IMG/VR virus record: IMGVR_UViG_3300005529_000076
Span: 1-32,806 of that record
Origin: a virus
Reading direction: 5' to 3' (one strand)
DNA: 32,806 nt
Notes under the pieces: model-generated
What the model was told of the DNA's origin: nothing
Seen by the model: only the letters and a program-made list of their open reading frames with translations
Database searches by the model: none
Position numbers and translations under genes: made by a program
In this document: positions 1-32,806 of the stretch, in pieces
How the letters are laid out: each line of letters begins with the position of its first letter
Position numbering within the stretch: the stretch's first letter is position 1

Positions 1-131
1 CCTGGGCCGCCGCCAGGGCCGCCGCCAGGGCCGCCGCCAGGGACGCCGCCAGGGACGCCGCCGGGGACGCCGCCAGGGACGCCGCCGGGGGCGCCGCCAG
101 GGGCGCCGCCAGGGGCGCCGCCTGGGACGCC
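1..131. repeat. 12-bp GC-rich tandem repeat
   Basis: About eleven imperfect copies of a 12-bp unit (consensus close to CCAGGGACGCCG), varying mainly at the third and seventh bases. The array begins before the window. It is coding in frame 3, where each unit gives a tetrapeptide of the type Ala-Ala-(Arg/Gly)-(Asp/Ala/Gly). The unit is a multiple of three, so copy-number changes by slippage would keep the reading frame. Confidence 0.9.
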
Positions 132-218
132 CTGAAGCCTACCACGCTGACCCTCCAGGCGTCTGCCCTGGAACTCATCGAGCGCATGTGCGCGCTCACT
201 GATGAAGGGATCGCCTGA
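3..218 (+). CDS. Ala/Arg/Asp tetrapeptide-repeat protein, 3' part
   Basis: The start lies outside the window. Frame 3 stays open from the left edge to a TGA at 216-218 and gives 71 residues: about ten AAR(D/A/G)-type tetrapeptides, then a non-repetitive tail containing LQASALELIERM. The stop overlaps the next gene's ATG at 218 as ATGA, the spacing used all along this operon, which argues for frame 3 over the other two open frames. From memory, small phage and plasmid proteins with Ala-rich tetrapeptide repeats and a similar LQ.SAL.L..RM tail are common and uncharacterised. The repeat is probably a long helix. Function unknown. Confidence 0.7.
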   Translation, partial: WAAARAAARAAARDAARDAAGDAARDAAGGAARGAARGAAWDALKPTTLTLQASALELIERMCALTDEGIA

Positions 219-661
219 TGTCTCCTACGGAGCAGAACCCGGAAGTCAGTGCGGCGGGAGACTTCGGTTCGCGTTCATCCCAGAGCAGCGGCGACGTCAG
301 TGCGGCGCCCGCTCCGCTTGAGCGCCCCGATGTGCCTGACCCTAACCGCTGGCTTGGCAAGATCATCCGCGCTGAGTTCGGCTTCGGCGGCTACGACGAC
401 GCCCAATTCGGCCTGACGCTCACCTTCGAGGGCGGCTACGGCACCACGTACTTCGTTGGCACGTGGGCGACGCGGCCCGACTGGGTTGGGTGGACGGTCG
501 AGCAACAGCGCGGCCACTTCGCCGATGCGGTCGAAAAGCTCCGCGACACCCTGTTGGCAGCCAAGAAGAAGCACGTCGCCGAACTCGTCGGTATTCCGGT
601 CGAGGTCACCTGCGAGAACTTCGCGCTCAAGAGCTGGCGCGTGCTCACGGAGGTTCTGTGA
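218..661 (+). CDS. Conserved phage protein, early operon (147 aa)
   Basis: The ATG overlaps the upstream TGA (ATGA). Residues 1 to about 40 are low-complexity (Ser, Ala, Pro) and include two VSAA peptides. From about residue 43 the protein looks folded, with alternating aromatic and glycine residues (FGFGGYDD, LTFEGGYG, TWATRPDW) and an ending PVEVTCENFALKSWRVLTEVL-like. From memory, that ending (PVEVT..ED..LKSWR.LTEV) marks a widespread phage family of unknown function. Its place upstream of recombination genes suggests an accessory early protein. No catalytic motif seen. Confidence 0.82.
   Translation: MSPTEQNPEVSAAGDFGSRSSQSSGDVSAAPAPLERPDVPDPNRWLGKIIRAEFGFGGYDDAQFGLTLTFEGGYGTTYFVGTWATRPDWVGWTVEQQRGHFADAVEKLRDTLLAAKKKHVAELVGIPVEVTCENFALKSWRVLTEVL
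296..328. repeat. 33-bp dispersed repeat, copy 1
   Basis: Matches 5836-5868 over 33 bp apart from one inserted and one deleted base, which cancel so that the ends stay in the same frame (VSAAPAPLERP here, VSAAPRSAERP there). A 12-bp partial copy starts at 245. The repeat contains GGCGC and GCGCC ends able to form a short hairpin. Confidence 0.6.
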
Positions 662-906
662 TGCCCCGCGACACCCACACCCCCGCATCAGCGTCCGCCC
701 CGATCTCTCTCTCAGACCTCTGTGTCGCCTGTCGGGGAGTTGGGTCTACGCCTTCGTGGCCGGTCTGTTTCAATTGCGGCGGCGAGGGGATCGAGCCTCC
801 GCTTCCGACCATCAGCTTCGAGGAAATGGCTATCCGGGAAGACAACGAACGGCATCCGCAAGGAAGACCGCTCTGTACTTGGAACATAGACACGAGGGGG
901 GACTGA
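661..906 (+). CDS. Small zinc-ribbon protein (81 aa)
   Basis: The ATG at 661 shares its A with the previous TGA. The short protein has two cysteine pairs, CVAC near residue 22 and CFNCGGEG near residue 37, an arrangement like a DnaJ-type or rubredoxin-like zinc knuckle. The N-terminus (RDTHTPASASAP) is disordered and the C-terminus is charged. The stop overlaps the next ATG at 906. It is one of several CxxC microproteins in the operon. DNA, RNA or protein binding is possible from the zinc ribbon, but no specific role can be read. Confidence 0.75.
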   Translation: MPRDTHTPASASAPISLSDLCVACRGVGSTPSWPVCFNCGGEGIEPPLPTISFEEMAIREDNERHPQGRPLCTWNIDTRGD

Positions 907-1163
907 TGACTGGTTGCGCGTGCGTCTCTGAGGTCAACAACCACCTTCGGGGCCACAACTCCGCACTGATTACGACCATGTTCGCACAGCCTGAGCGCGT
1001 CGTCATCACCACGACGAAGGTGAACGATCGCCAGCGCGGCAAGCCCGTCCCGATGATCGCGACTTACTGCCCGTTCTGCGGCCAAGCAATCTGGCCGAGT
1101 TCCACGACCCGGACGGCGCCTCCGGCCACTTCGAAGGCTACGTCGAGGAGGCCGCTGAGATGA
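906..1163 (+). CDS. Small zinc-ribbon protein, apparent C-terminal frameshift (85 aa)
   Basis: ATGA overlap with the previous gene. The N-terminal 60 residues look genuine: a Cys pair near the start (GCAC), then a CPFCGQ zinc knuckle around residue 60. After the knuckle this frame turns into a Ser/Thr/Pro/Arg-rich run typical of out-of-frame GC-rich DNA. From about 1085 the adjacent frame becomes strongly coding-like (NLAEFHDPDG, HFEGYVEEAAEM) and continues to 1237. Either a base has been lost near 1085, or translation slips -1, or a downstream gene has lost its own start. From memory, relatives tend to end shortly after CPFCG. Function unknown. Confidence 0.6.
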   Translation: MTGCACVSEVNNHLRGHNSALITTMFAQPERVVITTTKVNDRQRGKPVPMIATYCPFCGQAIWPSSTTRTAPPATSKATSRRPLR

Positions 1164-1237
1164 TCACCCGACTCCGAGCGCGCGGCTTCCGCATCGTGCG
1201 GGTCGCCTCAGGAACACAAACCAAGAGCGGATCATGA
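1160..1237 (+). CDS. Short ORF, or C-terminal part of the preceding gene (25 aa from ATG)
   Basis: The ATG at 1160 overlaps the stop of the 906 gene, and the TGA at 1235-1237 overlaps the next ATG at 1234, so it fits the coupling pattern of the operon. From the ATG it encodes only 25 residues (ITRLRARGFRIVRVASG...). The same frame upstream to about 1085 also reads like protein but has no usable ATG, GTG or TTG. It is therefore probably the tail of a longer protein now split from its front by a frameshift or lost start. The helix-turn-strand look is not enough to assign a function. Confidence 0.45.
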   Translation: MITRLRARGFRIVRVASGTQTKSGS

Positions 1238-1530
1238 GATTGGATATGGGGCATACGTCTGACTGCGCGGTTCACAACGCTCCCGCCTATGAGCCCGGCG
1301 AGTGCGATTGCGGCGCCTCCGAAGTGCTGCGCTGGAAGCTGATCGCCAGCAACCTGCTGGAGGCGCTGAAGGCGACCTTCGAGCTGATGATCGACTACCA
1401 GGCGCTCTGTGAACAGGGCGGTTGGCCAGCAACCGCCAGCAGCGTGCGCGCTACTCGCCGCCGGGTGCAAGAGGCCGTCCGCGCCGCCGAAGCCGCCGCT
1501 TCCCCTCCGATGTGCGGAGTCGAGCCGTGA
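1234..1530 (+). CDS. Hypothetical early protein (98 aa)
   Basis: ATGA overlap upstream and GTGA overlap downstream. The N-terminus has a Cys/His cluster (HTSDCAVHN..., GECDCG) that could bind a metal. It is followed by a long amphipathic helical region (VLRWKLIASNLLEALKATFELMIDY) and a basic, Ala-rich C-terminus. No family recognised. Gene order suggests an accessory early phage function. An internal ATG at 1246 is possible but lacks the coupling overlap. Confidence 0.72.
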   Translation: MRLDMGHTSDCAVHNAPAYEPGECDCGASEVLRWKLIASNLLEALKATFELMIDYQALCEQGGWPATASSVRATRRRVQEAVRAAEAAASPPMCGVEP

Positions 1531-1769
1531 ACCGCTGCCCGAACACCATCCGCGGCGATCATCGCTTCGAGGCCAGGTATGACACCTCGGCCGCCAAGCT
1601 GAGCCAGCTCTCCAGCTTCAGAATCGATGGCATCGATGCCGCCGGCATTCTCCGTCAGATGCGCGACGTGACCTACGTCCGCGATGTCTGCGTGCGATGC
1701 GGCGAAGTGATCGAACGTGACGGGCAAGCGGAGCGGCCCGCGCAGGAGAACACCGGAGAGCAACAATGA
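1527..1769 (+). CDS. Small zinc-binding protein (80 aa)
   Basis: The start is the GTG at 1527, overlapping the previous TGA as GTGA. The N-terminal motif CPN..RGDHRFEARYD and the C-terminal VCVRCGEVIER together resemble, from memory, small phage proteins of the type C...H.FEPRYD...C..CG, expected to hold one zinc ion. The stop overlaps the next ATG at 1766. A longer in-frame reading from 1422 exists but overlaps the 1234 gene heavily and is Arg-rich, so the short form is preferred. Confidence 0.72.
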   Translation: MNRCPNTIRGDHRFEARYDTSAAKLSQLSSFRIDGIDAAGILRQMRDVTYVRDVCVRCGEVIERDGQAERPAQENTGEQQ

Positions 1770-2002
1770 TCGAGAGATTCACTTGCTCAGGCGGCTCGAT
1801 CCTCGATTGGGCCTTTCCCGTTCCTCGCGAGATCACGCTCGAGGAAGCCGAACAGCTCGCCCGCACCTGGTTCGAGGAATATCGCAAGGCCAGGGACGCC
1901 GGCCAGTACGCCAAGGCCGAGGTCTTCGGACGTGACGCCTGGAGCGCGGCTCGGGCGGCTTTCCACGCAAACCGCTGGATCAGATGCGCGAGGGCGGCAT
2001 GA
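1766..2002 (+). CDS. Hypothetical early protein (78 aa)
   Basis: ATGA overlaps at both ends. Acidic and helical in the middle (EITLEEAEQLARTWFEEYRKARDAG, then YAKAEVFGRDAWSAARAAF), which suggests a two-helix fold. The short basic end (WIRCARAA) is probably disordered. No catalytic or metal motif and no recognised family. Confidence 0.72.
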   Translation: MIERFTCSGGSILDWAFPVPREITLEEAEQLARTWFEEYRKARDAGQYAKAEVFGRDAWSAARAAFHANRWIRCARAA

Positions 2003-2211
2003 GCATCACCAACTACTACGTGGACGTGGACGGGCGGACTTACCGCGTCGCTCTTTCTGGATCCGGCCGCGCGATGATCGTCGTTCGTCGCAGCCATGAC
2101 GGCAAGGACACCGGGCGGCCGCTAGTTCTGTCGGGCAAGACCGCCACACGCGCCATTACCGCCGCTCACAGCCAGGCGAGAGAAGCTTTGAGGAGAGAAA
2201 CCCATGCCTAA
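1999..2211 (+). CDS. Hypothetical early protein (70 aa)
   Basis: An upstream in-frame ATG exists at 1984, but the ATG at 1999 overlaps the previous TGA and has GAGGG five bases upstream, so it is the better start. The protein is beta-rich (NYYVDVDGRTYRVAL, MIVVRRSHDG) with a helical C-terminus (TRAITAAHSQAREALRRE). It overlaps the next gene by 8 bp. Function unknown. Confidence 0.72.
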   Translation: MSITNYYVDVDGRTYRVALSGSGRAMIVVRRSHDGKDTGRPLVLSGKTATRAITAAHSQAREALRRETHA

Positions 2212-2791
2212 GACAAGGCTCTACAATCCCGACCGTGATGCGATCACCCGCGCGATCCTGGCGCATCGGTTCGATCCAGTGTTCGCCACCCTAGACCAAG
2301 CCGGCAACCGGCTGGCCGACGAGGTTCGCCGAAGGGCTTACGGCGCGTTCCTCAAGACGATGGAGAGCGCCCCCAAGGGGGCCTTCGCCACCACAAGCGC
2401 CATTCGGGTAAACGTCGCCGGCAAGAAGATCGGCCTGAGCTTTGGTCCGAAGGCCGAAGAGCGCATTTTCTACGCTCACCAGTACGGCGAGCTTCTGTCC
2501 CTCCCCGATACCGACGATCTCGGCCAGCGCGTGCTTGCGAACGCGGAAGCCAAAGAGGCCGCCAAGAAAGAGCGCGACACGCTGAAGCAGACGACGCGCG
2601 CGATGTTGGAGAACTTTACCACCTTCGACGCGCTGCTGGAAGCATGGCCTGAGGCCGAGCGCTTCATTACTCACCGATGGCGCGAGCGCGGCAACTACAT
2701 CGCCAACGTGCCGGTGATCGCGCTCAAGCAGCTCACCGAAAAGCTCGACCTACCGCCGGATGAGGCTTCGTCGGAAAGCGAGGCCGCCTGA
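2204..2791 (+). CDS. Conserved phage protein, possibly DNA-modification-associated (195 aa)
   Basis: The ATG at 2204 follows AGGAGAGAAACCC. An N-terminal R-L-x-N-P-x-R-x-x-I helix, a central beta region (AIRVNVAGKKIGLSFG) and a C-terminal helical region with FDALLEAWPEAERFI are visible. The layout reminds me of the phage domain Pfam calls nucleotide-modification-associated domain 5, but that is a weak recollection. The alternative is simply a conserved phage early protein. The C-terminal tail (PPDEASSESEAA) is acidic. It lies three genes upstream of the exonuclease. Confidence 0.75.
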   Translation: MPKTRLYNPDRDAITRAILAHRFDPVFATLDQAGNRLADEVRRRAYGAFLKTMESAPKGAFATTSAIRVNVAGKKIGLSFGPKAEERIFYAHQYGELLSLPDTDDLGQRVLANAEAKEAAKKERDTLKQTTRAMLENFTTFDALLEAWPEAERFITHRWRERGNYIANVPVIALKQLTEKLDLPPDEASSESEAA

Positions 2792-3003
2792 TGATCAGCA
2801 TATCCCCCGACCTCAGCATCACCGCCCAAAGCGTCTCCGCAAAGGTCAAGCAGCTCCAGGTGACTCTCACTGGCGTCACCACTGAAGTCCAGTTGGAGAA
2901 GTGCGACCAGCTCATCGCGGACGCCGAGGAGGACTTGCGGTCCCTAAGACGCAGCCTCTGGAGGCTGAAGGTCCAGAAGCCCTTCATGGAGTTAGCGAGA
3001 TGA
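2791..3003 (+). CDS. Hypothetical early protein, coiled-coil-like (70 aa)
   Basis: The ATG shares its A with the previous TGA, and the stop overlaps the ERF gene's ATG at 3000. Mostly helical with heptad-like spacing (QLEKCDQLIADAEEDLRSLRRSLWRLKVQ), so probably a short coiled coil. Its tight link to the annealing protein suggests a partner or accessory of recombination, but this is inference from position only. Confidence 0.72.
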   Translation: MISISPDLSITAQSVSAKVKQLQVTLTGVTTEVQLEKCDQLIADAEEDLRSLRRSLWRLKVQKPFMELAR

Positions 3004-3749
3004 ACGCAGTCGTTCAGACCGTCGAAGAACGCGGCGTGGTGGCCGCTGACGCTGGCTCGATCATGGCGATCATCGATCGGGCCGCCCGCGATCCCAACAC
3101 CGACATGGACAAGCTGGAGCGCCTGCTTGGCATGTACGAGCGGATCACCGCGCGCCAGGCCGTCCAGTCCTACACCGAGGCGATGAGCGCGGCCCAGGCC
3201 GAGATGACCCGCGTCGCCACCGACGCCAACAACCCGCAGACCAAGAGCCGCTACGCGACGTATGCGGCCCTGGATCGGGAGCTTCGGCCGACCTACACCA
3301 AGCATGGCTTCGCGCTGAGCTTCGGAACCGCCGAGGGCGGGCCGCCTGAGCACGTCCGGGTAACCTGCACGGTAGCACACCGCGACGGCCACGCCGAGCG
3401 CTTCCACATCGACATGCCGGCGGACGGCAAGGGCGCCAAGGGCGGCGACGTGATGACCAAGACGCACGCCACCGGCGCGGCCATGTCCTACGGCCAGCGC
3501 TACCTGCTGCGGGCGATCTTCAACATCGCGGTCGGCGACGACAAGGACGGCAACGCCTACCACGCCCGCGAGCAAAGCGGCGCCAGCGAGGCGGCCATGG
3601 CCGCCATCAACGCCTGCGAAACCCTCGCCGACCTGAAGACCTGGAAGGTGAAGAACGCCGACAGCCTTTCCAAGCTGGAAGGCGCCGAAGCTGACGAGAT
3701 CGTGCGCCTGTTCAATCGCCGCGTCGAAGCCCTGAAGGCCCGCCAATGA
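3000..3749 (+). CDS. ERF-family single-strand annealing protein (249 aa)
   Basis: Belongs to the Erf group of phage recombinases that anneal complementary single strands, acting with a 5'-3' exonuclease. Seen here are SRYATYAALDRELRPTYTKHG (about residues 83-103, the family's 'Y.t...l...rp.l..hG' block) and MSYGQRYLLRAIFNIAVGDDKDG (about 162-184, the 'Y..RY.l...f.i..gdDdg' block). The start at 3000 overlaps the previous stop as ATGA; an in-frame upstream ATG at 2901 would run through the preceding gene and is unlikely. The 3' end overlaps the exonuclease ATG. The C-terminal 60 residues are more variable, as usual for the family. Confidence 0.92.
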   Translation: MNAVVQTVEERGVVAADAGSIMAIIDRAARDPNTDMDKLERLLGMYERITARQAVQSYTEAMSAAQAEMTRVATDANNPQTKSRYATYAALDRELRPTYTKHGFALSFGTAEGGPPEHVRVTCTVAHRDGHAERFHIDMPADGKGAKGGDVMTKTHATGAAMSYGQRYLLRAIFNIAVGDDKDGNAYHAREQSGASEAAMAAINACETLADLKTWKVKNADSLSKLEGAEADEIVRLFNRRVEALKARQ

Positions 3750-4366
3750 TCCAAGGCTCGCCAGAGTGGCATCAGGCAAGGCTCGGCAAGCTGACGGCTT
3801 CGCGGCTCCCCGATGCCCTCGCCAAGATCAAGACCGGCTGGGGCGCGTCCAGGGCCAACCTCATGGCCGCGCTGCTGGTCGAGCGCCTGACCGGCCAGCC
3901 CGAGGAGACCTACGTCAACCCGGCCATGCTGTGGGGCATCGAGGTTGAGCCGCAGGCGTGCGACGCCTACGCCTTCCACACCGACGCCGAGCTGACCGAG
4001 GCCGGCTTCGTGGATCATCCGACGATCGCCATGTCCGGCGCCAGCCCTGACCGCTTTGTCGGCGACGACGGGCTGCTGGAGGTCAAGTGTCCGCTGACGG
4101 CCACGCATCTCGATACGCTCATGGGCCAGGCCGTCCCCGGCCGCTACCTGACGCAGATCGGCTGGCAACTGGCCTGCACCGGCCGGGCCTGGTGCGACTT
4201 CGTTTCCTACGATCCGCGGCTCCCCTGGAACATGCGCCTGTTCGTCAAGCGCGTTCATCGGGACAACGACTTCATCGCGGAGTTGGAGCGCGAGGCCGCG
4301 ATCTTCCTCGCCGAGCTCGACGCCAAGATGGCGCGGCTGACCGAAGCGACCGCGAGGGCCGCATGA
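3746..4366 (+). CDS. YqaJ/lambda-type exonuclease (206 aa)
   Basis: Predicted 5'-3' double-strand exonuclease supplying 3' tails for the ERF protein just upstream (ATGA overlap). Family features: SPEWHQARLGKLTASR at residues 5-20, WGIEVEPQA at 63-71, and the PD-(D/E)xK active site with Asp102 in SPDRF and Glu112-x-Lys114 in LLEVKCP. Next comes a Gln-rich helix (YLTQIGWQLACTG) with the conserved glutamine. Length is normal for phage members. A host-type repair role is unlikely given the gene's neighbours. Confidence 0.93.
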   Translation: MIQGSPEWHQARLGKLTASRLPDALAKIKTGWGASRANLMAALLVERLTGQPEETYVNPAMLWGIEVEPQACDAYAFHTDAELTEAGFVDHPTIAMSGASPDRFVGDDGLLEVKCPLTATHLDTLMGQAVPGRYLTQIGWQLACTGRAWCDFVSYDPRLPWNMRLFVKRVHRDNDFIAELEREAAIFLAELDAKMARLTEATARAA

Positions 4367-4860
4367 CCACCTTTCAGGCCATATGGGAAAACGGGCTCCT
4401 GCGCCCGCTCCAGCGCTTCCACAACGTGCTCGCCGCCGAGTTCGGCGATGGCGAGGTCGTGACGCTGGAACGCCGCGAGGAGCGCTCAGGCCCAAGTCAC
4501 AATCACTATTTCGCGTCGGTCAACGAGGCGTGGAAGAACCTGCCCGAGCACATGGCCGAGCGCTGGCCTACCGCCGACCATCTGCGCAAGTGGGCGCTGA
4601 TCAAGGCTGGGTACCGGGACGAGCGCTCGATCGTATGCGCCTCCAAGGCCGAGGCGTCGCGCGTGGCGGCCTTCATCCGCCCGATGGATGAGTATGCCGT
4701 CGTCACCGTCCGCGAGGCTGTGGTGACCGCCTACACGGCCAAGAGCCAGTCCATGAAGGCGATGGGCAAGCAGGACTTCCAGGCCAGCAAGGACGCCGTG
4801 CTCGGCATCGTGTCCGAACTGCTGGGCGTCACACCCGATCAGCTTCGGAAGGCCGCCTGA
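4363..4860 (+). CDS. Conserved phage protein of recombination operon (165 aa)
   Basis: ATGA overlaps with the exonuclease and with the HNH gene. The N-terminal part is strand-rich (FQAIWENGLLRPL, VVTLERREERS). A central motif SHNHYFASVNEAWKNLPEH is followed by HLRKWALIKAGYRDERSIVC. From memory, this H.HYFA.v..AW.NLPE block with HLRKWALIKAGY occurs in many phage proteins next to recombination or replication genes, with no known function. Conserved His and Tyr residues leave room for nucleic-acid binding or catalysis, but nothing is proven. Confidence 0.85.
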   Translation: MTTFQAIWENGLLRPLQRFHNVLAAEFGDGEVVTLERREERSGPSHNHYFASVNEAWKNLPEHMAERWPTADHLRKWALIKAGYRDERSIVCASKAEASRVAAFIRPMDEYAVVTVREAVVTAYTAKSQSMKAMGKQDFQASKDAVLGIVSELLGVTPDQLRKAA

Positions 4861-5225
4861 TGTCCGCCTCACGCATGGATCAGCCGCTGGTAAGGGAGGC
4901 GGTGGAACTACATGAGCGCAAGCCGCTGACGCAGCATGACGCCTGCCCGGTCTGCCGGGCGCCCCTAGTGCTCGTCATCAATGAGGTGGATGTCTGCGAG
5001 CCGATGATCGACGAGCACATCCTGCCCCTCTGGCTCGGCGGCTCCAACGATCTCAGCAACCGGGCGCTCTACTGCATTCCATGCGCTCGGGCCAAGACCA
5101 AGCGCGAGGCGACCGAGCGGGGCAAGGTGCTCCGCCTCGCCAGAGACGCCGATCCCTCCACCCGGCGCCAGCCGATCCGCAAGCTGCGGGGCAGAGGCTT
5201 TCCAAAGGACCCGCTGAGGCCATGA
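4860..5225 (+). CDS. HNH endonuclease-like protein (121 aa)
   Basis: Zinc-bound HNH fold: CPVC at residues 29-32 and CIPC at 72-75 would hold structural zinc. Between them DEHILPLWLGG (Asp51, Glu52, His53) and NDLSNRAL (Asn64, Asn67) supply the His/Asn positions. The final H/N/K position is filled by the lysine-rich helix ARAKTKREA. Family members nick or cut DNA; in phages they act in packaging or as homing or accessory nucleases. Here the gene follows exonuclease and annealing genes, not terminase, so a recombination or DNA-processing role is more likely. The stop overlaps the next ATG. Confidence 0.85.
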   Translation: MSASRMDQPLVREAVELHERKPLTQHDACPVCRAPLVLVINEVDVCEPMIDEHILPLWLGGSNDLSNRALYCIPCARAKTKREATERGKVLRLARDADPSTRRQPIRKLRGRGFPKDPLRP

Positions 5226-5527
5226 GCGAACACGGCTCTTGCCCCGCTTGTGGCACCGACCTGAACGGCGGCTTGATTTGGGAGACGCTGCGCGAGACGC
5301 GGAGCGAGGAGGAGGCCGACCGGGTAGCCGCCCAGCTCTACGGCGCCACCCGCACAAGCGGCCACTGGGGCCGGGAAATCGGCACCTATGACGTCGGCCT
5401 AGATCGCGTCGTCGCCTGGCGCTGTCCCGACTGCGGCCATCAATGGGAGCGCGATGCGGAGCAATCGCGCCGCACAGACGCTCCAAGTACTCCGGGACAA
5501 ACTACAAACCTCCAGGACCCCAAATGA
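5222..5527 (+). CDS. Double zinc-ribbon protein (101 aa)
   Basis: The start at 5222 overlaps the HNH stop. Two CPxCG knuckles, CPACGTD near residue 7 and CPDCGHQWERD near residue 72, are separated by a charged helical stretch (ETLRETRSEEEADRVAAQLYG). Together they could form one split zinc ribbon. The C-terminal tail is polar and disordered. A longer in-frame reading from 5081 is Arg-rich and overlaps the HNH gene, so it is rejected. Confidence 0.75.
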   Translation: MSEHGSCPACGTDLNGGLIWETLRETRSEEEADRVAAQLYGATRTSGHWGREIGTYDVGLDRVVAWRCPDCGHQWERDAEQSRRTDAPSTPGQTTNLQDPK

Positions 5528-5793
5528 TGTCAGCCAACCCCTCCCGATTGAGGGAAAAGCTAGCCGGCTGGTACTCGGTCGCGAGGCCCGGCTGGACGTA
5601 TCCGCTAGGCCGCGAGCACGTCGGCGAATTGCTCTCCACCCTCGACCGCCAACAAGCGGTCCTGAGGGAAGCCGAGCCCAAGCTGGCGACGATGGCTGAG
5701 GCGACAGGCTCAGGCGAGGTCCAGGCCGTCTTGCTCAAGGTCAGAGCCGCCCTCTCCCTCCTAGAGAGCGAACCGCAAGCATCTACTGACTGA
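5524..5793 (+). CDS. Hypothetical early protein, last gene of first + operon (89 aa)
   Basis: ATGA overlap with the previous gene; ATG at 5524 and 5527 are adjacent and equally usable. The protein is helical (RLREKLAGWYSVARPG, HVGELLSTLDRQQAVLREAEPKL, VQAVLLKVRAALSLLESEP), with a central YPLGREH that could be a turn. No family recognised. It is followed by a gap of about 175 bp that holds a strong promoter, so it probably ends the recombination transcript. Confidence 0.72.
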   Translation: MMSANPSRLREKLAGWYSVARPGWTYPLGREHVGELLSTLDRQQAVLREAEPKLATMAEATGSGEVQAVLLKVRAALSLLESEPQASTD

Positions 5794-5835
5794 GGGATGG
5801 AGGAGATTATGAAATCCCGGAGCCCTTCAACGACT

Positions 5836-5868
5836 GTCAGTGCGGCGCCACGCTCCGCTGAGCGCCCC
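5836..5868. repeat. 33-bp dispersed repeat, copy 2
   Basis: Near-copy of 296-328 lying about 10 bp upstream of the -35 box at 5879. It lies in a short open stretch (ATG at 5809 with GGAGGAG upstream) that reads VSAAPRSAERP. The two copies differ by compensating indels. It may be a leftover of a duplicated gene start or a small mobile hairpin. Confidence 0.6.
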
Positions 5869-5878
5869 AAAGTCTCGG

Positions 5879-5906
5879 TTGACATTCCAGAAAGATGTGA
5901 TATAAT
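5879..5906 (+). promoter_or_regulatory. Consensus sigma-70-type promoter for the integrase operon
   Basis: TTGACA at 5879-5884 and TATAAT at 5901-5906, separated by 16 bp: both boxes match consensus exactly. The surroundings are AT-rich in an otherwise GC-rich window. Transcription should start near 5913, giving a leader of about 55 nt before the ATG at 5969. It is placed to drive the genes at 5969, 6358, 6790 and 6954. Confidence 0.8.
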
Positions 5907-5957
5907 TGTCGCACCCGAGGTTTGCGGCTTCGGGTGCTATTTGACAATCAAATCACA
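5896..5957. promoter_or_regulatory. 62-bp nested dyad overlapping the -10 box and leader
   Basis: Outer arms: TGTGATATAATTGTC (5896-5910) and GACAATCAAATCACA (5943-5957), complementary at 13 of 15 positions. Inner arms: GCACCCGA (5911-5918) and TCGGGTGC (5930-5937), a perfect 8-bp stem with an 11-nt loop. The outer left arm contains the whole TATAAT box. As DNA it could be an operator for a dimeric repressor. As RNA the inner stem would cap the 5' end of the transcript. Confidence 0.75.
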
Positions 5958-5968
5958 TGGAGTGGACA

Positions 5969-6256
5969 ATGATCTACACGCGTTTCGGAACGCCCGTCAA
6001 GCTTCTTACTTGCGAGGCGGTCATGGAGACCAGCCGCGACGGCAAGCACGAGTACATTCAGTTCTACGTGACTGCCGAGCAATCTGGCCCGAGCATCGGA
6101 GCTCGGCCGGACGACAAGACGGATCGCATCGGCAGGCCGATCCTCGATGGCAAGCAGTTCCCGACTTACGAGCTGAAGGCGGACGGCGGCCTCGGCGAAA
6201 TCCTCGATGCTTGCAAAGCCCTCATGCCGGACGCCAACCCGCTGATGTTCGCCTGA
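5969..6256 (+). CDS. Hypothetical protein, first gene of integrase operon (95 aa)
   Basis: The ATG at 5969 is preferred over the ATG at 5957 because GGAG lies six bases upstream and 5957 falls within the dyad arm. Small alpha/beta look: strands MIYTRFGTPVKLLTCEAV and KHEYIQFYVTAEQ, then a polar loop (SGPSIGARPDDKTDRIGRP) and a C-terminal helix (LGEILDACKALM). No family recognised. Being first behind a strong, dyad-covered promoter, it could be a regulator of the integrase unit, but no HTH is visible. Confidence 0.75.
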   Translation: MIYTRFGTPVKLLTCEAVMETSRDGKHEYIQFYVTAEQSGPSIGARPDDKTDRIGRPILDGKQFPTYELKADGGLGEILDACKALMPDANPLMFA

Positions 6257-6263
6257 GCGCTGA

Positions 6264-6307
6264 GGTGCGTCGCTCCCGCTCCACGCTCAGAGAGGGAGCG
6301 ACGCACC
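6264..6307 (+). promoter_or_regulatory. 14-bp perfect stem-loop between two genes
   Basis: GGTGCGTCGCTCCC (6264-6277) pairs perfectly with GGGAGCGACGCACC (6294-6307) around a 16-nt loop. It starts 8 bp after the stop at 6256 and ends 50 bp before the next ATG. There is no T-run, so it is not a textbook intrinsic terminator; an attenuator, a processing site or an mRNA-stability element is as likely. Confidence 0.7.
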
Positions 6308-6357
6308 GCACAGACCCACTCCGGGATTCCTCCCCAACCCAACCCAGGACCCGACCA

Positions 6358-6789
6358 ATGGGTGAACAAACACCAGATCTCGGCCGCGTTCTCGTCGGCA
6401 ACCCGCAATGCCCGAAGTGCCGGGCCAACCACCCGGCCACCTGGGACTGTCAGGCAATGATCGAGGATTCCATGAAGCGGGCGTTCAACCAAACACCAGC
6501 CCTGAGCCGAGAGGACGTGAAGGGGGCGGTTGAGAGGCTTGGCAATGCCTGCGGCTTCAATCGCGATGGCGGTATGGGCGACGTGCGCGTGCTCAAAGCC
6601 GATCTCCGCACCGTCCTAGCTGTCCTCGCCTCTCGCGCCCTAGGGGGCGGGGAGGAGTGGGAACTCACTCACGAAATGCTCGAAGCCGGCATAGCCTCGC
6701 TCGGCAGCGACGACGACCGAAGCTCCCCCGAAGTGGTTAGCGACCTGTGGGCCGCCATGATCCAAGCCGCTCCCGGGAAGGAGGGGTAG
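6358..6789 (+). CDS. Hypothetical protein with zinc knuckle (143 aa)
   Basis: The start at ATG 6358 follows the stem-loop and an unstructured spacer. The N-terminal CPKCRANHPATWDC could bind zinc (Cys-x2-Cys...His...Cys). A helical body follows: REDVKGAVERLGNACGF, VLKADLRTVLAVLASRAL, and an acidic C-terminal third (EEWELTHEMLEAG, VVSDLWAAMIQ). The same frame is open back to 5797, but that upstream part is out-of-frame shadow of the 5969 gene. The stop TAG abuts the next ATG at 6790. Confidence 0.75.
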   Translation: MGEQTPDLGRVLVGNPQCPKCRANHPATWDCQAMIEDSMKRAFNQTPALSREDVKGAVERLGNACGFNRDGGMGDVRVLKADLRTVLAVLASRALGGGEEWELTHEMLEAGIASLGSDDDRSSPEVVSDLWAAMIQAAPGKEG

Positions 6790-7128
6790 ATGAGCCCGGA
6801 CGTGCTCACGTTCGGCGAGGTGTGCGGCAGGCTCCGGGTCAGCGACAAGACCTTGCGGGGAATCTTGGAGCGTGGCGAACTGCGCGCCCGCAAGGTCGGC
6901 GCACACTGGCGCATTAGATCCGACGATCTCGACGCCTACCTTCGGGGGCCTGAATGTCCGTCTTCAAGCGAGGCGATTTCTGGTGGTACGACTTCACCCT
7001 CCGAGACGGCAAGCGCCGCCGCGCCTCCACGAAACAACGTAGTAAGGCTGCGGCGCTCCGCGTTGAAGCGCGCGAGCGCGAGCGGGCCGAGCTGGGCGAA
7101 GCACCTGCCCAATTCATACCGACGCTAA
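6790..7128 (+). CDS. Excisionase-like HTH protein with apparent 3' frameshift (112 aa as read)
   Basis: Residues 6-52 match the winged-helix excisionase/MerR-like domain: LTFGEVCGRLRVSDKTLRGILERGELRARKVG and WRIRSDDLDAYLR. Such proteins bind att-arm DNA and direct the integrase toward excision, or act as regulators. After YLRG the frame turns Ser/Ala/Arg-rich and overlaps the integrase by 175 bp. One extra G in the G5 run at 6944-6948 would give YLRGA-stop, with TGA directly before the integrase ATG. The true product is therefore probably about 54 residues, through a sequencing error, a natural mutation or slippage. Confidence 0.72.
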   Translation: MSPDVLTFGEVCGRLRVSDKTLRGILERGELRARKVGAHWRIRSDDLDAYLRGPECPSSSEAISGGTTSPSETASAAAPPRNNVVRLRRSALKRASASGPSWAKHLPNSYRR

Positions 7129-8063
7129 AGGAGGCCGCCGATCGCTGGTTCGCTTCCAAGGTGGAAGGACGTAAGTCCGCTTCGACGGTGGCTCTGCGCC
7201 TGGAGATCGCCCTTCGCACCTTTGACCCTGACGCTCTCGTTACGGATATCCGTACCCCAGACGTCGAAGACGCCATACAGCGTCGGCGTCTGGAAGTTTC
7301 CCGCCAGGGCAAGGTTCCGTCGAACGCGACCGTCAATCGCGACCTTGTTGACACGACGCTACGCCCAATTCTGGGGTATTGCCGGGCCATACTCGAGATA
7401 CCGTGTCCGGCGATCGATTGGCGGCGCCTGCGTCTCCCTGAGCCTAAGGGACGCACGCGCGATTTCACGGTGGCCGAACTTCACGCGTGGCGGACCGCAC
7501 TCCCGGTGCATCACCGCCCCGTCTTCGACTTCATTGCCGCCTTCGGCGTCCGCTTGAGCGAAGCCTTCTTTCCCCCCGCCGCCTTCGATCCCGAGACGCG
7601 GATCATCACGCTTCGCCAGCGCAAGAACGGCCTGCCGCATGTGCTGACGCTGACGCCGGAGGAGGCGAGGGAGCTTGCAGCTCGGCGGGGGAGAGCGCTC
7701 GAAGCAGGCTTGCCGAGCCTCTGGTTTCGGGAGGGTCGGCGGCGTCTTTGGCCGATCACCCCGCGCGGCTTCCAGAATGCCTCCTACAAGGCGCTGAGAG
7801 CCGCAGGCGTGGCTGACGCCCGGGCCGTGCATGATCTGCGCCACCACGCGGCGACGGCCTTCCTGAGGCTTCCTGGGGCCACGGCGTTCAGCGTGCAGCA
7901 GTTCCTCGGCCATGAGGATATCAAGTCAACCGCCAGGTATGCACACGTCAGCCAAACCGACGTTTACAACATTCGACGGCGCGCCAGCGCCACAAACGCC
8001 CGTTTAGACGAGACAGAGGCTAGCGAAAACAGTAAGATAACCGACGAACGCACCGGCACCTAA
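6954..8063 (+). CDS. int: Tyrosine-family phage integrase (369 aa)
   Basis: Site-specific recombinase for integration and excision. An N-terminal DNA-binding strand region (FKRGDFWWYDFTLRDGKRR) is followed by a core-binding helical domain (about 57-150) and the catalytic domain (about 170-340). Active-site residues visible: Arg200 in GVRLSEA, Lys224 in RQRKNG, His293-x-x-Arg296 in HDLRHH, His320 in LGHEDI and Tyr329 in STARYAHVS. The start ATG at 6954 directly follows an in-frame TGA and a G-rich run. The C-terminal tail past 345 is polar. The TAA stop at 8061-8063 falls inside the tRNA-Leu-like sequence, so the 3' end of int overlaps the likely attachment core. Confidence 0.95.
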   Translation: MSVFKRGDFWWYDFTLRDGKRRRASTKQRSKAAALRVEARERERAELGEAPAQFIPTLKEAADRWFASKVEGRKSASTVALRLEIALRTFDPDALVTDIRTPDVEDAIQRRRLEVSRQGKVPSNATVNRDLVDTTLRPILGYCRAILEIPCPAIDWRRLRLPEPKGRTRDFTVAELHAWRTALPVHHRPVFDFIAAFGVRLSEAFFPPAAFDPETRIITLRQRKNGLPHVLTLTPEEARELAARRGRALEAGLPSLWFREGRRRLWPITPRGFQNASYKALRAAGVADARAVHDLRHHAATAFLRLPGATAFSVQQFLGHEDIKSTARYAHVSQTDVYNIRRRASATNARLDETEASENSKITDERTGT

Positions 8064-8096
8064 ATCCAGTGCGTCTGCCAGTTCCGCCACATCCGC
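8051..8096 (-). other. 5' half of tRNA-Leu(TAG), candidate att site
   Basis: Read on the - strand from 8096 it gives acceptor strand GCGGATG, a complete D-arm (GCGGAACTGGCAGACGC), the 5' anticodon stem CTGGA and the loop TTTAGGT with anticodon TAG. The following GCCGG pairs only partly (one mismatch, one wobble) with that stem. No variable arm, T-arm or acceptor 3' strand follows, so it is not a working tRNA. Its position at the end of int strongly suggests an attachment site with crossover in the anticodon loop. Confidence 0.8.
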
Positions 8097-8232
8097 GCCG
8101 AGGGAAAACCCGCGATTTCGCCCTCTGCATCGGCTATTTAGGACGGCAAGCAAGCGAAGGGGAGGGCAGTTGAGCGGAAACGTTTACGGCACACCAGCGA
8201 CACAATCCGTTTCCGAGTCGTTCGGAGGCTGA
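8097..8232. other. Non-coding junction beside the tRNA fragment
   Basis: No convincing gene. This stretch lies upstream of the tRNA-Leu 5' half and could have been copied with it from a host tRNA promoter region; no clear -35/-10 pair is visible toward the tRNA. It contains the inverted repeat at 8175-8215. Confidence 0.5.
8175..8215. repeat. 8-bp inverted repeat near att
   Basis: CGGAAACG at 8175-8182 and CGTTTCCG at 8208-8215 are perfect inverted arms 25 bp apart; the left arm runs into the palindrome AAACGTTT. The spacing fits a pair of protein-binding sites, for example integrase arm or accessory-factor sites, better than an RNA hairpin. Confidence 0.5.
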
Positions 8233-8439
8233 ATGAGCAAAGAGGCCCGTATGCAAACCGGAAAGCTCGGCTATCGCACGCGTCACTGGAGCGGTCTGCG
8301 CTTTGTCGGTGACGCTGACGTTCAGTGGAAACCGGGCGATCGCATCCTCCGCGGACGCGGCTCCTATCGCTTCTTCTACGGGGTCGGCCGACGCAGCAAC
8401 CGGCGCGCTTTCTATCCAGGTCGCTATTCGCGCTGGTAG
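8233..8439 (+). CDS. Small basic aromatic-rich protein (68 aa)
   Basis: The ATG at 8233 has GGAGG about six bases upstream. Strongly basic with many Arg, Tyr, Trp and Phe residues (YRTRHWSGLRF, GRGSYRFFYGVGRRSNRRAFYPGRYSRW); no acidic cluster, signal peptide or TM segment. It could bind nucleic acid. No family recognised. It sits between the att-like site and the convergence zone, where phages often carry lysogenic-conversion or moron genes. Confidence 0.55.
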   Translation: MSKEARMQTGKLGYRTRHWSGLRFVGDADVQWKPGDRILRGRGSYRFFYGVGRRSNRRAFYPGRYSRW

Positions 8440-8485
8440 CTCTTAATCCCCCGCCACTTACAGACCCATCCAATGGGGAGAGGAA

Positions 8486-8722
8486 ATGAGTTCGGAACTG
8501 ATTTCGTCGTCAGAGCTTGCGCGAATGCGCCTGCGTCGCCGAATGAAGGCACGCGGCGCTTGGTGGGACTGGAAACACGCCTTCAAAGCTCGGCGCCGGG
8601 TGTGGCAAGTCGCTAGACCTCGGACCCTCGAAGTGCGGTCGCTCGAACGGCTTTCCGACTATCTGGATAGGATGGCGGAACGGAGTGACGCCACGCACGA
8701 TGGTTCAGCTAATCCGGGATGA
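8486..8722 (+). CDS. Small basic protein (78 aa)
   Basis: Good ribosome site GGGAGAGGAA directly before the ATG at 8486. Basic helical stretch (ELARMRLRRRMKARGAWWDWKHAFKARRRVWQVAR), then a short helix (SLERLSDYLDRMAER) and a polar tail. It shares the basic, Trp-rich character of the preceding gene, 46 bp upstream, so they are probably co-transcribed. Function unknown. Confidence 0.55.
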   Translation: MSSELISSSELARMRLRRRMKARGAWWDWKHAFKARRRVWQVARPRTLEVRSLERLSDYLDRMAERSDATHDGSANPG

Positions 8723-8892
8723 AGTAAATGCTGCGGGCCGGGCGCTACTCCGGCTCCCACTTAGCCGGCGAGTTAGCGTTGCAAGAACGTCGATACCCCG
8801 CCGGGTGGCCCTCCAGGGCGTGTCTGCTTCCACGCCGCCGCAGCGCTGCCGAGTTTAGCCGATTTGGCGCTAAAGTCGCTCAAAATCGAGCG
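8723..8892. terminator. Convergence zone with weak bidirectional hairpins
   Basis: The + and - transcription units meet here. Candidate hairpins: TTTAGC/GCTAAA (8854-8874, 9-nt loop) and CGCTC/GAGCG (8877-8892, 6-nt loop), flanked by short A and T runs. Neither is strong; termination is inferred mainly from gene orientation. No gene is supported in the interval. Confidence 0.35.
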
Positions 8893-9156
8893 CTAATTCC
8901 CGACGATCCTTCCAAGCCTCGCGTTGGCTGAAGAAGCCTGTACGGCTGCTGTCTGAGCGTTCTGAGCCGCCGCTTCGGCTTGCTGATGGTTCAGGTAGTT
9001 CGTCACCAGCACCGTCACCCAGGCGGCGATGACGATGCCGATCAGCCATTGCAGCCTTGCCGTCCACCGCTTCACTTCGGTGGTGACGGACTGCACGTCC
9101 TGCATCGCAGCTTCGAGTGCGGTCACGCGACGATCTAGCTCCGCGTTTGTGGCCAA
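8893..9156 (-). CDS. XhlA-like single-TM lysis-associated protein (87 aa)
   Basis: N-terminal coiled coil (ELDRRVTALEAAMQDVQSVTTEVKRW, residues 5-31), one TM segment at about 36-54 (LQWLIGIVIAAWVTVLVTNYL), then an Ala/Gln-rich tail. This layout matches small hemolysin/XhlA-type proteins found beside holin and endolysin genes, which help membrane disruption. The start is a TTG at 9156, because the frame has no ATG or GTG close by. The last gene of the late operon in the window, 14 bp after the 34-aa microprotein. Confidence 0.75.
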   Translation of the reverse strand: MATNAELDRRVTALEAAMQDVQSVTTEVKRWTARLQWLIGIVIAAWVTVLVTNYLNHQQAEAAAQNAQTAAVQASSANARLGRIVGN

Positions 9157-9169
9157 CGTTGGACACCCG

Positions 9170-9274
9170 TCATGGATTGCCGAAGTACCAGCCGATGAAA
9201 GCGATGAGCCCGATGATCAGCAGGCCGATGCCGAGCATGGTGAGGTCGGGATAGCCGGGTCTGTCGTCGTTCAT
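9170..9274 (-). CDS. Single-TM microprotein, lysis cassette (34 aa)
   Basis: ATG at 9274 overlaps the TGA of the 31-aa gene (ATGA), with GAGG just upstream. Sequence begins MNDDRPGYPDLTM, then a TM segment (LGIGLLIIGLIAFIGWYF) and ends GNP. Acidic outside end and hydrophobic core suggest N-out or N-in single-span topology; not decidable. No lipobox, so not a classic o-spanin. Shorter than usual annotation limits. Sited between the holin and the XhlA-like gene, it is probably lysis-related by position. Confidence 0.65.
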   Translation of the reverse strand: MNDDRPGYPDLTMLGIGLLIIGLIAFIGWYFGNP

Positions 9275-9366
9275 CGCCTCGCCGCCAGCCAGGGGAGCAG
9301 CCACCAGCCGATCATAAAGCCGACGACGACCCCTCCGGAAAGACAGACGACCCCGAAAGCGATCAT
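9271..9366 (-). CDS. Single-TM microprotein, lysis cassette (31 aa)
   Basis: ATG at 9366 overlaps the holin stop (ATGA) and its own TGA overlaps the next ATG at 9274, so three genes are chained by 4-bp overlaps. Almost wholly hydrophobic: MIAFGVVCLSGGVVVGFMIG, then WWLLPWLAARR with a basic C-terminus, predicted N-out/C-in if the positive-inside rule holds. It could be an antiholin, a pinholin-like peptide or a holin partner. No family recognised. Confidence 0.62.
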   Translation of the reverse strand: MIAFGVVCLSGGVVVGFMIGWWLLPWLAARR

Positions 9367-9569
9367 TGCCCCTGAGCCGCCTTCAGCTTCGACTGCGCCT
9401 GCATCTTGTCGTAGATGGAGAACGCGATCGGGACGATGACCATGACCGCGCCGACGAGCTGGTTGGCCTGGTCCTGCGTCGCCCAGCCGTGAACGACGAG
9501 AGCCCCGCCCCAGCCGGTCACCACATGGCGCACCACGCCCAACGCGATCTTGCCGATGATGCTTTCCAT
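9363..9569 (-). CDS. Putative two-TM holin (68 aa)
   Basis: Two hydrophobic spans, about residues 5-27 (IGKIALGVVRHVVTGWGGALVV) and 36-53 (NQLVGAVMVIVPIAFSIY), joined by a short polar turn (GWATQDQA), with a charged C-terminal tail (KMQAQSKLKAAQGQ). The RHV.T..GG.LV..G pattern followed by LVGAVM resembles the small Pam3-gp28-type phage holins, recalled from memory. It would form inner-membrane lesions that let the M15 endolysin reach the wall. It lies three genes downstream of that endolysin. Confidence 0.8.
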   Translation of the reverse strand: MESIIGKIALGVVRHVVTGWGGALVVHGWATQDQANQLVGAVMVIVPIAFSIYDKMQAQSKLKAAQGQ

Positions 9570-9573
9570 CGGA

Positions 9574-9945
9574 TTATCCGTTGGCGTTCTTGAAGGCGGT
9601 CACGCCCGATTCGATCGCCGCCTTGCCCACAGCGGCGCCGGCCTGGATCGCGGTCACGGCCGCCGCGCCGATTGCGGAGCCGCCAGAGACCGATCCGGCG
9701 TATTTCTGGATGGCGGCCTCCACATCCGCGGCGAGGACGCCCAGCGCCCCTTCCAGGGCCGTGCCGGTCCATTCCTCGGCGATGTTGAGCGCGGCCTTGG
9801 CGTCGGCCCCCAGCGTGTTCACGGCGGCCTGGACGACCGGATCGGCGGCGACCTGCTGGCCGATGTTGGCGAGCCACTGTTCGGCCTCAGTCACCGCCTC
9901 GCCGAAGGTGATCTTGCCGTTGATGAGGGCGCTCAGGATGGACAT
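9574..9945 (-). CDS. Hypothetical phage protein in lysis cassette (123 aa)
   Basis: The start is the ATG at 9945, with AAAGGAA six bases upstream; the frame opens earlier but that part is Arg-rich shadow of the endolysin. Helical, very Ala-rich; EQWLANIGQQVAADPVVQAAVNTLGADAKAAL is amphipathic and GGSAIGAAAVTAIQAGAAVGKAAIESG is mildly hydrophobic and could associate with membrane. From memory, similar Ala-rich proteins sit next to phage holins without assigned function. Confidence 0.75.
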   Translation of the reverse strand: MSILSALINGKITFGEAVTEAEQWLANIGQQVAADPVVQAAVNTLGADAKAALNIAEEWTGTALEGALGVLAADVEAAIQKYAGSVSGGSAIGAAAVTAIQAGAAVGKAAIESGVTAFKNANG

Positions 9946-9956
9946 GCTGGTTCCTT

Positions 9957-10388
9957 TCAGGGTGGATATGCGGAGGGGTCCAACTGGAAGTGACCCCAGT
10001 CGCGAAAGTGACTGGGTACGCCGTCGATCCAGGCTCCGACCGGCTGGCCACCCCACTGGACCTTGATCCCGAGGCGAGCGGCCGAAGCGAGAACCTGGGC
10101 GCCGATGAGCCCGAAGACATGGGCCTCCCGACCCGGCGCGAAACTGACCTTGCCGTCTTCCAGAGCGGCCACGTCACAGGCCATGGCGACGTTGCCGTAG
10201 CGGGCGTCCGGCAGATGCCGGGAGTGCATCGTCTGGCTGTGGCCGCTCGCCACCGCTTCGGCTTCGGCCTGGAGGGTTCGGAGACCGTAGTCGACCATGA
10301 ACGGCTGCGGGCTCTGCGAGGCGGCGCGGACGACCTTGGCCAGGTCGGGGTGGACGTGCGCCAGGTTCGCCTCCGAGCGAGCGTCCAT
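9957..10388 (-). CDS. M15-family peptidase endolysin (143 aa)
   Basis: Predicted zinc peptidase that cuts peptidoglycan peptide cross-links at lysis. Motifs match the M15 (VanY/L-alanyl-D-glutamate) fold: HVHPDL near the start, GLRT around residue 37, and metal ligands His58 in HSRHLPDARYG, Asp72 in ACDVAAL and His133 in DWGHFQLDP. No signal peptide, so it needs the holin. The ATG at 10388 has AAAGG seven bases upstream. It is separated from the upstream late gene by about 235 bp containing a gene on the opposite strand. Confidence 0.9.
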   Translation of the reverse strand: MDARSEANLAHVHPDLAKVVRAASQSPQPFMVDYGLRTLQAEAEAVASGHSQTMHSRHLPDARYGNVAMACDVAALEDGKVSFAPGREAHVFGLIGAQVLASAARLGIKVQWGGQPVGAWIDGVPSHFRDWGHFQLDPSAYPP

Positions 10389-10429
10389 CCAGTCGCCTTT
10401 CGGTGGAAGGTGTGGTAGAGGCGCTGCCC

Positions 10430-10753
10430 GTGGAGAAGGTCACGGACGCCAAGTTCAAGGTCATCCGAGAGGCGAACGACGCCCCGAGCCGCTGGCGACT
10501 CTCCCTGGGCGTGTTCGCCGTTTACTTCCTGCTTGTCGGGATCCTGACGGAGACCGGGATTATCCGGCCGCAGTCGGCTACGTGGACCGTGATGGTCGCG
10601 GCAGGCGGCGCCATAATGGTTGATCTACTGCGTCGGCTGAACAAAGCCTTGGGTCAGCTGTGGCAGCGCGCGCGCCCCGGCTACTACCGCCGGTGCTTTG
10701 AGCTGGGGCAGCTGGTTGCGAAGGCCAGCGGCCCACGCCGGCCGAGCCGTTAG
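10430..10753 (+). CDS. Two-TM membrane protein on the strand opposite the late operon (107 aa)
   Basis: GTG at 10430 has GAGG eight bases upstream; an in-frame GTG at 10403 lacks a ribosome site. Codons end mostly in G or C as in real genes here. The N-terminus is charged and cytosolic-looking (EKVTDAKFKVIREANDAPSRWR), followed by TM spans at about 23-41 and 50-67 and a basic C-terminus. The last 129 bp overlap the 3' end of the 646-aa gene on the other strand. The start is 41 bp from the divergent endolysin start. A holin, antiholin or lysis-timing protein is the likeliest guess. Confidence 0.7.
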   Translation: MEKVTDAKFKVIREANDAPSRWRLSLGVFAVYFLLVGILTETGIIRPQSATWTVMVAAGGAIMVDLLRRLNKALGQLWQRARPGYYRRCFELGQLVAKASGPRRPSR

Positions 10754-12565
10754 CGCCTTCGAGAGCACCTTGCGGCCCGCGTTCGTGTAGGCCACTGTCA
10801 CCGCAGCGGCCGGAATGCCGGTGGCCGGATGAAGCATCACATGCAGACCGTGGCCCCCGCCTAGGATCATGCCAGCCAGCAAGCCCCGGGTAGCCGTGCC
10901 GCTATCGGGAACCGACGACGGCAGCACTTCGGAGCCGGCCGTAGCCAGGTCCTGCATCGTCGCCTTGCCCTGAGCGAAGGCGGCTTTTCTGAGCGATGGA
11001 TCAGACGCTCTGGCGGCGCCGAGAAGCTGGGAGGGCGTGAAGACGCCGCCTCTGGCCGCCGCGCCCGCGCTTCCGGCCGCACGCTGAAGGACCACGAGTT
11101 GCCGCCAGCCCTGGTTGATGGCCGAGAGCTGATCGGCCACCGCCGGGTTGCTGCGGGTCACGAGGTCCCGCAATTCGCCCTGAAGGTCGGCGAGCAGATA
11201 CCCGAGTTCGCGTTCTCCGGTGGCAGAGGACCCGCGATAGGCTCTCGCCAGCCTGCCGATCTCGGCATCCGCCGACTTCATGGCATCGCCGCTCATAGAA
11301 AGGCCGCCGTTCTGGAACGGACGCGCGACCCACTGAGCGACGATGTTGCCGAACTGCTTTTGCTGGGCCTCGGGCAGCATGTCGGCAGCCCGGCCCAGGT
11401 TCCTCACGCCGATGGCGAAGTCGGCATCCGGTGCAACGGTGAGGCCGGGCAACACCGCCTCATAAGCATTCGAGAGTTCGGTCGTGGCGTGCTCGACGGC
11501 CGATTGTCCGGCCGGAACGTCCTTGGGGAGCGTCTTGCCGATCGGGGCCAGCACCCGATTGACCACGGCGCGGTTGAAGCCCTGGAGACTGCGGCCCTGG
11601 GCGGCTTTGATCACGTCACCGACGATCGGAAGGGATGTGGCGGCATCCTCGAGCCGCTTGACTGTCCCGCCCGCGATCTGGCCAGGCGTGAGATCAACGC
11701 CTTCCGCCGCGAGCTGCTGGGCTGCCGGCGCGATTTTGGGCGCGATGACAGCGCCGATACGGTTCAGGGCCACATCGCCGAGCTTGCCGCCAACGGCGCC
11801 AAGTCCGGCGCTTTCGGCCGTGGCGCGCAGATCGTCGGGATTGTCGGTGTTGAGCGCACCAAAAGCGCCGCCCGCAAGCCAGGGGTTCTTGGTGAGCACA
11901 CTGATTGGAATGGCCGATGCGGCATTGGCGACAAATTCAGCGACCGGATCAGGAACGATCCCCTTAGCCGCCGCGTCAGCCAGCGCCTGCCGATGTGAGG
12001 CGTTCGCTTCGTCAACGGTCGGCAACCCAAGCGCGCCGCCGAGTTGGTCGATCTGCTTGAAGCCCGGCAGCCCGGCCAGCCAGTGAGCGGCGTTATCCAG
12101 AGGCTTTTCGAGGCCCGCGGCGATCCCTAGGCCGATGTCCTTGCGCTGCGGCAGGTTGCCGGGCTGCGGGCCTCCCCAAATGTCGCTAATGCTGAGACCC
12201 GAGTTCGCGCCCGTCTGTCCCGCGATGAAGGCTGGATTGGCGGAGCCCCGAACGTTGATGACCGTGCCGTTCGGACCCGAACTCGCATCGCTTTGATTGG
12301 GATCGCCGCCGCCGATATAGGCGACGTTTCCCGACGCATCGCGCCACCAGGTCGGATGCTGGGGGTCCTGCGTCAGCGTCGGCTGGCCGGTCGGATTCGG
12401 CGTGTTGTTCTGGCTGACCGGAGGAGGCCCGGCGCCAAGCTGTGCGGCTTGGTCGGCTGGGATATAGCCCGGATCGCCGTAGTTAGCCGGCAGCGCCGCA
12501 AGGGCCGCCATGTTATCCTGCGGCGCGGCCTTCGGGCTGCCCCAGATGTCGTCAATGCTGGGCAT
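10625..12565 (-). CDS. Ejection/internal virion protein (646 aa)
   Basis: Large Ala-, Gly- and Gln-rich protein placed where podoviruses keep DNA-ejection proteins. The N-terminal 140 residues are low-complexity with two DIWG motifs (residues 6-9 and 128-131) and a TWWRDASGNVAYIGG segment. The rest is mainly helical, with hydrophobic stretches (PWLAGGAFGALN, GLLAGMILGGGHG) and many amphipathic helices, as expected for a protein that threads out of the capsid and inserts in membranes. No enzyme motif. The start follows directly after the 636-aa gene. Confidence 0.75.
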   Translation of the reverse strand: MPSIDDIWGSPKAAPQDNMAALAALPANYGDPGYIPADQAAQLGAGPPPVSQNNTPNPTGQPTLTQDPQHPTWWRDASGNVAYIGGGDPNQSDASSGPNGTVINVRGSANPAFIAGQTGANSGLSISDIWGGPQPGNLPQRKDIGLGIAAGLEKPLDNAAHWLAGLPGFKQIDQLGGALGLPTVDEANASHRQALADAAAKGIVPDPVAEFVANAASAIPISVLTKNPWLAGGAFGALNTDNPDDLRATAESAGLGAVGGKLGDVALNRIGAVIAPKIAPAAQQLAAEGVDLTPGQIAGGTVKRLEDAATSLPIVGDVIKAAQGRSLQGFNRAVVNRVLAPIGKTLPKDVPAGQSAVEHATTELSNAYEAVLPGLTVAPDADFAIGVRNLGRAADMLPEAQQKQFGNIVAQWVARPFQNGGLSMSGDAMKSADAEIGRLARAYRGSSATGERELGYLLADLQGELRDLVTRSNPAVADQLSAINQGWRQLVVLQRAAGSAGAAARGGVFTPSQLLGAARASDPSLRKAAFAQGKATMQDLATAGSEVLPSSVPDSGTATRGLLAGMILGGGHGLHVMLHPATGIPAAAVTVAYTNAGRKVLSKALTARPAWAAGLRNQLPQLKAPAVVAGARALPQLTQGFVQPTQ

Positions 12566-12566
12566 G

Positions 12567-14477
12567 CTATTGGCCTACCGATACGAACGAGCGACCGTTC
12601 CACTGGAAGACGCCCTTCGGCGTCTCATAGGCCCGGCCAGGTACAAGCTTGGATGGATCGGGCCGGGAGAGCAGCGGCAGGGGCGCCAGCGTTGGCATAG
12701 ACTCGCCGAGGTCGTTCTCGCTGAACCCGTGGTCGGTCGCGTACTTCACATCCGCTGCATGCTGTTGCTGCAAGAGGCGCATGTGGCTCTCGCCATAGCT
12801 ATAGGCTGTCTCCAGCAGTTGCTGAGCGACATTGGCGGGCAGGAAGCCCTTGCCCTGCCACTTGTTGATCTCGCCGATGAACTCGGCCGGCGCGCCGATC
12901 TCGCTGAGGAAGGTGTTGAGAACGCTGCCTCTAACCCCGATGCCCGGATTGAAGCTGCGCAGCGCCGTATCGATCGACGCCATCGAGACCGGCGTAGAAG
13001 GACCAACGGACTTGATGGCGCCGATGAGGCCGTTGATCGCGGTCGCCGTATTGGCGGCGTTCTTGTAGTTCTCTCCCGTCATGAACTGCTGGCCGCGCTG
13101 GCTCATGAGGCTCGGATTGAATGTGCCGTCGCCGCTTACTGGAGTGGCCTCGCCGGTCGCGTTGTTCACCTGGTAGCGCTCGCCAGGCTTTCCGCCCTGA
13201 ACCTGTGTTCCGTCCTTGATCGAGTAGAGCGGACCGGTGTCACCGACTACATCGCTCCCCGAGAACGTGGTTCCCGGAACCGTGCTGTTGGCTGGCGCCG
13301 CGTTCGCAGCGCTGGACGTATCAGGCTGACCGGCCATCGCACGACTGAGTGGCGCCCGGCCGTTCTCGAACTGGAAGATGGCCCCGGCGAGCTTGTTGAT
13401 CGTGTCCGAGTTCGTCATGTCGAGCGGATCGTTCGGCTTCACGCCGAGCTGGTCTGCGACGAACTTGGTATAGGCCCCCGTGTTGTTGCGTTTGTCGCTT
13501 GCCGGCGCCCAGCGGGCGATGATCTTGCCGACCGTGTTCAGCCCGCGCTGACCGTAGCTCTGCAGGTTGGTCGCCGCGGCGCGGATGCCATCGTTCGGAT
13601 CGCCGAAGATCGCGAAGCCCTGAGCGTCCACGCCCGTCTGGCCCGGCCACATCTGGCCGTTGGGCAAAGCTTTGAGGTTGCCCCAATTGTTGTTGCGGAT
13701 GCCGCGCGGGCCACCGGTGGGCGTCGCCGTGGGAGCGGCAGCGGCTGGCGCGGGCGCTGTGGTATCCGCCTGCGACGCTGGTTGGCCAATCTGCGAGATG
13801 TTGAAGCCGTTGACCGCCGGCGTCGATACGCGCGGCTTCTCGCCCGGCCCCAGCTTATTGAAGATGGAGTAAGTGCCGAGCGGCCCCTTGCGAGTATCGT
13901 AAAGGATGCCGTCGCCAGTCTTCACCTCGCCGCTGAGCTGCTGGCCGCCACTGAAGAGATTGCCGCTTGCATCCACCGAGAAGCCCCGGCCTGAGGTCGG
14001 GTCAATTCCGGTGACGGGGTTATAGTTGCTATCTCCGGTCGCGCCGTTGATCCCAGCATGTCCGGGCGCGAGATCGTGATAGCCATAGTTCGAGGCGAGC
14101 GCCTTGCCGGTCTCCTGCATGTTGAGCAGCGCGGCGCGTTGCTGGTCCTCGGGCAGGTTGGCGATGGCTTGCATCTGCGCCCGGAACCAATTGAGCTGCG
14201 CCTGCCGCTGCGCGAGGTTCATCGCGATGCTGGAGGGAACCGCCTTCAGCTCCGAGCCGAGCGCGGAGACGTAGTTGAACGGCAGCATGGCGAGGTCGCC
14301 TGCCGCGCCCAGCGCCGTGCGCCCGAGATTGCCGAGGAACGACGGCTGGCCCTGTTGCGGCTGCGCCTGGGGCGCTTGCACCGCGCCCTGGCCGTTGTCG
14401 TTCGAGGGAACGAGCACGGGGTTTCCATCGCCGTCCAGGACGATGGTGGCGGCGTTGGTTCCCATCAGACCGGGCAT
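12567..14477 (-). CDS. Virion protein with probable peptidoglycan-active domain (636 aa)
   Basis: An N-terminal tail (MPGLMGTN...) and a linker lead to a domain at about residues 257-380: RGIRNNNWGNL, then W.GQ.G.D..GFAIFGDPNDGIRA and YGQRGLNTVGKIIARWAP, ending TGAYTKFVADQLGV. From memory this is a phage virion domain thought to open the cell wall during DNA entry; the usual NNNPGN appears here as NNNWGN. The C-terminal 200 residues are helical and probably structural. It is transcribed with the neighbouring ejection proteins, and its stop is 2 bp from the next start. Confidence 0.8.
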   Translation of the reverse strand: MPGLMGTNAATIVLDGDGNPVLVPSNDNGQGAVQAPQAQPQQGQPSFLGNLGRTALGAAGDLAMLPFNYVSALGSELKAVPSSIAMNLAQRQAQLNWFRAQMQAIANLPEDQQRAALLNMQETGKALASNYGYHDLAPGHAGINGATGDSNYNPVTGIDPTSGRGFSVDASGNLFSGGQQLSGEVKTGDGILYDTRKGPLGTYSIFNKLGPGEKPRVSTPAVNGFNISQIGQPASQADTTAPAPAAAAPTATPTGGPRGIRNNNWGNLKALPNGQMWPGQTGVDAQGFAIFGDPNDGIRAAATNLQSYGQRGLNTVGKIIARWAPASDKRNNTGAYTKFVADQLGVKPNDPLDMTNSDTINKLAGAIFQFENGRAPLSRAMAGQPDTSSAANAAPANSTVPGTTFSGSDVVGDTGPLYSIKDGTQVQGGKPGERYQVNNATGEATPVSGDGTFNPSLMSQRGQQFMTGENYKNAANTATAINGLIGAIKSVGPSTPVSMASIDTALRSFNPGIGVRGSVLNTFLSEIGAPAEFIGEINKWQGKGFLPANVAQQLLETAYSYGESHMRLLQQQHAADVKYATDHGFSENDLGESMPTLAPLPLLSRPDPSKLVPGRAYETPKGVFQWNGRSFVSVGQ

Positions 14478-14478
14478 C

Positions 14479-14868
14479 TCATCCGCCTCCGCCGAACAGG
14501 CGCTGCATCAGGGACTGGAACTGCCCCAGCTTGTGCGCGTGGTCGCTCATCGCCGCCATGCCCGGCATCGCCTGCCGGTGGGCGTAGCCAGGTGGAACCG
14601 TCGCCTGGGTGAACACCGGCATCTGCCCCGGCCCTGGCTGCACCACAGGCCCGAATGGCACGAGGTCGAGTGGCGGCAGCGGCACGTTCGGAATCGGCAC
14701 GACGCCCGCCCCAAGGCCAAGGCTTCCCAGGCCGGAGGGTCCACCGCTCATGGGTGGCGCAGAGGGCGGCAGCATGACCTGGCCGCCGGAAGCATCCGCC
14801 TGGCCCATGACGTTGCCCTGAGCGTCCACATAGATGGGAGTGCTGGTCGTGCCGAAGAAGCCGGGCAT
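14479..14868 (-). CDS. Pro/Gly-rich small virion protein (129 aa)
   Basis: The start ATG at 14868 directly follows the previous stop. The N-terminus MPGFFGTTSTPIYVDAQGN resembles the first 20 residues of the next gene (MPGLMGT...IVLDGDGN). A long Pro/Gly-rich segment (about 35-100) is followed by a helix ending in LFGGGG (SDHAHKLGQFQSLMQRLFGGGG). The shared leader suggests a common virion-targeting signal. Probably a minor ejection or capsid component; no enzyme motif. Confidence 0.72.
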   Translation of the reverse strand: MPGFFGTTSTPIYVDAQGNVMGQADASGGQVMLPPSAPPMSGGPSGLGSLGLGAGVVPIPNVPLPPLDLVPFGPVVQPGPGQMPVFTQATVPPGYAHRQAMPGMAAMSDHAHKLGQFQSLMQRLFGGGG

Positions 14869-15972
14869 CTAGCCGCCGCCTCCGGCGCCGCCAGCACCGA
14901 CGTTGAGCGAGATGGGCAGGCCGAAGTTGAAGCCCGACGATTTGCTCGATCCCTTGCTCTGCGATTGGGTGAGCGTCGGATCGCCGGCCAGGCCCAGCGT
15001 CTGGTTGCGCAGTTGCTGCACCGCGAAGGCGTACTGTTGCGGGTTGAGGTAGTTGTTCTGGTAGGCCCAATCCAACAGGGCCTGTTGCTGGGCCTGCTTC
15101 TGGCTGCCGACCTGTTCTTCGAGGCTCGCCCGCGTGGCCGCGTCGGTGAGCTGCTGTTCGCCCATCGACGCCAAGGTCTGAGCACCGGAGAGTTTCAGCG
15201 CTTCGGCCGCTTGCTGGGCCGACTGATTGCTCTGCGCGGCCGAGAGTGCGGCGCCCATGTTCGCAAGGTTCGTCTCGGTCGTGTTGCCGGCGTTGGTCTG
15301 CCCGACCGTGAGCGCCGCCCCGAGGTTGCCCTGCTGGGCCTGAAGGTTCCGATCCGCGTCGGCCGCCGCGGTCGCCTGGGCCTGCGTATAGCCGGCCGCC
15401 CGAAGGTTGGCGATGGTCTGCGCAAGACCGATCAAGGTCTGGCTGTCGGTGACGCCATTCTCCACTGAAAGCGCATTCCCCCGCCAGGCGCCGAGCTTGG
15501 TGGCGTCGGAGGCGTTCTGGTTGCGGGTGAGCGCGATCGAGTTCAGCGCGTTGTTGGTGGTCGCGTCCACCACGTCGTTGGTGTAGGGGTTCAGGTACTT
15601 CGACAGGTCCATGTCGCCGACGTTCTGAGCGCTCAGCGTCGGGATGGTGCTGCGGTCGATCAGCCCCGCGCTGGCGGGATTGGCCGAGATCGACATTGGA
15701 GTATAGCCGCCGATCGCCTTGGCCGCGTCGATGCCGCTCTGGAGCGTGGAGGCGCCGGTCTGGTTCTTGGCGATGTCCCCCACCATGGAAAACGCCTTCA
15801 GCTGCTCGGGGCTGAAGTCGGCCACGTCCGTGCCGGTATAGGGCTGGTAGGTCGGGAAGGTGTTGACGAACTGATTGTAGTTGCCGAGCAGGGCCGCCTT
15901 GATGTCGGGATCGAGCGCCTGGGTCGTGGTGCTCTGCTGCTTGGAGGATGATGACTGCTTGCCGAAGCTCAT
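14869..15972 (-). CDS. Helical ejection/tail-associated virion protein (367 aa)
   Basis: Begins with a Ser/Gln run (MSFGKQSSSSKQQSTTTQ), then PTYQPYTGTDVADFSPEQLKAF and YLNPYTNDVVDATTNNALNSI. The middle (about 190-310) is a long Gln/Ala-rich coiled coil. It ends with SGFNFGLPISLNVGAGGAGGGG. From memory, the YLNPYT..V motif and Gln/Ala coiled coil recur in podophage proteins encoded beside ejection proteins. The start overlaps the upstream stop. Likely structural; exact place in the virion unknown. Confidence 0.75.
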   Translation of the reverse strand: MSFGKQSSSSKQQSTTTQALDPDIKAALLGNYNQFVNTFPTYQPYTGTDVADFSPEQLKAFSMVGDIAKNQTGASTLQSGIDAAKAIGGYTPMSISANPASAGLIDRSTIPTLSAQNVGDMDLSKYLNPYTNDVVDATTNNALNSIALTRNQNASDATKLGAWRGNALSVENGVTDSQTLIGLAQTIANLRAAGYTQAQATAAADADRNLQAQQGNLGAALTVGQTNAGNTTETNLANMGAALSAAQSNQSAQQAAEALKLSGAQTLASMGEQQLTDAATRASLEEQVGSQKQAQQQALLDWAYQNNYLNPQQYAFAVQQLRNQTLGLAGDPTLTQSQSKGSSKSSGFNFGLPISLNVGAGGAGGGG

Positions 15973-16343
15973 GCCGTGATCTCCTTCAAGAGATAGACCG
16001 CCTGCGGCTTGAACCCGAAGGGGGCGAACACGCGCTCCCAGCCCTTGCGGCCAGCAAGGCTCAGGTGCGTTGCGTCATGCTCGATCGCCCAGCGCTCGCA
16101 GGCCGGGTACATCTCGTTCACCAGCTCGGCCATGTCCCCGCCGGCCAGCCACATGTTGAGAACCTTGGCGCGGGGGAAAAACCACCACTGGCACACCGCC
16201 GCAGCCTGCTTGCCCGGCCAGAAATGCGCGTTGTGGGTCGCGATCTCCTGCTCGACATCCTCGATCGAGTAGAAGCCGCCATCGCGCTTCAGCGCATCCT
16301 CGATCCAGGGGCGGCAACGCTCCCATTCGGCGCGGATGCTCAA
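15969..16343 (-). CDS. GNAT-like small phage protein (124 aa)
   Basis: Starts at TTG 16343, overlapping the previous stop as TTGA; a GTG at 16352 is an alternative. WERCRPWIEDALKRDGGFYSIEDVEQEI opens the protein, a beta region follows (AAVCQWWFFPRAKVLNMWLAGG), then ERWAIEHDATHLSLAGRKGWERVFAPFGFKPQAVYLLKEI. The end resembles the last strands of GNAT acetyltransferases (GRKGW...GF...L.K.l), and phage homologues I recall are annotated that way. The acetyl-CoA motif Q/RxxGxG/A is not evident, so activity is doubtful. Confidence 0.72.
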   Translation of the reverse strand: MSIRAEWERCRPWIEDALKRDGGFYSIEDVEQEIATHNAHFWPGKQAAAVCQWWFFPRAKVLNMWLAGGDMAELVNEMYPACERWAIEHDATHLSLAGRKGWERVFAPFGFKPQAVYLLKEITA

Positions 16344-16771
16344 CTGAACCACGCGCCGTCCTGCGTGCAGTAGTAGGTGGTCGTGGTCCCCGCGGGTTGG
16401 GAAACGCCCGTGCCGGTGGCCACGCCATTGATCGTGTCGGGCGAGGTTCCGAACACCTGAGCCGCGTTCGCGCCCTTGTTGATCACCGTCTGTTTCAAGC
16501 CCGCCTCGGCCGGCATCAGGAGCAGGCTGTCGGCCGCGCTCGCAACAGTCCCGATGTGGTTGATTCGCGCCGTCAGCGCCGTCGCGCTCGCCTGGCCGCC
16601 TCCGGCATGGGCCGTGATCCCGTGCGCGAAGGTCTCGAACAGGCGCTCGCCGTTGACCAGGCGGACATCCTGACCCGACTTCAGCACCCGAGCATCGTTG
16701 CGCTCGATCTCGGCGTTCAGCCGATTCCCCCAGTCGTTGAAGTCGCCTTGCGGCGGCCGGGGCAGCCTCAC
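16340..16771 (-). CDS. Small structural phage protein (143 aa)
   Basis: Overlaps the nozzle gene by 4 bp. The N-terminal RLPRPPQGDFNDWGNRLNAEIERNDARVLKSGQDV is helical and likely docks on tail or fibre proteins. The C-terminal part is strand-rich and Thr/Gly-rich (INGVATGTGVSQPAGTTTTYYCTQDGAWFS), as in appendage proteins. Together they suggest a short fibre or tip protein. No enzyme motif. Confidence 0.7.
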   Translation of the reverse strand: MRLPRPPQGDFNDWGNRLNAEIERNDARVLKSGQDVRLVNGERLFETFAHGITAHAGGGQASATALTARINHIGTVASAADSLLLMPAEAGLKQTVINKGANAAQVFGTSPDTINGVATGTGVSQPAGTTTTYYCTQDGAWFS

Positions 16772-18279
16772 CGCTCGCCCGCCATCCGGAAATCAAGCCG
16801 GGGAATCCCGACCCGGAAGTCAGCCGCTGCGGCTGCCGTGAGCCTCATGCGCGCCTCTCGGCCGGAAACCCGAAGCCCCGTAGGGTTGGCCATCGTATAA
16901 GGCCCCCAGGTCGTCTCTGGCCCCGTGGGAAAGAACCGCGTGTAGAAGGTCGCGTTGACATCCCCGACCGTCAGGCTGTCGGGGACCATCTCCACGATAT
17001 CGAAGACGTGGGTGCCGTTGTGGAGGCCGTTGAGTACGTCACCGGCCGCGGTCTGATCCACCTCGATCGGGCCGCTCTCGGCGTAAGGGGTGGATGCGCC
17101 CGAATAGGAGAATCCCGTCTCGTGGGTCCAGCTCGCCCCCGATGAATCGACCATGATCGGGTTAGTGAACAGCGAGGCTTCCACCCCGCAAAGCCGGACG
17201 AGCGAACCGATCGCCCAATGGTTCTCCCGGTAGTTCCAGGTGACGTAACTGTCGATCTCGACGCTCGTCCCCGAGGGATAGAACCAGGTGAACTCGCCGA
17301 AGGTCGAGTTATGGATCGCCCACACTTTCGACCGCTGCGTCTGGTTGAGGCGGGAGAAGACGTAATCCCCAACGTCGCTCTCGACCGCCGAGACCGCGCC
17401 GTCGTACTTCCAGAACCCACTGAGGCTCATCCAGGCGACCAGATCGCCCGAGGTCGCGAACCCCGCCTGACTGATGATGCCGCAGTCCTCGCCGACCACC
17501 TGGAACGAATAGACGAGCGGCAAGCCGAGATAGGTGGCAAGATGAACGTCGGTGGAGGTGAAGAGCAGCGTTCCTGAGCGGGTGCGAAGCCCGCACATGA
17601 GTTGCCCCGGCGTCTGAAGCGCATACGAACGGGCTTGGTTGGTCGCTGAAGGCGTCCAGCTTGTCGTGCTCGACTGATCCGGCCACTGGATGTTTCGGGG
17701 GTCTCCGCCGGCCCCGAGGGCGAAGATGAAGCCCTCTTGAGTGACGCAGACGCCCCGGCAGCTGGTCGGCGAGCCGGAGCATTGAGCGGCGACGTGCGAG
17801 GTGTTGAGGTCCCAGCTGTAGATCTTGCCGTCTTCGGCGTTGCAGGCGATCGGCGTCTGTTCGAGGGTGTCGAGGCTCCAAACCGTGGCCGGAAGCAGGA
17901 TGTTCGATCCCGAGCGGGGATCGCCATAGGTCCCGGTTCCGTAGGTGCTGTTGCCGTAGCCTGCCGCGTTGGTCGCATCGGCCCGGCCGGCGGTGAGGCC
18001 GGCAGGCGTGATATCGCTCATGCCGCCCGAGCGGTCGAAGACGTAGAGGTGGTTGTGCGTCCCCACCATCAGCCAGAGCAGGCTGGAGCTATCCAGCCAG
18101 TCCATGGCCCGTCTCGGGGCTCCAGTGACGGTGGAAGCCGAGAACGCCGACCAGCCGGCCCAAGGTCTCAGGGTTCCCTCGAACCAGCGCATGAGGTTCG
18201 AATCGTACCAGCGGCCCCTGGCCTGATATTGCGTGCCGTTGCGCCAGATGCCCGGCTGGAAGGCGAGCGGGACAAGCAT
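16768..18279 (-). CDS. Tail nozzle/stabilisation protein (503 aa)
   Basis: Repeating aromatic and Trp-rich beta strands from the start (PLAFQPGIWRNGTQYQARGRWYDSNLMRWFEGTLRPWAGW) to the end match the phage tail nozzle or gp10-type 'packaged DNA stabilisation' proteins, which are beta-propellers at the tail opening. Repeated short blades such as WSLDTLEQTPIACNAEDGKIYSWD and LVAWMSLSGFWKYDGAV are visible. The gene is in the normal position, between appendage and ejection genes. Length is typical. Assignment rests on pattern, not on a database match. Confidence 0.82.
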   Translation of the reverse strand: MLVPLAFQPGIWRNGTQYQARGRWYDSNLMRWFEGTLRPWAGWSAFSASTVTGAPRRAMDWLDSSSLLWLMVGTHNHLYVFDRSGGMSDITPAGLTAGRADATNAAGYGNSTYGTGTYGDPRSGSNILLPATVWSLDTLEQTPIACNAEDGKIYSWDLNTSHVAAQCSGSPTSCRGVCVTQEGFIFALGAGGDPRNIQWPDQSSTTSWTPSATNQARSYALQTPGQLMCGLRTRSGTLLFTSTDVHLATYLGLPLVYSFQVVGEDCGIISQAGFATSGDLVAWMSLSGFWKYDGAVSAVESDVGDYVFSRLNQTQRSKVWAIHNSTFGEFTWFYPSGTSVEIDSYVTWNYRENHWAIGSLVRLCGVEASLFTNPIMVDSSGASWTHETGFSYSGASTPYAESGPIEVDQTAAGDVLNGLHNGTHVFDIVEMVPDSLTVGDVNATFYTRFFPTGPETTWGPYTMANPTGLRVSGREARMRLTAAAAADFRVGIPRLDFRMAGER

Positions 18280-18281
18280 GG

Positions 18282-18638
18282 CTAGGGCGCGACGTTCTTC
18301 CAGGTGTAGCCGGTGCTCGCCTGGGCGGTTGCTCCCAGCCGATCCGTGACGGTGCAGGTGTAGGTGGCGCGCGCGGTCACCCCGACCGAGACGCTACTGA
18401 CGCTGATGTCGGTCGTGGCCGAGGTCGGCGCCGAGGAGGCCCAAGAGGCCCCGCCAAGGTCCAGCACCTTGGCCCAGGAATAGGTGTAACCGCCGGCCCC
18501 GCCCGAGGCCGTCGCGGTGTTATTGCCGAAGTCGTGCGACGAGACGTTGGTGCTCGCGCCAGTGACCGTGGCGCCGGCGCTCAGGGAGACGCTGAGGACC
18601 GTCCCGAGTTCCAAGACGGCGGCCACGGCGCCGCTCAT
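18282..18638 (-). CDS. Ig/PKD-like domain virion protein (118 aa)
   Basis: The start is the ATG at 18638, overlapping the upstream TGA; an in-frame ATG at 18662 lies inside the fibre gene. A single beta-sandwich domain: [15 protein letters not shown], then [21 protein letters not shown]. These are the W and YxC strands of Ig-like or PKD folds. Such domains decorate tails and capsids and bind cell-surface sugars. Next to the fibre and nozzle, a tail decoration is likely. Confidence 0.75.
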
Positions 18639-19801
18639 GTCAGATCGCCCTTGATCCACCACTCAGTGGATTTGACCTTCTCCAGCACGAAATTGCCGGG
18701 GCCTGTGCAGGTCCGCGAGCCGGTGGAGTTCGAGGGAACCCATCGGATGGTGTCGCTCGAGGAAATCGTCACCGTCGCGCCCGCATCAGCAGCGCCGGGC
18801 AGAACCGTGCCAATCGGATAGGCAACTGAGGCGTTCGTCGGGACTGTGAACGTCGCGGTGGCGGTGAAGAAGACACGCTTGCCGCGGTCGGCGGCTACCG
18901 CCGTGTAGTTCCCTGACTGACTGTTCTGCGGCAGACCCATGTAGCCCGCTTCAGTGGCGCTCATGGTCGCGAGCGGGCCGGTCAGGTCGATGCCGGCCGA
19001 GGCCGTCACCTTCCCGTTCATCGTCTCCGTGCCTGAGTGGGTGTTGTTGCCCGAGAAGGTCAGGTTGCCGTTCAGCAAGCCGAGCGTGGCGCCAGACGTG
19101 CCCGTGTTGACCGTGGAGGCCGTTCCCAGGCCCGACACGTCGGTGTTGGCGATGGCCAGCAACGTCTTGACCTGCGAGGCCGTCAGCGCCGTCGCTGACG
19201 CCGAGCCGCCCGAGTTGTTGCCAAGGATGGTGTTGTTGGCGATCGATCCCAGGACGGCGTTGGACGTATCGACCATCTGCTTGGTCGAGCCGTTGATCCG
19301 GACGAAGAAGCCGCTTGTGGTGGTCCAGGCGTCGCCGTTGTTCGGTGCGCTGGGCGCCGCGCCGTGAGGGATGTTGAGCCCTGCCCCGCCCGTCGCCGAA
19401 GCCAGCGTGTTGGCCGCGCCGTTGAAAGTGACGGCGCCGGTGTGAGTGGTGGTTCCGGTGACGGTGAGGTTGCCCGGCAGCGTGATCGTCGTGCCGTTGA
19501 TCTCGATCGCCTTGGAGCCGCCTCCGGCCAGACCCCAATCGTTGGTCCCGATGTAGTAGAGGCCGTTGTCCGTGTCGCCCGTGAAGGTGAGGGCGGGCGC
19601 GCCGACCGTACCGGCTGCGAGGATCAGCGCGCCGGTCATCGTGCCGCCGGCTTTGGGGAGCGCCGCGTTGGCCGTCGTCTGGACGCTGAAGAGCGTCGAG
19701 TCGATGGAGTCGAAAATCGTGTTGAGCTCGGTCCCCCAGGCGTTGTTGTCGCCGGAGACGATCGGCTTGCCCCACGAGAAATTGGTAGTCGGCGTCGTCA
19801 T
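18635..19801 (-). CDS. Tail fibre/spike-type protein (388 aa)
   Basis: N-terminal [30 protein letters not shown] is a short docking helix typical of tail fibres; next come fibre repeats ([40 protein letters not shown]) rich in Gly, Thr, Asn, and a C-terminal globular part ([25 protein letters not shown]...). Fibres of this kind recognise the host surface. [10 protein letters not shown] is a known fibre-family motif. Overlaps the following Ig-like gene as ATGA. Confidence 0.85.
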
Positions 19802-19810
19802 GCGGCTACC

Positions 19811-21481
19811 TCAGTTCCAGGTGGTTCCGGTCGGGGGGACGACGGTCCAGGGATCGTCGTCCGGGTTCTGCTTGGTCCAGGTCGCGGCTCCAGGTGACTG
19901 CTTTGACCAACTGTCGGCGGCAGGCTGTTGCGTGGTCCAAACCGCGCCTTCGACCGGGGACCGCCACCAAAGGCTGTTGAGCGCCTGCTGAACCCCGTCG
20001 AAGACAACGCCGCCAGCCCAGCTCAGCGGCCCCTTGAGATCGCCTGGAACACCAAAGGCTGCTTCGGTGATCGAACGGACATCACCCGCACTCACCAAGA
20101 GCTGCGACCATTCGATGCCCGATCCAGACGAACCTGCGGCGACGACGATGCCAAACCACTCGATTGGGCCGACAAGATCAGTTGCGAGGCCACTGCCGAA
20201 CGCCAAAGGCCCTCCCAGGCCCGAGGGAAGGCCGCTGGCGGCTTCGACCCGAGCTGCGGCGTCTTGCAACACTGAAGCGCCCCAAGCCGCTCTGGCGGCA
20301 TTGTCGGCCGTTGCGCTTCCCAATGCTTCGGATAGGCTGACGCTATCAGCAACGAGGCTCGCGCCCCATTCGAGGGGCGACAGCGCGTCAAAATCGAGAA
20401 ACAGCGCCCCACCGAACTCGACAGGCGCCCGGTCGTCGGCCGGCGCCGTCAGCGCGAACTCAATGGGCGGGGCGCCGTCCGCTGGGGTTCCCCTTCCCGT
20501 CTCTTCAGGAAACCCCAGATCGAAGCGCTCGCTAAGGCCGAAGTCGTTCGGCGAAGCACCGTCGATCAGCACGTTCCCGAGCCAACTGAACGGGCCGGCA
20601 ACGCCGCCAAAGGCGCCCGCACCGGGCTCGACGGGGCCTTTCAGATCAAAGGGCTCGCCTTGGCCGAACTCCGGGCGCGAGCCCGCGTCAAAGATCGCCC
20701 CCTCGCCGAAGTCGAGCAATGTCGTGCCATCCGCCTTGGCGATCGTCCACCATTCCGCGCGCGTGATGACATCGCTGGCGATGCCCCCGCCAAAGTCTGT
20801 TGGGCTGCCATTGTCGAAGGTGACGCTGGTGCCCGCTGACGCGCCCTTGAAGGTGTAGACGTCGCAGGCCCAGTTCCCGCTCGTGATCGAGGGGTTGTAT
20901 GTGACGGTCGTGGTTGCCGACACGATGTCGTAGCCAACGTGAAGCCTGCGGTTGTTGGAGCCGTTGACGGTAGCCAGGCTGGTGAAAGCGGCGTCTTCGG
21001 TGCCGAACGCAGTGCTATAGGTCGCCACACATCCGATGATGATTTCGGAGGCCTGCGCCAGGGTGCCCGTGGCCTTCGAGGGACTGGTCGAGTTGCCGCT
21101 CGCGAGCGTGCCGTTGACGTCGAGCGGAGTGGAGGCAAGTCCGGTGATCACGGCGGCGATGATGTTCGCACCAACCGCGCCGCCGGTTGTCGTGTAGCTG
21201 GCGGTAATCGTCCCGCCGTTCGGGAGGTCGTTGGCCGAGCTGTTGCAGTAGAACGCCTTCATCGCGCCGTCGCTGGCTGCGAAGGTTCCGCCGTTCAAAG
21301 CGGTGTAGGTGTTGCCGGCGCTGTCGGTGACGGTGATCGAGGAACTGGCCGAGCTGAACGCCCCGAGGCCGACCAGCACGAAGATGTAGGAGCCGACCGG
21401 GCTGTCTTGGGTGGTGGTGACGCTAAAGGACGACGCGTTGGTGCTGGTCCCCGACGCGATCAGAGTCGCGGCGATCGCCAT
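19811..21481 (-). CDS. Virion protein with 14-residue repeats and Trp-repeat tail (556 aa)
   Basis: Residues 1-215 form a beta-rich head (FSVTTTQDSPVGSYIFVLVGLG, ITVTDSAGNTYTALNGGTFA). Residues about 225-500 are roughly nineteen imperfect 14-residue repeats with consensus near x-P-(I/V/L)-E-(W/F)-G-x-x-L-x-x-D-x-x. The end (514-556) has five Trp residues ten apart in a W(T/S)xQxP motif. From memory, PxEW...D repeats occur in uncharacterised phage structural proteins. It is probably an elongated tail appendage or fibre shaft, with the Trp tail as an attachment or trimer tip. No enzyme motif. Confidence 0.78.
   Translation of the reverse strand: MAIAATLIASGTSTNASSFSVTTTQDSPVGSYIFVLVGLGAFSSASSSITVTDSAGNTYTALNGGTFAASDGAMKAFYCNSSANDLPNGGTITASYTTTGGAVGANIIAAVITGLASTPLDVNGTLASGNSTSPSKATGTLAQASEIIIGCVATYSTAFGTEDAAFTSLATVNGSNNRRLHVGYDIVSATTTVTYNPSITSGNWACDVYTFKGASAGTSVTFDNGSPTDFGGGIASDVITRAEWWTIAKADGTTLLDFGEGAIFDAGSRPEFGQGEPFDLKGPVEPGAGAFGGVAGPFSWLGNVLIDGASPNDFGLSERFDLGFPEETGRGTPADGAPPIEFALTAPADDRAPVEFGGALFLDFDALSPLEWGASLVADSVSLSEALGSATADNAARAAWGASVLQDAAARVEAASGLPSGLGGPLAFGSGLATDLVGPIEWFGIVVAAGSSGSGIEWSQLLVSAGDVRSITEAAFGVPGDLKGPLSWAGGVVFDGVQQALNSLWWRSPVEGAVWTTQQPAADSWSKQSPGAATWTKQNPDDDPWTVVPPTGTTWN
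19814..19942 (-). repeat. Trp repeats with 10-residue period (protein level)
   Basis: The C-terminal 43 residues of the 556-aa protein carry Trp at 515, 525, 535, 545 and 555, each followed by (T/S)-x-x-x-P-like residues. Coding period is 30 bp. Confidence 0.8.
19982..20809 (-). repeat. Array of 14-residue repeats (protein level)
   Basis: About nineteen degenerate units of 14 residues (42 bp) inside the 556-aa gene. Examples are SPNDFGLSERFDLG, GPFSWLGNVLIDGA and GPLSWAGGVVFDGV. The DNA has drifted, so this is a protein-level repeat. Confidence 0.78.
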
Positions 21482-21484
21482 GGC

Positions 21485-21766
21485 CTACACCTGGACGGCG
21501 TTCGGGAAGTCCGCGATTGCGTTGGCGATGAGCCACTTCTCGGCCGCATCGAGCTCGCCCTGAGCCGTCGGCGTGATGATCGGCGAAACCTCGTAGTGCA
21601 GCACCCGATACGGCTGCGCGCCCTGCAGCTGGCGTTGCAGGTTGTCGCGCCAGGAATAGACGATCAGGTGCGTCAGTCCGTCCAAGTAGCGGTGATGGAT
21701 GCTGACGACCGTGTGCAGCACGCAATTGCCGTAGCCGGTCTGGACGGCGGAGGTAGTAAGGGCCAT
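21485..21766 (-). CDS. Small structural phage protein (93 aa)
   Basis: The start is the ATG at 21766, just after the previous stop; an in-frame ATG at 21802 would read Arg-rich residues through the upstream gene. Beta-rich middle (CVLHTVVSIHHRYLDGLTHLIVYSWRDNLQ, YRVLHYEVSPIIT) and a C-terminal helix (ELDAAEKWLIANAIADFP). Size and place fit a small tail completion or tail-tip protein. No family recognised. Confidence 0.7.
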   Translation of the reverse strand: MALTTSAVQTGYGNCVLHTVVSIHHRYLDGLTHLIVYSWRDNLQRQLQGAQPYRVLHYEVSPIITPTAQGELDAAEKWLIANAIADFPNAVQV

Positions 21767-21767
21767 C

Positions 21768-22820
21768 TCAGGTCGTCTGCCCCGTCGCCCGCATCGTTTC
21801 ACTGGTCTTGGCCGGTGCGAGTCCCGCCGTCAGCGTCAGCCGCAGCCAAATCCCTTGCGCTCCGGCGCTGTTGGGCGCCGCCCCTGAAGGGAGGTTCTGA
21901 GGTGACGGGACATTGATCGTCTGCGGCGCGGTTCCTGAGGAAAACGAAGTGATGCCCGAGGCGGGCGCCGTCTGTCGATTGGCGACCGTACCGGAGTCGT
22001 TCAGCGAGTTGGTCAGCGCAAAGTCGAGCGTGCCTGACGACGGGTCGGCCTGCTTGAGGATCGCCGCCACGGTCAGCGCCGTCGCGGTGTTGTTGTTCAC
22101 CGCGAAAATCTTCTCGTAGTACAGCCGCGTCGAGCCGCCAGGCACGTCGGAGGCGGCGTTGTAGAACGGCCGGCGCACCTCGGTGATCTGGTTCGGCGAG
22201 AGGTCGAACAGCATCCCCTGATGCACGTCATAGGTCGTGGTGTTGTCCGGCACGGTGCCGAAGTCGCGGTTGAGCGCCACGATGTCGGTCCCGAGCGAGG
22301 AATCGACGCTGACGATCTCGCGCAGCTGGAAGTTCACGCCCGAGGGCGTGTTGTTGGTGATCCGAACGATCTGGCCGACCGCGACCGACGCCTTGTCGCC
22401 CGACTGGAGCTTGATGACCGGCGGCGTGGTGCCCGTGCCGTTCGCTGAGCCCGTCTGGCAGGTGTGGGCGCTGATGACCTTCGTGTGGCTGATCGCGGCG
22501 ATATCGCCCACAGCCGTCGTGCCGCTTGCCACTCCCTTCAGCAGTCGCTCGAACGATTGCGAGCCGGTGACGACCGTCGTGCCGTTGAGGGTCTTAGCTT
22601 CGGTGACGATGACGCCCGTCGAGTCTCGGCCCGAGATGGTGATCACCGCCGCCGTGTCGGACGCGGAACTAGACACATAGTCCATTGTCCCGGCCGAGGT
22701 CGGGTCGGAGAAATCGATCTTCTTGGCGAAGCTGACCGCGCCGCCCGTGGTGCTGCCGTCCACGTCGGGCATGTTGGCCGAGCCATAGAACTTCACGTCC
22801 GACCAGCTTTTGACGCTCAT
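21768..22820 (-). CDS. Phage structural protein, tail region (350 aa)
   Basis: Strand-rich, Thr/Gly/Asn-rich sequence with repeated short strands (AAVITISGRDSTGVIVTEAKTLNG, VIKLQSGDKASVAVGQIVRI, ILKQADPSSGTLDFALTNSLNDSG). It ends with a C-terminal domain (GIWLRLTLTAGLAPAKTS). Between the adaptors and the appendage genes, so probably a virion protein of the tail or neck. No enzyme motif or recognised family. Confidence 0.75.
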   Translation of the reverse strand: MSVKSWSDVKFYGSANMPDVDGSTTGGAVSFAKKIDFSDPTSAGTMDYVSSSASDTAAVITISGRDSTGVIVTEAKTLNGTTVVTGSQSFERLLKGVASGTTAVGDIAAISHTKVISAHTCQTGSANGTGTTPPVIKLQSGDKASVAVGQIVRITNNTPSGVNFQLREIVSVDSSLGTDIVALNRDFGTVPDNTTTYDVHQGMLFDLSPNQITEVRRPFYNAASDVPGGSTRLYYEKIFAVNNNTATALTVAAILKQADPSSGTLDFALTNSLNDSGTVANRQTAPASGITSFSSGTAPQTINVPSPQNLPSGAAPNSAGAQGIWLRLTLTAGLAPAKTSETMRATGQTT

Positions 22821-22831
22821 CCCCTATCCCC

Positions 22832-23452
22832 TCAGATCACGAGCGAGGCTTTAGGCTCCAGTCGAGCCCCGAAGCTGTCGCGTTTGTCGGCCTGCTCGAT
22901 CTCGGAAAGCGCCGCTTCGAAGAGCGAAGCCCATGCCGCGGCCCGCGCGTCCTTCACGTAAGGCGTCGCCTGTTCGAGCGCGCCGTAGAGGTAGGCGTCG
23001 GGCCATGCCGCCAAGAGCCAGTTCGACGTGTTGCTGACGCTCAGAGCCGGCGGCTTGGCGTAGTAGATCAGATAGACCGAATAGCTCTGATCGGGGACCG
23101 GGGAGAACTCGAACGAGCCCCCGACCACGGCATAGCATTTCGGCTGCCCGCCGGGCGTGTCGGTGAACTGCTTGCGCGCCGCCATGGCGTCCGGGGCGAT
23201 GCAGTCGAGCACGTAGGTCCCGGTCGCATCGTTGGCCGGCGTCAGCTTCATGCTGATAGGAGCGGCAAAGTCGGTCGGCGTCGTCTCGAACTCGGCCCCG
23301 ACGCTCGCCGTCGCGCTCGTCACCATCGCCTGCACCCGCAGCCTTCGCGCCATCTTGGCTTCGGCCAGGGTGATGAAGGTCGGGACCTGGGCGTAGAGGT
23401 CCGGCCGATTGAGGAAGTCCCCAATCGTGCTCTGGAGCCCGGCGTAGTCCAT
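22832..23452 (-). CDS. Head-tail adaptor-like protein, copy B (206 aa)
   Basis: Paralogue of the gene at 23456-24124. Shared: YAGLQ..I..FLNRPDL....PTFITLAE, then RR.RV.., and at the C-terminus NWLL...PD.YLYG.L....PY.KD. From memory this fits the phage adaptor family (P22 gp4-like/T7 gp11-like) that joins portal and tail. Mid-region differs (TPTDFAAPISMKLTPAND). It starts 3 bp after the stop of copy A. Two adaptors may form two stacked rings, or one may be modified for another role. Confidence 0.85.
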   Translation of the reverse strand: MDYAGLQSTIGDFLNRPDLYAQVPTFITLAEAKMARRLRVQAMVTSATASVGAEFETTPTDFAAPISMKLTPANDATGTYVLDCIAPDAMAARKQFTDTPGGQPKCYAVVGGSFEFSPVPDQSYSVYLIYYAKPPALSVSNTSNWLLAAWPDAYLYGALEQATPYVKDARAAAWASLFEAALSEIEQADKRDSFGARLEPKASLVI

Positions 23453-23455
23453 CTA

Positions 23456-24124
23456 TCAGGCCGGCGTCGGCAGGGCCGGAGCCGGGCTATCCTGCCCATG
23501 CGGGGCATTGGCGCCCCGGAACGGCGGCTGGAGCCCATCGCCGAACGCGGTGCGGTTGTCGCTCGCCAGCAGGTCCTGGATCGCCGCCGTGTAGAGTTGG
23601 CCCCAGGACGCCAGCCGAGCATCGTCCTTCAGGTACGGCGCGGTCTGGAGGAGCGAGCCGTAGAGGTAGATATCGGGGTGCTTGGTCAGCAGCCAGTTGG
23701 TGGTCTGCGAGCCCGAGAGCGCCGGGAGCCGCTGGTAGTACACGAGCTGACAGGCGAACGTCCCCGAGGGCGCCGGGCAGGTCTCCAGCGTGGTCCCGAT
23801 GATGGTCCACATGAAAGGCGTGCCGGCCGAGGCGTAGTTGAGGTTCCGCTGGGCCCTCAGGCCCTCGGGCTTCTCATACCGAAGCGGAGCGTTGCCGCTC
23901 GGGAGCTCGAAGCTCACCACACCATTGAAGTCGCTCGGCAGGTTGGTGGCCGCCGAGGAGACGCTGAGCGTCGTGGACGCCATCATGTCCGCCACGCGGA
24001 TGCGGCGGTTGATCTGGTTCTCGGCCAGGGTGATGAAGGTCGGGATCGCCGAGGCGAGGTCAGGCCGGTTCAGGAATTCCTGGATGCTGGCCTGGAGACC
24101 CGCGTAAGTGCCGTCAAGGGCCAT
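23456..24124 (-). CDS. Head-tail adaptor-like protein, copy A (222 aa)
   Basis: Same family as the next gene: GTYAGLQASIQEFLNRPDL and IPTFITLAENQINRRIRVADMM at the N-terminus, TNWLLTKHPDIYLYGSLLQTAPYLKDDARLASWGQLYTAAI at the C-terminus. Unlike copy B it has a Pro/Ala tail (GANAPHGQDSPAPALPTPA). Expected to form a ring under the portal. A 25-bp exact direct repeat (24021-24045 and 23361-23385) lies at equivalent positions of the two copies. Confidence 0.87.
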   Translation of the reverse strand: MALDGTYAGLQASIQEFLNRPDLASAIPTFITLAENQINRRIRVADMMASTTLSVSSAATNLPSDFNGVVSFELPSGNAPLRYEKPEGLRAQRNLNYASAGTPFMWTIIGTTLETCPAPSGTFACQLVYYQRLPALSGSQTTNWLLTKHPDIYLYGSLLQTAPYLKDDARLASWGQLYTAAIQDLLASDNRTAFGDGLQPPFRGANAPHGQDSPAPALPTPA

Positions 24125-24127
24125 GGG

Positions 24128-24448
24128 TTAGAACCTCCCCGGCGCGGTGCGCAGGTAGCGATATTCCGGATCGTTGAGCTTCTGTTTCAGCTTGTCGGCG
24201 CAGGCCGGATCGAGGGCGTTCCAGCCCTCGGTGACGAGCCAGTGGTGGATCAGCACCATCGGGATCGAGGCGACCCGCCGCATGGTGCGATCCGGGTTGT
24301 AGCCGTCGTTGTGGGTCGCCTGGGCCTTGTTGTGCTCCAGGATGTCGTCGGTGTCCTGGAAGCTGACGATGCTGGCGTTTCCGTCCCCGTCGTCGCGCCA
24401 GTAGTGGCGCACCCCGAACGAGGAGCGGAAGAAAGGATCGAGGCTCAT
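24128..24448 (-). CDS. Conserved small head protein (106 aa)
   Basis: The ATG at 24448 overlaps the upstream TGA (ATGA). Motifs: HYWRDDGDGNASIVSFQDTDDILEHNKA, then NDGYNPDRTMRRVASIPMVLIHHWL and the end LNDPEYRYLRTAPGRF. I recall the LNDP.(Y/W)RYLRTAPGR ending in many podophage proteins between capsid and adaptor genes. Function unproven; probably a head-completion factor. Confidence 0.82.
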   Translation of the reverse strand: MSLDPFFRSSFGVRHYWRDDGDGNASIVSFQDTDDILEHNKAQATHNDGYNPDRTMRRVASIPMVLIHHWLVTEGWNALDPACADKLKQKLNDPEYRYLRTAPGRF

Positions 24449-24720
24449 TGAATCTCGACGTAGCCCCGTCGCTCCAGCCCCTCGGCGATCTCCCTGGGCG
24501 CCTTGAACACATCGCCCCGGTCGAACGTCAGGTCGCCGACGCCTTCGACGTGCTCGCCCGTGGAGATCATGTTGTCGCCCAAGGGCAGGACCCGGCATTC
24601 CACCTGGTCGGGCGTCTTCGGCTTGGCGGCCTGGAGGTTCTTGGCCTCCATCGCCTTGGCTTTGCGGCGCGCAGCTTCGGCGCGGGCGGTCTCTTCGTCG
24701 GGCGTCAGGGCTTTGGGCAT
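24445..24720 (-). CDS. Small head-region protein (91 aa)
   Basis: N-terminal charged helix (DEETARAEAARRKAKAMEAKNLQ), then a small beta domain (VECRVLPLGDNMISTGEHVEGVGDLTFDRGDVFKAP) and a helix (REIAEGLERRGYVEIQ). The last part resembles the short conserved phage domain with FxxGDxxxaP..iA..L..RG.V.I, known to me only by pattern. Just downstream of the major capsid gene and a stem-loop. Confidence 0.75.
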   Translation of the reverse strand: MPKALTPDEETARAEAARRKAKAMEAKNLQAAKPKTPDQVECRVLPLGDNMISTGEHVEGVGDLTFDRGDVFKAPREIAEGLERRGYVEIQ

Positions 24721-24738
24721 GGAACCTCGAAAGGGAGC

Positions 24739-24766
24739 GGCCCGACCAGCGGGGGCTGATCGGGCC
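24739..24766 (-). terminator. Stem-loop after the major capsid gene
   Basis: GGCCCGA at 24739-24745 and TCGGGCC at 24760-24766, with CAGC/GCTG inside, gives an 11-bp stem with one mismatch and a GGGG (CCCC on the transcript) tetraloop. On the - strand it is followed by CGCTCCCTTTCG, a weak T-run. It is a probable attenuator or mRNA 3' end that would raise capsid mRNA over downstream genes. Confidence 0.6.
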
Positions 24767-24801
24767 TAGTTAGGCTCAGCCGTGGAGGGCGCCGGCTGGG
24801 C

Positions 24802-25758
24802 TTACGTCAGGTCGGCCACGACGCCGATCGCCTTCTCGTTCTTCACTTCCAGCGCTTTTTCCGCCGTTAGCATGAACTTGTCGGCGTCGCCCGTCTTGGC
24901 GAGCGGCGTGGTCTTGACCCCATCCAGGGTGGAGACGGCCACCATGTCAGGGTCGATCAGCAGGCAGTCGCGGGTAAGCCCGTAGGCGTGCGGGATCAGC
25001 GCGAGGTTGCCGAAATCCGACACGTACACATCGGCCGCGCCGATGATCGTCGCCATCTTCGAGCCCGGCGCGTCGCGGCGGATTTCCGCAATGCCGGTGA
25101 AGCCGGAGAAGATCTGCTTGTGCGTGCCGCCCATGTACGCCTGGGAGAACTTCGCCCCGTTGTTGAAGCCGGTCACCAGGACCGCCTTCAGCAGCGCCTC
25201 GGTGAAGGTCCGCTGCGTGCCGTTGCCGGCTGCCGAGACCACGCCGGTCGAGAAGCCGCCGTTCGTGCCGGTGGCGCCGCGGGAGGTGTTCGAGGTCGCC
25301 CAGGCCAGCGTGCCGGCCGTCCGTCTCGGCGTCGAGCCCGACTCGTTGTTGGACGCGAAGTTGCCGATGAAGCGCTTTTCCATGTCCCGGCGCAGTTCGA
25401 GGCCCTTGAGGACCTTCTGCCGATCCATTTCGTCGGCGCGGCCGGCGAGCTTGACCTGCCCTTCCGTGCGCGAGACGCCGCCGGTCTTGCGGAAAATCTG
25501 GCAGTAGGTGCCGACGCGGGTGGTCAGGTTCGGCGCGTCCAGCGTCGCCACGTCGTCGCCTTCGAGTTGGGCGTTGGTGGCGTCCGCCGCGGCCAGGCTT
25601 TCCGTCTGCCATTCGTGGAAGACGGCGCTCGCCTTGGTCGAGCGGATGTTGTTGATGAAGGGGGTCTCCTCGGGCACGACGCGATAGATCATGTCCTCGA
25701 GGTCTTCACGGGCGCCGATGTTGGTCAGCGCCGTGACGGTGTTGGTAGGTGCAGCCAT
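24802..25758 (-). CDS. Major capsid protein, SU10/DUF5309-like (318 aa)
   Basis: HK97-fold capsid protein. Typical signs of this family: an N-terminal ALTNIGAREDLEDMIYRVVPEETPFINNIR, then FHEWQTESLAA, RVGTYCQIFRKTGGVSRTEGQVKLAGRADEM, and a C-terminal VDVYVSDFGNLALIPH-like segment (here ADVYVSDFGNLALIPHAYG). Usual length for the group (around 320). It follows the scaffold gene by 4 bp and is itself followed by a stem-loop, as for many capsid genes. Highly likely to be the main shell protein. Confidence 0.92.
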   Translation of the reverse strand: MAAPTNTVTALTNIGAREDLEDMIYRVVPEETPFINNIRSTKASAVFHEWQTESLAAADATNAQLEGDDVATLDAPNLTTRVGTYCQIFRKTGGVSRTEGQVKLAGRADEMDRQKVLKGLELRRDMEKRFIGNFASNNESGSTPRRTAGTLAWATSNTSRGATGTNGGFSTGVVSAAGNGTQRTFTEALLKAVLVTGFNNGAKFSQAYMGGTHKQIFSGFTGIAEIRRDAPGSKMATIIGAADVYVSDFGNLALIPHAYGLTRDCLLIDPDMVAVSTLDGVKTTPLAKTGDADKFMLTAEKALEVKNEKAIGVVADLT

Positions 25759-25762
25759 GTGG

Positions 25763-26767
25763 CTATCCTCTGCGCGCTCTGAGCAACGCCACGGCGTCGT
25801 CCACCTTGCCGGTCTGAGCGAGCCGGCGGGTCAACGTCTCGACGTTGCGTGATTCAGCGCCGCGCTGCGGCAGCGCCGCCGTGGGTCGGCGGGTCGCGGC
25901 CGGAGCCGGCGCGGGCTTGGGCTTGGGTTGCGACTTCAGGCTTTCCTGGAGCTTGTCCCACTGCATGGCCTTGTGAGCCATGGCGAGCTGCTGGGCCGAG
26001 ACGTAAGGGAGGTCGGCAGGCGTCGCCACCCCGGTTTCGACCGCCCATCGCATCACGTCGCGCTGAAGGTCCGGCCCCGTCTTCGGGTCGGCCATCTCGG
26101 GCGCGATCTTCTGCAATGTGGCGAACTGCTCTTTGCGGAACTCTCGGTGCGCCAGTTCCTTGGCTTGCGACTCCTTGCGGATCAGCTCGCCGAGTTGCTG
26201 TTGCTCCTGCTCGTATTGGACCTTGAGCTTGAACGCCTCGTCCGCCCCGTACTCCTCGGCGATCTTCGTCCAGTCGGGGGCGTCGCCCCAGCGGCTCTGG
26301 AAGGTCTTGAGGGCTTGGGGAAGGAACTGGCTAAGCTCTTCCGATAGCGTCTTGACCTGGGCCAAGTCGGCATCGGCGGCCTTGCGGACCTCCGCAGCCT
26401 CGCGCTGGGCGGTGCTGACGGCGGTGTTCCGCTGGGTCTCAAGTCCGGAAAGATACTCCTGAAGCTCTCGCGGCAGCTCCGACCATTTGGTCTTCGCGTC
26501 CGCGTCCCAATTCGCAGGGGGGTCGATTACGGCCTGAGGGGCGTCCTCGGGCGGCTCTACTGCCTCTTCGGGCTCACCGTCGCTTACGGGCTCTTCAGCC
26601 GGCGCGTCGGTGTCTTCGGCCGTGGGAGCGGCCTCGGATTCTGGTGTGGCCTCAGCCGGCGCTTCTTCCTCGATCACCGGCGGCGGGTTCGCGGCGAGGA
26701 AGCTCACGGCTTCGGACACGGAAAGGGGAGCGCTCGCAGGCGTTGCGGGCGCGGCTTCTTCAGCCAT
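25763..26767 (-). CDS. Scaffolding protein (334 aa)
   Basis: Acidic, Pro/Ala/Glu-rich N-terminus (residues 1-85), long coiled-coil helices (about 115-245; EEYGADEAFKLKVQYEQEQQQLGELIRKESQAKELAHREF), then a basic, Pro-rich linker (KPKPAPAPAATRRPT) and a C-terminal helix-turn-helix (RNVETLTRRLAQTGKVDDAVALLRARR) expected to bind the capsid protein. This is the usual layout for phage scaffolds, in the usual place just upstream of the capsid gene. No protease motif seen. Confidence 0.85.
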   Translation of the reverse strand: MAEEAAPATPASAPLSVSEAVSFLAANPPPVIEEEAPAEATPESEAAPTAEDTDAPAEEPVSDGEPEEAVEPPEDAPQAVIDPPANWDADAKTKWSELPRELQEYLSGLETQRNTAVSTAQREAAEVRKAADADLAQVKTLSEELSQFLPQALKTFQSRWGDAPDWTKIAEEYGADEAFKLKVQYEQEQQQLGELIRKESQAKELAHREFRKEQFATLQKIAPEMADPKTGPDLQRDVMRWAVETGVATPADLPYVSAQQLAMAHKAMQWDKLQESLKSQPKPKPAPAPAATRRPTAALPQRGAESRNVETLTRRLAQTGKVDDAVALLRARRG

Positions 26768-26789
26768 CGATCACCTGATGTTTAGCGCT

Positions 26790-27050
26790 TCAGCGCTGCA
26801 ATCCGTTCTGCGAGAGGATGATGCGGATATTGGCCGCCTCGCCCGCATCCACCGCGGCCATGAGCGCATCGCGCACGGCCTTCAGCGACTGCATGGCGAA
26901 GAACAGCTTCTCCCGAACTTGCGTCTCTTCCACGCCGGACGTGAGCCAGCGATCCATCATCCCGGCTTCCAGCCTGGCGAAGTAAGGGACGACGGTCTCC
27001 AGCGCGTCCCTGGCCTTGCGCCCGGCCTCGATCTCCTCGTGATCGGTCAT
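26790..27050 (-). CDS. Small head-region protein (86 aa)
   Basis: Entirely helical: EEIEAGRKARDALETVVPYFARLEAGMMDRWL, then REKLFFAMQSLKAVRDALMAAVDAGEAA. Its start overlaps the portal stop by 4 bp (27047-27050). From memory, small helical proteins of this kind lie between portal and scaffold genes in podophages; function unknown. Confidence 0.75.
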   Translation of the reverse strand: MTDHEEIEAGRKARDALETVVPYFARLEAGMMDRWLTSGVEETQVREKLFFAMQSLKAVRDALMAAVDAGEAANIRIILSQNGLQR

Positions 27051-29164
27051 CCGGGCTGTCCGCCGAACTCGACTTCACCCACGCCCGTATCAACGTCGGT
27101 GGTGTTGACCTTGCCCTTGTTCGCGATCCGGTCGGTCTGAGCGTCGAGAGCGATCTCCACCCCTCTCAGCTTGGCTTCCATCATCAGCTGCTCGCGCTTC
27201 AAGGCGAGCTCGGCGAGCATCTGCCGCTCCTTGAGCGCGATCTCGGCCTGATTGCGCTCGCGGCTCAGCTGAAGCTCGTTGGCCAGCTTCTGCTGGGCAA
27301 GCTCGTGGTCGCTTTGCGCCTTCATCTGGTCGTTGAGCGCCTGGGCTCTGGCCTTGCCGCTCTCGATCTGAAGCTGGCCTTGCGCCTTGATCACTTCCGG
27401 GTTGGGCTGCGGCTGCTGAGGCTGCTGCTGCTCGCCCGGATCGGTGACGTACTGTTCGGCGCCCTTGAAGCCCAGCTTCTCCAGCCAGCGCAGCATCAGC
27501 GCGTAGATGTTCGAAGCGGTGACCACCGGGCCGTTCAGCCCCTGCTGAGCGGTCACGATCTGTTCGAACGCCGGCATGATCGCCTGGATGGCCGCGATGT
27601 CGTGCTCTCGCCCAGCGGCCCCCAAGCCGACCTGGATGGTCATGTCTGAGCGACTGCCCCACTCGGTCGGGTCGATCGGGACCCACTGGCCCCGGAGCCT
27701 GACCGTCGCGGCCTGCGTTGCGTTCTCCCTGAGCATCGCGTGGATGCCGATGTAGGTGTCCTTCAGCAGCGTCTCGGCCAGGATGCGCGCGATCAGCCTC
27801 ACCCGCTTCTGCGCCGCGCTCATCAGCGCCAGGGCGCCCGTGGCCGTATCGTGCAGCGTGTTCGGATTGAGCCCTTGCGCGTTGCGGACGATGCCTGTCC
27901 GGCCCTCAGCGACGGTCGAGAAGTATTCCAGCGCCCCCGGCGCATCAAAGGCCAGGCCCGGTCCACGGATCGGCTCCACGCCGCCCTCGCCCCTGACCCG
28001 GATCGGCATGTTCGGCTCGTTGCGCATCAGGTCGGAGAGCGTGAACGCGCCCATCTTGGTCTCATCGACCACCATGCGCTGGTTGAGCGCGAAGTAGCCG
28101 CTATCCAAGAACATCCGCGTCAGCGCGGTCTTGATGCGCTGGATCTCCAACAGCTTGTCGGCGACGCTTTCGCCATAGAAGCGGTGCGCGACGATGTAGG
28201 GCGTCCCGGCTCCGAACGGGATCGCGTTGACCTTGGCCTTGTCGAGCAGGATGGTCTCTTCGGCCCCGGTCACCACCCGCCAGAGCTGGAGCCGGTCTCC
28301 CTGTCCGATCCGCACGAAATGGGTGACGATCTCGACCTGACGCAGGTCCCCAACCTCGCCCGCCGTTCCTTGACGCTGCTCGGCGACGGTATCTCTGGCC
28401 TGAGCCGTCACGCCGTCGTTGTCGGCGCCCCACATCGGCAGGGCGCGGACCTTTTCCGCGTCCATCCCATCGGCGATCAGGTCTTGCACCCGAGGGCGCG
28501 ACCGCATCGCGCAATAGGTGGCTTCCGAGAGGAACACCGTGTCCCGCGCAACGGTGAAGTCTTCCGGCGGAACCGCCTTCAGGCACACCCGACCGCCCGG
28601 CTTTACGACCGTGAAATCATAGGTCGGATCGGACTGAGCGTTGGCCTCGTCGTACCCATCGGAGACCTTCAGGTCCTCGATCTGCGCGCCCTGAGCCTTC
28701 AGGAACGCGACCGTCATCGCGTCCTGGCCGGTGAACTCCTCCCGGCTCTCCCCCTTCTTGGCGTCCCACCACCAGGTGATGACGCCCGTCTTGGTCAGAA
28801 GCGCGTCCTTCAAGGCCGAGTAGATGGCCAGGAACCCGGCGTTGTCGCTGAAGACGACGTGCTGGAGGTAGTCGGTCTCCTGCTGGGCCTTCTTCTCATC
28901 GTCGGGGTTCGTGGGCGTGAACGCCAGCACGTCATCCCCGCCGGTGAAAATCTCCATCAGGTCCGGCAACACTGTCTCGATGGCGTCAGCCACATCCGTG
29001 CTGATCGCTTTTGAGCGGTTCTCCAATGCCGGAATGTCCGGCATCTCGCCCCGATAGTAGTTGAGCGCCTTTTCCCGATCGCCGACCAGGACCGAATCCT
29101 GGTCGAAGCCGATCGAGGCCCGGCGCTCGGTCTGGACGATGGAAAGCAGCTCTGAATCGTCCAT
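27047..29164 (-). CDS. Portal protein (705 aa)
   Basis: Dodecameric ring at the capsid vertex through which DNA is packed. Visible: an N-terminal helical region (YYRGEMPDIPALENRSKAI, VADAIETVLPDLMEIFTGGDDVLAF), the beta-rich wing (VCLKAVPPEDFTVARDTVFLSEATYCA), a portal-type core segment (GYFALNQRMVVDETKMG; RVRGEGGVEPIRGPG) and a long C-terminal barrel coiled coil (about 590-690; EVIKAQGQLQIESGKARAQ...). Length agrees with large podovirus portals, recalled from memory. It sits between the 209-aa virion gene and the scaffold module. Confidence 0.9.
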   Translation of the reverse strand: MDDSELLSIVQTERRASIGFDQDSVLVGDREKALNYYRGEMPDIPALENRSKAISTDVADAIETVLPDLMEIFTGGDDVLAFTPTNPDDEKKAQQETDYLQHVVFSDNAGFLAIYSALKDALLTKTGVITWWWDAKKGESREEFTGQDAMTVAFLKAQGAQIEDLKVSDGYDEANAQSDPTYDFTVVKPGGRVCLKAVPPEDFTVARDTVFLSEATYCAMRSRPRVQDLIADGMDAEKVRALPMWGADNDGVTAQARDTVAEQRQGTAGEVGDLRQVEIVTHFVRIGQGDRLQLWRVVTGAEETILLDKAKVNAIPFGAGTPYIVAHRFYGESVADKLLEIQRIKTALTRMFLDSGYFALNQRMVVDETKMGAFTLSDLMRNEPNMPIRVRGEGGVEPIRGPGLAFDAPGALEYFSTVAEGRTGIVRNAQGLNPNTLHDTATGALALMSAAQKRVRLIARILAETLLKDTYIGIHAMLRENATQAATVRLRGQWVPIDPTEWGSRSDMTIQVGLGAAGREHDIAAIQAIMPAFEQIVTAQQGLNGPVVTASNIYALMLRWLEKLGFKGAEQYVTDPGEQQQPQQPQPNPEVIKAQGQLQIESGKARAQALNDQMKAQSDHELAQQKLANELQLSRERNQAEIALKERQMLAELALKREQLMMEAKLRGVEIALDAQTDRIANKGKVNTTDVDTGVGEVEFGGQPG

Positions 29165-29187
29165 ACGCGGGATACCCGGTCAGGTCG

Positions 29188-29817
29188 TCAGACCGGGATT
29201 TCCTCGTAGAGCATGGAGAGGTTGGCCACCAACGTGGACGCCGTGGCGCTGGCCGCGATCGAGGCGAAGTAGCCAGGCGGGACCACGAAGACGCCGCCGA
29301 TGTCGATCCAGGCCGTGCCAAGGTTATCCACCGTCAGGGCGCCCGTATGCACGTCGCCGAACGGATGGAAGAAGGTCCCCGCCGCCGAGGGCGTGCCGAC
29401 GCGATAGACCGAGCATTGCCCGGTCGGACCGCCCAGGAAGGTGTTGGTCAGCGAGTCGATCGCCGTGGTGGAGGTCGGCGCATTGGTCGCGCCGCCGGTG
29501 AGGCCGAGCGAGGCCGCGACGGTCGAGACCACCGAGACGCCGCAGCTGACCGCCAGGATCGCCGCGTTCACGCCGCTGGTGGGCGGGTTGTAGAGCAGCG
29601 GGCCGCCGGTGCCGGCCGCAGTCGAGAAGATCACCGGCGCGGTCACGATCGCGTTGGCCATGTAGACGTGCTTGCGCAGCGCCTGCTGGACGTAGCGGCC
29701 GTGGAGCTCGCTGGAGAGCTGCGCCCCCTGGCGGTCGAGCGCGACTGGAGCGACGACGCCGGACGCAAGGTTTTGCTCCCCGACCGCGCCGAAGGTCGGG
29801 CTCAGATACTCTGCCAT
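29188..29817 (-). CDS. Virion-like beta-rich protein between TerL and portal (209 aa)
   Basis: N-terminal ALDRQGAQLSSELHGRYVQQALRKHVYMAN, then Gly/Ala/Thr/Ser-rich strands (VFSTAAGTGGPLLYNPPTSGVNAAIL, FHPFGDVHTGALTVDNLG, IDIGGVFVVPPGYFASIAASAT). Looks like a beta-sandwich or jelly-roll structural protein such as a head decoration or spike. Location between the terminase and portal genes is unusual for that. An AAAGGA ribosome site precedes its ATG at 29817. Confidence 0.75.
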   Translation of the reverse strand: MAEYLSPTFGAVGEQNLASGVVAPVALDRQGAQLSSELHGRYVQQALRKHVYMANAIVTAPVIFSTAAGTGGPLLYNPPTSGVNAAILAVSCGVSVVSTVAASLGLTGGATNAPTSTTAIDSLTNTFLGGPTGQCSVYRVGTPSAAGTFFHPFGDVHTGALTVDNLGTAWIDIGGVFVVPPGYFASIAASATASTLVANLSMLYEEIPV

Positions 29818-29849
29818 GTTGTGATCCTTTCAGGATGGTACTGAACGGG

Positions 29850-31124
29850 TCAGACGACCCCGATCCTCGGAAGCTCCAGCTTCTCGGCTTTCTTCAGCGG
29901 CTCGTCGTAGGCGACGCACATCAGCCCGAAGGCGTCGGCGCCATGCGAGGCCCAGTCGTGCTCCGGCCCCAGGCCAACGTCGCGCTGCTCGTCCTTGCGC
30001 TCGTGGTAGGCTCCCAGCGCGTCTCTGCCGGCTTCGGTCGGCTCGGCGTTGAACCAGATGCGCGGGAAAAGCCGCCGTGCGGCCTCGATCCGCATCATCG
30101 CGGCGCCCTTGCCCTGGTTCTTGATCACCGTCACGTCGAAGCCGGCGTCTCGCCAGTGATCCTCGTATCGCTTGCCGGTGACGTTGTTCTCGTTCACCCC
30201 GTCGTGAGGCAGGAAGACCAGCGCATCGCCGTGGCCGCGTTTCCGAAGCTCTGCAGCGTAGTAGCCAAGCACCTGGCCCTGGCCTTCGATGTAGTCGAGC
30301 ACCCGGATTTCGCGGTCCACGAACTGGACGATCCAGATCGCCATGGCGTCGGCCGAAGCGCCCGAGCCGCCGATGTCCATGAAGGCCCGCTTGCTGATCA
30401 TCGGATCGGCCGAGAGCCGGCAGATGCGTCCTTCGGCCTTCGCCTGGGCGAGCTGCTTGGCGAAGTAGGCGCCTTCGAAGACGGTGACGTAAGCCCCTTC
30501 CCAAATGTGCTCGTAGCGGTCGGGGTAGTGCTCCAGGTCGTGCTTGCGCTCGGCTTCGAGGACCTGGGGAAACCACGGGTTGTCGCGCCAATTGGCCTCG
30601 ATGACGACCGAGCCCTCAGGGGCGCCGTGCCTCAGAAAACGGTCGATGGCGTCGGTCTTGCGCCTCGGGTTCCAGCTCGCCCAAATCTCCGAGCCTTCCT
30701 TGCGGATGGTCGGGCGTAACAGCGTCAGGCTGCGCTCGGAGAGCGTCTGCGCCTCCTCGATCCAGGCGCGGTCGAAACCCTCCAGCGACTTGATCGACTC
30801 GGCCGTGTGATCCTGCATCCCTTGGAACAGCATCAGCCCGTCGCCGGGCGTTTCGATGCAGTCGTTGAAGATGCGGAACTCGCGGCTTCGTTCGAACTCC
30901 CTGATCTTGTCCTCGATCAACAACTTGGCCGATTGGGCCAGCGTCTTCTGAACCTCCCGGATGCAGACCGTCCGAAGGCTCTTGTGGTAGAGGCTGTCCT
31001 CCACCAGCGAGCCGGCGAAGAAATGCGACTTGCCCGAGCCACGGCCGCCATGCGCTCCCTTGTAGCGAGCCGGGGCGAGTAGAGGCTCGAAAACCTCAGC
31101 GGTCGGAATTTCCAGAACGGACAA
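29850..31124 (-). CDS. terL: Terminase large subunit, PBSX-type (424 aa)
   Basis: DNA-packaging motor and nuclease. The ATPase domain has Walker A GGRGSGKS (residues 26-33), Walker B with FDRAWIEEA (about 117-125) and the coupling motif SWNP (about 150-153). The nuclease domain has DIGGSGASADAMAI (Asp250, Asp259) and PHDGVN (Asp308), with a final HDWASHGADAFG (Asp397). Length is normal for the Terminase_3 family. Start at 31124 overlaps the TerS-like gene by 29 bp, so the two are coupled. Confidence 0.93.
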   Translation of the reverse strand: MSVLEIPTAEVFEPLLAPARYKGAHGGRGSGKSHFFAGSLVEDSLYHKSLRTVCIREVQKTLAQSAKLLIEDKIREFERSREFRIFNDCIETPGDGLMLFQGMQDHTAESIKSLEGFDRAWIEEAQTLSERSLTLLRPTIRKEGSEIWASWNPRRKTDAIDRFLRHGAPEGSVVIEANWRDNPWFPQVLEAERKHDLEHYPDRYEHIWEGAYVTVFEGAYFAKQLAQAKAEGRICRLSADPMISKRAFMDIGGSGASADAMAIWIVQFVDREIRVLDYIEGQGQVLGYYAAELRKRGHGDALVFLPHDGVNENNVTGKRYEDHWRDAGFDVTVIKNQGKGAAMMRIEAARRLFPRIWFNAEPTEAGRDALGAYHERKDEQRDVGLGPEHDWASHGADAFGLMCVAYDEPLKKAEKLELPRIGVV

Positions 31125-31386
31125 GCGTGCGCCTGATTTCGTGCAGGATCGGCGCGGCGTCTTGATCGCCGCCGATCAGCTGCGTGGGCTTTCCGTAAGC
31201 GCGATCGAGAAGCGAGTTGATCGCCGAGACGCGGGCCTGTTCGCTTTCCGCCTTGGTCGAGAGCCTGGCGAGTTCCTTCAACGCCGCCGGAGCGTACTGC
31301 TTGGCGATGTCTCTGACTTCAGCGGTCGCCTTGTTGGGCGTGCCCGGCTTGCGTCCTCCGGTTTTGGGCTGACCCTTTGCCGCCAT
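31096..31386 (-). CDS. Small terminase subunit-like protein (96 aa)
   Basis: Basic N-terminus GQPKTGGRKPGTPNKAT, a motif frequent in small proteins encoded directly before phage TerL, then helices AEVRDIAKQYAPAALKELARL and SEQARVSAINSLLDRAYGKP, ending AAPILHEIRRTLVRSGN. It would recognise the packaging site and help load TerL. No HTH is obvious, and it is shorter than many TerS proteins, so the role stays putative. It overlaps TerL. Confidence 0.7.
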   Translation of the reverse strand: MAAKGQPKTGGRKPGTPNKATAEVRDIAKQYAPAALKELARLSTKAESEQARVSAINSLLDRAYGKPTQLIGGDQDAAPILHEIRRTLVRSGNSDR

Positions 31387-31403
31387 GTCTAACCGGGTCT
31401 GAC

Positions 31404-31610
31404 TTAGACCGCCTCAAAGCCCGATTCGGCGAGCGCTTCGTTCATCGCGTATTGGTAGCGCCGGAATTCGGCTCTCTGGTCATCCAATTCCAGCCAACGC
31501 GCCCGGTCGGCATCGGTGGCGAAATCCAACCGCAGAGCGCCCTGGGCTGGCTTGACCCATATTTGAGGGAAGCCGGTTTCTTTCTCGGCGTCTTCCCTCA
31601 GAAGGCGCAT
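31404..31610 (-). CDS. Hypothetical head-region protein (68 aa)
   Basis: ATG at 31610 with GGAAGAG about nine bases upstream. Charged: RLLREDAEKETGFPQIWVKPAQGALRLDFATDADRARWLELDDQ, then an alpha helix (RRYQYAMNEALAESGF). The frame is open upstream, but Arg-rich and overlapping two genes. No recognised family. Confidence 0.65.
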   Translation of the reverse strand: MRLLREDAEKETGFPQIWVKPAQGALRLDFATDADRARWLELDDQRAEFRRYQYAMNEALAESGFEAV

Positions 31611-31630
31611 CTTCCGCGTCTCTTCCAAAC

Positions 31631-31849
31631 TCAGTACCGGTTGTGATGGCGCTTGCCGCCGGCTCTGAGACGAGCGCGGGCGACGGCCTTGATGTGGTCT
31701 TCCTCGCCTTCGGAGATGTTGCCGGCTTCTTCGGAGCGAGTGGCGCCGGAGATGGCGAGACGGGCGTGCTTCTTGTCCTCCACCGGGAAGGAGCGCTTCG
31801 GTCCAGCAAAGTCCTTGCCGGGGAGCTTGTTGCGGGTCGCGGCTTTCAT
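31631..31849 (-). CDS. Small conserved phage protein, DUF6582-like (72 aa)
   Basis: Motif LPGKDFAGPKRSFPVEDKKHARLAI, then SGATRSEEAGNISEGEEDHIKAVARARL. From memory, the FA.P.RSFPI.D..HARLAI pattern followed by a short helix is a conserved small family found in phage head or scaffold regions. Its ATG shares one base with the upstream stop. Function unknown. Confidence 0.75.
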   Translation of the reverse strand: MKAATRNKLPGKDFAGPKRSFPVEDKKHARLAISGATRSEEAGNISEGEEDHIKAVARARLRAGGKRHHNRY

Positions 31850-32037
31850 CAGGCGGCCTCGCGATCCGGCGTCGGCGCGAGGTAGAGCTTGCCTTGGAGA
31901 AAGGCCAGATACTGAGCGGCCACTTGAAGCACTGCACTCACATCGTAGCGGCCAGCATCATAGGGCGTCCCGAGCGGGCGACAGGCGTCCATCGCGTGCT
32001 GAAGCGCAATGGCGCGGAGTTCTTCGTTGCCTTCCAT
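31849..32037 (-). CDS. Hypothetical protein (62 aa)
   Basis: Helical: ELRAIALQHAMDACRPLG, then VSAVLQVAAQYLAFLQGKLYLAP. The ATG at 32037 is 8 bp after the stop of the 136-aa gene, with GAGTCGTC-type upstream bases only, so translation may be coupled. No known family. Confidence 0.65.
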   Translation of the reverse strand: MEGNEELRAIALQHAMDACRPLGTPYDAGRYDVSAVLQVAAQYLAFLQGKLYLAPTPDREAA

Positions 32038-32045
32038 GACGACTC

Positions 32046-32456
32046 CTACGGATTCGGCGCTGCGTAGTCGATTTCCACGATCACCGTCCCGGCGGGGTTC
32101 GTTCCGCCGTTGGCGGCAAGCTGGAAGAACATCGCTTGGCTAGCCGGCCAGCTCGACCAGTCGGCGGCCGCGACTTGCGTGAGCGCCGTAGCGGCATTGG
32201 CGGTCTTCACGTCAGTGTCTGCGACATATTGCTGACCAGCGGCCGCGCTGCCGCAGCGCAGATTGATGTTGGTCGGCGAGCCGCTGAAGGTGGCAGTCGT
32301 GTAGTATCGCATCACCGCGACGCGCGAGCCTTCGGGCGGCGTGAAGGACGAGTCGGACACCGTGGCGCCAGCGGCCATGGTCAGCGTGATGTGCTTGGAC
32401 GACTTCAGGCGCCCGCCGCCGCGGCGAGCCGTGATAAGTCCGTCAGCGGTCGCCAT
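32046..32456 (-). CDS. Beta-rich virion-like protein (136 aa)
   Basis: Strands ITLTMAAGATVSDSSFTPPEGSRVAVMRYYTTATF and AMFFQLAANGGTNPAGTVIVEIDYA, with a Gly/Ala-rich N-terminus. Resembles a small capsid-decoration or beta-sandwich protein. It lies upstream of the terminase genes, apart from the other structural genes. Start at 32456 has AGGAG seven bases upstream. Confidence 0.7.
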   Translation of the reverse strand: MATADGLITARRGGGRLKSSKHITLTMAAGATVSDSSFTPPEGSRVAVMRYYTTATFSGSPTNINLRCGSAAAGQQYVADTDVKTANAATALTQVAAADWSSWPASQAMFFQLAANGGTNPAGTVIVEIDYAAPNP

Positions 32457-32568
32457 TGGCGGCTCCTGGGATCGAGATCAGCGATGTGGAGAAATCCGGC
32501 CGGGCGTCAGGCGCACCACGCCGAATGACCGTTGATGCCGGTGTTCGATTTCTTTTGTCAAGCTTCAT
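32443..32568 (-). CDS. Short basic ORF overlapping its neighbours (41 aa)
   Basis: ATG at 32568 overlaps the TGA of the 72-aa gene (ATGA). It runs to TGA at 32443-32445, overlapping the next start by 14 bp. N-terminus basic (KLDKRNRTPASTVIRRGAPDARPDF). The overlap at both ends is what real genes in this operon show; coding-like composition is moderate. Function unknown. Confidence 0.55.
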   Translation of the reverse strand: MKLDKRNRTPASTVIRRGAPDARPDFSTSLISIPGAANGDR

Positions 32569-32783
32569 GTGCTGAGCCCGTAGTGACGCGCCAAAAGCCG
32601 GCAGGCGATGCGGAACTCAACCTCGTAGGCCGCCGCGTCCTGCTGGTTGCCTTGGGCCAGGTCGCGAAGCGTCGAGCCCTTGCCTGCCACCTCGTCCATT
32701 AGCCAGATCATCGAGCCGTCGCGAGCGAGGCCCTTGACCCTGGCGCCTTCGAGGTTTTCGCGGGCTCGGCGTAGAGCTTCCAT
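32565..32783 (-). CDS. Hypothetical protein, right-end gene (72 aa)
   Basis: Helical charged protein (EALRRARENLEGARVKGLARD, then EFRIACRLLARHYGL). The frame has an ATG at 32783, close to the window edge; a longer start further right cannot be excluded. Overlaps the next ORF by 4 bp. No known family. Confidence 0.6.
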   Translation of the reverse strand: MEALRRARENLEGARVKGLARDGSMIWLMDEVAGKGSTLRDLAQGNQQDAAAYEVEFRIACRLLARHYGLST

Positions 32784-32806
32784 CGCTTCGGCCCCGGTTC
32801 CACCCG

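Follow-up and report, generated by a model that had tools for sequence, protein, structure and literature searches.

A phage attachment site carrying the 5′ half of tRNA-Leu(UAG) and its probable recombination with the host gene

Based on the window, namely the whole 32,806-nt stretch of viral DNA analysed here (IMG/VR record IMGVR_UViG_3300005529_000076), and on integrated phages with related integrases, we propose with a probability of roughly 0.93 that positions 8051-8096 are an attP core that recombines with the host tRNA-Leu(UAG) gene, the phage giving nucleotides 1-39 with everything upstream and the host giving nucleotides 40-85. The half, its position and its attP setting are read from the window itself, and attL, attR and attB from relatives, so that integration of the window phage in the manner of its relatives is a proposal by analogy. 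Phages and islands carrying a tRNA 5′ half are a known, though uncommon, kind.

The proposed mechanism is as follows. First, the integrase would join the attP core to the host tRNA-Leu(UAG), the crossover presumably lying within or beside the anticodon loop. The gene rebuilt in this way would take nucleotides 1-39 and its upstream DNA from the phage and nucleotides 40-85 from the host. In the lysogen, a defunct 5′ fragment aimed back at int would then remain at the int end together with the native promoter, and at the far end phage DNA would drive a complete tRNA gene.

The tRNA half and its setting in the window

The tRNA part, the first 39 nt of tRNA-Leu(UAG) up to and including the anticodon loop, runs from position 8096 to 8058 on the minus strand (GCGGATGTGGCGGAACTGGCAGACGCACTGGATTTAGGT), and by sequence and a structural scan it comprises the acceptor 5′ strand, the D-arm, the 5′ anticodon stem and the anticodon loop. 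An earlier sequence-only reading had placed a tRNA-Leu 5′ half at 8051-8096, with acceptor 5′ strand, D-arm and anticodon loop present and the rest missing. The half proves real and is composed as described, and over the window ARAGORN found no tRNA and Rfam gave no match at gathering level; its limits, however, must be redrawn to 8058-8096, as 8051-8057 is phage sequence (GCCGGTG, where the host tRNAs seen have TTCCAGC) that mimics part of the anticodon stem yet differs from those tRNAs. The tRNA content of attP ends at position 39, the end of the anticodon loop, with nothing beyond, and the Leu(UAG) 3′ half is absent beside int and elsewhere in the window.

Alignment with bacterial tRNA-Leu(TAG) genes, which the same reading had suggested as a check, gave an exact match, all 39 nt being identical to complete tRNA-Leu(UAG) genes in two Caulobacteraceae genomes (G218 and G327) among the 348 genomes of the family holding Brevundimonas and Caulobacter that were covered by a family-wide pattern search. 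An earlier class-wide exact pattern search of 385 genomes gave no match, and many of the Brevundimonas genomes sampled are one D-loop base off the 39 nt. For related integrases, the density of strict 5′-half matches is 5.8 per kb within 60 nt past the int stop and 0.011 per kb elsewhere. Therefore, the exact 39-nt matches and the enrichment after the int stop together exclude a chance origin of the half in the window.

The features of the site and its surroundings are:

2901-5225, plus strand: Erf annealing protein, RecE-like exonuclease, NinB-like protein and HNH endonuclease, left of att (PHROGs)
6954-8063, plus strand: tyrosine integrase (int), 369 aa (Pfam Phage_integrase, 4e-12; PHROG integrase, 7e-37)
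7976-7997, minus strand: int-side arm-type repeat GTTTGTGGCGCTGGCGCGCCGT, within the int 3′ end (match to the far-side copy)
8051-8057, minus strand: phage bases replacing the host 3′ anticodon stem (comparison with G001 and host tRNAs)
8058-8096, minus strand: attP core, nucleotides 1-39 of tRNA-Leu(UAG) (sequence, structural scan, identity to G218 and G327)
8097-8232, minus strand: phage region predicted to become the upstream and promoter region of the rebuilt tRNA (analogy with the far ends of G001, G080 and G272)
8186-8207, minus strand: far-side arm-type repeat GATTGTGTCGCTGGTGTGCCGT (match to the int-side copy)
10625-31124, minus strand: lytic enzyme and ejection proteins, head proteins, SU10-type portal and large terminase, right of att (PHROGs and Pfam)

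The integrase stop codon TAA (8061-8063) is complementary to part of the tRNA anticodon loop, and the tRNA half is antisense to int. An imperfect inverted repeat, CACTGG..CCGGTG, surrounds the anticodon loop and likely represents the core-type integrase sites. The two 22-nt arm-type repeats agree at 18 of 22 positions, a level reached by none of 60 shuffles, and their distances from the tRNA resemble those in most relatives.

As phage genes lie on both sides, the site is an attP rather than a host junction, and the same gene order around int is found in free phages with related integrases. A left-over host junction was the second possibility raised from the sequence alone; taken as host DNA that bears the tRNA 5′ half and lies to the right of another element, we consider it very improbable. 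The int-end junction of integrated relatives does look alike over the tRNA half; however, phage recombination genes stand on the left, and structural, portal and terminase genes continue rightward, confirming the conflict with structural genes past 8100 that had already been pointed out. In addition, the far-side arm repeat at 8186-8207 is present, and the layout, with the half between int and the late genes, is that of complete phage records such as Rhizobium phage RHph_I3_18. The genes on both sides and the flanking arm-type repeats exclude the junction for the window, barring a chimeric contig.

An IMG/VR pattern search with the 32-nt core returned three contigs. One of them (L002) was rejected as it holds a complete, unrelated tRNA-Leu; the other two are viral contigs with a tRNA-Leu(UAG) 5′ half at one end (L003, 9302-9333; L004, 29-60), adjoining integrase genes missed by the homology searches. 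Separately, the very end of the window contig (1-132) is made of 12-bp repeats arranged head-to-tail (CCAGGGNCGCCG).

Integrated relatives and empty sites

Searching genome contigs with an integrase profile yielded relatives that are integrated. In six prophages, int adjoins a tRNA 5′ fragment, and the far end holds a complete tRNA oriented the same way; three of the six are in tRNA-Leu(UAG). The first of these lies in a Brevundimonas MAG (G001, contig NZ_JAUSOE010000020.1), in the same tRNA gene, and its integrase is 48% identical to that of the window; the 5′ fragment at 42811 (minus strand) adjoins int, and the second copy, 41.8 kb off at 949-1033 (minus strand), is a complete tRNA-Leu(UAG). 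The corresponding empty attB occurs in two other Brevundimonas (G021 and G091), wherein the flanks, 88% identical to those of G001 beside the int-end fragment and 91% beyond the complete tRNA, are separated only by a single 85-nt tRNA. The second is a 50.2 kb element (G080) with empty attB in G103 and G109, both flanks being ~95% identical, and the third an element of 25.5 kb (G272); an empty attB was thus seen, in other species, for two of the three tRNA-Leu(UAG) prophages (G001 and G080). The same layout occurs at Leu(UAA) (G215) and at Thr(UGU) in Phenylobacterium (G329) and in Novosphingobium guangzhouense SA925 (G735). Judged from this layout, what the phage carries is the 5′ half in each integrated case.

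These sets supply the comparison of attB, attL and attR that had been proposed for the window phage, with the complete tRNA at the far end and the 5′ fragment beside int, and they bear out in relatives the suggestion of 5′-half restoration by the phage. A search for an integrated copy of the exact window phage found none, and the lysogen evidence is that of relatives; a single-protein integrase search of IMG/VR gave no close relative and a plasmid search no integrase match. By tblastn, the G001 contig matches the main ORFs of the window at the integrase only, and its prophage looks P2-like by tail sheath and portal, versus the SU10-type portal of the window phage.

The relatives also bear on the conventional arrangement, wherein a phage-borne 3′ half elsewhere in the element would complete the tRNA. 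Sister integrases do work in this way, for example that of G020 at Leu(CAA), 61% identical to the G001 integrase, as does that of Synechococcus phage Ssp-JY42. However, the window has no Leu(UAG) 3′ half, and the phage-borne part in G001, G080 and G272 is the 5′ half, not the 3′ half restoring a far-end tRNA-Leu that the sequence-only reading had named as the contrary outcome; we hold this explanation to be even less probable than the junction. Just as hard to credit is that the half serves as an integrase target only, with no working tRNA rebuilt and a phage-encoded tRNA complementing, as is known in actinobacteriophages (PMC10865867), for 39 bp are shared here versus attP/attB cores of ~10 bp there, the chimera is predicted to form a complete tRNA such as is seen in integrated relatives, and no tRNA gene is found in the 32.8 kb, though the contig may be incomplete.

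Two further loci deserve mention. The two ends of the 42.6 kb prophage of G735 (L124; G735:C72:109691 and 152243) have the tRNA-Thr 5′ half in common, together with 62 nt upstream that are identical. Another locus (L205, G114:C1:1911477-1912062) holds two tRNA-Leu(UAG) 5′ halves 547 bp apart, both with phage-type promoters, that enclose a remnant of the int C-terminus; apparently an earlier integration at the same tRNA left a prophage that has since shrunk to its pair of att ends.

Upstream DNA of the rebuilt gene

In textbook tRNA-targeting phages the host promoter stays and the tRNA tail is replaced. The 5′-half arrangement puts the host tRNA under phage-borne upstream sequence and leaves the native promoter aimed into the prophage, and tRNA-Leu(UAG) is single-copy in nearly all Brevundimonas genomes sampled. 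Island finders and prophage trimming that seek 3′ fragments alone would misplace the ends of such elements.

From 32 regions upstream of tRNA-Leu(UAG) in Caulobacteraceae, a promoter matrix was derived that reads TTGCCC-N16-CTAGAG. The phage-side upstream DNA of G001, G080 and G114 scores 15.2-17.3 at -46/-24, against a host median of 17.4 and a random-DNA 99th percentile of 8.9, which supports, by sequence, that the phage brings a promoter along in the Brevundimonas relatives. Beyond the hexamers, the G001 phage promoter has no detectable similarity to the native promoter it replaces; the phage copies of G735 and G329 repeat host upstream DNA, over 62 nt (100%) and 81 nt (91%), respectively. 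For G272, the Caulobacteraceae tRNA-Leu(UAG) matrix found no good promoter on either side. Matches at p<=0.05 occur in 22 of 32 carriers of 5′ halves versus 5 of 24 carriers of 3′ halves, a difference that is partly confounded, as some integrated contigs show host upstream DNA. In integrated relatives the displaced 5′ fragment keeps the native promoter, aimed toward int.

In the window, the best match is:

8121-8149, minus strand: weak promoter candidate TTGCCG-N17-AGAGGG (matrix score 6.2, p about 0.08-0.13)

A sigma-70 consensus scan of 7900-8500 found no site. Since the best matrix match within 8097-8232 is weak, we infer by analogy that this region may act as the promoter of the rebuilt tRNA. 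The earlier suggestion of a promoter from 8097-8232 is thus upheld by sequence for the Brevundimonas relatives, and for the window itself it stays at the level of this weak candidate.

One complete tRNA-Leu(UAG) (L166, in G090) has a leader, CCTAGAAGGCCCGTCCTGCC, closer to phage-side promoters than to the leaders of related genomes, and may be an old 5′-half lysogen.

The integrase family and known systems

In a set of ~130 related integrases, the 5′ halves (of Leu, Pro, Val and Thr tRNAs) are antisense to int and mostly lie 10-49 nt past the stop, the Leu(UAG) halves overlapping the stop; in other family members, the int strand bears a 3′ half. In both forms alike, the anticodon loop adjoins int and the tRNA piece lies on the far side of the loop. 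On a quick tree of 99 integrases, the 32 labelled 5′ and 19 labelled 3′ require at least 5 switches, the labels coming from a home-made structural scan with those of L074 and L095 left out as spurious. The window's clade (support 100) holds four 5′ forms and one 3′ form, and G001 (5′, Leu-UAG) pairs with G020 (3′, Leu-CAA) at support 97. Such switching fits a near-symmetrical anticodon-stem core, and the G001 and G020 integrases exemplify natural pairs suited to the study of orientation change on a tRNA core. A broader scheme, which we put forward as a tentative and rather doubtful one, is that the family sees a near-symmetrical anticodon stem-loop core and hence switches repeatedly between 3′ and 5′ halves, that the promoter of the 5′ phages drives a single-copy host tRNA, and that transcription from the native promoter left behind enters int antisense and may contribute to silencing this gene.

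Several known systems resemble this arrangement. Islander reports 5′ fragments in 159 of 3,919 tDNA islands and anticodon-centred sites in about half (PMC4383910), and the class with 5′ fragments shares the tyrosine integrase, the tRNA target, the anticodon-loop crossover, the displaced 5′ fragment and the complete far-end tRNA, with no defining difference; the window and its relatives add a phage attP with paired arm sites, a promoter region placed between the arm and the core, and switching between 5′ and 3′ halves that recurs within one integrase family. Recombination at the 5′-distal tRNA part is described as considerably less frequent in a paper citing Zhao and Williams 2002 for it (PMC6563490), and the title of that work and the citing sentence indicate the same kind of recombination. 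Judged against a library of open-access papers, three points may be new: that the att site brings a promoter, as seen in sets of attL, attR and attB; that arm, promoter and core follow in this order; and that orientation has switched repeatedly.

Among phages, RHph_I3_18 (tRNA-Pro GGG), VSN-002 (Pro-UGG), Microcystis phage Mvi-Yong1342-1 (Pro-UGG) and Synechococcus phage Ssp-JY40 (Val-UAC) have related integrases followed, 13-39 nt past the int stop, by a tRNA 5′ half on the opposite strand, but their tRNA targets are others and their integrases are 25-30% identical to that of the window. The conventional 3′-half phage Ssp-JY42 (tRNA-Arg CCU) shares the integrase family (~34% identity) and an anticodon-loop core next to the int 3′ end; in phages of its type, however, the tRNA is on the other strand, the 3′ half comes from the phage and the native promoter keeps its place. 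In tRNA-dependent lysogeny, a single-copy tRNA gene is likewise disrupted and lysogen survival rests on phage sequence (PMC10865867), but there the tRNA is left unrebuilt and a separate phage tRNA complements, whereas here the gene itself would be rebuilt.

Within the family, an IMG/VR contig (L045, IMGVR_UViG_3300048925_000304) carries a tRNA-Pro(UGG) 3′ half at 3589-3641, near kin carrying the 5′ half of the same tRNA, and its integrase and the one of Sphingopyxis phage VSN-002 share ~50% identity. The VSN-002 integrase itself (L008; MZ127829.1, 1501-2619) is labelled 'telomere resolvase' in GenBank, and it groups with tyrosine integrases and adjoins a tRNA-Pro 5′ half.
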